A DNA stretch of 64,000 nt. Origin: Salinispora arenicola (lineage in GTDB: Bacteria > Actinomycetota > Actinomycetes > Mycobacteriales > Micromonosporaceae). A program made the translations under genes and the position numbers. The notes below the pieces were generated by a model that did no database searches, was not told the DNA's origin, and saw only the letters and a program-made list of their open reading frames with translations. Where the stretch lies: contig NZ_VFOL01000001.1 of assembly GCF_006716065.1 (NCBI RefSeq), positions 2,728,001-2,792,000 on the forward strand, in the 5' to 3' direction. Positions 1-64,000 of this stretch are shown in pieces (positions within the stretch are counted from its first letter, which is position 1; each line of letters opens with the position of its first letter).

Positions 1-226
1 GCCTGGCGGAGAGTCACCACGTGCGGCGCTGACAGCAAATATGGACCGTACTCTCAGCTGATTATCAGGCATTCGTGACACGTTCGACTCACGATATGGA
101 ATCCCTGACGCGTCTCAACTGTTGTTCAGGTGTCAGCACCAATGGGCAACGGCGGAGGTTACGGGGAGGGAGCTGGCGGACGTGGGGATGGCAAGGAACC
201 GGGCAACCGGCGCGAGCGAGGGGACC

Positions 227-1177
227 GTGGGCAACGTGGACAAGAATATCGGCATGCGGACCGACGAGGTCGCCGAGGAGCGCGACCTGGTCGGCGTCTA
301 CCTTCACGAGATCTCCCGGACGCCGCTGCTGGACGCCGCCACGGAGGTCGATCTTTCCAAGGCTATCGAGGCCGGACTCTACGCCGAGCACCTGCTCGAC
401 GAGGACCGCGTCCCGGCCGGTGTCGAGCGAGCGGAACTCCAGCGGCTGGTCGCTGAGGGTGAGCGGGCCAAGGATCTGTTCATCCGAGCCAACCTGCGAC
501 TGGTCGTGTCGATCGCCCGGCGGTACGTCCGTTCCGGGATGCCCATGCTGGATCTGATCCAGGAGGGCAACACCGGTCTGGTCCGGGCGGTCGAGAAGTT
601 CGACTACGAGCGCGGCTTCAAGTTCTCCACCTACGCGACTTGGTGGATCCGTCAGGCGATCAGCCGGGCGATCGCCCAGCAGGAGCGCACCGTGCGGTTG
701 CCGGTGCACCTGGTGGAGGATGTCAACCGGATGCGGAATGTGGCCCGGCAGCTCACCCGGGAGCTTGGCAGCGACCCCGAGCCGGAGCAGATTGCGACGG
801 CGCTCGGCGTCAGCGTCGAGCGGGTCAACGAGTTGGTCCGCTGGTCGCAGGACACCGTGTCGTTGGACACACCGGTCGGCGACGACGGCGACACCAACCT
901 GGGGGACTTGGTCGCCGACAGCGATGCGCCGTCACCGGAGGAGATTGTCCTCACTGGCCTGGAGCGGCAGCGCATCGAGGGCCTGCTCAGTCACCTCGAC
1001 GACCGGTCGGCCGGCATCATGCGGGCCCGGTACGGCCTCGAGGACGGCCGGGAGCACTCGCTGACCGAGGTGGCCTCACGCTTCTCGCTCTCCCGGGAAC
1101 GGATCCGACAGCTGGAGATCCAGGCACTCGGCCGGCTGCGCGAGCTGGCTCGTGCCGAAGGGCTTCAGGCAGCCTGA
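227..1177 (+). CDS. RNA polymerase sigma-70 family factor, group 2 (HrdB/SigB-like)
   Basis: This is a primary-like sigma factor that directs RNA polymerase to promoters. The sequence shows a sigma region 1.2 (DLVGVYLHEISRTPLL), the region 2 core ending in STYATWWIRQAISRAI, and a region 4 helix-turn-helix (LSRERIRQLEIQALGRLREL) at the C-terminus. At about 316 residues it lacks the long acidic N-terminus of the principal sigma factor, which fits group 2 paralogues such as HrdA/C/D. I chose GTG 227 because GAGGGG lies 5-6 bases upstream. An in-frame ATG at 188 would add 13 residues but has poorer spacing. It stands alone and ends at a strong bidirectional hairpin shared with the convergent wall hydrolase. 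Family is certain; regulon is unknown. Confidence 0.9.
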   Translation: MGNVDKNIGMRTDEVAEERDLVGVYLHEISRTPLLDAATEVDLSKAIEAGLYAEHLLDEDRVPAGVERAELQRLVAEGERAKDLFIRANLRLVVSIARRYVRSGMPMLDLIQEGNTGLVRAVEKFDYERGFKFSTYATWWIRQAISRAIAQQERTVRLPVHLVEDVNRMRNVARQLTRELGSDPEPEQIATALGVSVERVNELVRWSQDTVSLDTPVGDDGDTNLGDLVADSDAPSPEEIVLTGLERQRIEGLLSHLDDRSAGIMRARYGLEDGREHSLTEVASRFSLSRERIRQLEIQALGRLRELARAEGLQAA

Positions 1178-1183
1178 GCGAAC

Positions 1184-1229
1184 CACGGCTGACGGCCGGC
1201 GCCCGATCGGACGCCGGCCGTCAGCCGTG
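1184..1229. terminator. Bidirectional hairpin between convergent genes
   Basis: A perfect 18-bp inverted repeat (arms CACGGCTGACGGCCGGCG and its complement) encloses a 10-base loop. It lies between the sigma factor stop and the NlpC/P60 stop. There is no T-run, as is usual for high-GC actinobacterial terminators. Confidence 0.75.
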
Positions 1230-1243
1230 CCTCGGTAACCCGG

Positions 1244-2215
1244 TCAGCGGACCCGGCCATATCCCACGATCGACATGATGTCCATGTCGCGTTTGACGAC
1301 GTTGCGCCCCGCGTTGGGAGCGTCAATGATCTGCCCGCCGCCGACGTAGAGGGCCACATGCCCGAGCCCTCGGTAGAAAACCAGGTCGCCGGGGCTCAGG
1401 TCGTGGCGTTCGATGCGAGCCACCACACCCCACTGCCGTCGGGTGCTGTGCGGCAGCGACTTCCCGGCCGCTCGCCAGGCAGCCGAGGTCAGGCCCGAAC
1501 AGTCGTATCCGGTACGGCCGTCGCCGCCCCACCGGTAGGGCATGCCCAGCGCCCCGTACGCGTACCGCACCGCCACCCCGGCCGCGCCGGGCACAGACGG
1601 TGCCTTCTGGGTACTGTCCGGGCTGGCCGCAGGGCGTTCGGTCGCCCGGCCGTACGCCCGCCGCCGCAACTCGTACAGTTCGGCCAGGTCACGCTCGATG
1701 CGCTGGCGGGTGCTGGTCAGCCCTCGGGCCCGCGCCGTCGCCTGCCCCACGGCGGCGTCCAGGCGGGTCCGCTCCTCGAGGAGCTCCCGCTGGTCGTTGG
1801 CGAAGGCGGTGATGCGTTTCCGCCGTTCCTGGGCCAGTCGGTCGACGGTGGTGAGTCGGTCGAGCAGAACCGTGGCATCGTCCGGATGTAGCAACGCTGC
1901 CGCGGGACCGAGGTCACCGGTCTTGTACGCGCTGACGGCCAGTTGGTTGACCTCGGCCCGGCTTCGCTCGACCTGCCGCTCGAGCGGACCGAGCCGGGCC
2001 GCCAGTCGGGCCAGGGCGGCCTGGTTCGCCTCGAGGTCCTCGGCGAGGGTGTTGTACGCCTCCACGATGCGTGCCAACTCCGCGGACGCCTTCTCGATCC
2101 GCCGGGTCAACTCGGCGGGAGACGGGTCGGCTCGGGCAGGCACGCCTGGGGCGACCAGTACGACCGACATCATTGCGACCGCGAGGGCGGGCAGCCGTTT
2201 CCGGTTGGACGACAA
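1244..2215 (-). CDS. Secreted NlpC/P60 peptidoglycan endopeptidase (RipA-like)
   Basis: This is a predicted exported cell-wall hydrolase that cuts peptide stems of peptidoglycan. An N-terminal signal peptide (hydrophobic stretch, then VPARA before mature DPSPAE) is followed by a coiled-coil region at roughly residues 35-190, rich in Glu, Arg and Leu. The C-terminal NlpC/P60 domain covers about residues 210-323. Its catalytic Cys sits in YDCSGLT, the His in GHVALYVGG, and the third polar residue probably in the IIDAPN segment. Coiled coil plus NlpC/P60 is the RipA/IripA layout of actinobacteria. The first usable start is TTG 2215 behind GGAGAGGAG. It is preceded by a long untranslated region of about 300 bases. 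Confidence 0.88.
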   Translation of the reverse strand: MSSNRKRLPALAVAMMSVVLVAPGVPARADPSPAELTRRIEKASAELARIVEAYNTLAEDLEANQAALARLAARLGPLERQVERSRAEVNQLAVSAYKTGDLGPAAALLHPDDATVLLDRLTTVDRLAQERRKRITAFANDQRELLEERTRLDAAVGQATARARGLTSTRQRIERDLAELYELRRRAYGRATERPAASPDSTQKAPSVPGAAGVAVRYAYGALGMPYRWGGDGRTGYDCSGLTSAAWRAAGKSLPHSTRRQWGVVARIERHDLSPGDLVFYRGLGHVALYVGGGQIIDAPNAGRNVVKRDMDIMSIVGYGRVR

Positions 2216-2522
2216 GAGCGGCGGCTCCTCTCCTCCCCGTCGGCCACCGGGAAGGGGCGGAGGACCCAGCGGCGTCGGACCCGTGTCGTCCGAGTGGACG
2301 ACGTGCGGCGGGCCGACCCGGACAAGGTACCCGGGGCGGGAGTAGCCTGCGGTGGAAGTTGGGGTGATTGTTGCGGAACGGCGGCAATTGAAATTTGGTC
2401 ACCATTGCTACCCGAGTGGCAGTGCGTGCGTGGTGACCACGATCGTCCGCGCGACCAGTGACCGCGCGACCGGTGACCGCCCGACACGGTCACCGCCGAC
2501 GGCAGCAGCGGTCCGCTGGCCC
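2216..2522 (-). other. 307-base intergenic leader region, no gene
   Basis: This is the space upstream of the NlpC/P60 gene on the reverse strand. I see a 7-bp hairpin GTCGTCC/GGACGAC at 2285-2302 and a wide dyad GGTCACC/GGTGACC at 2397-2438. Its length suggests a structured 5-prime leader. I could not match it to the c-di-AMP riboswitch often found before such hydrolases. No convincing coding frame. Confidence 0.35.
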
Positions 2523-2858
2523 CTACCGGACCGGTGCCCCGGCCACCGGATCCGGGGCGGCGGGCCGCCCGGTCACCCACCCGCTCACCCGCCGCTCGGC
2601 GAAGAACGAGACGAACGGGACGGTTCCCGCCAACATCACCAGGATCATGCGGGACAACGGCCAGGACGCCCGCCGGGACAGGTCGAAGGCGGCGACCAGA
2701 TAGACCATGTAGAGGAAGCCGTGGGCCTGACCCACCGTCTCCACCACGACCGGGTTGTCGAAGCCGTACTTGAGCGGCATTCCGATCACCATCAGCAGGA
2801 TCAGCACCACGCCGACGATCCAGGCGATCACGCGGTACCGGGTCAGGGCTGCGCCCAC
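2523..2858 (-). CDS. DUF3817 integral membrane protein
   Basis: This is a 111-residue membrane protein of unknown function. There are about three hydrophobic segments: IAWIVGVVLILLMVIGMPL near residue 11, a central one around AHGFLYMVYLVAAF, and one around MILVMLAGTVPFVSFF. The central GFLYMVYLVAAFDL with preceding QAHG is typical of the DUF3817 family, which is common in actinobacteria. The start is GTG 2858 with AAAGGA upstream. It sits just downstream of another small membrane protein on the same strand (24-base gap), so the two are probably co-transcribed. Confidence 0.8.
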   Translation of the reverse strand: MGAALTRYRVIAWIVGVVLILLMVIGMPLKYGFDNPVVVETVGQAHGFLYMVYLVAAFDLSRRASWPLSRMILVMLAGTVPFVSFFAERRVSGWVTGRPAAPDPVAGAPVR

Positions 2859-2882
2859 TGTCGTCCGTCCTTTCGACCCGGC

Positions 2883-3320
2883 CTAGCCAGGGTAGTCTCC
2901 GGGTCGGGCACCCGGATTTTCGGTCAACCACCGTAGGTAGCGGTTGTAGGCGGTGAGCTCCGGATCATCGCCGTCGGGCACGGTCACGCCCGCGCGGGTG
3001 GCCCGGATCGGCCGGCGTACCGCTGGACGGGCCGTCCGGGCAGCCGGAGGCGAGTCGGGGACTGCCATAGCCGGAGGTGACTCGGGAACCGCCACCGGGT
3101 CAGCCGCCTCGGTGTCGCGTAGCTGATGGCGGACCTCACGCCACCAGACGAAAACGACGAAACCGGCGAACACCGGCCACTCCACGGCATAGCCCCAGCT
3201 GATCGGATTGCCGCCGGCGGCCCGACTCAGCTGCCACCAGCCGAGCCCGAGAAAGCCCACGACGAGCACGACCATGGCCACGTGGCGCACGATCCACGCC
3301 GGGGTCCAGAGCCGCCTCAT
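2883..3320 (-). CDS. Conserved membrane protein, function unknown
   Basis: This is a 145-residue protein with two N-terminal membrane helices (about residues 10-30 and 42-62, the second followed by [12 protein letters not shown]) and a Pro/Ala/Arg-rich cytoplasmic tail. The tail ends in a short conserved-looking block around [12 protein letters not shown]. The start ATG 3320 has no Shine-Dalgarno sequence but has TACCCT 7 bases upstream, suggesting a leaderless mRNA. It precedes the DUF3817 gene. I do not recognise a function. Confidence 0.7.
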
Positions 3321-3327
3321 GGCACCG

Positions 3328-3333
3328 AGGGTA
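3328..3333 (-). promoter_or_regulatory. -10 box TACCCT of leaderless type
   Basis: TACCCT on the reverse strand ends 7 bases before ATG 3320, so transcription would begin at the start codon. No ribosome binding site is present. Confidence 0.5.
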
Positions 3334-3442
3334 CCGGGGACAGCGTCGCTTCCCGACACGGTGTCGTGGTGGCGGGGTGGTTTGGTGGCACCTCGCGTGG
3401 GCATCCGGCCAGACGCCAGCGCCGAAACAGAGGAGGGGGGCG

Positions 3443-3766
3443 ATGATGACCGGATCCGTACGGCGGGACGAGTTCCCGAGCCCGGAGCAGCGGATGCCCG
3501 AGTGGGACGGAGACCACGTGCACGACTCGGCCTCCGGCGCCGCGAGCACCGACGGCGAGTTGCTCGGCATCGACCCCGCCGAACTCGGCGACGCCGACCT
3601 GATCCGCGAGCTGCACAGCCTGCACCGCACTCGGCTGGACACCCTGCGGCACGCCGCCGACGCGGCGCTCGCCACCCACCTGCGCCGGACCGCCGAACTC
3701 GAGACCGAATACCTGGCCCGGTACCCCGGGCGTGAGGTCGACCCAAGCCGGCTGCGGGAGTCGTGA
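3443..3766 (+). CDS. Small conserved actinobacterial protein (DUF6158-like)
   Basis: This is a 107-residue soluble, acidic protein. The central block [20 protein letters not shown] and the ending [19 protein letters not shown] look like the DUF6158 family, a short actinobacterial family without known function. It has no membrane segment or signal peptide. Two adjacent ATGs (3443, 3446) follow AGGAGGGG. The stop overlaps the start of the next gene, so they form a two-gene unit. Confidence 0.7.
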
Positions 3767-4086
3767 TGGCATCGGCCGAGCGGGGTGTGTCGGCGCCGCC
3801 GGAGGTCGTGTTCAACACCGCCATTGACCCGGACCGGACCTCGGCGTGGCTACCCGAGCCACTCCGTGCCGATGGCACACCCGCCACCGACATCAGCCCG
3901 ACGGAACTGGCGGCTCGCTGGCAAGCCGCCGGGGACTGGACCGCGGAGATCCAGATCGACCCGGCCGACGCCGGCGGGGCGCGGATCCGTCTCGACCTGA
4001 CCGGCGGCGACGCCCCCGACAGCCTGGTGGACGAGGCACTGGACAACCTCGCCCAGGCGGTGGCCGACAACCTTCAGGCAGGCTGA
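3766..4086 (+). CDS. Short SRPBCC-like protein
   Basis: This is a 106-residue protein whose N-terminus ([16 protein letters not shown]) resembles the first strand of SRPBCC/START-like ligand-binding folds. It is shorter than a full domain of about 140 residues, so the fold may be reduced. ATG 3766 overlaps the previous stop (TGATG), and a GTG at 3763 is also possible. Translation is probably coupled to the upstream DUF6158-like gene. Ligand unknown. Confidence 0.6.
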
Positions 4087-4139
4087 GCCATGGCGCACTC
4101 CGGACCGGGCCGACCCGGCGACCAGACCAGGGGAGACCG

Positions 4140-4667
4140 GTGACCGATCTGAAGGCGAAAGCGACCCGGCTGCGTCGGGCCTACGCACCACACGAACACC
4201 GGCCGCTCGGCGGCTATGTGCTGGCCATGGGCGCCTACGCCGGGGCGACCGCCATGATCGCCGGGCTGGTGAGGGCGAGCCGGCGGTCGGTACCGGAGCG
4301 CCCCGCAACGGTCGACGTGGTCCTGCTGTCGATCGCCACCCACAAGCTCAGCCGGCTGCTGTCCAAGGACGCCGTGACCAGCCCCCTGCGGGCCCCGTTC
4401 ACCCGCTATGCGCGCCCGGTCGGTAGCGGCGAGGTGATGGAGGAGGTGCGTGACTCGGGCAGCCCCACCCGGCACGCGGTGGGTGAGCTGCTGAGTTGCC
4501 CCTTCTGCCTGGCGGTGTGGGTGGCCACCGGGTTCACTGGTGGGCTGGTGCTGGCCCCGCGCCTGACCCGACTCGTCGCGACCGCGCTCACTGCCGTGGC
4601 GGCGTCAGACTTCCTGCAAATGGCGTACGCGACGGCGCAGCAGGCCGCCGAGGGGGGCGAGGAATAG
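4140..4667 (+). CDS. DUF1360 membrane protein
   Basis: This is a 175-residue membrane-associated protein. It has hydrophobic segments near residues 25-45 (GYVLAMGAYAGATAMIAGLV), around 58-70, and a C-terminal pair flanking the signature LLSCPFCLAVWVA. The CPFC motif followed by VW and the preceding THKLSRLLSKD are hallmarks of DUF1360. GTG 4140 follows GGGGAG. Similar genes are common in spore-forming bacteria and actinomycetes, but the role is unknown. It is followed directly by a long hairpin. Confidence 0.8.
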   Translation: MTDLKAKATRLRRAYAPHEHRPLGGYVLAMGAYAGATAMIAGLVRASRRSVPERPATVDVVLLSIATHKLSRLLSKDAVTSPLRAPFTRYARPVGSGEVMEEVRDSGSPTRHAVGELLSCPFCLAVWVATGFTGGLVLAPRLTRLVATALTAVAASDFLQMAYATAQQAAEGGEE

Positions 4668-4732
4668 GCCGAACGGGCCTCGGGTGGGGGCAGTCAGTGT
4701 GTCAACCCTCCTCCACCCGAGGCCCGTTCGGC
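4668..4732. terminator. 20-bp stem hairpin between convergent genes
   Basis: The left arm 4668-4687 begins GCCGAACGGGCCTCGGG and pairs perfectly with 4713-4732. The loop is 25 bases. It lies exactly between the DUF1360 stop and the stop of the convergent 68-residue gene. Confidence 0.7.
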
Positions 4733-4939
4733 TCAGCAGTCCTCGCCGGACCAGCCGCGCGGGGACTCCGCCTCCCGCTCGTCGGCGTCCTCGCCGGTGA
4801 TGACGTCCCGATCGACCGCCGTAACGTCGTGCTCCCGGGCGAAATCCGGCTCGGGCAGCGTGTCCCGACCGTCCGGCGGCTGGCCGAGAGCTGCGAGCCG
4901 CTCGTGGTGCTCCGCGCGCCGTTCGGCGGGCTGGGACAT
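4733..4939 (-). CDS. Small acidic protein, unknown
   Basis: This 68-residue, strongly hydrophilic and acidic protein begins MSQPAERRAEHHERLAALG and ends ESPRGWSGEDC. The start ATG 4939 has a good Shine-Dalgarno sequence (AAGGAG, 6 bases away) and codon third positions are almost all G/C, which supports a real gene. There are no membrane segments and no family I recognise. It may be co-transcribed with the DAHP synthase group upstream. Confidence 0.55.
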   Translation of the reverse strand: MSQPAERRAEHHERLAALGQPPDGRDTLPEPDFAREHDVTAVDRDVITGEDADEREAESPRGWSGEDC

Positions 4940-5034
4940 GTCGCTCTCCTTCGCGTCGGGCTGGGGCGCGCACCTGCCCTGGCGCGCTTCCGGGCCGGCC
5001 TGACCCGCCGACCGGATCGGTGGAGGTTGCCCGC

Positions 5035-5280
5035 TCAGGTGATCGATCCGCCCAGCAGGTCGGCCGCCTCGTCGACGGAGTACTCGCCCTCGGGCAGCCC
5101 GCCGATACGGGTGAGCAGTCCCGCCGGCATCTGGGCGGCGACCGCCCGCCGGTAGATGTCGCCCTGGCTGATCCGCTCCTGGCCGCGGTACAGGTCCTCG
5201 AGTAGGTCGTCGAGGCGGCGCAGGTCCGACTCGGTGGCGGGCGCCGCGGTCACGGGTGGGTTGTCGGTCACGTCGGCCAC
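5035..5280 (-). CDS. Small conserved hypothetical protein
   Basis: This is an 81-residue soluble protein with a helical body (LRRLDDLLEDLYRGQERISQ) and a C-terminal segment EGEYSVDEAADLLGG. It may be a small regulator or structural protein, but no family is recognised. It lies 41 bases downstream of the DAHP synthase gene on the same strand and could be in its transcript. Confidence 0.6.
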   Translation of the reverse strand: MADVTDNPPVTAAPATESDLRRLDDLLEDLYRGQERISQGDIYRRAVAAQMPAGLLTRIGGLPEGEYSVDEAADLLGGSIT

Positions 5281-5321
5281 CTACCCGACGCCGCACCCGG
5301 TAAACCACTGCCCGCCGGTGG

Positions 5322-6419
5322 TCAGGCGGGGGTGACGGCCGGAGCCCGACGGCGGGTGCGCACGGCGGCTGCCAGGTCGGCCAGCACCTCTTCCGTGGTG
5401 TCCCAGCCGATGCAGGCATCGGTGATCGACTGCCCGTACGTCAGTTCGCGGGTCGGGTCCAGGCCCTGCCGACCCGGCAGCAGGAAGCTCTCCAGCATGA
5501 TGCCGACGATGCCGTGCTGGCCCCCGGCGAGTTGGGCAGCCACGTCGGCGGCGACGAGCGGCTGGTTCCGGTGGTCCTTGCCGCTGTTGGCATGGCTGGC
5601 GTCGATCACCAGCCGCTCGGGCAGCCCGTCGGCGCGCAGCAGCGCGAGCGCGTCCGCCACCGACTTCGCGTCGTAGTTCGGGCGGTTGCCACCACCGCGC
5701 AGCACCAGGTGACCGTCCGCGTTGCCTCGGGTGTGCATGATCGCTGGGGTGCCGGAGATGTCGATGCCGGGGAACACGTGTGGCACGCCAGCCGCCCGGA
5801 TCGCGTCCACCGCGGTGGAGATGCTGCCGTCGGGGCGGTTCTTCATCCCGATCGGCATCGACAAGCCGGAGGCGAGCTGGCGGTGCACCTGGCTCTCCAC
5901 GGTCCGGGCGCCGATCGCACCCCAGGCCACCGTGTCGGCGATGTACTGCGGGGTGATCGGGTCCAGGAACTCGCATCCGACCGGGAGACCCAGGCGCAGC
6001 ACGTCGATCAGCAGCGCGCGGGCCCGACGCAGGCCGGTGTTCACATCACCGGAACCGTCCAGCCCGGGATCGTTGATGAGCCCCTTCCAGCCCACGGTCG
6101 AGCGCGGCTTCTCGAAGTAGACCCGCATCACCACAAGCAGGTCGTCGGCGAGCCGACCGGCGACCTCGCGGAGCCGGTGGGCGTAGTCGAGGGCGGCGGC
6201 CGGATCGTGTACCGAACACGGGCCGACCACCACCAGGAGGCGGTCGTCGGCGCGGTCCAGCACCCGGCCGACAGCCCGTCTGCCAGTGAGTACGGCCGAG
6301 GTGAGCCGATCGTTCAGGGGCAGCTCGTGGTGTAACAGGGCCGGGGTGGTCAGCGGCACCACACGATCGATCCGCTGATCGCTGATCCGGTCCATCTCCG
6401 AGGTGGTCACGGTGGGCAT
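5322..6419 (-). CDS. aroG: Class I 3-deoxy-D-arabino-heptulosonate 7-phosphate synthase
   Basis: This enzyme catalyses the first step of the shikimate pathway: phosphoenolpyruvate plus erythrose 4-phosphate gives DAHP. At 365 residues it matches the AroF/G/H class I-alpha type. Signatures seen are VVVGPCSVHD, VYFEKPRSTVGWKGL, GCEFLDPITPQYIAD, GMKNRPDGS and VIDASHANSGKDH, which carry the metal-binding Cys and His and the substrate-binding Lys/Arg. Most actinobacteria rely on class II enzymes, so a class I copy is notable. ATG 6419 follows GAAGGG. An attenuator with an aromatic leader peptide lies directly upstream. The symbol among aroF/G/H cannot be settled from sequence alone. Confidence 0.93.
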   Translation of the reverse strand: MPTVTTSEMDRISDQRIDRVVPLTTPALLHHELPLNDRLTSAVLTGRRAVGRVLDRADDRLLVVVGPCSVHDPAAALDYAHRLREVAGRLADDLLVVMRVYFEKPRSTVGWKGLINDPGLDGSGDVNTGLRRARALLIDVLRLGLPVGCEFLDPITPQYIADTVAWGAIGARTVESQVHRQLASGLSMPIGMKNRPDGSISTAVDAIRAAGVPHVFPGIDISGTPAIMHTRGNADGHLVLRGGGNRPNYDAKSVADALALLRADGLPERLVIDASHANSGKDHRNQPLVAADVAAQLAGGQHGIVGIMLESFLLPGRQGLDPTRELTYGQSITDACIGWDTTEEVLADLAAAVRTRRRAPAVTPA

Positions 6420-6475
6420 CCCTTCGCCGACCGCGCCCGGGGCCGGTGCCCGGGGAGAGCCGGCTGCTCGTACGC

Positions 6476-6504
6476 AAAAAGGCAGGAGCGGAAGCTCCTG
6501 CCTT
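6476..6504 (-). terminator. Intrinsic terminator (attenuator) before DAHP synthase
   Basis: On the reverse strand an 11-bp perfect stem (AAGGCAGGAGC with its complement, 4-base loop) is followed by five T residues. It stands between the leader peptide and the DAHP synthase start, as in a transcription attenuator rather than a gene-end terminator. Confidence 0.8.
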
Positions 6505-6530
6505 GCCGGCTCAGTGCGGGTGACGTCAGC

Positions 6531-6590
6531 TCACGATGAGGTCACCGGCGGGCGAGCCGGCTGCCTAAACCATCGATACGAGCGAGTCAT
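6531..6590 (-). CDS. Leader peptide with Tyr-Arg-Trp-Phe run
   Basis: A 19-codon ORF encodes MTRSYRWFRQPARPPVTSS. Tyr, Trp and Phe codons sit within four codons, the arrangement expected of a ribosome-stalling sensor for aromatic amino acids. It ends 26 bases before the intrinsic terminator stem. An 8-base segment inside it (GCCGGCTC) is perfectly complementary to GAGCCGGC just before the terminator, giving a possible alternative pairing. The start has no Shine-Dalgarno sequence. TAGACT lies 7 bases upstream with GTGAGC a further 18 bases away, so the transcript is probably leaderless. Seen directly in the sequence; its regulatory role is inferred. Confidence 0.7.
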   Translation of the reverse strand: MTRSYRWFRQPARPPVTSS

Positions 6591-6597
6591 GTCGGCG

Positions 6598-6627
6598 AGT
6601 CTACCCGATCCGACGGCGACGGCTCAC
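6598..6627 (-). promoter_or_regulatory. Promoter of leader peptide-DAHP synthase unit
   Basis: The -10 TAGACT (6598-6603) and -35 GTGAGC (6622-6627) are separated by 18 bp. The predicted transcription start falls on or beside the leader peptide ATG at 6590. Confidence 0.55.
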
Positions 6628-6721
6628 CCGCCCGCCCGGAAAATCTCACTCGATTTTCACCTTCGTCGATGTCGGGATCGATAGGTTGGCGCCACCGACC
6701 GCTCCCCTCCCGGAGGTTTCG

Positions 6722-7873
6722 ATGGATCGTCGTACTGTGTTGCGGGCCGGCGTCGCCGGTGGTGCCGCGGCCTTTTCCGGCAGCCTGTGGGCTGGTGCCG
6801 CGCTGGCCGACCCTGCCCAGCCCGGCGACAGCCCCTACGGATCCCTGCAGCCGGCCGACGCGCTGGGCATTCAGCTACCCGCAGGATTCACCAGCCGGAT
6901 CGTCGCCCGTTCCCGGCAGGCCGTCGCCGGCACCGGGTACGACTGGCACGATGCCCCCGACGGTGGGGCCTGCTTCGCCGCTGGTGCCGGATGGGTCTAC
7001 GTATCCAACTCGGAGATCAGTCCGGGTGGCGGAGCGTCGGCGATACGGTTCGCCGCCGACGGCAGCATCGCCTCGGCATACCCGATCCTGTCGGGTACCC
7101 GGCGGAACTGCGCGGGTGGGGCGACGCCCTGGGGGACGTGGCTCTCCTGCGAGGAGGTCAGCCGCGGCTACGTGTACGAGACCTACCCACTGGGCGGTGC
7201 GAACGCGGTGCGGCGGGCCGCGATGGGTCGGTTCAACCACGAGGCCGCCGCCTGCGACCCCGTCCGTCGGGTGATCTACCTCACCGAGGACGAGAGCACG
7301 GGCTGCTTCTACCGATTTCGCCCGACCACCTGGGGTGACCTCTCGGACGGGATCCTGGAGGTGCTGGTGGGTGGCACCGCCACCAACGGCCCGGTGGCCT
7401 GGGCGCAGGTGCCCGACCCGGACGGCTGGCCGACGCACACCCGTTACCAGGTCTCCGGGGCGAAGCGGTTCGACGGTGGCGAGGGCTGCTGGTACGCCGA
7501 CGGGACCTGCTGGTTCACCACGAAGGGGGACAACCGGGTCTGGGCGTACGACGCGGTCCACCAGCGGGTCGACCTGGCGTACGACGACTCACTGGTCTCC
7601 GGCACCGCTCCGTTGACCGGGGTGGACAACATCACCGGGACCCCGGGCGGTGACCTCTACATCGCCGAGGACGGCGGTAACATGGAGATCAACATCATTA
7701 CGCCGGACGAGGTCGTCGCCCCGTTCCTGCGGATCACCGGCCAGTCCTCGTCGGAGATCTGCGGCCCGGCGTTCTCGCCCGACGGCACACGGTTCTACTT
7801 CTCGTCGCAGCGCGGCACCTCCGGATCGTCCTCCGGCGGAATCACCTACGAGGTGCGCGGCCCGTTCCGCTGA
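6722..7873 (+). CDS. Tat-exported PhoX/DUF839 family protein
   Basis: This is a predicted extracytoplasmic phosphatase-like beta-propeller protein. The N-terminus MDRRTVLRAGVAGGAAAF has the twin-arginine pattern followed by a hydrophobic stretch and a cleavage-like AALA-DP, so export is probably by Tat. The body (383 residues) shows PhoX/DUF839 features such as GGATPWGTWLSCEE, GRFNHEAAACDP and YLTEDESTGCFYRF, plus a C-terminal metal-site-like NITGTPGGDLYIAEDGG. Family members bind Ca/Fe and hydrolyse phosphate esters. This one is shorter than the classical PhoX of about 600 residues, so substrate and activity are uncertain. GGAGG lies 5 bases before ATG 6722. Monocistronic in context. Confidence 0.85.
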   Translation: MDRRTVLRAGVAGGAAAFSGSLWAGAALADPAQPGDSPYGSLQPADALGIQLPAGFTSRIVARSRQAVAGTGYDWHDAPDGGACFAAGAGWVYVSNSEISPGGGASAIRFAADGSIASAYPILSGTRRNCAGGATPWGTWLSCEEVSRGYVYETYPLGGANAVRRAAMGRFNHEAAACDPVRRVIYLTEDESTGCFYRFRPTTWGDLSDGILEVLVGGTATNGPVAWAQVPDPDGWPTHTRYQVSGAKRFDGGEGCWYADGTCWFTTKGDNRVWAYDAVHQRVDLAYDDSLVSGTAPLTGVDNITGTPGGDLYIAEDGGNMEINIITPDEVVAPFLRITGQSSSEICGPAFSPDGTRFYFSSQRGTSGSSSGGITYEVRGPFR

Positions 7874-7878
7874 TCGGG

Positions 7879-8016
7879 TCAGGCGGCGTCTCCGCACAGC
7901 TCACCCAGCGTCGGCGCCCTGTGCAGCAGGGTGCCGACGTGCACCGCAGGCGAGTCGCCGGAGAGCCGGGGCGCCCCGTCGGCGGAGCCACCTTCAGCTG
8001 CCTCGCGGCGCATCAT
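7879..8016 (-). CDS. Possible 45-residue peptide, unknown
   Basis: A short ORF fills the gap between the PhoX-like gene and the divergent M16 gene. Its product starts MMRREAAEGG and ends TLLHRAPTLGELCGDAA. About 84% of its codons end in G or C, close to real genes here, but the start lacks a clear Shine-Dalgarno sequence. It could be a small peptide or chance. Listed because it is divergent from a peptidase pair. Confidence 0.3.
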   Translation of the reverse strand: MMRREAAEGGSADGAPRLSGDSPAVHVGTLLHRAPTLGELCGDAA

Positions 8017-8037
8017 CCGTGAACCCCGGAGATCGGA

Positions 8038-8043
8038 TAGCGT
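8038..8043 (+). promoter_or_regulatory. -10 box TAGCGT of leaderless type
   Basis: TAGCGT ends 6 bases before ATG 8050 and no Shine-Dalgarno sequence is present. Confidence 0.5.
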
Positions 8044-8049
8044 CCTCCC

Positions 8050-9339
8050 ATGCCCGACAGCGGTTTTCCCTGGCCCATCGAGACGACCCGACTGGACAAC
8101 GGCCTGCGCGTGGTGGTGAGCGAGGACCGCACCGCCCCGGCCGTGGCGGTGAACCTCTGGTACGACGTCGGCTCCCGGCACGAACCGGAGGGGCAGACCG
8201 GCTTCGCCCACCTCTTCGAGCACCTGATGTTCGAAGGCTCGGTCAACGTGGCGAAGACCGAGCACATGAAGCTGGTGCAGGGGTGCGGTGGGTCACTCAA
8301 CGCCACCACCAACCCAGACCGCACCAACTACTTCGAGACAGTCCCCGCCGAGCACCTCGAACTGGCGCTCTGGCTCGAGGCCGACCGCATGGGCGGGCTG
8401 GTGCCGGCGTTGACTCAGGAGACGCTGGACAACCAGCGGGACGTGGTCAAGAACGAGCGGCGGCAGCGCTACGAGAACGTCCCGTACGGCGACGCGTGGC
8501 TGCGGCTGCTGCCACTGCTCTACCCGCCCCGCCACCCGTACCACCACGCGACGATCGGCTCGATGGCCGACCTGAACGCCGCTGACCTCGCCACCTTCCA
8601 GGCCTTCCACACCGCGTACTACGCGCCGAACAACGCGGTCCTGACGGTGGTCGGCGACACCTCCGCCGTCGAGGTGTTCGCCCTGGCAGAAAAGTACTTC
8701 GGCGCGATCCCGCCCCGATCGGACATCCCAGCCGCGCCGGACGGCCGGCACGTCTCGGACACCGGTGCGGCGACGACGGAGATGGTCGTCACCGACGTGC
8801 CCGCGCCCCGGGTGTACGTCGCGCACCGCACCCACCCGTTCGGCACCCCCGGCTACGACGTGACCACCGTGCTCGCCACCGTCCTCGGCAGCGGGCGGGG
8901 CAGCCGGCTCTACCAACGGCTCGCTGACGGTGAGCGGATCGCACAGCCGGACCTGGTCGGCGCGTACGGAGTGGACCTGACGTACGCCCCGGCGCCGTTG
9001 ATCGCCACCGCCACCGCCCGCCCCGGAGTGCCTGCCGAACGGTTGGCCGCCGGGTTGGGCGAGGTCATGGACGAACTGGCCACGGTGCCGGTCACCGCCG
9101 TCGAGTTGGACCGGGCCAAGGCACTGCTCAGCACCGCCTGGTGGCGACAGATGTCCACGGTGGAGGGCCGTGCCGACACCCTCGGCCGGTATGCGACACA
9201 GTTCGGCGACCCGCGGCGGGCGGCCGAACGGCTGCCGGCGCGGCTGGCGGTGACCGCCGAGCAGATCGCGGCGGTGGCCGCCGAGGTGCTCGTCACCGCC
9301 GACCGGGTGATCCTGACCTACCTGCCCGAGGAGAAATGA
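8050..9339 (+). CDS. M16 zinc metallopeptidase, catalytic subunit
   Basis: This is a pitrilysin/mitochondrial processing peptidase family enzyme. The inverted zinc motif HLFEH (HxxEH) is intact at about residue 55 in GFAHLFEHLMFEGS. The downstream Glu ligand is expected in the DNQRDVVKNERRQRYEN segment. At 429 residues it has the usual two M16 half-domains. The next gene encodes an M16 partner without the zinc motif, and the two overlap by 4 bp. This matches the bacterial alpha/beta pairs that form a clamshell heterodimer cutting unfolded or small peptides. No signal peptide, so it probably acts in the cytoplasm. Confidence 0.9.
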   Translation: MPDSGFPWPIETTRLDNGLRVVVSEDRTAPAVAVNLWYDVGSRHEPEGQTGFAHLFEHLMFEGSVNVAKTEHMKLVQGCGGSLNATTNPDRTNYFETVPAEHLELALWLEADRMGGLVPALTQETLDNQRDVVKNERRQRYENVPYGDAWLRLLPLLYPPRHPYHHATIGSMADLNAADLATFQAFHTAYYAPNNAVLTVVGDTSAVEVFALAEKYFGAIPPRSDIPAAPDGRHVSDTGAATTEMVVTDVPAPRVYVAHRTHPFGTPGYDVTTVLATVLGSGRGSRLYQRLADGERIAQPDLVGAYGVDLTYAPAPLIATATARPGVPAERLAAGLGEVMDELATVPVTAVELDRAKALLSTAWWRQMSTVEGRADTLGRYATQFGDPRRAAERLPARLAVTAEQIAAVAAEVLVTADRVILTYLPEEK

Positions 9340-10685
9340 TGACGCTGATCAGCACCCAGCCCGGTCCGGGTACCGCCCGCCCGTACCGGTTTCCGCAGGT
9401 GGTCCGGCGTCCCGTCAAGGGTGGGCAGGTGGTGGCCGCGCACCTGCCGGGGCAGTCGTTGGCCGTGGCGCTACTGCTGCTCGACGCCGGTGCCGGCCGG
9501 GAACCGCGTGGGCGTGAAGGGCTGTGCGCGGTGCTCGCCAAGGCCCTGGAGGAGGGCACGGCGCAGCGGGACGCGACGGCGTACGCCCTGGCCATCGAGG
9601 CGCTCGGCACGGAGCTGGTGACCGGCCTGGACTGGGACTCGTTCCAGGTGAGCGTGCAGGTCCCGGTGGATCGGTTGCCCGCCGCGGTGGAGCTGTTGGC
9701 CGAGGCGGTGCGTACCCCCCGGCTGGAGCCGGACGACGTGCGGCGGGTCCGCGACGACGAGGCGACCGCCCAACGGATGGACTGGGCGAATCCGGGTCCG
9801 CGGGCGGATGCGGCGCTGCGGGCCGACCTGTACGGCGCCGAGAACCGCTGGGGCCGACCGTTGTACGGCGACCCGGACACGGTGGCCGGGCTGGACATCG
9901 AGGATGTTCGAGTTTTCCACTCGGAGTGGTTCCTCCGGCCGGGCACCCTGATCGTCGCCGGGGACCTGGACCGGCTCGATCTCGACGCGCTCGGCGCGGC
10001 GGCGTTCGCCGGCACCGGTGGCGGCGCGGTGGACCGGGGCGACCCGATTCCGGTCACGCCACGCCAGGGGCGCCGAATCGTCCTGGTGGACCGGCCGGGT
10101 TCGGTGCAGTCGACGCTGCGGCTCGGGCATCCGTCACCGCACCGCGCGCACCCCGATCACGTCCCGATGACGCTTGCTGGTGCCGTTCTCGGCGGTGCCT
10201 TCACGTCCCGGCTCAACCATCTGATCCGCGAGGTGCGCGGCTACACGTACGGGATCCGGGGCGACTTCGTGTCCTCCCGCCGGTTCGGGCGGTTCGCGGT
10301 CAGCTCCGGCGTACAGACCGCAGTCACCGCGCCCGCGCTGGTCGAGGCGGTTGGCGAGATCACCCGTACCCAGCAGACCGGGGTGACCGGGGAGGAGCTG
10401 GCGGTGGCGCGCTCATGGCAAGCCGGCCAGCTCTCGGTCGAGTTGCAGACGCCACGGGCGATCGCCGCGGCGCTGACCACGCTGGTAGTCCACGACCTAC
10501 CGGACGACTACTACGCCCGGCTGCGGGAGTCACTGCTCGCCGCCGAGGTCGGCGAGGTCTCGGCTGCCGCCGCCGCGCACCTGCACCCCGAGTCGCTGAC
10601 CCTGGTGATCGAGGGTGACGCTGCCCTGATCCGGGCCGAGCTGGCGGCGACCGGCCTGGGTGAGATCCTCACCAGCACCCGCTGA
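9336..10685 (+). CDS. M16-family peptidase-like subunit, catalytically inactive
   Basis: This 449-residue protein is homologous to its upstream neighbour but the zinc motif is lost. Where HxxEH would stand it reads REGLCAVLAKALEEG, with no His at all. The C-terminal part keeps the Arg/Tyr-containing RGYTYGIRGDF block that binds substrate in the non-catalytic subunit of processing peptidases. It should pair with the upstream HxxEH subunit. The ATG (9336 or 9339) overlaps the previous stop, with GAGGAG in front. A 14-bp hairpin follows. Confidence 0.88.
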   Translation: MMTLISTQPGPGTARPYRFPQVVRRPVKGGQVVAAHLPGQSLAVALLLLDAGAGREPRGREGLCAVLAKALEEGTAQRDATAYALAIEALGTELVTGLDWDSFQVSVQVPVDRLPAAVELLAEAVRTPRLEPDDVRRVRDDEATAQRMDWANPGPRADAALRADLYGAENRWGRPLYGDPDTVAGLDIEDVRVFHSEWFLRPGTLIVAGDLDRLDLDALGAAAFAGTGGGAVDRGDPIPVTPRQGRRIVLVDRPGSVQSTLRLGHPSPHRAHPDHVPMTLAGAVLGGAFTSRLNHLIREVRGYTYGIRGDFVSSRRFGRFAVSSGVQTAVTAPALVEAVGEITRTQQTGVTGEELAVARSWQAGQLSVELQTPRAIAAALTTLVVHDLPDDYYARLRESLLAAEVGEVSAAAAAHLHPESLTLVIEGDAALIRAELAATGLGEILTSTR

Positions 10686-11795
<1,110 letters not shown>

Positions 11796-11856
11796 CTCGG
11801 CCCGCTGGCGCCGCCCACGCCCGAGGGGCGGTGCCGGCGTGCTTGGATTGTGGTGA

Positions 11857-12312
<456 letters not shown>

Positions 12313-12332
12313 GCGGCGACCCCGCTTGTTAC

Positions 12333-12369
12333 CTGTCGCGCGCTGGGGGTAGTCCCCCAGTGCCGACAG
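12333..12369 (+). terminator. Two-part hairpin upstream of CBS gene
   Basis: An inner stem CTGGGGG/CCCCCAG (loop TAGT) is framed by outer arms CTGTCG and CGACAG. It could end the PPOX transcript or structure the leader of the CBS gene, whose binding site begins 3 bases later. Confidence 0.5.
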
Positions 12370-12384
12370 CGAGAGGGGAGCACC

Positions 12385-12801
12385 ATGACAACGGTCGGAG
12401 AGTTCATGACGACCCGGTTGGTCACCATGGACGGCAACGACACGCTCATCGCGGCCGCACAGGAGATGCGGGACTGCGCCATCGGGGACGTCGTGGTAAC
12501 TGACGGCGACAGCGTGGTCGGTATCGTGACAGACCGTGACATCACGGTGCGGGCTGTGGCCGAGAACATGAACCCGGCGTCGACCCGGCTGAACCAGATC
12601 ACCTCCAGGGACGTGGTCACGGTCAGCCAGTACGACGACGCCGTAGCCGCCGCCGACCTGATGCGGACATACGCGGTGCGCCGCCTGCCGGTGGTCGAGG
12701 ACGGGCAGCTGATCGGCCTGGTGTCGATGGGCGACCTGGCGGTGGAACGCGAACCGCAGTCGGTGCTCGCGGACATCAGTGCGGACGACCCGAACAACTA
12801 G
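12385..12801 (+). CDS. Tandem CBS-domain protein
   Basis: A 138-residue protein made of two CBS domains (about residues 1-60 and 70-130). The repeated GDVVVTDGDSVVGIVTDRDI and RRLPVVEDGQLIGLVSMGDL blocks match the Bateman module, which binds adenine nucleotides as an energy or ligand sensor. It has no attached enzyme domain, so it likely acts in trans. A good Shine-Dalgarno sequence (GAGAGGGGAG) precedes ATG 12385. Followed by a 10-bp stem hairpin. Confidence 0.9.
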   Translation: MTTVGEFMTTRLVTMDGNDTLIAAAQEMRDCAIGDVVVTDGDSVVGIVTDRDITVRAVAENMNPASTRLNQITSRDVVTVSQYDDAVAAADLMRTYAVRRLPVVEDGQLIGLVSMGDLAVEREPQSVLADISADDPNN

Positions 12802-12822
12802 CGCCGCCCCTGCTGCGGTTCA

Positions 12823-12858
12823 CCCGATCCGGGCGAGGTTGACCACGTCCGGATCGGG
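12823..12858 (+). terminator. Hairpin after CBS gene
   Basis: A 10-bp perfect stem CCCGATCCGG/CCGGATCGGG with a 16-base loop starts 21 bases after the stop codon. Confidence 0.5.
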
Positions 12859-12946
12859 GATCCGCGCCGGACGTGATGTCACGAGACGTCGGGGCAGACC
12901 ACGGTCGGCCCGATCGCGTGGACGGAACCGGCGGGAGGGAGGACCC

Positions 12947-13318
12947 ATGTCGAAAGCGACCACGAACTTCTTCCAGGACCTCGACCGGCGGGGCTACGAG
13001 CCGCTGCTGGCGAAGACCTCCGGGACGGTGCGGTTCGACCTGCACGAGGGAGCGCACACCACGCACTGGTTAATTCGGATCGACCGGGGGCAACTGCGGG
13101 TGAGCCGGGAGGACCTTGACGCCGATGCGGCCATCGGGCTCAGCCCGGAGCTCTTCGAGGACCTGGCCACCGGCCGAGAACACGCCATCGCGGCTGGCCT
13201 GCGTGGTGACCTGACGGTCAGTGGCGATCCACGGATCTTCGTCCAGGTCGAGCGGCTCTTTCCCGGCAACCCACATTCGCGTGGTCCGCGCCGAGCCCTC
13301 GATCGGGAGGTTCGCTGA
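12947..13318 (+). CDS. SCP2-like small protein
   Basis: This 123-residue protein looks like a sterol carrier protein 2 (SCP2)/lipid-binding fold. It has strands TVRFDLHEG, THWLIRIDRGQLRVS, a helix LSPELFEDLATG, and GDLTVSGD, which matches the typical strand before the final helix. ATG 12947 follows GGGAGGGAGG. Its stop overlaps the start of the glycosidase gene (TGATG), so the two are translated together. A lipid-binding-like partner for a glycogen enzyme is unusual, and the physical link is unknown. Confidence 0.65.
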   Translation: MSKATTNFFQDLDRRGYEPLLAKTSGTVRFDLHEGAHTTHWLIRIDRGQLRVSREDLDADAAIGLSPELFEDLATGREHAIAAGLRGDLTVSGDPRIFVQVERLFPGNPHSRGPRRALDREVR

Positions 13319-15375
13319 TGCCAGGCAACACGGTGCGGATCCTCGACGGCAACACGTTTGTCGTCTCCGAGGAGACCGGGGACATCGAGGCGACGCCGAC
13401 CGAGCCGACCGGGCTCTTCTCCCTCGACACCCGATTCCTGTCCACCTGGGTGCTGACGATCAACGGCGAGCGACTCAACCCGCTGTCCTACGACGACCTG
13501 CAGTACTACGAGGCGCGGTTCTTCCTGGTACCGGGGGTGGCGACGCATTACGTCGACGCCAAGCTCTCGGTTGTCCGGGAGCGGACCGTGGGGGGCAGTT
13601 TCCGCGAGACCCTCACCATCCTCAACCACGACGAGGAGCCAGTCGATCTGGAGATCCGGATGGACGCCGCAGCCGATTTCGCCGACCTGTTCGAGGTGAA
13701 GGACGAACTGCTGAGCAAGAAGGGCGAGATCTACGCCGAGGCGGAGTCGGACCGGTTGCGGCTGGGCTACCGGCGTGGCAACTTCAAGCGCGAAACCATG
13801 ATCACGTCGTCGGTGCCGGCAAAGTTCGACAAGGGCGGTTTCGCGTACACCCTCCGCCTAGAGGCGAATGAGCAGTGGGTGGCGAACATCGACGTGCGTA
13901 CCCTGACGCTCGGCCCGGGTGGTCGGGATCTGCGGATGGGTCTGCGAGCGCACAGTGCCGAACGGCTCGCCCTGCAACAGGACCTGGAGGCGTGGATCGC
14001 GAACGCACCCACGGTCAACAGTGAACGCGAGGACCTGACCGCGACGTACGGTCGCTGCCTGGTCGACCTTGCGGCCCTGCGCTTCGTGCCGCTCTCGCTG
14101 GGCGGGGCGGCATTGCCGGCCGCCGGCCTGCCGTGGTTCATGACGATGTTCGGTCGGGACAGCATCCTGACCTGCCTGCAGGTGCTGCCGTTCGCCCCGG
14201 AGATGTCCAGGACGACGTTGCAGATCCTCGCCACCCTCCAGGGCACCCGGTTCGACGATTTCCGGGAGGAGGACCCGGGTCGGATTCTGCACGAGATGCG
14301 CTACGGCGAGACGGCCGCCTTCGAGGAGCAACCACACTCGCCGTACTACGGCTCGGTGGACGCGACACCACTGTTCATCGTGCTCCTCGACGAGTACGAG
14401 CGGTGGAGCGGCGACGGCGCGCTGGCCAAGGCGTTGCAGGTCGAGTGTCGGGCGGCGTTGAAGTGGATCGACCACTACGCCGACCTGGTAGGTAGTGGTT
14501 ATATCTGGTATGAACGGCGCAACACCGACACCGGGCTGGAGAACCAGTGTTGGAAGGACTCCTGGGACTCCATTTCCTACCGGGACGGTACGTTGCCTCC
14601 GTTTCCGCGCGCCACCTGTGAGGTCCAGGGGTACGCGTACGACGCGAAGGTGCGGGCGGCTCGGCTGGCCCGTGAGTTCTGGGACGACCCGGCATTCGCC
14701 ACGCAGTTGGAGCGGGAGGCGGCCGACCTGAAGGAGCGGTTCAACCGCGAGTGGTGGGTGGAGGACGGTGGGTACTACGCCCTTGCCCTGGATCCGGACG
14801 GCCGGCAGTGCGATGTGCTCAGCTCCAACATCGGACACCTGCTGTGGAGTGGGATCGTCGATGACGATCGAGCCCCGAAGCTCGCCGAACACCTGGTTGG
14901 GCCACGGCTTTTCTCCGGCTGGGGGGTTCGGACGCTGGCCGAGGGCGAGGCCCGCTACAACCCGATCGGCTACCACAATGGCACCATCTGGCCGTTCGAC
15001 AACTCGTTTGTCGCCTGGGGCCTGCGCAACTACGGCTTCGCGGAGGAGGCGGCGACGATCGCCAACGGCATCCTCGACGCTGCCCGCTACTTCTCCGGCC
15101 GGCTGCCCGAGGCGTTCGGCGGCTACCCACGGGAGTTGACCAAGTTCCCGGTGGAGTACCCCACCGCGTGCTCGCCCCAGGCGTGGTCCACCGGCGCGCC
15201 GTTGTTGCTGCTGCGGACGATGCTCGGGCTGGAGCCGCACGAGGGTCACCTGGCCGTCGAGCCCCGCCTGCCGGTGGGGATGGGGCGAATCGAAGTGCTG
15301 GACATACCCGGCCGCTGGGGTCGGGTGGACGCGTTCGCCCGGGGCCGGCTCGACCTCACCAGTCGCGGCGACTGA
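13318..15375 (+). CDS. Glycogen-debranching-type glycosidase (amylo-alpha-1,6-glucosidase family)
   Basis: This is a 685-residue cytosolic glycoside hydrolase. An N-terminal beta-sandwich domain (about residues 10-200, including TGLFSLDTRFLSTWVL) matches the bacterial debranching-enzyme N-terminal domain. The C-terminal (alpha/alpha)6 barrel has WFMTMFGRDSIL, LPEAFGGYPRELTKF and YPTACSPQAWSTGAPLLLL. Family members act on alpha-1,6 branches of glycogen or related glucans. ATG 13318 overlaps the stop of the SCP2-like gene by one base. No signal peptide. Substrate is inferred from family. Confidence 0.85.
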   Translation: MPGNTVRILDGNTFVVSEETGDIEATPTEPTGLFSLDTRFLSTWVLTINGERLNPLSYDDLQYYEARFFLVPGVATHYVDAKLSVVRERTVGGSFRETLTILNHDEEPVDLEIRMDAAADFADLFEVKDELLSKKGEIYAEAESDRLRLGYRRGNFKRETMITSSVPAKFDKGGFAYTLRLEANEQWVANIDVRTLTLGPGGRDLRMGLRAHSAERLALQQDLEAWIANAPTVNSEREDLTATYGRCLVDLAALRFVPLSLGGAALPAAGLPWFMTMFGRDSILTCLQVLPFAPEMSRTTLQILATLQGTRFDDFREEDPGRILHEMRYGETAAFEEQPHSPYYGSVDATPLFIVLLDEYERWSGDGALAKALQVECRAALKWIDHYADLVGSGYIWYERRNTDTGLENQCWKDSWDSISYRDGTLPPFPRATCEVQGYAYDAKVRAARLAREFWDDPAFATQLEREAADLKERFNREWWVEDGGYYALALDPDGRQCDVLSSNIGHLLWSGIVDDDRAPKLAEHLVGPRLFSGWGVRTLAEGEARYNPIGYHNGTIWPFDNSFVAWGLRNYGFAEEAATIANGILDAARYFSGRLPEAFGGYPRELTKFPVEYPTACSPQAWSTGAPLLLLRTMLGLEPHEGHLAVEPRLPVGMGRIEVLDIPGRWGRVDAFARGRLDLTSRGD

Positions 15376-15449
15376 GGATACGGGTTTCGTGCCGAGGTGC
15401 GCGGCCGGTAAGGGGCTTCCGCCTACCGAGTCAGTCAACGTGGCCGGGG

Positions 15450-15455
15450 TAAGGT
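15450..15455 (+). promoter_or_regulatory. -10 box TAAGGT of leaderless type
   Basis: TAAGGT ends 6 bases before ATG 15462, with no Shine-Dalgarno sequence. Confidence 0.45.
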
Positions 15456-15461
15456 CAGCGG

Positions 15462-16190
15462 ATGCCGGAACTCGTGTATCCACCCGTGATCGCCGCCGCC
15501 AAGACGATGTTCCGGGTGCTCGACCTGAAGATCACCATCAAGGGCGCCCACCACGTGCCGCGCACCGGCGGTGCCGTCCTTGCCAGCAACCACGTCAGCT
15601 ATCTGGACTTCATCTTCTGTGGCCTGGGCGCACGCGAGTCGAAGCGGCTGGTCCGGTTCATGGCCAAGAAGTCCGTGTTCACCCACCGGATCTCCGGGCC
15701 GCTGATGCGGGGGATGCGGCACATCCCGGTGGACCGCCGAGCCGGAACCGGTTCCTACGTCGAGGCAGTCGCCGCGCTGCGACGCGGTGAGGTCGTCGGC
15801 GTCTTCCCCGAGGCGACGATCAGCCGGTCGTTCACCGTGAAACAGCTCAAGAGCGGTGCGACCCGGATGGCTCGGGAAGCCGGCGTTCCGGTGCTGCCGG
15901 TGGCCCTCTGGGGAACCCAGCGGCTGTGGACCAAGGGCCGGCCGCGCACGCTCAACCGACGGCACACCCCGATCACCATTCTGGTCGGGGAGCCGATGGA
16001 CCCGACCGCCTACCCGGACGCGAACGCGATGACCGCCGATCTGGCGGAGCGGCTGAGCGCACTGGTCGACCAGAACCAGCGCGAGTATCCGGAGAAGCCG
16101 GCTGGCCCCGACGACACGTGGTGGCTCCCGGCACACCTCGGCGGCAGCGCACCCACTCCCGCCGAGGCGGTCGTTCTGGACCGCTCCTGA
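15462..16190 (+). CDS. 1-acylglycerol-3-phosphate acyltransferase-like protein (PlsC family)
   Basis: This 242-residue LPLAT-superfamily acyltransferase probably makes phosphatidic acid or acylates a related lipid at the membrane. The catalytic NHxxxxD motif is SNHVSYLDF at about residue 42. The glycerophosphate-binding FPEAT motif is VGVFPEATISRSF near residue 108. VLPVALWGTQRLW is the later conserved block. The Pro-rich C-terminus is variable. Which lipid it acylates is not clear, since actinomycetes hold many paralogues. Confidence 0.88.
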   Translation: MPELVYPPVIAAAKTMFRVLDLKITIKGAHHVPRTGGAVLASNHVSYLDFIFCGLGARESKRLVRFMAKKSVFTHRISGPLMRGMRHIPVDRRAGTGSYVEAVAALRRGEVVGVFPEATISRSFTVKQLKSGATRMAREAGVPVLPVALWGTQRLWTKGRPRTLNRRHTPITILVGEPMDPTAYPDANAMTADLAERLSALVDQNQREYPEKPAGPDDTWWLPAHLGGSAPTPAEAVVLDRS

Positions 16191-16200
16191 ACTGCCCCGG

Positions 16201-16908
16201 TTACCGCCCGGCAGCCGCGTCGGCCGCCTGGTCGGGCCATGCTTGGTCGGGTCGGTAGTAGTCGTCCCGCGAACAGAACTCCACCGGCAACGAACCGGGA
16301 AGGGTGACCTGCCCGTCGGCGGTGAGCGGGCCGGCGCCGGCCCGTAACATCAGTACGTCGCGCTCCGGCGGGGAGAGCTCGACCACGTCGGGGTGGGTCA
16401 GTCGGAACGTGGCCACCGCCCGGCGGAGCTGCCGGGCCAGCCCGGTCACCCCAGCCGGGTGGGTCAGCGAGAGCGCTGGCTGGTGGATCGTCCGCAGCGC
16501 GTCGCACACCACGAGTAGCTGCCCGGGCTGGCCCGAACCAGCAGGCTGCACATTCAGGCGGGCTGGCCACTGCCAGCGGACCTGGCTACTGACCAGCCCG
16601 GACAACCCGGGAAGCCGTCGGTGTCGGGGCGCTTCGGTGCCGCCCACCACGGACAGCCGCGAGCTGTTGCCCACGTATGCGAGCCGACGGTCGGTGAGGG
16701 TAACCGCGACCAGCCCCGGCAGGGCCCAGCACTGCCACGCCTCGGTCGGCCCCAGCAGGTAGCCCGCCGTGTGTAACCGATGCTGCCCGAGCACCAGTTC
16801 ACCGGGCTCCAGCACCAGTTCGTGCCGGTGGTTGAACACCGGACCGGTGCCGTTGGGAGCGTCAAATCGGTGCGGGGCGATGAAGAAGGGTGACGCGTCG
16901 TCGCGCAT
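16201..16908 (-). CDS. Conserved hypothetical protein near two-component operon
   Basis: This is a 235-residue soluble protein. The middle has beta-rich PH-like character (GYLLGPTEAWQCWALPGLVAV followed by LTDRRLAYVG), reminiscent of proteins that display GTEAWxxWxLP-like membrane-binding domains, but I do not recognise a family. The C-terminal segment SRDDYYRPDQAW is hydrophilic. ATG 16908 has GGGGAGG 8 bases upstream. It lies 110 bases downstream of the response regulator gene on the same strand and may be in that transcript. Confidence 0.6.
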   Translation of the reverse strand: MRDDASPFFIAPHRFDAPNGTGPVFNHRHELVLEPGELVLGQHRLHTAGYLLGPTEAWQCWALPGLVAVTLTDRRLAYVGNSSRLSVVGGTEAPRHRRLPGLSGLVSSQVRWQWPARLNVQPAGSGQPGQLLVVCDALRTIHQPALSLTHPAGVTGLARQLRRAVATFRLTHPDVVELSPPERDVLMLRAGAGPLTADGQVTLPGSLPVEFCSRDDYYRPDQAWPDQAADAAAGR

Positions 16909-17018
16909 CGTCACAACCTCCCCTGCAGATGTCGGCGGGACTGCCGGGGGCTGCCCACCGGAACCCCTCGTTCCACAGTCGAGCTTCGCTGGTCCGCGGC
17001 CCCATGTCATGACGCCTG

Positions 17019-17732
17019 TTAGGGGGTCGGCCGTTCGTACGACGCCTGGGATTGGTAGGTGCCGATCTCCTCCGGCCGAATGAGGCCGTCCTCGATGGCC
17101 CGGGCGAGGAGGGTCGCCTTCGTCGCGGCCGGCCGTCCGGCCCGGGTGTACTTGATCCGGGCCCGGTCGACGTACTGCTTGACGGTATGTTCGCTGATTT
17201 GCATCCGCCGAGCCACCGATGCCTTCGACATCGACTGGAACCACAGCAGCAACGCCTCCCGCTCCTTGTCCGACAGCACGGGTCGGTCCGGTCGTGGGTC
17301 GCCGACGAGCGCACCGGCCAGCGTCGGCGGTACATACGCCCGATCGCTGGCCGCCGCCAGAACGGTCGCCACGCAGTGGTCCCGCCCTTCGTGCTTGGCG
17401 AGGAACGCCACCGCTCCAGTGTCCAGCGCAGCCAGTAGCGTCGCCGGGTCGGTGAGCTCGGAGTAGACCACCACCCGGCGCCCGGCGGTGCAGAGCGCGG
17501 TGAGCTTGTCCAGCACGATCCGGCCGTGCAGACGCAGGTCGAGCAGAATGACATCGGCCTGCGGCGCGGCCCGCAGCACCTCGTCCGGGTCGTCGCCGGT
17601 GGCGAGCACCGTGAGCTGTGGTTCGCTGGCGAGCCAGGCGCGTACCCCGTCGATGACCACCGGGTGGTCATCGACGATGACCACCCCGATGGGAGTACGC
17701 GCGGTCACCGCCGCCACCGGGTCTGCGTCCAT
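17019..17732 (-). CDS. NarL/FixJ-family response regulator
   Basis: This 237-residue transcription regulator has a receiver domain at about residues 14-130: acidic pair VIVDDHP, phospho-acceptor Asp in VILLDLRLHG and switch Lys in AFLAKHEG. A C-terminal LuxR-type helix-turn-helix follows (about 160-225; SVARRMQISEHTVKQYVDRA). Its start overlaps the end of the kinase-like gene by 28 bases, so the three signalling genes are one operon. The partner kinase should be the 400-residue protein at 18888-20090. Confidence 0.92.
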   Translation of the reverse strand: MDADPVAAVTARTPIGVVIVDDHPVVIDGVRAWLASEPQLTVLATGDDPDEVLRAAPQADVILLDLRLHGRIVLDKLTALCTAGRRVVVYSELTDPATLLAALDTGAVAFLAKHEGRDHCVATVLAAASDRAYVPPTLAGALVGDPRPDRPVLSDKEREALLLWFQSMSKASVARRMQISEHTVKQYVDRARIKYTRAGRPAATKATLLARAIEDGLIRPEEIGTYQSQASYERPTP

Positions 17733-18898
17733 CTGATCTTTCCGTCCCGTTCGTCGAGGTGCTGCACCCCACCGTCTCCTTCGCTGTCGCTGTCCCCTTC
17801 GTCGCTGTCCCCGTTGTCGTCGCCAGACCGAATGGGGTCCTCCCGGCGATCCGGGGTGACCAGGCTGACGGCCACCTCGTCCGGGCCGGCCACCACAGTC
17901 AGCCGAGCCCAGTCCCGGGCCTCGGCGAGCGCGGCGGTCAGCGGGTCGGCCAGCCGGCGGCGGATCCGCACCGGCAGCGGTGGTGGGGTACCGATGGTCA
18001 CCAGGCTGATCGCTAGCCCGTTCCGTTCGGCCAGGTCGGCTGCGGCCCGCAACTCGTGCAGCAGCGGGTCGGGTACGTCGTCTGATTCGGCGATGAGTCG
18101 GCGCAGCCGGGCAGCCGCCAGGACGCATCGGCGCTGTACGGCCGGGTCGGCCGGGTCGGCCCGGCCGTCGGCCAGCTCGGCCAGCACCTCGCGGGCGGCT
18201 TCGCCCGCCCGGCCCAACCGGTCCCGCCGCTCCTGTCGGACCTGCTCGGCGGCCTCCCGTTCAGCTGCCAGCGCATGCGCCGTGGCGGCCACCTGGGCGC
18301 GTTTTCGGGCCAGAGTGGCGAGCGCGGCGCTGCCGGCGGCGACCGCCACCGGCAGCGACGAGACTCCGTAGACGTGCATCGTGTAGCGGGCGAGGTCCGC
18401 GGCGGTGGTCATCCCGTAGGCGAGCAGCGCGGCCAGTGCGATCAGGGCGTGCGCAGTGAGCATGCCCAGCAGCGCGGTCATCCGTCGTTCCCACAGGATC
18501 AGGACGAAGAACCAGCCCAGCGTCCCCCGCACCCAGTTGACGCTGCTGAACATGTGCTCCCGGCCGACCGCGGCGAACACCGTCACGTCCACGACGAGCA
18601 GCAGCGCGGCCAGTGGCCAGGCTGGTAGCGGCCTACCGCGTAGCAGTCGGACACCAGTGACCACGCCGGTGACGGTGACCAGGAGCCAGGTACCGAGCAC
18701 CACACTGGGCGCGGTCAACTCGCCCCGGATCCTCTCCGTTGCGGGTAGCCCGATGGTGCAGTGCCAGGACAGCGCGATGACCACGACGCCGATCCGTGCC
18801 CCCCGATCCGACGCCCGCGCCACCGCCGAGACCGCGTCGGACGGACCCGCCTGCGGCACCCGCAACGCCGTCTGATCCGGGTACAGGTCAGCAGACAT
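17705..18898 (-). CDS. Kinase-like membrane protein lacking catalytic motifs (pseudokinase)
   Basis: This 397-residue membrane protein has about five N-terminal helices (residues about 35-200), then a helical stretch EREAAEQVRQERRDRLGRAG where a NarX-type dimerisation helix would carry its His. No His is there, and no N-box or G-box (DxGxG) can be found in the C-terminal part. What remains looks like a degenerate ATPase domain (LPVRIRRRLADPLTAALAEA). The C-terminus carries a very acidic Asp/Glu/Ser/Gly run. It overlaps the true kinase gene by 11 bases and the regulator gene by 28, so it is a built-in third component. I infer a regulatory or scaffolding role. Confidence 0.75.
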   Translation of the reverse strand: MSADLYPDQTALRVPQAGPSDAVSAVARASDRGARIGVVVIALSWHCTIGLPATERIRGELTAPSVVLGTWLLVTVTGVVTGVRLLRGRPLPAWPLAALLLVVDVTVFAAVGREHMFSSVNWVRGTLGWFFVLILWERRMTALLGMLTAHALIALAALLAYGMTTAADLARYTMHVYGVSSLPVAVAAGSAALATLARKRAQVAATAHALAAEREAAEQVRQERRDRLGRAGEAAREVLAELADGRADPADPAVQRRCVLAAARLRRLIAESDDVPDPLLHELRAAADLAERNGLAISLVTIGTPPPLPVRIRRRLADPLTAALAEARDWARLTVVAGPDEVAVSLVTPDRREDPIRSGDDNGDSDEGDSDSEGDGGVQHLDERDGKIRWTQTRWRR

Positions 18899-20090
18899 CC
18901 GACCACTCCAGCCGGATCCGAGTGCCAGCGCCGGGCCGGGAGTGGACCTGGGCCCGCCCGCCCACGCTGACCATCCGTCCGCAGATCGACTCGCGAATTC
19001 CGTACCGATGGGTCGGAACCGTGGCCGGCTCGAAACCGGGACCGTCGTCGACGACCTCCACCACGACGGCGCCGCCGGCCCGGGTGAGACGCAGTACGGT
19101 CGCCGCGGTCGGGGCATGCCGGGCCACGTTGGACAGCGCGGCAGCGACGCTCTCCGCTACCGCCTCGGCCACTGCCACGGGTACGGTGCAGGGTGCCAGG
19201 TCCGCGGTGACCGCCAGGCCCGGCAGTCGGGAAAGTACCGTCCGCAGCCGTGTGTCCAAGGCGACCGGGCCGTTCGCCGGGGGGCGGTCCACCAGCGCGG
19301 AGAGGGTGGACAGGTCGGCGGAGCACCTCTCACGCAGCGCTGGACCGGCTCCCGCCCCCAGCCCGACCACGGTCAGTGTCGCCAGCACGGTGTCGTGCAG
19401 GTTCCGGTTCTGCCGGCGTTCGGCATCCCGCGCGGTGCGGGCGATCAGGTGCTGGCGGGCCAGCCGCTGGTCCTTGGCGAAGGCGTGGTCGGCGCGCGTG
19501 ATCCGACGACGCATCACCGCGGTTATCGCCGCGGCGATGCCGGTCTGGACGAGCAGGGTGGCCGTATGCGCGACGGCCTCTTGTGGGTTGCCGGCGGTGT
19601 GCGCGCCGACGGCGTAGGCGGCGGTGACCAGCAAGCCGGCCGGGATCGACCAGCGGGCCGGCGCGGTCGCCTGGGCGTTGATCACGGTGGTGCTGGCCAA
19701 CACCGCGATCCAGCTGACCTCACCGGGCAACACCTCCGGGGCGACCAGCACGGGAGTGGCCAGACAGGCTGCGGAGGTCAGAGCGACGTCACCGGATACC
19801 AGCGGCGTGGTGAAGCCACGTCGAAGCGCCCGACGCGCGTACCAGACCGACCACGAGGCCAGTATCACGGTGGCGGGGAACAGTAGCGGGGGCACCACGG
19901 GCGGTGTCCGGACCGACACCGCCACCACGGCGCCGACCAGCCCGACGGTCAGTCGGAGCAGGGCCGGAGTGGTGGTGAAGATGAGGGTGAAGGCGTCGCC
20001 CGCAGGAGTGTCCGCCTCCGGCGGCCCCTTGGGCTCGGGTAGGCCGGGTAGTGCGGTCGTGGGGGCAACGGCCGGCATCGGGCGAGGCAT
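18888..20090 (-). CDS. Sensor histidine kinase, NarX-like (HPK7)
   Basis: This 400-residue sensor has about five hydrophobic segments (residues about 45-200), then the phospho-acceptor H-box RQNRNLHDTVLATL. The C-terminal HATPase_c domain has the N-box ALSNVARHAP and G-box VVDDGPGFEP. This is the kinase that pairs with NarL/FixJ regulators, and one lies in the same operon. The start could be ATG 20090 or 20078 (GGAAGG just upstream). Sensed signal unknown; no large extracellular domain, so it probably senses in or near the membrane. Confidence 0.88.
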   Translation of the reverse strand: MPRPMPAVAPTTALPGLPEPKGPPEADTPAGDAFTLIFTTTPALLRLTVGLVGAVVAVSVRTPPVVPPLLFPATVILASWSVWYARRALRRGFTTPLVSGDVALTSAACLATPVLVAPEVLPGEVSWIAVLASTTVINAQATAPARWSIPAGLLVTAAYAVGAHTAGNPQEAVAHTATLLVQTGIAAAITAVMRRRITRADHAFAKDQRLARQHLIARTARDAERRQNRNLHDTVLATLTVVGLGAGAGPALRERCSADLSTLSALVDRPPANGPVALDTRLRTVLSRLPGLAVTADLAPCTVPVAVAEAVAESVAAALSNVARHAPTAATVLRLTRAGGAVVVEVVDDGPGFEPATVPTHRYGIRESICGRMVSVGGRAQVHSRPGAGTRIRLEWSDVC

Positions 20091-20139
20091 CCTTCCGGAA
20101 CGACCTGATTCGGGGCCGCACGTCACAAATCGACGTCGG

Positions 20140-20168
20140 AGAATATCATGCGTGGGGATCGTTGATAA
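20140..20168 (-). promoter_or_regulatory. Probable promoter of the signalling operon
   Basis: TATTCT (20140-20145) and TTATCA (20163-20168) are separated by 17 bp on the reverse strand, about 50 bases before the kinase start. Confidence 0.4.
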
Positions 20169-20249
20169 CCCTCGGTACGTGGCCGTTTCGCGGAACGGGC
20201 AGGTAGCCGAACTGCGACACCAGGCGCGGCTTCCCGAATCGGGTTCGGG

Positions 20250-20477
20250 TCAGGAGGGTCGGTCGACGATCGGCTCCTGCGGGCGCGGACGAAGCGTGCT
20301 GATCGCGGCTTCGACGCGCAGCCCGATGCCAGTGCCGACGAGTAGTGCCGCCAGCAGGTGCGGCTCAGCCGAGCCGGGGTCGATCGACAGCGTGATGGTC
20401 GAGACCAGCAGGCCGGTGACCAGGGCCAGACTTCCGAGGAGCCGGGTGGTGGCGGTGCGCGGGGATGGGGTGGCCAT
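20250..20477 (-). CDS. Small two-helix membrane protein, unknown
   Basis: This 75-residue protein has two hydrophobic helices (LLGSLALVTGLLVSTITL and LLAALLVGTGIGLRVEAAI) and a short basic/Pro tail. ATG 20477 lacks a Shine-Dalgarno sequence. CATTGT lies 6 bases upstream, consistent with a leaderless start. A dyad CCAAA-TCG-TTTGG overlaps the promoter. No family recognised. Confidence 0.5.
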   Translation of the reverse strand: MATPSPRTATTRLLGSLALVTGLLVSTITLSIDPGSAEPHLLAALLVGTGIGLRVEAAISTLRPRPQEPIVDRPS

Positions 20478-20483
20478 TCGCGC

Positions 20484-20502
20484 ACAATGCCAAATCGTTT
20501 GG
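20484..20502 (-). promoter_or_regulatory. -10 box CATTGT with adjacent CCAAATCGTTTGG dyad
   Basis: CATTGT (20484-20489) ends 6 bases before ATG 20477. The 5-bp-arm dyad 20490-20502 sits immediately upstream and could be an operator. Confidence 0.3.
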
Positions 20503-20514
20503 TTCAGAGTGCCG

Positions 20515-21060
20515 TCAGGTCCTGCTCAACTCATAGTCGGCGAGGACGGCGCCGGAGGGAGTCCCCTCAAGCCGCAGCAGGTTCCACCGCCGTAGCTGCT
20601 CGTCACCGTCACCGAGCAGCCGCCGGCCGGTGCCCAGCACCACCGGGGAGATGACGAGCCTGAGCTCGTCAACCAGATCGGCCGCGAGCAAAGCTTGGGC
20701 AAGGCGGATACTTCCGTGAATGCCGATATCACCTCCCGGACGCTCCTTGAGCGTGCGAACGTACTCGGTAGCCGGAGCCGGGACGACCGTGGTGTTGGCC
20801 CACCCCACCGCCGGGGGTGCCGAGCTGAACAGGAACTTCGGCGCACCGTTGATGAAGTCGGCAAACGGTTGTTCCTCCGCCGTCGGCCAGTACGGTGCCC
20901 ATTCGTCATAGGTGCGTCGGCCGAGCAACACGGCGTCCTGACTCTTGATCGTCCGGGCGAGGTTGGCGTACATCACCTCGTCAAACTCGAAAACGTATCG
21001 GTCGGGAGCCTCCGCCACCCCGTCCATTGACATCAGCGTGTAGAGCACGAGCTTCCGCAT
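20515..21060 (-). CDS. RibD C-terminal/dihydrofolate reductase-like protein
   Basis: This is a 181-residue NADPH-dependent reductase-like protein of the RibD C-terminal family, common as stand-alone genes in actinomycetes. Features seen are MRKLVLYTLMSMDGVAEAP at the N-terminus, DAVLLGRRTYDEWAPYWPT, GDIGIHGSIRLAQALL, and DELRLVISPVVLGTGRRLL. These match the dihydrofolate-reductase fold, but the true folate enzyme is usually a different gene, so the substrate is unknown. ATG 21060 follows AAGGAG. Confidence 0.85.
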   Translation of the reverse strand: MRKLVLYTLMSMDGVAEAPDRYVFEFDEVMYANLARTIKSQDAVLLGRRTYDEWAPYWPTAEEQPFADFINGAPKFLFSSAPPAVGWANTTVVPAPATEYVRTLKERPGGDIGIHGSIRLAQALLAADLVDELRLVISPVVLGTGRRLLGDGDEQLRRWNLLRLEGTPSGAVLADYELSRT

Positions 21061-21190
21061 GCACACTCCTTCCTCGGCTGCCATGTCGAGCGACCGATTG
21101 TCACACTCCGGTACGACCAACTGGCCCACCGACCAGAGGTCCTACCTGAGCCATCGGTGCCCCGAGGAACCACCGTGGAGCCCTCGGTGG

Positions 21191-22168
21191 CTACCGTGGT
21201 CCATCCCGCCGGCCCGAGCGACGGAAGCTGTCCGCGATGGTGCCGACGAAGTGCCGGGGAATGAACGGGAACGTGTCGGTGAGGACGTAGTAGTAGGTGC
21301 CGTCGGGGTATTCGGGCGTGACCCCCTGTCGACCATTGGCCAGGTCGAGCATGCCGTGGCCAGCGACGAACTCGAAGTCCTCGGTGTAGGTGCCGTCGTA
21401 CGCTCCGCCCGGGCCGTCCGGTCGGACACCGGAGCGGAGTCGATACGAGGAGCTCAACTCCGTGATGCCGGAGGTCGGGTCCATCGGGTCGATGTATCCG
21501 AATCCCGCGTAGATCGGGAATCCGTCACCGGCCCAGCCCAGCAGGGGTGAATGGCGTTCGGCGCCCTGCTGGATGGCCATGGCCGTGGGTAGGCCGTGGT
21601 AGTGGTATGCCCCAGTAGGCTGGACGTGAGCGTTGTTGTCATCCAACCCGAGGGTGGCGCTGGGGCCGATCGCCTCGATCGTCCAGCCGGAAGCCGGATC
21701 ACGTCGGTACCACTCGGCGGCGAGAGGGTCGAACAGGACCCCGTTGGTCGCGATGCCGAAGGGCTGGGGCAGGACGAGCTGGGTGGTGCGACCGGCCCGC
21801 GTGCCGTGCAGCGGCAACTGGAACTCGTACGTCTGGGCCGAGACGGAGTGGGGGTTGTTGGCGTTCGGGAAGCTGCCCCGCTGGTGGTTCGGCAAGCCGT
21901 TGGCGCGGATGATCCTCCTGTCCCCGGTGACCGTCACGTCGATCTGCGTTCCGGTGACGCTGTCGACGATCGAGTAGCTGCCGGTCAGTTCGGCGGACAC
22001 CGTGGTGCTCGACGAGGCGATGGAGTCGGCCGAGGTCAACGTGGTGGGATCACTGACGCCGGTGACCGTCGTGCGGCCACATGCCGACACCCCGAGGGCG
22101 GCGGCGAGTCCACCGAGCAGGACGACGCGGCGAGTGGGTCGACCAGAACTGTGCCGAGGAGAATTCAT
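21191..22168 (-). CDS. YHYH-domain lipoprotein
   Basis: This 325-residue exported protein has twin Arg and a hydrophobic stretch (RPTRRVVLLGGLAAALGV) ending in a lipobox-like VSAC, so it is likely a lipoprotein, possibly Tat-routed. The YHYH signature is in PTGAYHYHGLPTAMA, with DGFPIYAGFGYIDP and DGTYTEDFEFVAGHGMLD downstream, as in YHYH-family secreted proteins. Function is unknown; the His cluster suggests metal binding. The start lies 4 bases from a truncated integrase reading the other way, so it may be cargo or a neighbour of an integration scar. Confidence 0.8.
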   Translation of the reverse strand: MNSPRHSSGRPTRRVVLLGGLAAALGVSACGRTTVTGVSDPTTLTSADSIASSSTTVSAELTGSYSIVDSVTGTQIDVTVTGDRRIIRANGLPNHQRGSFPNANNPHSVSAQTYEFQLPLHGTRAGRTTQLVLPQPFGIATNGVLFDPLAAEWYRRDPASGWTIEAIGPSATLGLDDNNAHVQPTGAYHYHGLPTAMAIQQGAERHSPLLGWAGDGFPIYAGFGYIDPMDPTSGITELSSSYRLRSGVRPDGPGGAYDGTYTEDFEFVAGHGMLDLANGRQGVTPEYPDGTYYYVLTDTFPFIPRHFVGTIADSFRRSGRRDGPR

Positions 22169-22171
22169 GCC

Positions 22172-22540
22172 ATGACAGTGGCCGCTGATCTCAGGCGTGG
22201 GCTGTGCCCTGTCTGTGGGCCTGCTGGAAGCAACCGGTGTCACCGCCCAGCATTGGACCGCTTCGAGCGACTGACCCACCGAGTCGGGCTCCCGACCCGG
22301 CCTCATGGCCTCCGTCGCTGTGCCGCGACGATCGCACTTGCGGCTGGAGTCGACCGGAGGGTGGTGCAAGACATGCTGGGCCACGCCTCGATCGGGGCTG
22401 ACACGGACACCTACACCTTGGTACTGCCGGAGGCGGCGCACGAAGCGGCGGAAGCCGCAGCTCGTCTTGTATCCCGGCTAGGCATGTCCGGGCTCGCAGG
22501 AGCCCTACGCATCCACACAGTCAAAGCAGAAAATCGCTGA
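22172..22540 (+). pseudogene. Truncated tyrosine recombinase (integrase), C-terminal remnant
   Basis: Only the C-terminal catalytic part is present. The HxLRR box is PHGLRRCAATIALAAGVD, the later box is MLGHASIGADTDTYT (second His and nucleophilic Tyr), and LPEAAHEAAEAAARLV follows. A complete integrase needs about 250 more N-terminal residues, including the first catalytic Arg, and none are present in the upstream sequence, which is the promoter and start of the YHYH gene. It ends 36 bases from the 3-prime end of tRNA-Arg, the standard place for an actinomycete integrative element. I treat it as the scar of a lost element. Confidence 0.75.
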
Positions 22541-22575
22541 AGTTGTTGTGAAATCCCAGCTCGGATGACCTTTGG

Positions 22576-22651
22576 TGGTGCGCCCGGCAGGATTCGAACC
22601 TGCGGCCTTGGGATTAGAAGTCCCCTGCTCTATCCGCTGAGCTACGGGCGC
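22576..22651 (-). tRNA. tRNA-Arg (anticodon UCU)
   Basis: The gene reads on the reverse strand. Acceptor stem GCGCCCG/CGGGCGC, D-arm GCTC..GAGC, anticodon loop CTTCTAA, T-arm GCAGG-TTCGAAT-CCTGC, discriminator A and an encoded CCA are all present. The anticodon TCT decodes AGA. The first anticodon-stem pair is G-A, a mismatch, while the other four pair normally. Its 3-prime end faces the integrase remnant. Confidence 0.93.
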
Positions 22652-22736
22652 GTGCCGCGGAATGTTGCCCGAGAAGGGTACCGCCGTGGGCCCGGTCGGA
22701 GGGGGAGCGGGTGGTGGTGGCTGCCTCCGGCGTCCA

Positions 22737-23774
22737 TCAGGCCTGCGGCGCCGTCGACTCCGCGTCGGCGGGGTGGCGGGGCGTCGGTGGTGCCGCCACT
22801 GCCACCGAGAGGCCGTTGCCGACTGTGTCGGCGCGGAGGAACCCGTCGGCCCATCGTCCGACCTCCGTCAGCACCGTGTCACGCACGGCGGGTGCGGAAA
22901 GCGTGAGGTCGTGCAGCCCGCCGTCGACGCGGACCAGGGTGACGTGCCGGCCCAGCCGGGGTGCCCAGCGCACCATGTGCTCGACGTCCAGCACGGCGTC
23001 CGCGGTGGCGGCCGCCTCCCGCCACTTCAGCCCCTTGAAGCTGCGCGCCGAGGCGGCCACGAGCATCGGCACCGGGATGTTCAGCCCGGTCCGGAGCTGT
23101 TGCTGGCCCCGCCGGATCGCGGCCAGCCAACCCGCCCGGATCGGGAATCCGGCGAGCGGCTTCCAGGTCAGGTCGTAGGCCCATTCGCCGCGGTGGTCGG
23201 CGTGCAAGCTCTCGCCGTAGACCGTGCCGAGGCCGGGGGCGACGGCGCGCTTGGGCGCCCGGTGAGCCAGGCGCGCGACGGCCGCCGCGCCGGGACGTCG
23301 TAGCACCCAGGGAAGGTTCAGGTCGAAGAAGGGGCTGTTGAGGAAGAGCCCATCGACCAGGCCGGCGTCCCGCCGGGCGTGTGCCCAGAGTGAGATGATC
23401 AGACCACCCGTGGAGTGGCCCATGCCCAGCACGACATCGTGCGTGTCGTCCGCTCTGATGATTTTCGCTGCGGCGTCCAGTTCTGGGAAGTAGTCACCCA
23501 GGTCGAGGCAGAAGTTCGCCGTCTGGTGCGGGAGTAGGCTACGACCGTACTTGCGCAGGTCCAGGGCATAGAAATCCCAGCCTCGCGCGGCGAAGTAGTC
23601 GGCGACGTGGGTCTGGAAGAAGTAGTCGACGAAGCCGTGTACGTAGAGCACGGCGCGACCGGTGGGGTGTTCGGCGCGGCGACGCACCAGGGTCGCCACC
23701 ACCGGCCCCTCGTCGTCGGTGCCCAGGTCGATCGTGTGCCGCTCGTACGGCGGCCCCAGCACGTCTGGTTCCAC
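22737..23774 (-). CDS. Alpha/beta hydrolase (serine aminopeptidase S33/monoacylglycerol lipase-like)
   Basis: This 345-residue alpha/beta hydrolase has its nucleophile in GMGHSTGGLIISL (about residue 120), an acidic residue in AVLDVEHM and a catalytic His in VDGGLHDLTLSAP. The N-terminal GRAVLYVHGFVDYFF supplies the oxyanion hole. This pattern is that of the Hydrolase_4/monoacylglycerol-lipase group. No signal peptide, so probably cytoplasmic; substrate unknown. GTG 23774 seems leaderless (TACCGT 7 bases upstream). Confidence 0.85.
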   Translation of the reverse strand: MEPDVLGPPYERHTIDLGTDDEGPVVATLVRRRAEHPTGRAVLYVHGFVDYFFQTHVADYFAARGWDFYALDLRKYGRSLLPHQTANFCLDLGDYFPELDAAAKIIRADDTHDVVLGMGHSTGGLIISLWAHARRDAGLVDGLFLNSPFFDLNLPWVLRRPGAAAVARLAHRAPKRAVAPGLGTVYGESLHADHRGEWAYDLTWKPLAGFPIRAGWLAAIRRGQQQLRTGLNIPVPMLVAASARSFKGLKWREAAATADAVLDVEHMVRWAPRLGRHVTLVRVDGGLHDLTLSAPAVRDTVLTEVGRWADGFLRADTVGNGLSVAVAAPPTPRHPADAESTAPQA

Positions 23775-23781
23775 GACGTCG

Positions 23782-23787
23782 ACGGTA
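23782..23787 (-). promoter_or_regulatory. -10 box TACCGT of leaderless type
   Basis: TACCGT ends 7 bases before GTG 23774 on the reverse strand, with no Shine-Dalgarno sequence. Confidence 0.45.
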
Positions 23788-23879
23788 CGCCGGCAAGCTA
23801 CTGGGCGGTAGCCCTCCTCCGCACGTCTGTCGGGGGAGGGCGGGTGCGTCCCGGCCGGTCGCGGTGCGGTGCGGACCGG

Positions 23880-24269
23880 TCAGTCGTCGGCGGTCTGCGG
23901 CGCCTTCGATGGCGGACCGGTGTCGCGCAGGTGCTTGTTGTGCCGGGGCTCCTGCCGGGTCTTCGCGTCGTTGAGGCGGCGTCGCAGGTCGTCCCGGACG
24001 TCGTTGAGTGCCGCGTGCAGGTCCTCCTCGGCCGAGGTGGTGACGATCTTCTGCCGACCGGCGATCCAGCACTCCAGGGTGACCTTCTGGCCCCTCGTCT
24101 CGCGGTTCTTGACCGACACCTCCAGCTCGGTGGCGTCCGCGTGGAACCCGGCCAACCGGGCGTCGAGCGTACCGAACTGGTCGGCGATCCAGGCCCGATC
24201 GCCCTGCGCGAAGCCGGTTCCCACCCGGAGGCACTCGGCGACGGTGGCCGGATTGGTGACCCCGCTCAT
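23880..24269 (-). CDS. Ribosome hibernation-promoting factor family protein (HPF/RaiA)
   Basis: This 129-residue protein has the ribosome-binding HPF/RaiA N-terminal fold: AWIADQFGTLDARLAGFHAD, ELEVSVKNRETRGQKVTLECWIAG and ATSAEEDLHAALNDV-like segment before DDLRRRLND. Such proteins bind the 30S decoding centre during stationary phase. It is the short form without the C-terminal dimerisation domain; the tail is basic and hydrophilic. ATG 24269 overlaps the stop of a 13-codon mini-ORF (ATGA), so its translation is probably coupled to it. Confidence 0.75.
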   Translation of the reverse strand: MSGVTNPATVAECLRVGTGFAQGDRAWIADQFGTLDARLAGFHADATELEVSVKNRETRGQKVTLECWIAGRQKIVTTSAEEDLHAALNDVRDDLRRRLNDAKTRQEPRHNKHLRDTGPPSKAPQTADD

Positions 24270-24307
24270 GGCCGTACCTGGCCGGTGCCGCTGGTGATCG
24301 TCATCAT
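24266..24307 (-). CDS. 13-residue mini-ORF coupled to HPF gene
   Basis: MMTITSGTGQVRP is preceded by GAAAGGGG and its stop overlaps the HPF start codon in an ATGA. The HPF start itself has only a weak binding site, so the mini-ORF probably brings ribosomes to it. Confidence 0.4.
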   Translation of the reverse strand: MMTITSGTGQVRP

Positions 24308-24326
24308 GACGGTGCCCCTTTCATCC

Positions 24327-24354
24327 GGGTATTGCAATTGAGTCAGCTATACCC
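24327..24354 (-). promoter_or_regulatory. Dyad GGGTAT-N16-ATACCC upstream of HPF gene
   Basis: A 6-bp-arm inverted repeat surrounds an AT-rich core containing GCAATTGAG. It lies about 20 bases before the mini-ORF start and could be an operator or promoter element. Confidence 0.3.
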
Positions 24355-24469
24355 AACTATTTCCGGTCCGGAACATGGTCAATTCTGCTGCTCGCCCACG
24401 GGCCGTCACAGGGCCAGAGGCCCTAGCACGTCAGGACCTTGAACAGGTTGTCGTCCACAGCCCGTCCAG

Positions 24470-24478
24470 TTGTCCACA
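24470..24478 (+). promoter_or_regulatory. DnaA box TTGTCCACA
   Basis: A perfect match to the actinobacterial DnaA box lies 94 bases before the SSB paralogue start. A partial copy (GTCCACAG at 24453-24460) precedes it. Confidence 0.5.
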
Positions 24479-24571
24479 GCTCGCGCCCACCGCGGTGGCA
24501 GGTCCTGGTCGCTACGGCCAGGCTCGGGCCACCTCAGCCCGCGATGGCAATCCGATTTCTTTGGAGGGATG

Positions 24572-25294
24572 ATGTTCGACACCCATGTCACGGTGATAGG
24601 CACCGCGCTGACCGCACCCGAATGGCGGCGCACCGCCCAGAGTCAGACCCTGGTGGCCAACTTCAGGGTGGCGTCCACCGCGCGCCGCCTCGACCGCGAC
24701 AGCGGTCGCTGGGTTGACGGCAACAGTCTGCGCGTCCGGGTCAACTGTTGGCGCCGGCTCGCCGAGGGCGTCGCCGCTTCGGTGATGGTCGGCGACCCGG
24801 TGATCGTGTCGGGGCGGCTCCACACCAGGGACTGGACCGACGAAACCGGCAACCACCGCACCCACTACGAACTGGAGGCCGTCGCGGTCGGGCACGACCT
24901 GTCCCGGGGCCGGGGCCGGTTCCAGCGGTTCCGACCGGCGGCCACGACCGGCACTACCGATGACGCCACCGGGGAGCCGCGGGTGCCCGGCGAGCAGACC
25001 GAGCCGGCACCCCCTGTCCCCGCCGACCGGCAACCCGACGAGGGCGTGGAGCAGGCCAGGCTCCATGACCGCCCACCCGCCGCCGACCTGGATCCGTTGG
25101 ATGCTCCGATCGACGAGGCCGAACCGGGCGACGCCGGTTCCGGCGGCCGGACCGACGAGTCCGACTCAGGGGAGAGGGCACGCGGGCCGGCGGACCCGAC
25201 CGACAAGGGTGACCCGACCGACGGGGTGCACGCCGTCGAACCCGCACCTGTGCATCACCGGGCGCGTCGGGGGCGCGGGCGGGTGCCGGTCTGA
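24572..25294 (+). CDS. ssb: Single-stranded DNA-binding protein paralogue
   Basis: The N-terminal OB-fold covers about residues 1-115: FDTHVTVIGTALTAPEWRR, VANFRVASTARRL, LRVRVNCWRRLAEGVAASV and VSGRLHTRDWTDETGNHR. A long, Pro/Asp/Glu-rich tail of about 120 residues follows. It ends RRGRGRVPV rather than the acidic DDxPF tip that recruits partner proteins in the housekeeping SSB. This marks it as an accessory paralogue (SsbB-like). ATG 24572 follows GGAGGG; an ATG directly before it is too close. A DnaA box lies upstream. Confidence 0.85.
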   Translation: MFDTHVTVIGTALTAPEWRRTAQSQTLVANFRVASTARRLDRDSGRWVDGNSLRVRVNCWRRLAEGVAASVMVGDPVIVSGRLHTRDWTDETGNHRTHYELEAVAVGHDLSRGRGRFQRFRPAATTGTTDDATGEPRVPGEQTEPAPPVPADRQPDEGVEQARLHDRPPAADLDPLDAPIDEAEPGDAGSGGRTDESDSGERARGPADPTDKGDPTDGVHAVEPAPVHHRARRGRGRVPV

Positions 25295-25485
25295 GACGAC
25301 TCCGCAGCCCTGGGGCCGCAGGCGAGTGTGAGACTGAGACGATCCCGCGGCCCGGGACAGCGGTGGGTGCCGGCTGGCAACGGCCCGCGCCGGGCTTCGC
25401 CGGCATTGTGGGCGGGCCCAGCGGGGGCGGCCGGGCGGTACAACCGCGGGGCTCGGCTACGCTGGCCCGCCGGAGGTGATGGCCG

Positions 25486-26484
25486 GTGCGGCAGGCGACC
25501 GTAGCGGGGCTCGTCGCGGGGTACGCGCTGGACGCGCTGGTCGGTGACCCCCGCCGGTGGCACCCGGTGGCCGGGTTCGGCCACGTGGCGAGCGCCCTGG
25601 AGCGGCGGATCTACCGGCCGGACCGGGCTGCTGGGGCGGCGTACACCGCGTTGGCGGTGGGAGCGCCGGTGGCGCTCGGCGCAGCGGTGACGGTCGCCAC
25701 GCGAGGGCGACCGTTGGCGCGGTGCGCGTTCGTGGCCGCCGGCACCTGGGCCGTGCTTGGCGGGCGCACGTTGCGGCGGGAGGCGGCGGTCATGGGTGAG
25801 GCGCTGCGCGGCGGCGACCTTGCTTCGGCCCGGGACCGCCTCGGCCACCTCTGCGGTCGAGATCCATCCATGCTGGACGAGTCGGAGCTGGCCCGCGCCG
25901 CCGTTGAGTCGGTCGCCGAGAACACCTCCGACGCCGTCGTCGCACCGCTGCTCTGGGGTGCGGTCGCTGGCCTGCCCGGACTGCTCGGCTACCGGGCGGC
26001 GAACACGCTCGACGCGATGGTCGGCCACCGCTCGCCCCGGTACGCACGCTTCGGTACGCCGGCGGCCCGCCTCGATGACCTGCTCAACCTCGTTCCGTCC
26101 CGACTGACCGGGCTGCTGACGGTCGCCGTGGCGCCGGTTGCCCGGGGCGACCGGGGGCGGGCCTGGCAGGTCTGGCGCCGGGACCGGAACGACCACCCCA
26201 GCCCCAACGCCGGGCAGTGTGAGGCAGCGATGGCCGGGGCGCTCGGTGTCCGGCTGGGCGGACGTAACGTCTACGCCGGCCGGGTCGAGGTCCGACCGTT
26301 CCTTGGCGACGGTCCGCGGCCACAGGCGGGTCACCTTCCGCGGACGGCCCGGATCTCCGCCACGGTGGGGCTTGCCACGCTCGGGCTCGCCGCGGCGTAC
26401 CCGCTGACCGTGGGGCGTCTGATCTCCACCGCGGGTCGGGCGGTGCGCGGCGGGCTGCAGGTCGTACGCGGGAGGTGGCGGTGA
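25486..26484 (+). CDS. cobD: Adenosylcobinamide-phosphate synthase CobD (CbiB)
   Basis: This enzyme attaches the aminopropanol-phosphate arm to adenosylcobyric acid in cobalamin synthesis. The 332-residue membrane protein shows the family signatures [57 protein letters not shown] and [22 protein letters not shown] 25486 is used; an ATG 7 bases upstream is out of frame. The next gene, cobQ, overlaps by 4 bases. No cobalamin riboswitch was recognised in the 190 bases upstream. Confidence 0.93.
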
Positions 26485-28208
26485 GCGGCGGGCTGCTGGT
26501 CGCCGGCACCACCTCGGACGCCGGCAAGAGCGTGCTCACCGCCGGGATCTGTCGGTGGCTGCACCGGCGGGGCGTGCGGGTGGCGCCGTTCAAGGCGCAG
26601 AACATGTCCAACAACTCGGCGGTGGTGGTCGGCCCGGACGGACGCGGCGGAGAGATCGGACGGGCCCAGGCGATGCAGGCGGCGGCCTGTGGGCTGGCAC
26701 CGGATCTGCGGTTCAATCCCGTGCTGCTCAAGCCCGGCAGCGACCGGACCAGCCAGGTGGTGCTGCTCGGTGAGGCGGTCGACACACTCACCGCCGGTAC
26801 GTTCCGTCAGCTTCGACCCCGTCTCGCCGATACCGCGTACGCGGCGCTGGCTGACCTGCGGGCGACCCACGACGTGGTGATCTGCGAGGGGGCAGGCAGC
26901 CCAGCGGAGATCAACTTACGGGCCGGGGACTACGTCAACATGGGGCTGGCCCGGCACGCAGGCCTGCCCGCGATCGTGGTCGGCGACATCGACCGCGGGG
27001 GTGTCTTCGCCTCGATGTTTGGCACCGTAGCCCTGCTGGAGCCGGCCGACCAGGCGCTGGTCGCCGGATTCGTCATCAACAAGTTCCGCGGTGACCCGAG
27101 CCTGTTGGCCCCGGGCCTGGACATGCTGCGTCAGGTCACTGGGCGGCCCACGTACGGCGTGCTGCCCTGGGCGCTCGACCTCTGGCTGGACGCGGAGGAC
27201 TCGCTTGCGTACGGGCGGGTACTCGGCCGCCCGGCCGCCCCCCGTGGCAGTGACTGGCTGGATGTGGCCGTGGTACGGCTGCCTCGGATCAGTAACGCCA
27301 CCGATGTCGAGGCACTCGCCACCGAGCCGGGCGTGCGGGTGCGCCTCACCGTCGAGCCAGCCGAGCTCGCCGCCGCCGACCTGGTCGTGCTGCCCGGGTC
27401 CAAGTCGACCGTGGCGGACCTGGACTGGCTTCGGCAGTCCGGCCTCGCCGATGCCGTGCTCGCCCACGCCGCCGCCGGGCGGCCTCTGCTCGGTGTCTGC
27501 GGCGGGTTCCAGATGCTCGGGCGTCTCATCCACGATCCGGTGGAGAGCCGGCGGGGCAGCGTACCCGGCCTGGGGCTGCTACCGGTCGAGGTCACCTTCG
27601 ACCCGTGCAAGACGGTTCGCCGATCCGCCGGCATCGGCTGGGATGCCGAGCCGGTCGGCGGCTACGAGATCCACCATGGGTACGTCTCGGCCGCCGCCCC
27701 CGACCTCGCGCCGCTGTTCGTCTACCACGACGGCACCGGTGAGGGTGCGGTCGCCGGATCGGTGTACGGCACCCACTGGCACGGGGCGTTCGAGTCCGAC
27801 GGGTTCCGCCGCCGGTTCCTGGCCCGGGTGGCACGTCAAGCCGGACGGCACGGTTTCCAGGTCGCCCCGGACACCTCCTTCGCCGGTGCTCGCGAACGCT
27901 CCCTGGACCTGCTCGGCGATCTGGTCGAGGAGCACCTGGACACGGCCGGGCTGTGGCGGCTGATCGAGTCCGGCCCGTCACCGGGCCTGCCGTTCATCCC
28001 GCCGGGCGCGCCAGACGCGGGGCCCCGGACCGGGAGCGGCGCGCCAGACACGGAGCCCGCGGACCGGGAGCCGGGGACAGCCGCGGGCAGGGGCCCGGGT
28101 TCAGTGGCGAACGTCGGCGGGGCGGTCGGTGACCGGGAGTCCGGCATCCCGCCAGGCGTCCACTCCTCCGATGACATCGGTGGCTCGGTGCAGGCCGAGC
28201 GCGCGTAG
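26481..28208 (+). CDS. cobQ: Cobyric acid synthase CobQ
   Basis: This enzyme amidates four side chains of adenosylcobyrinic acid a,c-diamide using glutamine. The N-terminal dethiobiotin-synthetase-like domain has [29 protein letters not shown] and [12 protein letters not shown]. The C-terminal triad glutamine amidotransferase domain has the nucleophile in [12 protein letters not shown] and the His in YEIHHGYV. At 575 residues it is about 70 longer than typical: a Pro/Gly/Asp tail continues 108 bases into the antisense of the convergent rhodanese gene. GTG 26481 overlaps the cobD stop, with GGAGG 6 bases before it. Confidence 0.92.
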
Positions 28209-28517
28209 GCCCGCCACGGCGAGGCTGGAACTGTAGCCCTGCCGGCACATCACCACGACTTCCCGGTCGTATCGGGTGGCCTCCGGGATTCGCCACGTGC
28301 TGGCCGGGTCCAGCCGCCACTCCAGCACCGCCCGCTCGACGACGATGGCGCCGGGCAGCTCACCCTGCTCCACCCGCTGCCGTTCCGTGCGGGTGTCGAT
28401 CAGCAACGCCCCGGCACGGATCGCCTCGACGGCCTGGTGCGGGGTCAGCCGGCGTACCCCGGCGCGGGCTTGTTCCAACAGGGCGTCAACGCCCGGACTC
28501 GTCACGCTGTGGGACAC
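28101..28517 (-). CDS. Rhodanese-like sulfurtransferase domain protein
   Basis: This 138-residue single-domain rhodanese has its active-site Cys in [14 protein letters not shown], with [11 protein letters not shown] and the C-terminal [16 protein letters not shown] typical of the fold. It may move sulfur from thiosulfate or a persulfide; substrate unknown. The last 108 bases overlap the 3-prime end of cobQ on the other strand. Confidence 0.88.
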
Positions 28518-28606
28518 CAGCCGATCATGCCGCTCCGCGTGGCCACGCGCGGTCGAACGGCATCGGCCACCGGTACGACCGCCCGAACGGGCGACGGAGC
28601 ACGCAG

Positions 28607-28688
28607 GCGCGGTCCGTGCCGGCCGCTACGCGCGGTCCGTGCCGGCCGCTACGCGCGGTCCGTGCCGGCCGCTACCGTCGGTCCGTGG
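28607..28688 (+). repeat. 23-bp tandem repeat, three copies plus a partial fourth
   Basis: Three identical 23-bp units (28607-28629, 28630-28652, 28653-28675) begin GCGCGGTCCG and end GGCCGCTAC. A degenerate fourth start (CGTCGGTCCGTGG) runs into the start codon of the kinase gene. Each unit ends in GCTAC and the next begins GCGCGGTCCGTG, so the -10/start-codon geometry is repeated. Confidence 0.9.
28673..28678 (+). promoter_or_regulatory. -10 box TACCGT of leaderless type
   Basis: TACCGT ends 6 bases before GTG 28685 at the end of the tandem repeat. No Shine-Dalgarno sequence. Confidence 0.45.
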
Positions 28689-29365
28689 TGGTTGCGGTGA
28701 TGGAGTCGTACGCCCTGCTCGCACGCCGGGTTGGTGCCGCGCCGGCGCGGCTGGGGCGTACCCGACTGGTGGCAGTGGACGGGCCCAGCGGCGCGGGCAA
28801 GAGCTGGTTCACGGCGCGCCTCGCGGATGCCCTCGCCGGCCTGCCCAACAGCGCCCGACCAGCGGTGGTGCACACCGACGACCTGCTGGAGGGGTGGGCC
28901 GACCAGTTCACCTTCTGGCAGCGGTTGGAGGAAGGGGTGCTGGCGCCGGTGCGGGCGGGGCGGGCCGGGGAGTACCGACGGTTCAGCTGGGTTCGGCGGG
29001 AGTTCCTGCCCCGTCCGGTGCCGGTGCCGGTGTCACCGGTCCTGCTGCTGGAGGGGGTGAGTGCGGCGCGTGCCACGGCGGCGCCGGAGCTGAGCCTCGC
29101 CGTGTACGTGACCGCCCCGGCGCAGCTGCGGCTCACCCGGGCGGTGGCCCGCGATGGCCCGGGGATCCTGCCTGAGCTGCGTCGCTGGCACGCCGGCGAA
29201 CGAGCCCACTTCACCGCCGACCGTACCGCGGACCGAGCAGACCTGGTGGTCGACGGCGCACCGGAACTTCCCCACGACCGGGCTCGGTACTACCTGCGGC
29301 GGGGCCGGCCGGCGGTGCCGGCATACGATGCCGGTCATGACCACACCGATCATGTCCGATTCTGA
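28685..29365 (+). CDS. Uridine kinase-like P-loop NTPase
   Basis: This 226-residue P-loop kinase has Walker A VAVDGPSGAGKSWFTA (about residues 29-44), VVHTDDLLEGW where a substrate Asp pair is expected, and VLLLEGVSAARA as Walker B-like. It resembles uridine/pantothenate-kinase-type small-molecule kinases, but the substrate is not defined. GTG 28685 is probably leaderless; ATG 28700 is an alternative. The last 29 bases overlap the M20 peptidase start. Confidence 0.78.
   Translation: MVVAVMESYALLARRVGAAPARLGRTRLVAVDGPSGAGKSWFTARLADALAGLPNSARPAVVHTDDLLEGWADQFTFWQRLEEGVLAPVRAGRAGEYRRFSWVRREFLPRPVPVPVSPVLLLEGVSAARATAAPELSLAVYVTAPAQLRLTRAVARDGPGILPELRRWHAGERAHFTADRTADRADLVVDGAPELPHDRARYYLRRGRPAVPAYDAGHDHTDHVRF
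29324..29329 (+). promoter_or_regulatory. -10 box TACGAT of leaderless type
   Basis: TACGAT ends 7 bases before ATG 29337, inside the end of the kinase gene. Confidence 0.45.
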
Positions 29366-30698
29366 CCTGCGGGCCGCTGTCGAGCGGGAACTGCCCGGTG
29401 TTCGGGCCGACCTCGAACGCCTCGTCCGCATCCCGGGTATCGCGTTCGAGGGCTTCGACCACGGGCACGTGGAGCGCTCCGCGGCAGCGGTGGCGGAACT
29501 GCTGCGGGACTGCGGCCTCGAGGTGCGGATTGCTCGGTCCGGCGGCCAGCCAGCCGTGATCGGGACGAAGGCGGCACCGCCCGGCGCCCCGACGGTGCTG
29601 CTCTACGCCCACCATGACGTGCAGCCGGTTGGTGACCTGTCGCTGTGGGAGTCGGACCCGTTCGAGCCGGTGGAGCGGGACGGCCGCCTCTACGGGCGTG
29701 GTGCCGCCGACGACAAGGCGGGCATTATGGCGCACATCGCTGCGTTGCGGGCGTTCGGTGATTCGCTGCCGGTGGGTGTCGTGCTGTTCATCGAGGGCGA
29801 GGAGGAGTACGGCTCCGACTCGCTGGCAGGGCTGCTCGCCGAGTACCGGGACCAGATCGCCTCGGACGTCATCGTGATCGCCGACTCCACCAACTGGGAT
29901 ATCGGCGTACCAGCGCTGACCACGTCGCTGCGCGGAATCGTGAACTGCTTCGTCGAGGTCCGGACGTTGGACCACGCCGTGCACAGCGGCATGTTCGGTG
30001 GCGCGGTGCCGGACGCGCTGACCGCGCTGGTCCGGCTGCTCGCCACGTTGCACGACGACGCTGGGAACGTGGCCGTCGACGGGTTGGTCGGCCGTGGGGG
30101 CGCGGTCGTGGACTACCCGGAAGATCGCTTCCGCGCCGAGGCGGGACTGGCGGAGGGGGTGCGCTTCATCGGCACCGATCGGATCACCGACCGACTCTGG
30201 ACCAAGCCGGCCGTGGCGGTGATCGGCATCGACGCGCCGGCGACCGGGGAAGCTCCGAACGCCCTGGTCCCGTCGGCGAAGGCCAAGCTCAGTGTGCGGC
30301 TCGCGCCCGGCGACGACCCCAAGCGAGCGTACGCGGCTCTTCGCGCCCACCTGAGCGCGCACGCCCCGTGGGGTGCGCAGGTGTCGGTCACCCTTGAGCA
30401 CGATGGCGATCCGTGCGTTGTCGACGCCTCCGGTCCGATGTTTGACGCGGCCCGCTCCGCGTTCCGCGTCGCCTGGGACGGCACCGACCCGGTGGACATC
30501 GGGGTCGGCGGCTCGATTCCGTTCATCGCCACCTTCCAGGAGATGTTCCCCCGGGCAGCGATCCTGGTGACCGGTGTGGAGGATCCGTACGCGCGGGCGC
30601 ACGGTCCAAACGAGAGCCTGCACCTGGGTGAGTTCGCCCGGGTGTGCCTGGCGGAGGCACTGCTGCTACGTAACGTCGCTACCGCTGCACGGGGTTGA
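29337..30698 (+). CDS. M20/M28-type dipeptidase (zinc-dependent)
   Basis: This 453-residue amidohydrolase of the M20 family releases amino acids from dipeptides or N-acyl compounds. Zn ligands and catalytic residues are visible: YAHHDVQPVG (His and Asp), YGRGAADDKAGIMAHIAALRA-like block (bridging Asp), FIEGEEEYGS (Glu general base and ligand), and the late ARAHGPNESLHLGEF with the final His. The lid domain lies between about residues 190 and 320. ATG 29337 is preferred, with a TACGAT -10 box 7 bases upstream; ATG 29328 would add three residues. Substrate unknown. Confidence 0.9.
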   Translation: MTTPIMSDSDLRAAVERELPGVRADLERLVRIPGIAFEGFDHGHVERSAAAVAELLRDCGLEVRIARSGGQPAVIGTKAAPPGAPTVLLYAHHDVQPVGDLSLWESDPFEPVERDGRLYGRGAADDKAGIMAHIAALRAFGDSLPVGVVLFIEGEEEYGSDSLAGLLAEYRDQIASDVIVIADSTNWDIGVPALTTSLRGIVNCFVEVRTLDHAVHSGMFGGAVPDALTALVRLLATLHDDAGNVAVDGLVGRGGAVVDYPEDRFRAEAGLAEGVRFIGTDRITDRLWTKPAVAVIGIDAPATGEAPNALVPSAKAKLSVRLAPGDDPKRAYAALRAHLSAHAPWGAQVSVTLEHDGDPCVVDASGPMFDAARSAFRVAWDGTDPVDIGVGGSIPFIATFQEMFPRAAILVTGVEDPYARAHGPNESLHLGEFARVCLAEALLLRNVATAARG

Positions 30699-30741
30699 TC
30701 CGGTGTGCTCGAGCCGGCGGGGTTGACCCGGCGGGCTCGAG
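30691..30741 (+). repeat. Direct repeat duplicating the M20 gene end
   Basis: Two 23-bp copies (30691-30713 and 30719-30741, 28-bp period, 3 mismatches) both contain GGGGTTGA, the last codon and stop region of the M20 gene, and end GCTCGAG. Confidence 0.6.
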
Positions 30742-30849
30742 TCAGAGCTGGGTGCATGGCGTTTCGTCGCCGGCAGCGGCGTGCGGCATCGGGCCTCGAC
30801 CAGGTAGCGCGGTGCCGGGCCGCCGGGCGAGGCGAGTCCAGGTGGCTGC

Positions 30850-30889
30850 GGTGGTGCCCGTGGGGCAGGCCTGTCCCACGGGCACCACC
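30850..30889. terminator. 40-bp near-perfect palindrome
   Basis: The left half starts GGTGGTGCCCGTGGG and pairs with CCCACGGGCACCACC at the right end. There is one mismatch in 20 pairs and no loop. It lies about 150 bases after the M20 stop and may terminate that transcript. Confidence 0.55.
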
Positions 30890-30965
30890 GCGTGGGCTTG
30901 GTGTCGGAACCATAACGTGCTGTTCCGGATGGGCGTTTTCGGCGTGTCGAGCACCACGTTTGTTA

Positions 30966-30971
30966 TAGCCT
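30966..30971 (+). promoter_or_regulatory. -10 box TAGCCT of leaderless type
   Basis: TAGCCT ends 6 bases before ATG 30978; no Shine-Dalgarno sequence. Confidence 0.45.
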
Positions 30972-30977
30972 TCGTAC

Positions 30978-31184
30978 ATGAGTACGAACGAGGTGATGGC
31001 CCGACTGGAGGCCGCCGTCAGCGCTCTGGGGGATGTCGACGTCTCCGCGTGGTCCGATGAGTCGCTCAAGGAACGGCTCGGTGAGCTCTCCGCCGCGCTG
31101 GTTGCGCTCGACTCGACACTCACCCGGGTGGCCGACGGGGTGCGGGCCCGGGGCCTGCGCATCGAGGAGTCCGTCCCGGTCTGA
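30978..31184 (+). CDS. Small helical protein, possibly a DUF222 N-terminal remnant
   Basis: This 68-residue protein is mostly helical: VMARLEAAVSALGDVDVSAW and SLKERLGELSAALVALDSTL. It resembles the N-terminal end of DUF222/HNH proteins common in actinomycetes, but the rest of such a protein is missing. It could be an independent small gene or a decayed fragment. It has its own probable leaderless promoter. Confidence 0.45.
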   Translation: MSTNEVMARLEAAVSALGDVDVSAWSDESLKERLGELSAALVALDSTLTRVADGVRARGLRIEESVPV

Positions 31185-31286
31185 CGCCCGTCCGGGTCGC
31201 TGGCCATCCACCAGCGCTGCTGGTCGACACCGGACAGGGACCTCATCCGTCGCCGAGTATCACGGGTTGAGGGTTACGCGTGGCGA

Positions 31287-32099
31287 TCAGGCGGAGGCCG
31301 GTTCGGCCGCCCGGTCCGCGGCCCGTTCCCGCACCAGGCCGGCCCGTTGTCGGGCCTCCCTCCGAGCGAAGTAGCCGAAGCCGATCAGCGTCATGCCGGC
31401 GAAGATCCACCATTGCACGACGTATCCGTAGTTCTGCCAGTTGTTCGTGTACCCGACCGGCACCGCCTCGAAGGTCGGGTCTGCGGTGGGGGACTGCGTG
31501 TCGAGCAGGACATAGCCCCCGTAGACCGGGTACGGCAGCTCGCTGGCCAGCCGGGGCAGGCTGACGCGACGGGTCTCCAGGTTGCCGTCGCGGCGGGTGA
31601 CCGGGAGTGAACCGCCCTCACCGGGCCGGATCCGGCCGGTCACGGTCACGGTGCCGGTGGGGGCTGCGGGCACCGTCGGCTGCGCGGTGGCGTCCCCACC
31701 TGGTGCCGGCGGGATCCAGCCCCGGTTGACCAGTAGGGCCGTGCCGTCGGTCAGCACCAGCGGGGTCAGCACCTCGAAGCCGACCGTACGCTCCAGCGAG
31801 CGTCCGCGGACCAGGATCACGTTCGCGGTGTCGTACTGCCCGGCGGCGGTGACCTTCGTCCAGGTCCGCTCTGCGGTCGGGGTGGGCCCGACGGTGCCGG
31901 CGCCACCGGTCGGTGCGGCTACCGCCTCGGGCAGCGGCACCGGGTCCATCCGCTGACCGGCGTCGATCTGCTCGTTGATCGCGGTACGGTCGTGGTAGCG
32001 GGCCAGTTGCCAGTCGCCCAGCAACACCATCACCGCCGCCGCGACCAGGGTCAGTGCGAGCGCGCCAAGCCAGCGTGGCATCAGCAGGAACCGGTACAC
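31287..32099 (-). CDS. SURF1-family cytochrome c oxidase assembly protein
   Basis: This 270-residue SURF1 protein helps insert heme a into cytochrome aa3 oxidase. It has the SURF1 plan: an N-terminal helix LGALALTLVAAAVMVLLGDWQLARYHDR, a large extracytoplasmic domain with LVNRGWIPP and a tight GRIRPGEGG turn, and a C-terminal helix VQWWIFAGMTLIGFGYF. GTG 32099 has TAACCT 7 bases upstream and no Shine-Dalgarno sequence. No oxidase genes are beside it. Confidence 0.9.
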   Translation of the reverse strand: MYRFLLMPRWLGALALTLVAAAVMVLLGDWQLARYHDRTAINEQIDAGQRMDPVPLPEAVAAPTGGAGTVGPTPTAERTWTKVTAAGQYDTANVILVRGRSLERTVGFEVLTPLVLTDGTALLVNRGWIPPAPGGDATAQPTVPAAPTGTVTVTGRIRPGEGGSLPVTRRDGNLETRRVSLPRLASELPYPVYGGYVLLDTQSPTADPTFEAVPVGYTNNWQNYGYVVQWWIFAGMTLIGFGYFARREARQRAGLVRERAADRAAEPASA

Positions 32100-32106
32100 G
32101 CCCACG

Positions 32107-32112
32107 AGGTTA
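32107..32112 (-). promoter_or_regulatory. -10 box TAACCT of leaderless type
   Basis: TAACCT ends 7 bases before GTG 32099 on the reverse strand. Confidence 0.5.
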
Positions 32113-32160
32113 CCCGCAGGGTTACCCGGAGGCCGCGGGCCGGCGGGTTGGCGCGACAGT

Positions 32161-34293
32161 TCAGCCGACGATCGCGTCTGACGGGGGAGTGAACTCGCGA
32201 GTCGGTTTGTCCTCGAGTGCGTCGCGCAGGGTGTACGCGACCGCGTGGATCGGAACCTGTGACTGCCCGTCACCGACCGCGTTGAAGGGGTTGTCCGGGT
32301 CGGAGATGAAGCTGGCGGCGGCCAGTTCCGGAGTGAACCCGACGAACCAGGCTGACCGGGTGCTGTCGGTGGTACCGGTCTTGCCGGCCACGGGTCGGCC
32401 CACGGTGCCCCGGACGCTGTCCGCCGTCGACCATCCTCCGCAGCCACCCCTGGCCGGGGTGTCACCGGTGGGGCACCGGGCGGCGTCGGTGGCGGCCCGG
32501 GCCGCGTCGGCGCTGACCACCTGGCGGCAGCGTGGCTTGGCGACCTCCCGCTCGATCCCGCCGGCCGTCCGGAAGATCGCCGGGGTGCCGTCCCGGTTGT
32601 AGATGGCCTGTACGGGGATCGCCTCGCAGTACCGGCCCTCGGCCGCGACGGCACCGTACGCGTTGGCCATCTCCAGGGGGGTGGCGTCGGAGACCCCCAG
32701 GGTGAAGGCACCCCAGGTCTTCGCGTTCGCCGGCGAGGCGTGATGCCGGTCCACATCGGTGCGCCAGCGCAGGCCCAACTGCTCGGCGAGGCGCACCGCC
32801 CGGTCCGCTCCGACCTGTTCCTCGAGCCAGACGAAGTATGTGTTGACCGACTTGCCGAAGCCGGACCACATGGTCTGCGTGCCGGACATGGCGCCGCTCG
32901 CGTTCGATGGTGCCCAGCCGTTGTAGATCTCCGACCGGTATCGGTACGGCGCGTTGAAGGTGGTGCTCAGGGTCATGCCCGAGTCGAGCGCGGCGAGCAG
33001 CGGGAACATCTTGAACGTTGATCCCGCTTGGTAGCCGGGCAGGTCGCCGCCGCCGAGCAGGGGCGCGACGGTATTCGGGTAGTTGGCCTTGACCTTGGGG
33101 CCCACCTCCGGGTTGGAGCTGAGCGGATTTCCGTCCAGGTTCAGCGAGTAGGTCCGGTTGACCGCCATGGCCTTGAGCCGCCCGGTGCCGGGCTCCGTGA
33201 GCACGATGCCGTTGGCGAACGGGCTGCCGGTGTTTCCCTTCGTACCGACATTCTCTTCGGCAGCCTCCTGGATCTTCGGGTCCACACTGAGCACGATCCG
33301 ATATCCGCCCCGGCGCAGCTTGTCCATCCGCTCCAGCCGGTTCTCGCCGAACGCGGGCTGTGCACTCCACCAGTTCTTCACATAGTCACAGATGAATCCC
33401 CAACTGTTCCACTCCTCGGGGACTGATGCGCAGTCGTTGGACGGGTAGCTCAGGCTCAGCTCGATCGGTTCGGACTTGGCCGCCGTGGCGGCGTCCGGCG
33501 ACAGGTAGCCGAGGGCGGTCATCCGGTCCAGTACGTAGTTGCGGCGGGCGGTCGCATCCTTCTGGTCGGAACTGGCCGGGTCGAACCGGGACGGTGACTT
33601 GACCAGTCCGGCGAGGGTGGCGGCCTCGACCGGGGTGAGGTCCTTCGGGGTCTTGGAGAAGAAGATCTCGCTCGCGGCGTAGATGCCGTACGCGCGATGC
33701 CCGAAGTACGCGGAGTTGAGGTACCGCTCCAGGATCTGCTCCTTGGTCAGCTCCTTCTCCAGGTCCATGGCCATCCGCATCTCCCGGATCTTGCGTAGGC
33801 TGGTCTGCTGCGTCGCCTCCTGCACCTCCTTCGGAGTTGATGCGCTGTCCCGTAGCGCCATCCGGACGTACTGCATGGTGAGGGTGGACGCGCCCTGGGA
33901 GATTCCGTTGGAGCGGGCGTTGGCTACGAACGCTCGGGCGATGCCCTTGGGGTCGACGCCCGTGTGCTGGTAGAAGCGGGCGTCCTCGGCGGCGACGATC
34001 GCCTGCTGGATGTTCGGGGACATGTCGGCGAGCTTTGTGTACTGCCGGTACTCCTCGTAGAACATCGTCAGCACGGTTTTGCCGTCTGGTGCGTAGAGGT
34101 ACGAGGTCTCGGCGGGCAGAGCCGTTGTGAGGATCTTGGTTTTGTGTTCCAGCGCGTGCGCGGTGACCTTGGCGCCGAGGCCGGTGGCGGCGGCGACCGG
34201 GTAGGCCAGGGCGGCGATCACGATGCCGGCGATGAGACCGGCACGGAGTAGTGGGACGAGACGACCGGCAGCGGCAAGGGGACGGTTGCTCAC
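32161..34293 (-). CDS. Class A penicillin-binding protein (transglycosylase-transpeptidase)
   Basis: This 710-residue bifunctional enzyme makes and cross-links peptidoglycan at the membrane. An N-terminal helix (residues about 15-40) is followed by the GT51 transglycosylase with AIVAAEDARFYQHTGVD and GASTLTMQYVRM, LERYLNSAYFGHRAYGIYAA. The transpeptidase has SxxK in GSTFKMF, SxN in GKSVNTYF and the KTG triad in VAGKTGTTDST. No PASTA or other C-terminal domain is present. GTG 34293 is probably leaderless (TAACTT 6 bases upstream). Confidence 0.93.
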   Translation of the reverse strand: MSNRPLAAAGRLVPLLRAGLIAGIVIAALAYPVAAATGLGAKVTAHALEHKTKILTTALPAETSYLYAPDGKTVLTMFYEEYRQYTKLADMSPNIQQAIVAAEDARFYQHTGVDPKGIARAFVANARSNGISQGASTLTMQYVRMALRDSASTPKEVQEATQQTSLRKIREMRMAMDLEKELTKEQILERYLNSAYFGHRAYGIYAASEIFFSKTPKDLTPVEAATLAGLVKSPSRFDPASSDQKDATARRNYVLDRMTALGYLSPDAATAAKSEPIELSLSYPSNDCASVPEEWNSWGFICDYVKNWWSAQPAFGENRLERMDKLRRGGYRIVLSVDPKIQEAAEENVGTKGNTGSPFANGIVLTEPGTGRLKAMAVNRTYSLNLDGNPLSSNPEVGPKVKANYPNTVAPLLGGGDLPGYQAGSTFKMFPLLAALDSGMTLSTTFNAPYRYRSEIYNGWAPSNASGAMSGTQTMWSGFGKSVNTYFVWLEEQVGADRAVRLAEQLGLRWRTDVDRHHASPANAKTWGAFTLGVSDATPLEMANAYGAVAAEGRYCEAIPVQAIYNRDGTPAIFRTAGGIEREVAKPRCRQVVSADAARAATDAARCPTGDTPARGGCGGWSTADSVRGTVGRPVAGKTGTTDSTRSAWFVGFTPELAAASFISDPDNPFNAVGDGQSQVPIHAVAYTLRDALEDKPTREFTPPSDAIVG

Positions 34294-34299
34294 AGCGTC

Positions 34300-34305
34300 A
34301 AGTTA
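34300..34305 (-). promoter_or_regulatory. -10 box TAACTT of leaderless type
   Basis: TAACTT ends 6 bases before GTG 34293 on the reverse strand. Confidence 0.5.
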
Positions 34306-34401
34306 TGACATTTCCGATTCGTACCCGAGAAATATTCATGAACGCTCGGCTCGTGATGCGTCCCACGTCCCGATGCGCTGTCCCGCGCGCCCCCTTCCCG
34401 G

Positions 34402-34407
34402 CAGGAT
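34402..34407 (+). promoter_or_regulatory. Weak -10 box CAGGAT of leaderless type
   Basis: CAGGAT ends 7 bases before ATG 34415; no Shine-Dalgarno sequence. Confidence 0.3.
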
Positions 34408-34414
34408 CGCGGAC

Positions 34415-35515
34415 ATGCGTGCGCAGCCGATCGCGGGACGACCCGGGCCGCCGATCATCCCGTCGGCGCCCGAGCCCGACCTCGGCCATCACGGGGATGC
34501 CGAGGCCACCCCCGGTTTGGTTGATCTTGCGGTGAACGTGCGCCGAGCCCCGATGCCGGAATGGCTCGCCGACCCGATCACCGCCGCGCTCGGCGACCTC
34601 GCCGGATACCCGGACCCAGCCCCGGCGCGGGCCGCCGTGGCCGCCCGGCACCGCCGACCGCCAGCCGAGGTGCTGCTCACCGCCGGCGCCGCCGAGGGCT
34701 TCGTGCTCGTCGCCCAGGCATTGCGTGGGATCCACCGCCCGGTGGTTGTGCACCCGCAGTTCACCGAGCCGGAGGCAGCCCTGCGGGCGTCCGGTCACCA
34801 GGTCGAGCGGGTGCTGCTCGACCCCGACGACGGGTTCCGACTTGACCCCGCCCGCATCCCGGTGGACGCCGACCTGGTCATGATCGGTAACCCCACGAAC
34901 CCGACCTCGGTGCTGCACCCGGCTGCCGATGTGGCCGCGCTCGCCCGGCCCGGCCGCGTCCTCGTCGTCGACGAGGCGTTCGCCGACACCACCATCGCAC
35001 CCGGGGGAGCCGGCGAGCCCGAGTCGCTCGCCGGCCGCGGCGATCTACCCGGCCTGCTGGTCATCCGAAGCCTCACCAAGACGTGGGGGCTGGCCGGGCT
35101 GCGCGTCGGCTACCTGCTCGGTGCGGCGGACCTGCTGGATCGACTGGCCGCCGTGCAGCCGCTGTGGGCGGTCTCCACCCCGGCCCTCGCCGCCGCGACG
35201 GCCTGCGCCGCGCCCGCGGCGGTGCGAGCCGAACGCTTGATCGCCGCCCGCCTCGCCGCCGACCGCGACCACCTGGTCGCCCGCCTGGCAGCCCTGCCGG
35301 GAGTACGCGTCGTTGGCCAACCGGCAAGCGCCTTCGTCCTCGTTCACTGGCCGGGCGCCGACGCGGTCCGCCGTGCCCTGCGGGAACGCGGCTGGGCCGT
35401 ACGCCGCGGCGACACGTTCCCCGGACTGGGGCCGGACTGGCTACGGATCGCAGTCCGTGACCGGGCAACCACCGACGCGTTCATCCCGGTGCTGGCGCAG
35501 ATCCTGGAGGCATGA
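34415..35515 (+). CDS. cobC: Threonine-phosphate decarboxylase-like aminotransferase (CobC/CobD function)
   Basis: This 366-residue PLP enzyme has the histidinol-phosphate aminotransferase fold. The PLP Lys is in IRSLTKTWGLAGLRVGYLLG (about residue 220), with VMIGNPTNPTSV and VLVVDEAFADT supplying cofactor contacts. Its stop overlaps the start of cobT, and cysG follows, so the likely product is the corrinoid aminotransferase that makes aminopropanol phosphate from threonine phosphate, as in actinobacterial Rv2231c-like CobC. A general histidinol-phosphate aminotransferase role cannot be excluded from sequence alone. Confidence 0.82.
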   Translation: MRAQPIAGRPGPPIIPSAPEPDLGHHGDAEATPGLVDLAVNVRRAPMPEWLADPITAALGDLAGYPDPAPARAAVAARHRRPPAEVLLTAGAAEGFVLVAQALRGIHRPVVVHPQFTEPEAALRASGHQVERVLLDPDDGFRLDPARIPVDADLVMIGNPTNPTSVLHPAADVAALARPGRVLVVDEAFADTTIAPGGAGEPESLAGRGDLPGLLVIRSLTKTWGLAGLRVGYLLGAADLLDRLAAVQPLWAVSTPALAAATACAAPAAVRAERLIAARLAADRDHLVARLAALPGVRVVGQPASAFVLVHWPGADAVRRALRERGWAVRRGDTFPGLGPDWLRIAVRDRATTDAFIPVLAQILEA

Positions 35516-36606
35516 TGCTGGAGACGACGATGGCGGCGATCCGACCGCTCGACGAGCAGGCGATGGCCGCTGCCGCGGACGTGCAGCGCCGGTTGACCAA
35601 ACCCGCCGGCTCTCTCGGCGTACTGGAGGACCTGTCCGTTCGGCTGGCCGGCCTGGCCGGCGCCTGCCCCCCGCCGTTGCCCGAACCGGCGGCGGTGGCC
35701 GTCTTCGCCGGGGATCACGGTGTGCACGCCCAGGGCGTCACGCCCTGGCCGCAGGAGGTCACCGCTCAGATGATCGGCAACTTCCTGGCCGGCGGGGCGG
35801 TCGTCAACGCGTTCGCCCGGCAGGCCGGTGCCACCGTCACCGTCGTGGACGTCGGGGTCGCCACGCCACCGGCTCCCGTCGAGGCTCCACCGAGCGGGGC
35901 GTCCACAGCTGGCGCCGCCGGCCCCCGCCTGGTCGAGGCGAACGTCCGGCGCGGTACCCGGGACCTCTCGGTCACCGCCGCCCTGACCCGGGACGAGGCC
36001 CGGGCCGCGGTGGAAACCGGCATCCGGGTCGCCGGTGAACTCGTGGACGCCGGGGCGGCGGTTCTGCTCACCGGGGACATGGGCATCGGTAACACCACGC
36101 CGGCCGCCGCGCTGATCGCGGCCTTTGCCGGGGCTGACCCCGCTGCCGTGACCGGCCGGGGCACCGGGGTGGACGATCAGACGTACCAGCGCAAGATCGA
36201 GGTGGTCCGGACGGCGTTGCGCCGGCACGAGCCCGACCCGGCGGACCCATTGGGCGTGCTGGCCACTGTCGGTGGCCTGGAACACGCGGCCCTGGCCGGG
36301 CTGATCCTGGGCGCCGCCGCACGGCGGGTGCCGGTGCTGCTGGACGGCGTCATCGCCGGCTCGGCCGCGCTGGCCGCGGCGGCCTTCGTTCCGTCCGCCA
36401 CCGACGCGATGGTGGCGGGGCACCGATCCGTCGAGCCGGGCGCCACGGTGGCGCTGCGCCGATTGGGACTGACCCCGTTGGTCGACCTCGGGCTGCGCCT
36501 CGGGGAGGGCACCGGTGCCCTGCTGGCCCTGCCCGTGGTCGCCGGGGCCGTCCGGGTGCTGCACGAGGTCGCCACGTTCGACTCGGCCGGGGTGGCCGAG
36601 AAGTGA
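35512..36606 (+). CDS. cobT: Nicotinate-nucleotide--dimethylbenzimidazole phosphoribosyltransferase
   Basis: This enzyme activates the lower ligand dimethylbenzimidazole to alpha-ribazole phosphate in cobalamin assembly. The 364-residue protein has AVFAGDHGVHAQGVTPWPQE near the N-terminus, LLTGDMGIGNTTPAAALIA in the middle, and a catalytic Glu in LGLRLGEGTGALLALPVV near the C-terminus. Start and stop overlap the cobC gene. A small gap of 22 bases leads to cysG. Confidence 0.93.
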   Translation: MMLETTMAAIRPLDEQAMAAAADVQRRLTKPAGSLGVLEDLSVRLAGLAGACPPPLPEPAAVAVFAGDHGVHAQGVTPWPQEVTAQMIGNFLAGGAVVNAFARQAGATVTVVDVGVATPPAPVEAPPSGASTAGAAGPRLVEANVRRGTRDLSVTAALTRDEARAAVETGIRVAGELVDAGAAVLLTGDMGIGNTTPAAALIAAFAGADPAAVTGRGTGVDDQTYQRKIEVVRTALRRHEPDPADPLGVLATVGGLEHAALAGLILGAAARRVPVLLDGVIAGSAALAAAAFVPSATDAMVAGHRSVEPGATVALRRLGLTPLVDLGLRLGEGTGALLALPVVAGAVRVLHEVATFDSAGVAEK

Positions 36607-36628
36607 GCGGCCGTTCTGGCGTGGCAGC

Positions 36629-37888
36629 GTGAGCGCCAACCCGTACCCGCTCGGGCTGCGCCTGGCCGGCCGTAGGGTGGTCGTGGTCGGTGGGGGAGCG
36701 GTCGCCACCCGCCGAGTGCCGGCCCTGCTCGACGCGGGCGCGGACGTCCTCCTGGTCGCACCGGAGCTGACCCCGGCGCTGCGCGCCCACGCCGACGCTG
36801 GTCGGTTGCACTGGGCGCGGCGACGGTTCGCGGTGGACGACCTCGATGGTGCCTGGCTGGTGCAGGTGGCGGTGAACGACCCGGTCGCCGCCGCCGCGGT
36901 CAGCGCGGCGGCCGGCGAGCGCCGGATCTTCTGTGTCCGCGCCGATGATCGCATCGCCGCCACTGCCTGGACCCCGGCGGTCACCCGGCAGGGTCCGGTG
37001 ACGGTGGCGGTCCTCGGCGGCGGCGACCCCCGGCGCGCGATGGCCGTCCGGGATGCCGTCCGGAACCTGCTCGCTGCCGGAGCCGGACCGCTGGCCCCGC
37101 CCTCGACAACCGGTGACGGGACCGCTGGTGCTCCGGGGCGCGCACCCTCGACCACCGCCCGCGGCGGGCGCGTCGCCCTGGTCGGCGCTGGACCGGGCGA
37201 CCCGGAGCTGATCACGGTCAAGGGGCGACGGCTGCTCACCGAGGCGGACGTGGTGGTTGCCGACCGGCTGGTGCCAGGCCTCCTTCTGGACGAGTTGCGC
37301 CCCGAGGTCGAACTGGTCGACGCGGCCAAGATTCCCTACGGCCCGGCCCGTGCCCAGGAGGAGATCAACCGTGTCCTGGTCGACCGGGCTCTGGCCGGCA
37401 AGGCCGTGGTCCGGCTCAAGGGCGGCGACCCATACGTCTTCGGTCGTGGGGGCGAGGAACTGCTGGCCTGCGCCGCGGCGGGCGTACCGGTGACGGTGGT
37501 GTCCGGGGTGACCAGCGCGATTGCTGCGCCAGCGGGCGCCGGTGTCCCGGTCACCCACCGGGCGGTGGCGCACGAGTTCACCGTGGTGTCCGGGCACGTT
37601 CCGCCGGACTCGCCGGCCTCGATGGTGCGCTGGGAGCACCTCGCCGGGCTGCGCGGCACGCTGGTGATCGTGATGGGGTTGAAGAATCTGGGGGCGATCT
37701 CCGCGACGTTGGTCACCCACGGCCGCCCGGCGGACACCCCGGCGGTGGTCGTGCAGGAGGGCACGACCGGCGACCAGCGTACGGTCCGCTCGACGCTCGG
37801 CGTGGTGGCCGTCGATGTGGCCGCGGCGGGCCTCCGTCCCCCGGCGGTCGTGCTGATCGGCGACGTGGTCGGGGTCCTGGACACCTGA
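36629..37888 (+). CDS. cysG: Bifunctional precorrin-2 dehydrogenase / uroporphyrinogen-III C-methyltransferase (CysG-like)
   Basis: The N-terminal domain (about residues 1-165) is a Rossmann-fold precorrin-2 dehydrogenase: LAGRRVVVVGGGAVATRRVP and VTVAVLGGGDPRRAMAVRD. The C-terminal domain (about 185-419) is SUMT: LVGAGPGDPELITVKGRRLL, VVRLKGGDPYVFGRGGEE, GVTSAIAAPAGAGVPVTHR and VVLIGDVVGV. Together they make sirohydrochlorin, used for siroheme or cobalamin. A Pro/Ala linker joins the domains. GTG 36629 fits the domain start. It closes the cobC-cobT block and runs to a 12-bp hairpin. Confidence 0.92.
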   Translation: MSANPYPLGLRLAGRRVVVVGGGAVATRRVPALLDAGADVLLVAPELTPALRAHADAGRLHWARRRFAVDDLDGAWLVQVAVNDPVAAAAVSAAAGERRIFCVRADDRIAATAWTPAVTRQGPVTVAVLGGGDPRRAMAVRDAVRNLLAAGAGPLAPPSTTGDGTAGAPGRAPSTTARGGRVALVGAGPGDPELITVKGRRLLTEADVVVADRLVPGLLLDELRPEVELVDAAKIPYGPARAQEEINRVLVDRALAGKAVVRLKGGDPYVFGRGGEELLACAAAGVPVTVVSGVTSAIAAPAGAGVPVTHRAVAHEFTVVSGHVPPDSPASMVRWEHLAGLRGTLVIVMGLKNLGAISATLVTHGRPADTPAVVVQEGTTGDQRTVRSTLGVVAVDVAAAGLRPPAVVLIGDVVGVLDT

Positions 37889-37900
37889 TGGCGGACCTGC

Positions 37901-37938
37901 GCTCGTGGTGGCCGCCGGTGCGGGTAGCCACCACGAGC
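37901..37938. terminator. Hairpin between convergent cysG and otsB fusion
   Basis: A perfect 12-bp stem GCTCGTGGTGGC/GCCACCACGAGC with a 14-base loop lies between the two stop codons. Confidence 0.7.
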
Positions 37939-37982
37939 ACGCTCGACACGACATGGTGTGCGCCGGCCGTCGGGACGCACGT

Positions 37983-40586
37983 TCACTGCTTGAGCATGTT
38001 GTCCAACAGGAGGGCGCAGCGGATCACGCCGAGGTGACTGTAGGCCTGTGGATGATTGCCCAGCCCGCGCTCGGCCAGCGGGTCATACTGCTCGGGCAGC
38101 AGCCCGGTCGGGCCGGCGGTGTCGATCATCTGGGCGAACAGTTCCTCCGCGTCCCCTCGACGGCCGGTACGCAGGTACGCCTCGATCAGCCACGAGGTAC
38201 AGATGTGGAAGCCGCCCTCCCGGCCGGGCAGGCCGTCCTCCCAGTGATAGCGGTAGACGACCGGGCCACTGCGCAGGTCCGCCTCGATCTTGAGCACGGT
38301 GGACACGAAGCGTGGGTCGTCCCCGGGCAGCAGGCCGGACAGTCCGATCCAGAGCGAGGAGGCGTCACTGTCCTCGTGCCCGTACGCGACGCTGTACGCC
38401 TCGGCCTGCTCGTGCCAGCCGAACTCGAGCACGTTGGCCCCGATTCGGTCGCGTAGTTCCACCCACTCGGGCTGATCCTCGCCGCCGTGCTGACGTACGA
38501 CGTGCAGCGCCCGGTCCACGGTCAGCCAGCACATCACCTTCGAGAAGATGTGATGTCGAGGCGCCAGGCGCGCCTCCCAGATGCCATGGTCCGGCTCGTG
38601 CCAGCGGCGGCGGACCGCTTCCACCATGTTCTCCAGCACCCGCCACTCGTCGTCGCGCACGGAGCCGCGAGCGTCGGCCACGGCCGCGATCAGGTCGGCG
38701 ATCGGACCGAAGACATCGAGTTGGAGCTGGTGGTTGGCGAGGTTCCCGACCCGGACGGGCCGGGAACCGGCGTAGCCGGGAAGTGTGTCGATAACGGCCT
38801 CGGCGCCCAGTTCGTAACCGTCGACCGTGTAGAGCGGATGCAGCCGTTCGGGGTGCCCACCGGTGCGCTCGACGACACCGTCGATCCAACGCAGCAGCGC
38901 CTCGGCCTCACCGGTGGAGCCGAGATCGACCAGAGCGCGGGCGGTCAGCGCCGCGTCGCGCAGCCAGCAGTAGCGGTAGTCCCAGTTGCGCACGCCGCCC
39001 AGTTCCTCGGGCAGTGAGGTGGTCGCGGCGGCCAGGATCGAACCGCTCGGCTGGTGGCACAGCCCGCGTAGGGTGAGCGCGCTGCGGGCGACCAGGTCCC
39101 GGCCGGTGTTCGGGAGCCGCAGCGTGGACACCCAGTCCTTCCAGGGCTGTTCCGCCGCAGCCTGCCGTTCGTGGATCGGCAGTCGGTGGTGTTCCAGACT
39201 ATGCGTGCCGAAACGCATCTCCAGCACGACCGGTCCGCCGGCGGTGGACAGGTCGACGACGGCCTTCGCCGTCTCGTACACGCCATCGCTGGTCACTTCC
39301 CACGTCACACCGGGCGAGTACAGCGCGACCGGCTCGTTGGAACCGAGTACCAGCAGCCCGTCATCGAGCGGTTGCAGCTGAACGGCGACCTGGCCGAACT
39401 CGGGCCGGGGGGCGAACTCGAGGTGGGCTCGGCCGCGTCCGGTGAGCACCCGGACCAGGATCGAGTCGGCGCTGACGATCGCCGGGCCGTCGGGTGTGGT
39501 CTCGGTGTCCGGCGTGTCGAGCCAGTCGGTCACGGTCAGGCCGGACCACCGGGTCTCCACGGTCATGGTGTTCGAGCGGTAGCGCTGGCCGAGCGGGATG
39601 CCGCCGCGCTCCGGCACGACGCTGAAGTAGCCGGCGGGGCTGCCGCCGACCAGGTCGGCGAAGATCGCCGCGGAGTCGGGCTTCGGGTTGCACAGCCAGG
39701 TGACCTTGGCCTCGGGAGTGAGCAGCGCCACCGTCCGGCCGTTGGCCAGCATCGAGTGCCGTTCGATCGGCACCGCCCGCTCGCCGAACAGCCAGTGCCG
39801 TCGGGTCTCCAGCAGCAGGCCGAGGGCGCGGGCCGCCTCGATCGGCTCGGTGACCCGGTACTGTGCCTTGGTCTCGCCCGGCCCGATCTTGATTCCGACG
39901 TCCGGCCCGTGCAGGTTGCCGAACGCGTTCTCGTCGGTGACGTCGTCGCCGATGAACAGTACCGCGCTGGCGGAGCGCTGGGTACGTAGCTGGTCGACGG
40001 CGGTGCCCTTGTGGGTGGCGACCACCGACAACTCGATGACTTCCTTGCCCTGGGTGACGGTGACGTCGTCCCAGGTCGCGGGGCCGTTGCGAACCGCCTC
40101 GACGGCTGCGGCGGCGACCTGCGGGTCAACGCCGCGGGTGTGTACGGCGACACTGGCCGGCTTGCGTTCCAGCCGGATCCCGGGGTGGGCGGCGACGATC
40201 TCGCGCAGCGCGTCGCGCAGCCGGGTGCGGACGGCGACCAGCTCGGGGGAGAGCCGCTCGACGAAGCCGATGTCGAACTCGGAGCCGTGGCTGCCGACCA
40301 GATGGACCTCGCTGGGCAGCCGGGACAGCGCAGCCAGGTCACGCAGCGCCCGTCCGGAGACAACCGCCACGGTGGTCTGCGGTAGCGAGGCGAGCGCGCG
40401 TACCGCAGCCGCCGCCTCGGGCAACGGTACGGCCGTGCTCGGATCCTCGACGATCGGGGCGAGGGTGCCGTCGTAGTCGCAGGCGATCAGCAGTTGCGGG
40501 ACGCGGGCGACCCGACCGATCGCGGTGCGTAGCTCCTGGTCCAGGCCGCCACCGACCGGGTTGACGAGTTCGGTACTGGTGCTCAC
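37983..40586 (-). CDS. otsB: Trehalose-6-phosphate phosphatase fused to GH15 glucoamylase/trehalase-like domain
   Basis: The product is an 867-residue fusion. Residues about 1-260 are a HAD phosphatase of the OtsB type: [24 protein letters not shown] and [13 protein letters not shown]. The rest (about 270-867) is a glycoside hydrolase family 15 module with the N-terminal beta domain ([20 protein letters not shown]) and the (alpha/alpha)6 barrel: [25 protein letters not shown] with the general acid Glu, and [22 protein letters not shown]15 includes bacterial trehalases, so the fusion might dephosphorylate trehalose phosphate and also hydrolyse trehalose or another glucan. It overlaps otsA by 4 bases, with translation coupled. 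Confidence 0.9.
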
Positions 40587-41989
40587 GAGGCGTCCGGCTC
40601 CGGCTCCGGCACGCCGAGTTCGGTGAGGAACGACGTCGCCCAGTGCCCCACGTCGTGGGTGCGCAGATGACGTTGCATCGTCCGTATGCGGCGACGGGCC
40701 TCCGGCTTCTCCACATGCACGGCCCGCAGCAGGGCCTCCTTGACCGCATCCGGGTCATGGGGGTTACACAGGAACGCTTGGCGCAGCTCGGTGGCTGCAC
40801 CAGCGAACTCACTCAGCACCAGCGCGCCACCTCGGTCGGCACGCGATGCGACGTACTCCTTGGCCACCAGATTCATTCCGTCTCGCAGCGGGGTCACCAT
40901 CATCACGTCGGCGGCGACGTACATCGCGGCCAGTTCGGTGCGACTGTACGACTGATGCAGGTAGTGCACCGCCGGCACCCCGACCCTGCCAAATTCGCCA
41001 TTAATCCGACCAACCTCGCGTTCTACCTTTACGCGAAGTGCCTGGTAGTGCTCCACCCGCTCCCGGCTCGGCGTTGCCACCTGCACCATAACTGCGTCTG
41101 GAACTGTCAACTTTCCGTCAGCTAGCAACTCGCGGAACGCCTTGAGTCGCAACTCGATGCCCTTGGTGTAGTCGAGCCGGTCGACCCCCAGGATGATCGT
41201 CCGTGGGTTCCCCAGCTCCTCGCGGATCTCCTCCGCCCGTGCCCGGATCGCCGGATCCACCGCGAGCTGCTCCATCTCCTGTGTGTCGATGGAGATGGGG
41301 AAAGCTCCCGCCTTCACCCGACGGCCGTCGACCTGGATCATCTGCCCCTCGTACCGCAGCCCGAGCAGGTGCCGGGCCAGTCGGACGAAGTTCTGCGCCG
41401 CGAGCCGCTGCTGGAAGCCCACCAGATCGGCGCCGAGCAGCCCGCGGAGAATCTCGGTGCGGAAGGGCATCTGCATGAACAACTCGATCGGCGGGAAGGG
41501 GATGTGCAGGAAGAAGCCGATCCGTAGGTCGGGGCGCAGCTCACGGAGCATTGCCGGCACCAGTTGGAGCTGGTAGTCCTGCACCCAGACAGTGGCACCC
41601 TCGGCCGCGACATCCGCCGCGGCCTCCGCGAATCGGGCATTCACCAGTCGGTACGTCTCCCGCCAGCGGCGCTTGTAGACCGGTGTCTCGACCGCGTCGT
41701 GGTACAGCGGCCAGATCATGGCGTTCGACTGGCCTTCGTAGTAGCGTTCCAACTCCTCCGCGCTCAACGGCACCGGGTGCAACCGGATGCCCTCGAGATC
41801 GAACGGTTCGGGTGCGGCGCCCTTGCCGCCGGCCCAGCCGACCCAGGTGCCATGATGCTTGGCGAGGACGGGATGCAGTGCGGTGACGAGCCCACCCGGG
41901 CTGCGTCGCCACTGCCGTCCCTCGGGTGTGCTCACCTCGTCGACGGGCAGTCGATTGGCCACTACGACAAAGGAGCTGCGGACGGTCAC
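40583..41989 (-). CDS. otsA: Trehalose-6-phosphate synthase OtsA
   Basis: This 468-residue GT20 glycosyltransferase joins UDP- or GDP-glucose to glucose 6-phosphate. Signatures are [62 protein letters not shown] and [14 protein letters not shown] 41989 follows GGAGGTGG with good spacing. Its stop overlaps the otsB-GH15 start, so both enzymes are made together. Trehalose is a stress and storage sugar in actinomycetes. Confidence 0.95.
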
Positions 41990-42319
41990 GTTGGGCCACC
42001 TCCGGGTGTTGACGAATCCACCGCGACGAGCGTACTGAGCGTAGCTGCGGCGTCTGGTTTACCGTGCCGGACTTCGCCAGCCGCCGTGGAGGCACCGAAC
42101 CCCAAACGTGATCTTGTTGACAATTTCGCTGGTCCGAGCGGGGCGTGCCGGGCGGCCGGGCCGGCGGGGTGATGTGGGTGCAGCCGGGATGACCTGTCAG
42201 GATTGACGACGGGCAGGCGTGTTGGGCCCGGAAGACGGGCGATGATCCCACTCCGTTCCCGCGCACACCCTGCCCTGTTGCAGACCACATTCGTTGACCG
42301 ATGGAGGGTAGCCCGCACC
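41990..42319. other. 330-base divergent intergenic region otsA/ettA
   Basis: This region must hold the promoters for otsA (reverse) and ettA (forward). I see a perfect TTGACA at 42117-42122 inside a small dyad TTGT-TG-ACAA, and TTGACG at 42203-42208, but neither has a convincing -10 box at 17-18 bp. The ettA start has GGAGGGT at 42303-42309. No gene is seen here. Confidence 0.35.
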
Positions 42320-43996
<1,677 letters not shown>

Positions 43997-43999
43997 CCT

Positions 44000-44446
44000 A
44001 TGGCGGATCGGTTCGTATACCACTGCACGCTCCGGTGGTCCGACCTGGACGCGTACGGGCACATCAACAACTCGCGCTTCCTCACCCTCTACGAGGAGGC
44101 GCGGGTGGCCCTGATGTTCGCCGGAGGCCGGGCGTGGGGCGTCGGTTCGTTCGCCGACGGTGTGGTGATCCGGCGGCACGAGGTCGACTACCTGCGGCCG
44201 GTCGACTACGCGCTCGGTCGGGCCACCGCGGAGGCGGCCCCGACCGTCCGGATCGAGCTGTGGGTGGCCGAGATTCGTGCCGCCTCAGTTACTGTCGACT
44301 ACGAGATGTACGACGGTGACCTGCTGGTCAGCCGGGCTCGGTCGGTGCTGGTGCCGTTCGATTTGCGCCGGCAACTTCCGCGCCGGTTGTCCGTCGAGGA
44401 ACGGGCGTTCCTCAGCGGGTACGCCGTCCAGGAGGGCCCGAAGTGA
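44000..44446 (+). CDS. Acyl-CoA thioesterase (4-HBT, hotdog fold)
   Basis: This 148-residue hotdog thioesterase has the catalytic segment LRWSDLDAYGHINNSRFL, with Asp and the following HINN typical of the 4-hydroxybenzoyl-CoA thioesterase group. VDYLRPVDYALGRATAE is the usual second block. The start lies 3 bases after the ettA stop. The next gene overlaps by 4 bases. Substrate unknown. Confidence 0.88.
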   Translation: MADRFVYHCTLRWSDLDAYGHINNSRFLTLYEEARVALMFAGGRAWGVGSFADGVVIRRHEVDYLRPVDYALGRATAEAAPTVRIELWVAEIRAASVTVDYEMYDGDLLVSRARSVLVPFDLRRQLPRRLSVEERAFLSGYAVQEGPK

Positions 44447-45165
44447 CCGACCCGGGCACCGTGGGTCGCGTCGGTCCCCCCTCCGCGGCCTCCGGCGGGG
44501 CGGGCCATGGACTTACCGGCGTCGACGACGCGACCACGTTCCTCACCCGGCTGGTCCGGCTGGACCGGACGACGCTGGTGCGGCTGCGGCCGGCCGGCAG
44601 GTCGGAGCGCACCGCCCTCTGGGCACGGTTGCCGTGGGGGGTGCTGGTGGTCCACACGGTGGCCGGCGCCGGCCCCGATGATGCCACCGTGGCCGCCGGC
44701 GAGTTGTTGGCCGAGCTGACGGCGGGTGGCTCGGCGCTGCCCGCCCGGCGGGACGCGCAGTGGCGCTGGGCGCTGCCGCCGTCAGCCAGCCGGCAGGTGG
44801 AGACATTGCCGGCGGCCGAGCTGCGGCGGGTGGCCGACGCTGCGGCGGCGGCCCTGCGGGATGCCGCCGTGCGCGGGGTGGGGGGTAGGGCGGTCGGGTC
44901 GCGGGTGCTGCGTGACGCCCTCCTGGATCACGTACCGGTGGTCGTCACCCCGAACGACCCGCCTGCGGAACCGGTCGAGGTGCCCCAGCGGTTGGTGCAG
45001 GGCCTGGTGCGAATGGGCTTCCTCGGCACCTCGGAGGTGCCGGGTGGGGTGCAGGTCCGGGCCGCCGGGCGATGGGTCGGATTAGTTGGACCGTACGGGG
45101 CGGTATGGTTGCAGAAGGTAGTGGATCTAGCTGTTCGGCCCCTAGGGACTCAAACTTTCGGTTGA
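44443..45165 (+). CDS. Conserved hypothetical protein
   Basis: This 240-residue soluble protein has a flexible N-terminus and a mixed alpha/beta body, with blocks LVRLDRTTLVRLRPAG, RLPWGVLVVHTVAG and a C-terminal GLVRMGFLGTSEVPGGVQV. It appears restricted to actinomycetes from my memory of such neighbours; no function recognised. GTG 44443 overlaps the thioesterase stop (GTGA), suggesting coupled translation. Confidence 0.65.
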   Translation: MTDPGTVGRVGPPSAASGGAGHGLTGVDDATTFLTRLVRLDRTTLVRLRPAGRSERTALWARLPWGVLVVHTVAGAGPDDATVAAGELLAELTAGGSALPARRDAQWRWALPPSASRQVETLPAAELRRVADAAAAALRDAAVRGVGGRAVGSRVLRDALLDHVPVVVTPNDPPAEPVEVPQRLVQGLVRMGFLGTSEVPGGVQVRAAGRWVGLVGPYGAVWLQKVVDLAVRPLGTQTFG

Positions 45166-45365
45166 CCCCTCATAATCCTTATGTCTCGGGGAGCGCGTAA
45201 GGGGGGTGCTTCTTCCCGGCTGTCCGGGTACCGTCCATCCTCGGATCCAACGCACCGTTAGCTGCTGGATCCGCTGGGGAGTGAGGTGCGTGAGCGATGC
45301 CGTGGTGGTCATGGCGCCCAGGTCCTGCCGACGGCGGAGAACCGGATAGCCGGAGCAGGATCACA

Positions 45366-45881
45366 GTGGAGGGCGGCGTCCGGGTTGGCCCTCCGGCCCC
45401 CCGCCAGCCGGGCGACAGTTTCCCGGGTTCCGATCGTTCCCCCGCCGCGGACGCACCGGCCGGGGTCGCGCCGGTCACGCTCAGCCGGATCTGCGCCGCG
45501 CTCGATCTGCTCGAGGTGCGCTACCTGGCCGACGGTGACGGGAACCTGCTGGCGATGTGGGAACGTCACGCCGTCCTGGTCACACTCGAGGGCCCGGAGG
45601 ACGAGATCCTGGTGCTGCGGGTTCGGCCACACGCGACCGTCCCGCCGGACTGGGAGGATCGGGCCTACCGGGTCGTCAACGAGTGGAACCACACCCGCCG
45701 CTTCTGCAAGGCGTATATCGGTGACCCGTCCGAGCGCGGTCAGCTCCCCATCTACGCCGAGCTTCAGGTGCCGTTCGCCGCTGGTGCCCACGACGCGCTC
45801 CTGGTCGAGATGCTCGACTGCGGGGCTGCGGTGGCCACCAGCTTCGTCGACTGGCTGCACGACGAGGGCGCCCTGCTCTGA
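45366..45881 (+). CDS. YbjN domain-containing protein
   Basis: This 171-residue protein has the YbjN fold: LSRICAALDLLEVRYLADGDGNLLAMWERH, VRPHATVPPDWEDRAYRVVNEWNHTRR and LQVPFAAGAHDALLVEMLDCG. YbjN proteins are chaperone-like or secretion-related, with the role in actinomycetes unclear. GTG 45366 with AGGA 6 bases upstream is preferred; an ATG at 45297 would add an unusual Trp/Pro-rich stretch. Confidence 0.8.
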   Translation: MEGGVRVGPPAPRQPGDSFPGSDRSPAADAPAGVAPVTLSRICAALDLLEVRYLADGDGNLLAMWERHAVLVTLEGPEDEILVLRVRPHATVPPDWEDRAYRVVNEWNHTRRFCKAYIGDPSERGQLPIYAELQVPFAAGAHDALLVEMLDCGAAVATSFVDWLHDEGALL

Positions 45882-45899
45882 GCGCCCACGCCGCCCGCG

Positions 45900-46328
45900 T
45901 CACCCTGATTCAGCCGGATCCTCCAGCGCGTTCACCATGAAGTACGCGGCCCGCTCGAGATAGTCCCAGAGCGTGGCGGTGAGCTCGGGCGGCAGGTCCA
46001 GCCGGTCCACGGCCTGCCGCATGTGTCGCAGCCAGGCGTCCCGCTCCGCTGCCCCGATCCGAAACGGTGCGTGCCGCATCCGCAGCCGCGGGTGCCCCCG
46101 CTGGGCGGAGTACGTGTTCGGCCCGCCCCAGTACTGCATCAGGAACAGGGTGAGCCGCTCCGCAGCGGGCCCCAGGTCCTCCTCTGGATACATCGGGCGC
46201 AGCAGCGCGTCGTCGGCGACGCCCGCGTAGAACTCGTCCACCAACCTGCGGAATGTGGGCTCTCCGCCAACTGCCTCGAAGAAGTTGACCGACGGGCCGG
46301 GGCGGCCAGATTCACCTGCGGGATGCAC
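45900..46328 (-). CDS. glbO: Truncated hemoglobin, group II (trHbO/GlbO)
   Basis: This small heme protein binds O2 and may protect against or deliver oxygen/NO chemistry at the membrane. The core is about 130 residues. It shows [22 protein letters not shown] (Tyr B10), [16 protein letters not shown], the proximal His in MRHAPFRIG and the conserved Trp G8 in [14 protein letters not shown]. These are group II markers. GTG 46328 with GGAG is preferred; the longer in-frame extension is Pro/Ser-rich and unlikely. Confidence 0.9.
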
Positions 46329-46410
46329 CGCTCCATCCTGCCAGGTTCTGGTGGACAGCCCGGTGTGGGCCGGCGTGGGCCGGATCACGGACGGTCCGCC
46401 TCCGACCCGG

Positions 46411-47817
46411 TCAGGTCACCGCGTGCCGATGCGGGTCAGGGGAGCCCGGCGGGTGCCCGCCCGGGCCGTCATCGGGCTTGCCGGCAGGGCGGTCCGGCTC
46501 CGGCTGGGAGCTGCCCGACGGACTTTTCACCGGGTCGGGTGAGCCGTGCCGCCGAGCCGCGTTGATCGAGGCGTCAACGGTCGCCTGGCTCGGCCAGGCC
46601 AGCGCCGCGACGGTCATCAGGAGTACCCCGGCGCTACTCCAGAGACCGACCACGACCGGGATGGAGAACCGCTCGGCAAGCAGCCCGGTCACCAGCACCG
46701 CCAAACCCTGGATGACCTGGATGCCGGACGCCATGACGCCGAAGGCGCGGGCCCGGAAGCCGTCCGGAAGGACCCGTACGAACAGACCGTTCGCCGTCGG
46801 CAGCATCCCGGCGACGGCGAACCCGCACCCGGTCGCCAGCAGCGCCACCACCAGCGGCGACGGGTCGAGCAGGGCGGGAACCAAGACCAGCGGAGCGAGC
46901 ACCGCCAACGGGCGCATCAGGGCGATCCGTCGGGCCGGTGCGACCAAGCGGCCGACGATCAGGCCGCCAAGGATGAAACCGACCGGGTTGGCGGCCATGA
47001 TGACCGCCTGTGCGAGGCCTTGACTCATGTCCTCGGCGTGCCGGCCGGCCCATGCCGCTGCCAGCCCCTCCGGGACGATGGAGAAGAGCATGACGCTGAA
47101 CACGAGGATCGCGATGGCGCGCAGCACCGGCTGGCCAAACACCATGCGGAAGCCCTCACCGGTTTCCCGTATCAGGTGGCTGCGGTGTGCGGCCTTCATC
47201 GCCGGCGGTCGGGCCGCCACCCCGAGGCGCACCAGCGTGGCCGACACCGCGAAGGTCGCGGAGTTGACCAGCAAGGCGACGGTGGGGTTGGCTGCCGCGA
47301 TCGCCGCACCGGCCAGGTAGCCCACGACCTGCGCCGCCTGGCCGACGCTGGCGTTGACCGACAACCCGACCACGAGGCGGTCACCGGTCAGGATCAGTGG
47401 CAGCAGTGCCGACCGGGCGGCCTGACTTGGCGGATTGGCGAGGTTGGCCGCGAACAGGAGTATCAGGATCACCGGGGTCGGCATGCCGGGCATGGCGATG
47501 ACCAGCAGCAGTGCCATCCGTACCAGATCGCAGGCGACCATCACCTGCCGGTAGGGATGCCGCTCGGCGAGCGTCGCGAGCAGCGGACCACCGATCAGCC
47601 AGGGCAGGTAGCTGATGGCGAATGCCGCCGCGGAGAGCGCCACCGACTCGGTCTCCCGGTAGACCAGGAGGGTGACCGCGGCCTTCGCGATGTAGTCGCC
47701 GATCCAGACAAGGGTGCCTGCCGTGAAGACAAACCGGTACTCGCGCTGTGCAAACACCTCGCGGAAGGTGGCCGGGCCCTCCGTAGAAGGTTGCTCGTCG
47801 GACACCATCGCCTCCAT
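46411..47817 (-). CDS. MFS transporter (MFS_3-type exporter)
   Basis: This 468-residue protein has about 12 membrane helices: [43 protein letters not shown] and so on to [12 protein letters not shown]. The motif following helix 2 ([18 protein letters not shown]) matches the conserved MFS loop. The charged C-terminal tail ([16 protein letters not shown]) is cytoplasmic. Its plan is that of the MFS_3 exporters often involved in drug or metabolite efflux; substrate unknown. Confidence 0.88.
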
Positions 47818-47890
47818 CGTTCCCGGACCGGGGCCCTCGGCGGTCGAGTCGGGAACCGTTGTCAGAGTTGTCGATCAGCGAGGAAGTGGT

Positions 47891-47909
47891 CACGCTCCGG
47901 GGGAGCGTG
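47891..47909 (-). terminator. Short hairpin downstream of MscS gene
   Basis: An 8-bp stem CACGCTCC/GGAGCGTG with a GGG loop lies about 125 bases after the MscS stop and before the MFS gene on the same strand. No T-run. Confidence 0.4.
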
Positions 47910-48033
47910 TTGCACCGGATTCTGCCCGACCGCCCAACAACTAGCTAGGGCGAAATGGTTGATCGTCGGATCGCCGACTGAACGAACGGACGATACCCGA
48001 AGGGGGGTGGTCGGCCGAGCCTGACCGTTTCGA

Positions 48034-49080
48034 TCAGGGCGTACTGCTGGCGCCGGTCTCCCGGGACGGCTGGGACGGAAGGCCCGGGAACCGGGCAGCG
48101 GCGATCTTGGCGGTGAAGCCCGAGTTCTCCAGTGCCCCGGCGAGCCGGCGACGCAGTTCACGGCCGACCGCGAACTGACCGTCCGCCGTGGTCTTCACCA
48201 CGGTACGGATCACCGCGCCGTCCATCGTCATCTGCTCGACGCCCAGTACCTCAGGTGGCTCGATGACTTCCGCCGCCAGTTCCGGGTCCACCGTGACCGA
48301 CGCGGCTGCGGTCCGCAGCACCGCTGTTGCCTCCTCGGTGCTGGCGAAACCGATCGGCAGATCGACCACGACCAAGGCCCAGCCCTGGCTCTTGTTGCCG
48401 ACCCGGACGATTTCGCCGTTGCGGATGTACCAGAGGACACCGCGTGCGTCGCGTACCGTCGTCACCCGCAGACCGACCGACTCCACGACGCCGGTCGCCT
48501 CGCCGAGATCGACTGTGTCCCCCACGCCGTACTGGTCCTCGATCAGCATGAACAGCCCGGCGATCAGGTCCTTCACCAGGCTCTGTGCGCCGAAGCCCAA
48601 TGCCACCCCGGCGATGCCGGCGCTGGCGAGCAGGGGTGCCAGGTCGAAGCTGAACTCTTTGAGCACCATGAGCAACGCGACGCCGAAGACGAACGCCGTG
48701 GAGAGGCTGCGCAGCACCGACCCGATCGCCTCGGCGCGCTGCCGACGTCGCTCCGGGACGAACTCACCCGGCTCGGTCGCTGTGGGAATCCGTTCCCGCA
48801 ACGGCCGCAGCATCGTGGGCACGCCCGCACTGCTGGTGCTGCGGACGAGTCGCTTGATCGTCCGGTTGATCAGCCACCGGGCCACCATCGCCAGCACCAG
48901 GACCAGGACGATGCGCAGCGGTTTGACCAGGATCCAGTAGCTGCCCTCGGCGAACCACACGGCGCCGGTCAGGTTGTAGATACCCGCGCAGAGTGGCTCC
49001 TCGAGGCACGCTGTGCTGGGCTCGTCGGTGGCGAGGAACTCGGTAGCGGCGGTCGCGGCCGGAACGATGGAGACATCCAC
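48034..49080 (-). CDS. mscS: Small-conductance mechanosensitive channel (MscS family)
   Basis: This 348-residue channel protects against hypo-osmotic shock. An N-terminal membrane helix is followed by the pore region: LLASAGIAGVALGFGAQSLVKDLIAG, then the beta domain with EDQYGVGDTVDLGEATGVVESVGLR and RNGEIVRVGNKSQGWAL, and a cytoplasmic C-terminal domain. GTG 49080 fits best, with in-frame alternatives upstream to 49137. Monocistronic. Confidence 0.92.
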   Translation of the reverse strand: MDVSIVPAATAATEFLATDEPSTACLEEPLCAGIYNLTGAVWFAEGSYWILVKPLRIVLVLVLAMVARWLINRTIKRLVRSTSSAGVPTMLRPLRERIPTATEPGEFVPERRRQRAEAIGSVLRSLSTAFVFGVALLMVLKEFSFDLAPLLASAGIAGVALGFGAQSLVKDLIAGLFMLIEDQYGVGDTVDLGEATGVVESVGLRVTTVRDARGVLWYIRNGEIVRVGNKSQGWALVVVDLPIGFASTEEATAVLRTAAASVTVDPELAAEVIEPPEVLGVEQMTMDGAVIRTVVKTTADGQFAVGRELRRRLAGALENSGFTAKIAAARFPGLPSQPSRETGASSTP

Positions 49081-49371
49081 GCTGTCTTCGTACCGCAGCC
49101 GGGCCGGATTGCGGCACACGGCCCGCCGGCGATGCACGCGGACTTCCGATCACTGGCGCCGAGTTCCGGGCGGATGAGGCCACCGGTGGGGGCTGGCCGA
49201 AGTCGCCCCGTCGGGGTAGCCGGGATTAACACGTGCAATCCGGGGTCTTATCAGGGACGATTGGCGCACGGACGGCGGTGATCCGGATTCGACGTCCGGC
49301 CGGTGGGTCGCGGCGCCCGTCTCCGTCCGGCGGTGCCGAGCGAGGGGCGCTGAACCGGGAGGGTGAGCGCG
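49081..49371. other. 291-base divergent region mscS/HNH gene
   Basis: The region holds no convincing coding frame. The forward HNH gene is preceded by GGGAGG. No clear promoter or operator was found. Confidence 0.3.
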
Positions 49372-49905
49372 ATGCCTGACATACGACCCACGGTGGGCTC
49401 TGGTGCGCTCGTCCTCAACGCCACCTACGAGCCCCTGTGTGTCGTGTCGGTCCGGCGCGCGGCCGTTCTTGTGCTCACGGCCAAAGCCGTCTGTGTCGCC
49501 GACGGGGACGAGGTCCTGCGCAGCGCCCGGAACTCGCTGCCGGTGCCCTCGGTCGTGCGGCTCACCCGCTTCGTCCGGGTGCCCTTCCGCGCTCACGTCG
49601 GGCTGTCCCGGCGAGCGATCTTCGCACGGGACGGGTGGCGGTGCGCCTACTGCCGGGGCCCGGCGGAGACCATCGACCACGTCCTTCCGCGTAGCCGGGG
49701 CGGCCGGCACTCCTGGGAGAACGTGGTGGCGGCGTGTGCCCGGTGCAACCACACGAAGGGCGACAAGACACCGGCCGAGCTGGGCTGGCGGCTCCCTGCC
49801 CCGCCGGTGGCACCGAAAGGCATCGCGTGGCGGGTGCTCGGCCACCGGCCTCCCGACCCGCGTTGGGTCGACTGGCTCGACCTGCGCGAGCCCGAGGCCG
49901 CCTGA
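49372..49905 (+). CDS. HNH endonuclease domain protein
   Basis: This 177-residue protein has an N-terminal domain with ALVLNATYEPLCVVSVRRAA and a C-terminal HNH module: CAYCRGPAETIDHVLPRSRGG, then ENVVAACARCNHTKGDKTP. The two CxxC pairs bind Zn, the DH pair is catalytic and the Asn is in the last helix. This domain pair is a conserved stand-alone actinobacterial protein, not a homing endonuclease within an intron. It may act in DNA or RNA repair or restriction; role unproven. ATG 49372 is chosen over GTG 49363 for spacing. Confidence 0.88.
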   Translation: MPDIRPTVGSGALVLNATYEPLCVVSVRRAAVLVLTAKAVCVADGDEVLRSARNSLPVPSVVRLTRFVRVPFRAHVGLSRRAIFARDGWRCAYCRGPAETIDHVLPRSRGGRHSWENVVAACARCNHTKGDKTPAELGWRLPAPPVAPKGIAWRVLGHRPPDPRWVDWLDLREPEAA

Positions 49906-49924
49906 ACGGTACCGTCCCCACGGC

Positions 49925-50785
49925 TCAGCGGTCACGCGCCTCGACGAGGGAGGCGAAGACCACCACGTTGTCGGCGTAGCCGGTATCTCCGCCGACCCAC
50001 CGGCCGCCGCAGGTCACCAGCCGCAGATTCGGCCGATCAAAATCCCCGAACACCTGATCGGCCGGGAAGCGTTCCTTGTCGAACCGCTCCACCGAATTGA
50101 CTTCGAAGACCGCGACCCGCCCATCGGTCCGGTCCACCTCGACCCGGTCACCAGCGCGGAGGTCACGCAGCCCCTGGAAGACCGCCGGCCCGGTGCTGGT
50201 GTCCACGTGCCCGACGAGAACCGCCGGACCGTACTGCCCGGGGGTGGGGCCCTGGTCGTACCAGCCCGCCTCCTGGGCGCGAGCCGCATCCGGCGCGGCG
50301 ATGGTGCCATCCGGCGCCAGCCCCACGTTGTGCACCGGGGCCGTGACGTCAATGGCGTCGATCTCGACGGCGACCGGATCGCTCGCCGGCAGTACCGGGA
50401 ACCTGTTCGGCGGCGGTCGCAAGCCGGCGGTGAACCGTTCCGGGAGTACGCTCACGCCTGTCGCCCGCTCCACGCCCAGCATGGCGATGATCAGCATCAT
50501 CAGGGTTCCGATGACCAGCACGGGTACGCCGGGGCTCCGGGGGAACGCCAGCCTCCGCCCAGCCCGCACCCAGCGTCGCCGCGGACGCGCTGGCAGCGGT
50601 CCGCTGGCCGGGTCGGTGGTGACGACGCTGGCGGCGGAGGCCTGCCCGGCGGCCCTACCCAGCCGGCGGGCGGTCACGGCGGCCAGCCGGGCAACGGCCG
50701 ACACCGCCCTCCGGGTGCCCGCCCGGACGGCTTGCTGCCGAGTACGCCTGTGTGCTCGGGCCATGGCTGGCGTCGGGTCAGGCAC
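49925..50785 (-). CDS. Class F sortase
   Basis: This transpeptidase attaches surface proteins to the envelope. It has an N-terminal Arg/Ala-rich region, a membrane anchor (GVPVLVIGTLMMLIIAMLGV), and a sortase domain from about residue 135. The catalytic His is in VLVGHVDTSTGPAVF and the Cys in LRLVTCGGRW, with GDRVEVDRTDGRVAVFEV between. The DNVVVFASL end is standard. Its start overlaps the stop of the upstream putative substrate gene by 8 bases. The class F call rests on the VGHVD/TCGG pattern. Confidence 0.87.
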   Translation of the reverse strand: MPDPTPAMARAHRRTRQQAVRAGTRRAVSAVARLAAVTARRLGRAAGQASAASVVTTDPASGPLPARPRRRWVRAGRRLAFPRSPGVPVLVIGTLMMLIIAMLGVERATGVSVLPERFTAGLRPPPNRFPVLPASDPVAVEIDAIDVTAPVHNVGLAPDGTIAAPDAARAQEAGWYDQGPTPGQYGPAVLVGHVDTSTGPAVFQGLRDLRAGDRVEVDRTDGRVAVFEVNSVERFDKERFPADQVFGDFDRPNLRLVTCGGRWVGGDTGYADNVVVFASLVEARDR

Positions 50786-51272
50786 CGTTTCCGGTGCGGC
50801 GGTTACCGAAGAAGCCGAAGCCGATGGCCAGCGACACCGCGACGACGCCTCCGATCAGCAGGTAGGAGCCGGTGCGCCCGACAGCGGTGCCGCCCCCTCC
50901 GGTCGCCGGCCCCTTCGTCGGCTGCGACATGTTGAGTACCGTCAGCGTTGTGCTGGCGGTCTTGTTGTTGTCGCAGCGCAGATCGACCCGGTAGTCCCCG
51001 GGTTTCGTGCTGCCCGGGACGGTGGTGTGGCCGGTGAGGAAGCCGTTGTCGGGCCGGAGGAAGACCGGGCCGTTGAAGGCGTCCGAGGTCGCCGTCGCCT
51101 GGCGGTTGTTGGACTTATCACAGCTGGCCCGAATGTCGACCCGGCTGCCGGCTTGTGCCGGATTCGGCGTGACCTCGATGAAGGTGTGCTCGCCGGCGCT
51201 GGCCGGTGCGGCACCAAACAGGACGAATGCTGCCACCAAGGCCAGCATGGCGAGTACGCTACGACCCCGCAT
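50778..51272 (-). CDS. Exported surface protein, likely sortase partner
   Basis: This 164-residue secreted protein has a clear signal peptide (LAMLALVAAFVLFGAAPASA), an Ig-like beta domain (FIEVTPNPAQAGSRVDIRA to TTLTVLNM), then a Thr/Gly-rich hinge with ATGGGG and a C-terminal hydrophobic segment (YLLIGGVVAVSLAIGFGFF) followed by GNRRTGNGA. No LPXTG is present, though the layout is that of a sorted or membrane-anchored protein. It overlaps the class F sortase gene, so it is probably that sortase's substrate. Confidence 0.78.
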   Translation of the reverse strand: MRGRSVLAMLALVAAFVLFGAAPASAGEHTFIEVTPNPAQAGSRVDIRASCDKSNNRQATATSDAFNGPVFLRPDNGFLTGHTTVPGSTKPGDYRVDLRCDNNKTASTTLTVLNMSQPTKGPATGGGGTAVGRTGSYLLIGGVVAVSLAIGFGFFGNRRTGNGA

Positions 51273-51359
51273 GATTCCCCCTTCCGGCGCCGACCACCGG
51301 ACCCTCCCGGGTGCCGCGGCCTGCTTTCCCGCTGGCCTCCGGGCAAACCCCCGCGGGGG

Positions 51360-51839
51360 TTAGCGGCGGCGGCGCGACGACGGTGTCTTGTCGCTGCCGT
51401 CGGGGACGGGTGGGGTGACCGCCCGCCAGCGGAGCGGGGTGGAGAGCACCATCGTGCTGGACGGTTGGCCGTACGCGGCGAGTCTGTCGATGACTGCCTC
51501 GAACTCCCCGATCGAGCCTGCGGTGACCGTCAGCATGCTGCATGCGTCGCCGGTGATCCGGTGGACCTGCATGATCTCCGGCCAGTCGGTGGTCTCCGGG
51601 TGGTTGAGGATGCAGCGGGCGCCGTAACAGGACATCCGGATCAGTGCGACCACCGACCGTCCAGCGCGGGCTGGATCGACGTGCGCGTGGTAGCCGGTGA
51701 TGACCCCCGACTCCTCCAGCCGGCGTACGCGCTCGGCTACCGCTGGTGGGGAGAGGTGCACCCGTCGGGACAGTTCGCTGTACGACAGGCGGGCATCGGC
51801 CTGTAGTTCACGCAGCAGCGCCCAGTCCATCTCGTCCAC
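51360..51839 (-). CDS. Lrp/AsnC-family transcription regulator (KynR candidate)
   Basis: This 159-residue regulator has an N-terminal helix-turn-helix (DARLSYSELSRRVHLSPPAV, then RVRRLEESGVITGYHA) and a C-terminal RAM ligand domain (VHRITGDACSMLTV). Lrp/AsnC proteins sense amino acids. It is divergent from the tryptophan-kynurenine operon, as KynR is in proteobacteria, so I infer that it controls that operon with kynurenine or tryptophan as ligand. GTG 51839 with TAAGGT 8 bases upstream is chosen; a TTG at 51863 is possible. Ends in an Arg-rich tail. Confidence 0.85.
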   Translation of the reverse strand: MDEMDWALLRELQADARLSYSELSRRVHLSPPAVAERVRRLEESGVITGYHAHVDPARAGRSVVALIRMSCYGARCILNHPETTDWPEIMQVHRITGDACSMLTVTAGSIGEFEAVIDRLAAYGQPSSTMVLSTPLRWRAVTPPVPDGSDKTPSSRRRR

Positions 51840-51847
51840 ACTGGGAG

Positions 51848-51853
51848 ACCTTA
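51848..51853 (-). promoter_or_regulatory. -10 box TAAGGT of Lrp/AsnC gene
   Basis: TAAGGT on the reverse strand ends 8 bases before GTG 51839, giving a leaderless or near-leaderless transcript. Confidence 0.35.
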
Positions 51854-51876
51854 CGTTCTCCAACCTGTTTCGGGCA

Positions 51877-51900
51877 TCACCTTGTGAACGGTAGGTGAAC
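51877..51900. promoter_or_regulatory. Dyad and direct repeat between regulator and kyn operon
   Basis: TCACCT at 51877-51882 and AGGTGA at 51893-51898 form a perfect dyad with a 10-base gap. GTGAAC is repeated with an 11-bp period (51884 and 51895). This is a plausible Lrp-type operator between the divergent genes. Confidence 0.4.
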
Positions 51901-52009
51901 CATCATGACAGCCGTTACCTCGGCATTCCTTTAGCCCGGCCAGGCGCGGCATCATGTCCGCTACCGGCAGCGCGGTCCGACGGCCGGCACGAGCGAAGGG
52001 AGCGGACCG

Positions 52010-52906
52010 GTGGAACGGACAGAACGACGGGCGGCCACCCGGGCGGAGGTGCGGCCGGCGACCCCGAGGCAACGCGCTACCCGGGCCGCCCGCAACGGTG
52101 GCGAACCGACTCTGGAGTTCACCGGGCGAGTCCCCTACGACGCCTACGTGCACGCCAGCACCCTGCACCGGCTGCAGGCGCCGTTGAGCAGCGACCCGGG
52201 TGAGATGTCCTTCCTCGTGATCAGCCAGATCATGGAGTTGTACTTCAATCTGACCTGCCACGAGCTGCGCGAGACCCAGCAGCTGCTGCGGGCGGATCGG
52301 GTCCGGGAAGCCCTGTCCCCGTTGCGCCGCGCCGCCCTGCATCTGGAAGGGCTGAACGCGGCCTGGCGGAGCTTGCGCTGGATGACTCCCGCCGACTTCA
52401 ACCGCTTCCGTAACCTCCTCGGCGAAGGCTCCGGCTTCCAGTCGGCGATGTACCGCCACCTGGAACTCCTGCTCGGCCTCCGTGATCCAGCCCTGATCCG
52501 TCCGTTCCGGCGGCAGAGCGAGGTGCACGCCGAACTGACCGCCGCCCTGAACGCTCCCAGCCTCTGGGACGACGTTCTCGCCCTGCTCGCCCGCCAGGGC
52601 TACGACCTACCCCGGGAGCTGCTCGGCCGCGACGTTGCCGAAGAACACCAGCCGCACCCAGCGGTGGAGGCGGCGTGGGTGCAGATCTACACCGACGGTC
52701 CTGACAACCAGCTGAGGATGCTCGGCGAGGCGCTGAGCGAGGTGGCTGAGTGGTTCGGAGACTGGCGCTGGCACCATGTCAAGGCGGTGCAGCGGACGAT
52801 GGGCGCCAAGGTTGGCAGCGGTGGCTCAGCCGGCTTGGCCTGGCTGCAACGGAGCATGGCCCGGGTGGTCTTCCCGGAGCTGTGGTCGGCCCGGACCGCG
52901 ATGTGA
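52010..52906 (+). CDS. kynA: Tryptophan 2,3-dioxygenase
   Basis: This heme enzyme opens tryptophan to N-formylkynurenine, the entry step of the operon. The 298-residue protein has LEFTGRVPYDAYVHAS at the start, LNAAWRSLRWMTPADFNRFR, LLGEGSGFQSAMYRHLELLL and the C-terminal heme-proximal FGDWRWHHVKAVQRTMGAK, then VGSGGSAGLAWL. GTG 52010 follows GGAG. The stop overlaps a possible coupled start of kynU. The first gene of the operon, divergent from an Lrp/AsnC regulator. Confidence 0.95.
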   Translation: MERTERRAATRAEVRPATPRQRATRAARNGGEPTLEFTGRVPYDAYVHASTLHRLQAPLSSDPGEMSFLVISQIMELYFNLTCHELRETQQLLRADRVREALSPLRRAALHLEGLNAAWRSLRWMTPADFNRFRNLLGEGSGFQSAMYRHLELLLGLRDPALIRPFRRQSEVHAELTAALNAPSLWDDVLALLARQGYDLPRELLGRDVAEEHQPHPAVEAAWVQIYTDGPDNQLRMLGEALSEVAEWFGDWRWHHVKAVQRTMGAKVGSGGSAGLAWLQRSMARVVFPELWSARTAM

Positions 52907-52926
52907 GTGGAGAGCGGAGCGAGCGT

Positions 52927-54219
52927 ATGAACAAGGAAGAGCTGGATCAGGAGGAGAAGGCGGCGAACCGCCTCGACACCGCTGATCCCGGCCATCGCCA
53001 CCTGTTCCACCTCCCGCCTTCCGACGGCGGTCGCTACCAGCAGGCCGCGTACCTGGCCGGGAACTCGCTGGGCCTGCAGCCCCTGGCCACCAGGGACGAG
53101 CTGCTCGCCGATCTGGACGCATGGCGTCGTCTCGGGGTGGAAGGGCACCTGGAGGCAGACCGGCCGTGGCTGCCGTACCACGAGTTGTTGACCGCGCCGA
53201 CCGCCCGGTTGGTCGGCGCGCGGCCGGCGGAGGTGGTGGTGATGAACTCTCTCACCGTCAACCTGCACCTGCTGATGGTGAGCTTCTACCGGCCGGTCGG
53301 CGCCCGCACCCGGATCGTCATCGAGGACAACGCCTTCCCCTCGGACAGCTACGCCGTCCGGAGCCAGGCCCGATTCCACGGCCTCGACCCGGACACCACG
53401 GTGGTGCGCCTGGCGCCGCGCCCCGGCGAGGACACCCTGCGTACCGTCGACGTGCTCGACCTGCTCGCCGCCGAGGGTGACACCATCGCGTTGGTGCTGC
53501 TCGGCGGGGTCAACTACCTGACCGGCGAGCTGTTGGACATCCCAGCGATCACCGCTGCCGGCCGTGCGGCCGGCGCGGCAGTCGGGTGGGACTTGGCGCA
53601 CGCCGCGGGAAACGTCCCGCTGTCCCTGCATGACTGGGATGTCGACTTCGCGGCATGGTGCTCCTACAAGTACCTGAACTCGGGACCAGGTGGGCTGTCC
53701 GGTGTGTTCGTCCACGAGCGCCACCTCGCCGACCCGACGCTGCCCCGTTTCGAAGGCTGGTGGAGCACCGACGCGGCCATCCGGTTCGAGATGTCGCCGG
53801 TCGCCCGGCCGCCGGCGACCGCGGAGGCGTGGCAGGTCTCCAACCCTCCGATCTTCGCGATGGGACCGGTGCGTACGTCGCTGGAGCTCTTCGATTCGGT
53901 CGGCATGACGGCACTGCGGGAGCGCAGTGTTCGCCTCACCGGATATCTGGAGTGGCTGCTGGACCAGATCACACCAGGCCGGCAACTGGCGGTGGTCACG
54001 CCGCGCGACCCGGACCGCCGTGGCGCACAGCTGTCGGTTCGGATCGGCTCCGGCAGTGCCGCCGAACTGACCAAGCGGCTGCGGTGCGAGTACGGGGTGA
54101 TCGCTGACGCCCGGGAGCCGGACATCGTCCGCTTCGCGCCGGTGCCGCTGTACTCGACGTACCACGACTGCTGGCGGGTGGCCGACGCCCTGGCCGCGAC
54201 GGTGGAGGTCCGCGGATGA
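52927..54219 (+). CDS. kynU: Kynureninase
   Basis: This PLP enzyme cleaves kynurenine or 3-hydroxykynurenine to anthranilate or 3-hydroxyanthranilate plus alanine. The 430-residue protein has AAYLAGNSLGLQPLATRDEL, VVMNSLTVNLHLLM, ALVLLGGVNYLTGELLDI and the PLP Lys in WCSYKYLNSGPGG. ATG 52927 has GGAG at good spacing; an in-frame GTG at 52903 overlaps the kynA stop and may also be used. Overlaps kmo by 4 bases. Confidence 0.93.
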   Translation: MNKEELDQEEKAANRLDTADPGHRHLFHLPPSDGGRYQQAAYLAGNSLGLQPLATRDELLADLDAWRRLGVEGHLEADRPWLPYHELLTAPTARLVGARPAEVVVMNSLTVNLHLLMVSFYRPVGARTRIVIEDNAFPSDSYAVRSQARFHGLDPDTTVVRLAPRPGEDTLRTVDVLDLLAAEGDTIALVLLGGVNYLTGELLDIPAITAAGRAAGAAVGWDLAHAAGNVPLSLHDWDVDFAAWCSYKYLNSGPGGLSGVFVHERHLADPTLPRFEGWWSTDAAIRFEMSPVARPPATAEAWQVSNPPIFAMGPVRTSLELFDSVGMTALRERSVRLTGYLEWLLDQITPGRQLAVVTPRDPDRRGAQLSVRIGSGSAAELTKRLRCEYGVIADAREPDIVRFAPVPLYSTYHDCWRVADALAATVEVRG

Positions 54220-55556
54220 GTGCGGACCACGACGACGAGGTCGCCGTCGTCGGCGCCGGGCTCTCCGGATGCTTGCTCGCTGCCTTCCTCGCCCGGCGCG
54301 GCTACCCGGTCACCCTCTACGAACGCCGGCCCGACCCCCGGACCGGTCGGGTCGACCGGGGTCGCTCCATCAACCTGGCGCTCTCCGAACGCGGGCTGGA
54401 CGCGTTGCGCCGGATCGGCCTGGACGCACGGGTGATGGCCGAGGCGTTGCCGATGCGTGGCCGGATGATCCACCCGGTTGACGGCGAGCCGCAGTTCCAG
54501 GCGTACAGCGCGGCCGGGGACCGGGCGATCAACTCGATCAGCCGGGGGGCGTTGAACAACGCCCTGCTGACCGAGGCCGCCGCGCTGCCGGGCGTACAGG
54601 TCGCCTTCGACCACCGGCTGGTCGACCTCGACCCGGGTACTGGGGAGATGATCTTCGAGACTCCGCAGGGCAAGGTCACCGCTACCGCGCCAGTGGTCCT
54701 GGGCGCGGACGGGGCCGGCTCGGCGGTCCGTGGGCAGCTACTCGGCCACGGGCTGCTGCGGGAGAGCCTGGACTTTCTCGACTACGGCTACAAGGAGCTG
54801 ACCATTCCGCCGATGGGCGGAAGCTTCGCGCTCGACCCGGAGGCACTGCACATCTGGCCGCGGGGTACCTCGATGATGATCGCGCTGCCGAACCCGGACC
54901 GCTCCTTCACCTGCACGCTTTTCTGGCCCACCCACGGCACAGCGAGCTTCGCCTCGCTGGGCAGCCCGGCGGCGATCGAGCGGCACTTCGCGCAGCACTA
55001 CCCCGACCTGCTCCCGCTCGCGCCGAACCTGGTCGACGAGTATCTGCACAACCCGGTCGGGGTGCTCGGTACCGTCCGTTGCGACTCCTGGCAGGTGAAC
55101 GGGACCGTCGGGCTGCTCGGCGACGCGGCGCACGCCATCGTGCCGTTCTACGGGCAGGGCGCCAACTGTGCCTTCGAGGACGTGGTGGAACTGGACCGCT
55201 GCCTCGACGAGTGTGCCGACGACTGGTCCGCCGCCCTCCCGCGGTACCAGCACCGCCGACAGGGCAACGCCGAGGCGATCGCCCAGATGGCGCTGGCCAA
55301 CTTTGTCGAGATGCGGGACCGGGTCGCCTCGCCGCTGTTCCAGCTCAGCCGAAGGGTGGAGCACACGCTGGAGCGGGCGTTGCCCGGCCGGTACGTGTCC
55401 CGGTACGAGCTGGTGTCCTTCTCGACCACCCCATACGCCGAGGTGCGCCGTCGGGTCCGCTATCAACACCAGGTGCTCGGTGCGGTGGTCGGGGGTGCGG
55501 CGGCCCTGCTGGCCGGCGCGGTCGGGGCGGCGCTCCGGCGACGGAGGCGCGGATGA
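54216..55556 (+). CDS. kmo: Kynurenine 3-monooxygenase with C-terminal hydrophobic tail
   Basis: This FAD/NADPH enzyme hydroxylates kynurenine to 3-hydroxykynurenine. It has the FAD-binding VAVVGAGLSGCLLAAFLARR, VVLGADGAGSAVR and LLGDAAHAIVPFYGQGANC (second FAD motif). At 446 residues it ends in a hydrophobic VLGAVVGGAAALLAGAVGAA followed by RRRRRG, absent from most bacterial homologues in my memory. This resembles the membrane anchor of eukaryotic KMO. ATG 54216 overlaps the kynU stop; amnC follows with an ATGA overlap. Confidence 0.93.
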   Translation: MSADHDDEVAVVGAGLSGCLLAAFLARRGYPVTLYERRPDPRTGRVDRGRSINLALSERGLDALRRIGLDARVMAEALPMRGRMIHPVDGEPQFQAYSAAGDRAINSISRGALNNALLTEAAALPGVQVAFDHRLVDLDPGTGEMIFETPQGKVTATAPVVLGADGAGSAVRGQLLGHGLLRESLDFLDYGYKELTIPPMGGSFALDPEALHIWPRGTSMMIALPNPDRSFTCTLFWPTHGTASFASLGSPAAIERHFAQHYPDLLPLAPNLVDEYLHNPVGVLGTVRCDSWQVNGTVGLLGDAAHAIVPFYGQGANCAFEDVVELDRCLDECADDWSAALPRYQHRRQGNAEAIAQMALANFVEMRDRVASPLFQLSRRVEHTLERALPGRYVSRYELVSFSTTPYAEVRRRVRYQHQVLGAVVGGAAALLAGAVGAALRRRRRG

Positions 55557-57058
55557 GCCAATGGGATTCCAGCCGAATGGCCGGCCGGGCACCGGACGGG
55601 CCGGGCCTGTTGCGCAACTTCGTCTCCGGCGAGTTCGTCGACTCAGGTCGCCGCTTCACCAAGCGCAGCCCGGTGACCGGCGAGCCGGTCTTCGAGGTCG
55701 TCGAAGCAAGCGAATCCACTGTAGATGATGCCGTGTCCGCTGCCCGTTCCGCGCTGCGCGGCCCGTGGGGTCGGCTCGGCGAGCGGGACCGCGCCGAGGT
55801 ACTGCGCCGCGTCGCCGACGAACTGGAGCGTCGATTCGACGACCTGGTCACCGCCGAGGTAGCCGACACCGGCAAGGCCATCTCGCAGGCCCGGACACTG
55901 GACATCCCGCGCGGCGCGGCCAACTTCCGTGCGTTCGCCGAGATCGCAGCGACCGCACCGGCCGAATCGTTCACCACGGTCACCCCGACAGGTGGCCACG
56001 CGCTGAACTACGCGATCCGCAAGCCGGTCGGTGTGGTCGCGGTGATCGTACCGTGGAACCTGCCGCTGTTGCTGCTCACCTGGAAGGTCGCGCCCGCACT
56101 GGCGTGCGGCAACGCGGTGGTGGTCAAGCCCAGTGAGGAGACGCCCGCCTCGGCGACCCTGCTCGCCGAGGTGATGGCCGCCGCCGGTGTCCCCGCGGGT
56201 GTCTTCAACGTCGTACACGGCTACGGGCCCGGATCGGCGGGTGAGTTCCTCACCCGGCACCCCGACGTGGACGCGATCACCTTCACCGGTGAGTCGGCCA
56301 CCGGCGGCGCCATCATGCGGGCCGCCGCCGACGGGGTGAAGGCGGTGTCCTTTGAACTTGGTGGCAAGAACGCCGGGCTGGTCTTCGCCGACGCCGACCT
56401 GCCGGCGGCGGTGGCCGGATCGGTGCGATCCAGCTTCACCAACGGCGGCCAGGTCTGCCTCTGTACTGAACGCATCTACGTGCAGCGTCCGGTCTTCGCG
56501 GAGTTCACCGCCCGGCTGGCCGAGCGGGCCGCCGAACTGCCGTACGGATGGCCCGCGGACGAGGCCACGGTGAACATGCCCCTGATCTCGACCGCCCACC
56601 GGGAAAAGGTGCTCGGCCACTACCAGCTGGCCCGTGCCGAGGGAGCGGAGGTGCTCGCCGGCGGTGGCACGCCGCACTTCGGCGACGCTCGTGACGGTGG
56701 CGCGTACATTCAGCCGACGGTGCTCACCGGGCTCGGTTCGGACGCCCGGACCAACCGGGAGGAGATCTTCGGGCCGGTGGTGCACGTGGCGCCATTCGAC
56801 GACGAGGACGAGGCGTACGCGCTGGCCAACGGCACCGAGTACGGGCTGGCGGCGGCCGTGTGGACCCGGGACGTGGGCCGGGCCCACCGGGCGGGCGCTC
56901 AGCTGGACGCGGGGATCGTCTGGGTCAATACCTGGTACCTGCGCGACCTGCGTACCCCGTTCGGCGGGGTGAAGGCGTCCGGCATCGGCCGCGAGGGCGG
57001 GGTTCACTCGCTGGGTTTCTACTCCGAGCTCACCAACGTCTGTGTGGATCTGTCATGA
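55553..57058 (+). CDS. amnC: 2-aminomuconate 6-semialdehyde dehydrogenase
   Basis: This 501-residue NAD-dependent aldehyde dehydrogenase oxidises 2-aminomuconate semialdehyde to 2-aminomuconate. It has VAVIVPWNLPLLLLTWKVAP, catalytic Glu in VSFELGGKNAGLV and catalytic Cys in NGGQVCLCTERIYV, and VNTWYLRDLRTPFGGVKASG near the end. Which ALDH subfamily it is comes from operon context: it lies between kmo and the hydratase and with a decarboxylase-deaminase set. ATG 55553 overlaps the kmo stop by 4 bases. Confidence 0.9.
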   Translation: MSQWDSSRMAGRAPDGPGLLRNFVSGEFVDSGRRFTKRSPVTGEPVFEVVEASESTVDDAVSAARSALRGPWGRLGERDRAEVLRRVADELERRFDDLVTAEVADTGKAISQARTLDIPRGAANFRAFAEIAATAPAESFTTVTPTGGHALNYAIRKPVGVVAVIVPWNLPLLLLTWKVAPALACGNAVVVKPSEETPASATLLAEVMAAAGVPAGVFNVVHGYGPGSAGEFLTRHPDVDAITFTGESATGGAIMRAAADGVKAVSFELGGKNAGLVFADADLPAAVAGSVRSSFTNGGQVCLCTERIYVQRPVFAEFTARLAERAAELPYGWPADEATVNMPLISTAHREKVLGHYQLARAEGAEVLAGGGTPHFGDARDGGAYIQPTVLTGLGSDARTNREEIFGPVVHVAPFDDEDEAYALANGTEYGLAAAVWTRDVGRAHRAGAQLDAGIVWVNTWYLRDLRTPFGGVKASGIGREGGVHSLGFYSELTNVCVDLS

Positions 57059-57852
57059 CCGTCGACTACGAGACCGCCGCCCAGGAGCTGATCGTCGCCC
57101 GGGAGAGCGGCCGGCCCTGCCCTCCGTTACGCGGTCGGCTGATTCCGGACGGGGACGTCGACTCGGCGTATCTCGTGCAGCAGGCGCAGGTGCGTCAGTG
57201 GCTGGGAGGTGGGCACCGGCGAGTCGGCGCCAAGATTGGTCTGACCTCCCGGGCGGTGCAGGAGAGCCTCGGCGTCTACCAGCCGGACTTCGGGGTGCTG
57301 ACCGAAGAGACGGCGGTGCCGGACGGTGTGGAGGTGCCGCTTGGTCGGCTGCTTCAGCCCCGCGTGGAGGCGGAAATCGCGTTCGTGCTCGGCGCGGACC
57401 TGCCGGACGAGCGGGTGACCACCGCCGACCTGACCCGGGCGGTCGACCACCTGCTACCGGCGATCGAGATCGTCGACTCCCGGATCGCCGGCTGGGACAT
57501 CGCCATCGTGGACACCGTCGCGGACAACGCGTCCAGCGGACTGTTCGTGCTGGGAACCACGCCGCGCCGGCTCGCCGACGTGGATCTGCGCCTCGCCGGC
57601 ATGGTGCTGGAGCACGCCGGTGAGCCGATCTCGGTGGGGGCCGGTGCGGCCTGCCTCGGTAACCCGCTGCACGCGCTGGCCTGGCTGGCGCGGACCCTCG
57701 CCCGCATCGGTGATCCGCTGTGCGCGGGTGACGTCGTGCTCTCTGGGGCGCTCGGCCCGATGGTGCCGGTGACGCCCGGCGCCGCCTACGAGGCGCGGAT
57801 CTCCGGCCTCGGATCGGTACGTACCTGTTTCACCAAGGGAGTCGAGGAGTGA
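57055..57852 (+). CDS. 2-oxopent-4-enoate (2-hydroxypenta-2,4-dienoate) hydratase
   Basis: This enzyme hydrates 2-oxopent-4-enoate to 4-hydroxy-2-oxovalerate. The 265-residue protein has [22 protein letters not shown], the metal-binding [35 protein letters not shown] and [14 protein letters not shown], typical of the MhpD/DmpE family. It is paralogous to the decarboxylase further down the operon. ATG 57055 overlaps the previous stop by 4 bases. Confidence 0.92.
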
Positions 57853-58775
57853 GCGTCGGGGTGGCAGTGCTCGGTTCCGGGAACATCGGAACCGACTTGA
57901 TGATCAAGGTTTTGCGACTCAGCGACAGCCTGCGGATGGTCGCCATGGCGGGCATCGATTCGGGCTCCGACGGGCTGGCCCGAGCCCGGCGGCTCGGTGT
58001 CACCACGACCGCCGACGGGGTGGCGGGGCTCGTGACGTTGCCCGAGTTCGCCGACGTGGAGTTGGTCTTCGACGCCACGTCGGCCGGGGCCCACCGGCAC
58101 CACGACTCCGTGCTGCGTGCCTACGGTCGGATCGTGGTCGACCTGACCCCCGCCGCGATCGGGCCGTATGTGGTGCCGCCGGTCAATCTTGACGAGCATT
58201 TGGGGGAGACCAACGTCAACATGGTCACCTGTGGTGGGCAGGCGACCGTGCCGATCGTCGCCGCCATCGGCCGGGTCACCCCGGTCGCGTACGGGGAGAT
58301 CGTCGCCTCGATCGCCTCGAAATCCGCCGGGCCAGGCACCCGGGCCAACATCGACGAGTTCACCGAGACCACCGCCCGGGCGATCGAGGTGGTCGGTGGT
58401 GCCGATCGGGGCAAGGCCATCATCGTGCTGAACCCGGCCGACCCGCCGCTGCTGATGCGGGACACCGTGTACTGCCTCTGTCCGGACACCGACGCGGACC
58501 GGAGCGCGATTATCGCCGCGGTCACCGACATGGTGGGCGCTGTGCAGGAGTACGTCCCCGGCTACCGGCTCAAGCAGGAGGTGCAGTTCGACCGGGTGGA
58601 CAGCTACCTGCCGGCGCTCGGTGGGCACCTCACCGGCCTACAGGTCTCGGTTTTCCTGGAGGTCTCCGGTGCCGGGCACTACTTGCCCGAGTACGCCGGG
58701 AACCTGGACATCATGACCTCGGCCGCCCTGCGTACCGCAGAGCGGCTGATCGGCCGGCGGGCGGTGACGGCATGA
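57849..58775 (+). CDS. mhpF: Acetaldehyde dehydrogenase (acylating)
   Basis: This enzyme converts acetaldehyde, NAD and CoA to acetyl-CoA; it works in a complex with the next gene's aldolase, channeling acetaldehyde. The 308-residue protein has the NAD-binding [20 protein letters not shown], the catalytic Cys in [16 protein letters not shown] and [21 protein letters not shown] 57849 overlaps the hydratase stop by 4 bases. Confidence 0.94.
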
Positions 58776-59827
58776 CCCGGCTCTACCTACAGGATGTGAC
58801 GCTGCGGGACGGGATGCACGCCATCGCCCACCGCTACACCGCTGACCAGGTACGCACGATCGCCGCCGCGCTCGACGCCGCCGGGATAGCCGCGATCGAG
58901 GTGGCGCACGGTGACGGGCTTGCCGGATCGAGTGTCAACTACGGGCACGGCGCGGCCAGTGACGCGGACTGGATCGCGGCGGCGGCCGAGGTGCTGACCA
59001 CCGCGCGGCTGACCACGCTGCTGGTGCCCGGCATCGGCACCATCGCCGATCTGAGGGCAGCGCGGGCACTTGGCGTGACCAGCGTGCGGATCGCCACCCA
59101 CTGCACCGAGGCCGACATCTCCGCCCAGCACATCAGTTGGGCGCGGGAGAACGGGATGGACGTCTCCGGGTTTCTGATGATGTCGCACATGAACGACCCG
59201 GCGGGACTGGCGGCGCAGGCCAAGCTGATGGAGTCGTACGGGGCGCACTGCGTCTACGTCACCGACTCCGGCGGTCGGCTGCTGATGTCCGACGTGGCCG
59301 AGCGGGTCGACGCGTACCGTCAGGTGCTCGAACCAGAGACGCAGATCGGCATTCACGCCCACCACAACCTGTCCCTCGGCGTGGCGAACAGCGTGATCGC
59401 CGTCGAACACGGCCGGATTCTCGGGGACGGGCCGTTGGGCGCTCCGGCCGGCCGAACCGTCCGGGTGGACGCCTCGCTCGCCGGGCAGGGCGCGGGCGCG
59501 GGTAATGCACCGCTCGAGGTCTTCGTCGCGGTCGCCGAGCTGCACGGCTGGGAGCACGGCTGCGACGTGTTCGCGCTGATGGATGCGGCCGAGGATCTGG
59601 TCCGGCCGTTGCAGGACCGACCGGTGCGGGTTGATCGGGAGACGCTCTCCCTGGGATATGCGGGCGTCTACTCCAGCTTTCTGCGGCACGCCGAGCGGGC
59701 CGCCGAACGCTACGGCGTGGACGTCCGCTCGATCCTGATCGAGCTGGGCCGGCGCCGGATGGTCGGTGGCCAGGAGGACATGATCGTGGACGTGGCGCTC
59801 GACCTGGCCGGCAGGGAGAAGACGTGA
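58772..59827 (+). CDS. mhpE: 4-hydroxy-2-oxovalerate aldolase
   Basis: This divalent-metal aldolase splits 4-hydroxy-2-oxovalerate into pyruvate and acetaldehyde. The 351-residue HMGL-like TIM barrel has [18 protein letters not shown] (metal Asp and catalytic His), [19 protein letters not shown] and [19 protein letters not shown] (metal His pair). The C-terminal helical domain packs against the partner dehydrogenase. Start overlaps the previous stop by 4 bases. Confidence 0.95.
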
Positions 59828-60597
59828 TCGGACCGGATATCGCCGGGATCGCCGGCCAACTGGTCGCGGCCGCCGACAGCGGCACGGCAATTCCCCAACT
59901 CGCCGCCGAGACCGGGCTCGACGTCGACGCCGCGTACGCGGTGCAGGCCGAGCTGGTGCGGCGCCGGCTGGAGCGAGGAGAGCGGCTGGTGGGCCTCAAG
60001 ATGGGGCTGACCAGTAAGGCGAAGATGGCCCAGGTCGGCGTGGACGAGGTGATCTGGGGCCGGCTCACCGACGCGATGCGCATCCCCGACGGCGGAAGCC
60101 TCTCCGTCGGAGACTTCATCCATCCCCGGGTCGAGCCAGAGGTGGCCTTCCTGCTGGACCGGCAGCCCGATCCCGGCGAACCGGTCGCAGGGTTCGCCAC
60201 CGCGGTCCGCGCGGTCGCCCCGGCCATCGAGTTGATCGACTCCCGGTACGCGGACTTCACCTTCTCCCTGCCGGACGTCATCGCCGACAACACCTCGGCG
60301 GGCGCCTTCGTGGTCGGTCCCTGGTGCCCGGTGCCGGACGGCCTGGACAACCTTGGGGTGCTGTTGGAGATCGATGGACGGGTCGTCCAGGTGGGCTCGA
60401 CCGCAGCGATCCTCGGTGACCCGCGTCGCGCCTTCGACGAGGGCGTCCGGCTCGCTGGCCAGCACGGAGTCCGGCTGCGTACGGGCTGGGTCTTTCTCGC
60501 CGGCGCCGCCACGGCTGCCGTCGCGCTGCGGCCCGGTGCGCACGTGCGCGCCGTCGTGGAGAAGCTCGGCGCGGCATCGCTGAGGGCGGCAGCATGA
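59824..60597 (+). CDS. 2-oxo-3-hexenedioate (4-oxalocrotonate) decarboxylase
   Basis: This enzyme decarboxylates 4-oxalocrotonate to 2-oxopent-4-enoate. The 257-residue protein is a paralogue of the hydratase: [55 protein letters not shown] and [12 protein letters not shown]. DmpH/NahK-type enzymes share this fold. The SRYADFTF segment matches decarboxylases rather than hydratases. Overlaps the aldolase by 4 bases. Confidence 0.9.
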
Positions 60598-61055
60598 CCG
60601 GCGGTGCGCCGGCGCAGGAGCCCTCTGTGCCCGCAGATGCCCGGGTCGTGGCTGGGAAGGCCGTGCCACGCGGGACGTTTCCACACATCAAGGTGGCTGG
60701 TGGATTCGTTTTCGTGTCCGGCACCTCGTCTCGCCGTCCGGACAACACCTTCTCGGGTGTCGCTGTCGACGAGTTCGGCACCACCGACCTCGATATCCGG
60801 GCGCAGACCCGGGCGGTGATCGCGAACCTGCGGGATCTGCTCCACCCGGTCGGTGCCGGGCTGGCCGACCTGGTGCAGGTCACCAGCTACCTGGTCAACA
60901 TGAATGACTTCGGTGGCTACAACGAGGTGTGGTCGGAGTTCTTCGACGCGAGCGGGCCGACCCGGACCACCGTGGCGGTCCACCAGTTGCCGCACCCACA
61001 CCTGTTGATCGAAATGCAAGCCGTCGCCCTGCATCCCGAAGGAGGTCCGTCGTGA
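60594..61055 (+). CDS. amnD: 2-aminomuconate deaminase (RidA family)
   Basis: This 153-residue YjgF/RidA-family protein has [20 protein letters not shown] and [20 protein letters not shown], then [17 protein letters not shown] and the C-terminal [14 protein letters not shown]. In tryptophan and nitrobenzoate degradation, RidA relatives (AmnD/NbaF) deaminate 2-aminomuconate to 4-oxalocrotonate. The position between the decarboxylase and the 3-hydroxyanthranilate dioxygenase supports this. The catalytic Arg of typical RidA is not at the usual place that I can see, so the mechanism is not confirmed. Confidence 0.85.
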
Positions 61056-61576
61056 GCGAGATCGCCGAGCCGTTCAGCTTCCCCGGTTGGGTCGCGGACA
61101 ACCAGCACCTGCTGAAGCCGCCGGTGGGCAACAAGGAGATGCTGCCCGGCAGCGCCGACTTCATCGTCATGGCGGTCGGTGGGCCGAACCAGCGCACCGA
61201 CTTCCACGTCGACCCGTACGAGGAGTTCTTCTACCAGGTCAAAGGGGATATGCACGTCAACCTGATGCTCCCGGACGGACCACGGACGGTGCACATCCGC
61301 GAGGGGCAGATGTGGATGCTGCCGCGCGGCGTCCCCCACTCGCCGCAACGGCCGCAGGCCGGCTCGATCGGGATGGTGATAGAGCGAGTCCGCGAGGAGG
61401 GCACCCTGGAACGATTCCAGTGGTACTGCCCCGAGTGCACCCACAAGGTCCACGACGTGGAGTTGCAGGTGCGTGACATCGCCGCCGACCTGCCCCCGGT
61501 CTTTGCCGCCTTCTACGCCGACGAGACAGCGCGGACCTGCGAACGATGCGGCACGCTGCACCCGGGCAAGGGCTGA
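61052..61576 (+). CDS. nbaC: 3-hydroxyanthranilate 3,4-dioxygenase
   Basis: This cupin Fe(II) enzyme opens the ring of 3-hydroxyanthranilate to 2-amino-3-carboxymuconate semialdehyde. The 174-residue protein has metal ligands in [19 protein letters not shown] (His and Glu) and [16 protein letters not shown] (His). A second metal site of the bacterial type is formed by CPEC near residue 130 and CERC at the C-terminus. GTG 61052 follows GGAGG and overlaps the deaminase stop (GTGA). Confidence 0.94.
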
Positions 61577-62586
61577 TGGGTACACCGGTCGTCGACGTGC
61601 ACTCGCACGCCGTACCGAAGGGCTGGCCGGACCTCGGTGCGGCCTGCGGTGGATCCGGCTGGCCCTGGCTGCGGGTCGACTCCGAGCGAGCCGCGATGAT
61701 CATGCTCGGGGAGACCGAGTTCCGGCCGGTCGGTGTGGAGTGCTGGGATCCGGCCACGCGACTGGCGGACATGTCCACCGACGGTGTCGACGTGCAGGTG
61801 GTCTCGCCGACACCGGTCTTCTTCTGCTACGACCGCCCCGCCGTCCAGGCGGTCAAGGTGGCCCGCATCTTCAACGACCGTATGTTGGAGGTCACGGCAG
61901 CCGGAGACGGCCGTTTGGTTCCGTTCTGCCAGGTGCCGTTGCAGGACCCGGAGGCCGCCTGCGCCGAGCTGGACCGCTGCCTCGCCGCGGGGCACGCCGG
62001 GGTGGAGATCGGAAACCATGTCGGCGACCTCGACCTGGACGATACTGGCATCGTCGAGTTCCTCACCCACTGCGCCGAGGTGGGCGCGCCGGTCTTCGTC
62101 CACCCGTGGGACATGCCAGGCGGGCCGCGGCTGGACCGGTGGATGGCCCGATGGCTCGCCGGGATGCCGGCCGAGACCCACCTGTCGGTGCTGGCGATGA
62201 TCCTCGGTGGCGTCTTCGACCGGGTGCCGGAGACGTTGCGGATCTGCTTCGCGCACGGCGGCGGCAGCTTCCCGTTCTGGCTGGGCCGCGCGGACAACGC
62301 CTGGCATCGCCGGGGAGACCTCGTCCGCGGCGCCTCGGAAGGGCCCCCCGGCTCGTACCTGGACCGGTTCTTTGTCGATTCGGTGGTGTTCGATCCGGCA
62401 GCGCTGCGGCTCCTGGTTGACACGATGGGCGCCGACCAGGTGCTGGTCGGCAGTGACTATCCGTACCCACTCGGGGAGCGGCCGGTTGGTGCGGTCGTGC
62501 ACCGGTCCGACTTCCTCACCGCCGACCAGCGCATCAGCCTGCTCGGCGGCAACGCGTTGCGGTTCCTCGGCCGGGCGCCGGGATGA
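61576..62586 (+). CDS. nbaD: 2-amino-3-carboxymuconate-6-semialdehyde decarboxylase (ACMSD)
   Basis: This zinc amidohydrolase-fold enzyme decarboxylates ACMS to 2-aminomuconate semialdehyde, diverting the pathway from quinolinate/NAD. The 336-residue protein has the HxH pair in VVDVHSHAVPKGW, a metal His in PVFVHPWDMPGG, His/Asp residues in CFAHGGGSFPFWLGR and metal Asp in LVGSDYPYPLGE. ATG 61576 overlaps the dioxygenase stop by one base. It closes the operon. Confidence 0.95.
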   Translation: MGTPVVDVHSHAVPKGWPDLGAACGGSGWPWLRVDSERAAMIMLGETEFRPVGVECWDPATRLADMSTDGVDVQVVSPTPVFFCYDRPAVQAVKVARIFNDRMLEVTAAGDGRLVPFCQVPLQDPEAACAELDRCLAAGHAGVEIGNHVGDLDLDDTGIVEFLTHCAEVGAPVFVHPWDMPGGPRLDRWMARWLAGMPAETHLSVLAMILGGVFDRVPETLRICFAHGGGSFPFWLGRADNAWHRRGDLVRGASEGPPGSYLDRFFVDSVVFDPAALRLLVDTMGADQVLVGSDYPYPLGERPVGAVVHRSDFLTADQRISLLGGNALRFLGRAPG

Positions 62587-62641
62587 ACCCCGGCGTCGGC
62601 CCGTACGGCCTGTCGGTGCGGCGGCCCGATCGGGCAGCGGG

Positions 62642-62647
62642 CAGGAT
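62642..62647 (+). promoter_or_regulatory. Weak -10 box CAGGAT of leaderless type
   Basis: CAGGAT ends 6 bases before ATG 62654; no Shine-Dalgarno sequence. This suggests separate transcription from the kyn operon. Confidence 0.3.
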
Positions 62648-62653
62648 AGCGGC

Positions 62654-64000
62654 ATGACCGAGCCGCACGACCTGACCGCCCTGGCCCAGGCTGCCGCGAT
62701 CGCCGCCGGCGAGTGGACCAGCCGGGCGTTGGTCGAACACCACCTGAACCGGGTCGCGGCGCTCGGGGACACCGTCGGCGCGTTCGTCACCGTCACCGCG
62801 GACGCGGCCCTCGCCGCCGCCGACGCAGCCGACGCCGTTCCGGTCTCGGCGCGCGGGCCACTGCACGGGGTGCCCACGGCGATCAAGGACCTGACCCTCA
62901 CCGCCGGCGTGCGCACGACCTTCGGCTCGGCGGCCTTCGCCGACTTCGTACCACCGGTAGATGCGGACGTGGTCCGGTTCATCCGTACCGCCGGCCTGGT
63001 CAGCCTCGGCAAAACCACCACCTCCGAGTTGGGCTGCTCGCTCTACTCCGAAGGGCTGGTCGCCCCGCCGGCCCGCAACCCGTGGAACCTCGCCTACACC
63101 GCCGGTGGGTCCAGTGGCGGTGCGGCAGCCGCAGTGGCCGCCGGTCTCCTCCCGGTGGCCCAGGGTTCTGACGGCGGTGGCTCGCTGCGCATCCCGGCGT
63201 CCATGTGCGGGCTGGTGGGCTACAAGCCCAGTCGTGGTGTGGTTTCCGGCGGTCCGGTCGGCTTCGGGGCGTACGGCCTGCCGACCAGCGGCCCGATCGG
63301 GCGGACCGTGGCCGACGTGGCCGCGTTGCTCGACGTGCTCTCTCAGCCGGTTCCCGGTGAGCCCTACCTGGCGCCACCACCACCACCGGCCGGTGGGTGG
63401 CTCGCGGCCGCCCGGGGCGCCGCGCCGGGCAGGCTCCGGATCGGCCGCTTCACCACCCCGATGCTCGCCGATGAGTCGGTGCACCCGGACTGTGTCGCCG
63501 CCGTGGACCGGGCCGCCGCCCTGCTTACCGCCGCCGGTCACGAGGTGGTCGAGGTGCCGCCGCCCCTGACACCGACCACGTGGCCGCTGTTCGAGATCGT
63601 CTGGTACGTGCTCGCGCTCGCCCCGGTGCCGCCCGAGCGGGAGAGTCAGCTGCTGCCGTTGACCCGGTTGCTGCGAGCCCGCGGGGCGGAGGTCTCCGCC
63701 GCCAGCCTCACCGCCACGCTCGGCGAGCTCCAGGCGCAGGTTCGCCTCGGGGCACACCGCACCGCCGGCTGTGATCTGCTGCTCTGCCCCACACTCGCCG
63801 CCCCGCAGGCACCGGTGGGCTGGTTCACCGAGGTTGGCGACCCGGCGGAGGACTTCGACCGGCAACGGCGATTCTCGCCGTACTGCGCCATCTTCAACGT
63901 GACGGGTGATCCGTCGGTATCGCTGCCGGTCGGTGTCACCGCCGATGGACTGCCGGTCGGGGTTCTGCTCAGCGGCCGGCAGGGTGCCGACGCCCGGCTG
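62654..64000 (+). CDS. Amidase-signature family enzyme (partial at window end)
   Basis: At least 449 residues, running off the window without a stop. It has the amidase signature: the catalytic Lys in [15 protein letters not shown], the Gly/Ser-rich [15 protein letters not shown] with the cis-Ser, and the nucleophilic Ser region [18 protein letters not shown]. Substrate could be any carboxamide. It starts 67 bases after the last gene of the tryptophan operon, with its own weak promoter-like box. It is not a recognisable kynurenine formamidase, but its position makes an amide or formamide of that pathway worth testing. Confidence 0.88.

Follow-up and report, generated by a model that had tools for sequence, protein, structure and literature searches.

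The region upstream of aroG, the gene for a class I DAHP synthase, raises the question of whether one short leader peptide could report on tyrosine, tryptophan, and phenylalanine together and so control entry into the shikimate pathway. In the trp and phe attenuators of enterobacteria, a leader open reading frame (ORF) carrying codons for the end product is followed by a terminator that precedes the structural gene. Comparable elements are on record for actinobacteria, each cited here for the portion of the source that concerns the leader: trp attenuators of Streptomyces and Corynebacterium (PMC1262725); a Phe-Tyr-Phe leader preceding aroF in C. glutamicum (PMC4046766), which a review names aroR and describes as responding to limitation for phenylalanine and not for tyrosine (PMC11802643); and eight leaderless leader peptides in Streptomyces lividans, for Leu, Trp, Ala, Ile, Met, and Thr (PMC8079986). 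In the relevant portion of the survey by Seliverstov in 2005, which used actinobacteria, no conserved structures were reported before phenylalanine/tyrosine operons, and the genome list in that portion holds no Micromonosporaceae (PMC1262725). Here, we examine the aroG locus within a window of 64,000 nucleotides (the whole stretch of DNA analyzed); the window genus and the family, Micromonosporaceae, are those of its host.

Results

Layout of the locus and identity of the downstream gene

An arrangement of aromatic leader and terminator upstream of aroG was confirmed at positions 6476 to 6603 of the minus strand (Table 1). The original prediction had read from the DNA a 19-codon ORF with Tyr-Arg-Trp-Phe inside four codons, an 8-bp complementarity between the leader and the segment before the terminator, an 11-bp hairpin with TTTTT, and aroG downstream, and all of these elements were recovered; A1 and A3 (6561 to 6554 and 6512 to 6505) are perfectly complementary over 8 bp, and two T of the run are counted in the stem. 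The leader ends in NTGANCTGA (6526 to 6534), which supplies stops in two of the three frames and lies at the same place across the window genus. By eye, indels in the loop past A1 alter the frame within the genus while the stop is kept. The divergent neighbor at positions 6725 to 7870 of the plus strand is a PhoX-type phosphatase (PF05787) and shares its intergenic region with the leader promoter.

Table 1. Features of the leader region upstream of aroG, in window positions
Feature	Position	Strand	Basis or remark
-35-like GTGAGC, weak	6622-6627	-	Read from sequence; 18 nt from the -10 box
-10 box TAGACT	6598-6603	-	7 nt upstream of leader ATG 6590
Leader ORF MTRSYRWFRQPARPPVTSS, 19 codons plus TGA	6531-6590	-	Sequence, relatives, shuffle control
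Putative sensing codons TAT-CGA-TGG-TTT (Tyr-Arg-Trp-Phe)	6567-6578	-	Tyr TAT 6578-6576; Trp TGG 6572-6570; Phe TTT 6569-6567
A1 GCCGGCTC, 5' arm of long helix	6554-6561	-	5 nt past Phe codon; folding
GGTGAC, 5' arm of inner helix in the long-helix loop	6541-6546	-	Window-type alignment (helix 2)
GTCACC, 3' arm of inner helix	6519-6524	-	Window-type alignment (helix 2)
A3 GAGCCGGC, 3' arm of long helix	6505-6512	-	Immediately 5' of terminator; folding, duplex test
Terminator hairpin, 11 bp, loop TTCC	6479-6504	-	Arms AAGGCAGGAGC 6504-6494 and GCTCCTGCCTT 6489-6479
T-run TTTTT	6476-6480	-	Two of its T fall within the 11-bp stem
A4 GCCGGCTC, second possible A3 partner	6457-6464	-	3' of terminator; duplex test
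aroG, class I DAHP synthase	5322-6419	-	Start probably GTG 6410; profile matches

The aroG product is a class I DAHP synthase by profile (TIGR00034 aroFGH, 470.6 bits; PF00793), and in a search of the whole 5.63-Mb, single-contig genome, its sole match at an E value of ≤0.001 was itself. Class II DAHP synthase (PF01474) was matched at two other places, G000:C1:3165516-3166799 on the plus strand and 5615367-5616491 on the minus strand (the latter being two adjoining hits), which gives the pathway an entry besides the class I enzyme. For aroG, a start at GTG 6410 (6408 to 6410) is more likely than one at ATG 6419, since the ATG lies inside the likely ribosome-binding site and since relatives compared by eye use this GTG or an ATG more distant from the site. 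The 120 nt from the leader stop to the likely start of aroG include the terminator.

Occurrence of the leader among related aroG loci

AroG was searched against 150 genomes of the family, giving a match at an E value of ≤0.001 in 121 genomes and at 128 places, for 110 of which the upstream DNA was examined. Among these were 96 distinct loci with AroG proteins of 57 to 100% identity and 14 divergent copies of 48 to 58% identity. Leaders were detected with a finder that required at least two aromatic residues within six codons and a TANNNT box 3 to 11 nt before the start. At 95 of the 96 related loci (the exception being L048), this finder returned a leader of 18 to 23 codons with the box 6 to 8 nt ahead of the start, as opposed to a mean of 0.1 and a maximum of 1 over 20 rounds of dinucleotide shuffling of the same 96 regions; the occurrence of the leader is beyond chance. 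None of the 14 divergent copies gave a hit with the same finder. Three of them (L098, L103, and L104) are class I copies lying directly 3' of coding DNA in a setting that resembles a biosynthetic gene cluster; from a motif, we take the preceding coding DNA to resemble the end of a carrier-protein gene. A stricter finder requiring three aromatics retained 86 of the 96 loci, the nine dropped loci being Tyr..Phe leaders without Trp.

R1, a covariance model built on the window type, was also run on the host's own genome and on 61 genomes of the family. It matched a single place in the former (E value of 2.6e-21) and 28 of the latter, and in all 28 the best match lay directly upstream of class I aroG; one genome (G057) gave an extra weak match on the opposite strand at the same spot. 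The model misses leaders of another type in at least four genomes (G011, G049, G018, and G052).

The leader is not confined to Micromonosporaceae, the family in which the original prediction had proposed to look for it. In a class-wide sample of 216 genomes, 41 held the enzyme at an E value of ≤1e-60, 3 of them from the window genus; a leader was present at 27 of the 38 loci outside that genus, and the 11 loci without one were ten from a single family (f17) and one (L128) whose sequence is partly N. Among 80 named loci, 29 were judged actinobacterial by their titles and 20 of these had a leader: Williamsia, three Mycobacterium/Mycolicibacterium, two Dietzia, Streptomyces sp. 150FB, Isoptericola, Puerhibacterium, five Arthrobacter, Pseudonocardia, Amycolatopsis, Glycomyces, Microbacterium, Paractinoplanes (L221, whose leader resembles those found in the window's family), and Nocardia. 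The nine without were two Nocardiopsis, two Streptosporangiaceae/-ales bins, four Bifidobacteriaceae, and Gryllotalpicola. Eighteen of 20 further, hand-picked places across the order had a leader as well; the family, class-wide, named, and order-wide sets share some members and do not count as independent samples.

The 51 non-actinobacterial named loci gave 13 finder hits, of which ten were betaproteobacterial, one was similar (L226, from an unclassified proteobacterium), and two (L190 and L234) were weak, with just two aromatics each. The ten betaproteobacterial loci (L199, L204, L206, L209, L215, L216, L222, L228, L230, and L233; mostly Comamonadaceae) carry another aromatic leader before their DAHP synthase gene, with a different sequence (e.g., ..FYFWFSVPGGREA..) and a -10-like box 6 to 8 nt ahead. 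By eye, in several of them, GGCGG past the aromatic codons can pair with CCGCC in one arm of a strong terminator, which is the classical layout with a shared arm. This leader looks like an independent invention, and our searches of open-licence PMC papers returned no description of it.

Composition of the leaders

Codons and peptides were compared over 142 actinobacterial leaders (95 from the family, 27 class-wide, and 20 named), a set that includes repeats between samples and holds 122 distinct peptides. The original prediction also gave a promoter, GTGAGC-18-TAGACT, and its two halves fared differently. In all 142 leaders, TANNNT ends 6 to 8 nt ahead of the start; since the finders already demanded the box 3 to 11 nt upstream, only the narrowness of this spacing is informative. 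The exact -35 hexamer was found at 5 of the 16 window-genus loci and at none of the 79 other family loci, which counts against that half.

Tyrosine, tryptophan, and phenylalanine all occur in the core of 120 leaders; the remainder have Phe and Tyr (20), Phe and Trp (1), or Trp and Tyr (1), and the 20 leaders without Trp count against sensing of three amino acids. The order of the core varies (YRWF, WYAWF, SFYWF, SFYWFGW, WSFYWF, LYWWF, RYWRF, and WYAYF). The peptide changes between loci with the aromatics constant, and the residues outside the aromatics differ between families. The refuting case named in the original prediction, a conserved hairpin with unconserved leader codons, was not borne out: aromatic codons are kept at 95 of the 96 family loci despite the changing peptide. 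Codon choice within the leaders is narrow, with 158 TAT to 3 TAC, 146 TTT to 18 TTC, and 159 TGG, so that TAT and TTT are near-exclusive there; both are rare in the window's genes, where aroG and three other ORFs summed give 1 TAT to 44 TAC and 4 TTT to 34 TTC (host codon use being taken from the window only). TAT and TTT may be decoded slowly. As the arrangement is kept in related bacteria despite the changing peptide, more enzyme is probably made when tyrosine, tryptophan, or phenylalanine runs short.

RNA structure around the terminator

Two alignments were made by hand, one per clade type, with rows picked for diversity: 38 rows of GGCTCC-type branches (alignment A2; L161, which has no terminator, was excluded) and 39 rows of the window type (alignment A3). 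In the GGCTCC-type alignment, the A1:A3 helix reaches 94.3% pairing, and 4 of its 12 pairs carry both-side changes (24 cells); for the terminator, the values are 96.5% and 9 of 11 pairs (45 cells). The total of 69 such cells compares with 13.6 ± 5.2 after shuffling, a control that leaves the kinship of the rows in place, and 4 to 15 with slid partners. In the window-type alignment, the terminator shows both-side changes in 5 of 11 pairs; A1:A3 is 91.3% paired and near-invariant, with both-side change in 1 of 8 pairs, and this clade therefore neither proves nor refutes the helix. The A1:A3 helix is thus supported by compensatory changes in one of the two clade alignments. When 95 rows were scanned freely for covariation, the cross-clade alignment being poor, a clear signal came from the terminator only and none from A1:A3. 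A local hairpin, A1:A2, is formable nearly always and showed no compensatory change, so no conclusion was built on it.

In a duplex test over 92 leaders, A1:A3 had a z score below -2 in 82 (mean of -4.1) and the competing pair A3:A4 in 51 (mean of -2.1). A4, in the window a perfect complement of A3, recurs in the window-type branches and is weak in the GGCTCC-type branches; in the window type, A3:A4 pairing would enclose the terminator. A terminator with a T-run was found in 125 of 136 leaders (the 142 less 6 repeats). Only 2 to 5 T occur in the 6 nt past the stem (90 leaders), which counts against an attenuator. A T-box or other Rfam family was set aside, as no curated covariance model matched over the element at its gathering score; the best weak hit was SorY, at 22.8 bits against a required 111 (E value of 0.013).

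Predicted geometry of the helix, terminator, and stalled ribosome

In unforced folds, the A1:A3 helix was absent from 7 of the 125 leaders with a terminator. Geometry was measured on unmasked folds of the remaining 118, which are left of the 142 once 6 repeats, 11 leaders lacking a T-run terminator, and these 7 are set aside. The helix starts 2 to 5 nt past the last aromatic codon in 105 of the 118, its far end lies 0 to 2 nt from the terminator in 87 (extremes of -2 and 6), a terminator arm is shared with it by 1 to 2 nt in 13, and the leader stop codon falls within its loop in 114. A ribosome covers about 12 nt beyond the start of its A site. With this footprint modeled, A1 would stay uncovered during a stall on the Tyr codon in 113 of the 117 leaders that have Tyr, and it would be covered in part during a stall on the final aromatic codon in 118 of 118; Phe and Tyr stalls would therefore not be equivalent. 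As modeled, the geometry is that of a structure that would form on stalling and be hindered on completion of the leader.

How such a structure might act on the terminator differs between groups of loci. In most relatives, as in the window, the helix adjoins the terminator without taking its arm, and folding of the window RNA brought out no antiterminator with an arm in common with the terminator. The mean predicted probability of the terminator was 0.90 with no ribosome, 0.93 with a stall at the first codon, 0.95 with a Phe stall, and 0.90 with a ribosome at the stop (96 rows, including one duplicate of the window and five without a T-run). In partial transcripts (90 rows), in which the 3' arm is still unmade, the 5' arm of the terminator was engaged upstream at 0.56 with no ribosome, 0.10 at the Tyr stall, 0.42 at the Phe stall, and 0.56 at the stop. 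A classical antiterminator was rejected for the window clade on these grounds, the terminator probability being unchanged and the 5' arm being freest at the Tyr stall. A longer A1:A3 helix, reaching into the terminator arm by way of CGCTTT:AAGGCG, was likewise discarded, being found in only L072, L096, and, in part, L080 among 16 folds.

For loci without a T-run, a crude test scored any overlap of at least 5 nt between the predicted A3 stretch and predicted 5' arms; it left out L161, L166, and L167 and included, among named loci, Pseudonocardia, Amycolatopsis, and Nocardia. A3 overlapped the arm of a downstream hairpin at 22 of 23 loci, and since A3 is mostly an arm of that hairpin, exclusion there would be by pairing. 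This result supports A1:A3 as the "on" structure in the loci without a T-run.

Discussion

A proposed mechanism

We consider it probable that the element is a ribosome-mediated transcription attenuator that senses tyrosine, tryptophan, and phenylalanine together and controls aroG. The original proposal of a single such leader is supported at the level of sequence, all three aromatics being present in 120 of 142 leaders. Its label "attenuator" holds for the parts and their presumed logic, with the switch itself as a proposal, since in the window no base pairing sets the helix against the terminator. Judged by the -10 spacing, transcription would start at or beside the leader start codon, and the leader would then be translated from a leaderless mRNA, with no ribosome-binding site. 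When none of the three charged tRNAs is lacking, the ribosome would reach the stop codon inside the A1:A3 loop and separate A1 from A3, and the terminator would halt transcription before aroG. With any one charged tRNA short, the ribosome would stall on TAT, TGG, or TTT just 5' of A1, A1 could pair with A3 while the stall lasts, and more RNA polymerase would reach aroG. In the window, the likeliest route from helix to readthrough would be steric: the helix and the ribosome stalled at its foot may leave the terminator hairpin no room at the polymerase exit.

A fuller reading, which we offer tentatively and regard as possible at best, joins these points: the leader would emit a three-amino-acid OR signal with no pairing antiterminator, the helix would tuck the remaining leader RNA away and dock the stalled ribosome against the terminator, which would be blocked by crowding, TAT and TTT would have been selected as slow codons that sharpen the response, and the device would be old in Actinomycetia and reinvented in Comamonadaceae.

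Alternative explanations

The same geometry could be used in the opposite sense, with A1:A3 supporting the terminator and a stalled ribosome weakening it by covering A1. The helix adjoins the terminator (gap of -2 to 6 nt, and of 0 to 2 nt in 87 of 118) and could stack on it, and in every leader of the set the foot of A1 would be covered by a ribosome stalled at the final aromatic codon; against this use, A1 would stay uncovered during a Tyr stall in 113 of 117, which would make the strongly kept TAT useless, and the helix excludes the downstream hairpin in the 22 of 23 loci counted by the crude test. We judge this reading unlikely. A translational output from the same leader, in which A3 toggles between A1 and A4 and so opens or closes the aroG ribosome-binding site, draws on the complementarity of A4 to A3 (z score below -2 in 51 of 92) and on a predicted shift upon masking of A1: from ribosome at the stop to Phe stall, A1:A3 falls from 6.6 to 2.0 bp and A3 pairing downstream rises from 4.3 to 9.1 bp (means of 90). 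The relay was nonetheless rejected, because the predicted openness of the ribosome-binding site stayed the same (0.54 versus 0.56); the T-run terminator in 125 of 136 leaders and the weakness of A4 in GGCTCC-type branches also speak against translational output, and we hold it to be distinctly unlikely.

Two further explanations would dispense with sensing by the peptide. The conserved block might be a protein-binding site on DNA or RNA to which the peptide is incidental, as TATCGATGGTTT is identical at 16 of 16 window-genus loci and at 18 of 79 other family loci; elsewhere, the nucleotides change and the aromatic residues stay, in varying order and number, and this varying peptide with kept aromatics ruled out a motif of nucleotides only, leaving such a site very improbable. 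Alternatively, the short ORF might merely boost aroG translation by delivering ribosomes, a leader-gene role proposed in general terms in the portion of PMC4833913 that deals with it, or might encode a working small protein. Delivery would have to span the 120 nt and the terminator that separate the leader stop from the likely aroG start, peptide residues other than the aromatics vary from family to family, and either role seems scarcely credible here.

Relation to known leaders and significance

The closest counterpart by published description is C. glutamicum aroR, likewise an actinobacterial aromatic leader before a DAHP synthase gene with ribosome-mediated attenuation, and the window element similarly places an aromatic leader directly before a class I gene. 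It differs from aroR, whose Phe-Tyr-Phe leader, in the parts of the sources that describe it, comes with no mention of Trp and answers to Phe and not Tyr; this counts against three-way sensing. With the trp and phe attenuators, the window element shares a leader ORF, presumably translated, with codons for the regulated amino acids, a predicted intrinsic terminator between leader and structural gene, and a helix that a stalled ribosome would permit; those systems, unlike it, use one amino acid in repeated codons and an arm shared by antiterminator and terminator. The leaderless leaders of S. lividans resemble it in having a short ORF at the transcript end (presumed for the window), hairpins, and, in part, a U-rich stretch, with none for DAHP synthase, unlike the window element, in the relevant portion of that report. 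A search of open-licence PMC literature returned no description of this leader in Micromonosporaceae and no DAHP synthase leader with three aromatics. Work by Wolf in 2017, cited in PMC8079986, reportedly treats Actinoplanes. The kind of leader is already known; within open-licence PMC literature, what looks new is the sensing of three amino acids by one leader as proposed here, the spread of this form, and a helix that abuts the terminator.

Shared-arm pairing does not account for the last step in this attenuator layout, and the natural series of leaders (Tyr and Phe; Tyr, Trp, and Phe; varied orders) suits study of multi-amino-acid sensing and of rare leader codons. Actinobacteria include many makers of aromatic-derived natural products. 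If the proposed mechanism is true, actinobacteria would tune entry into the shikimate pathway directly by all three of its end products.
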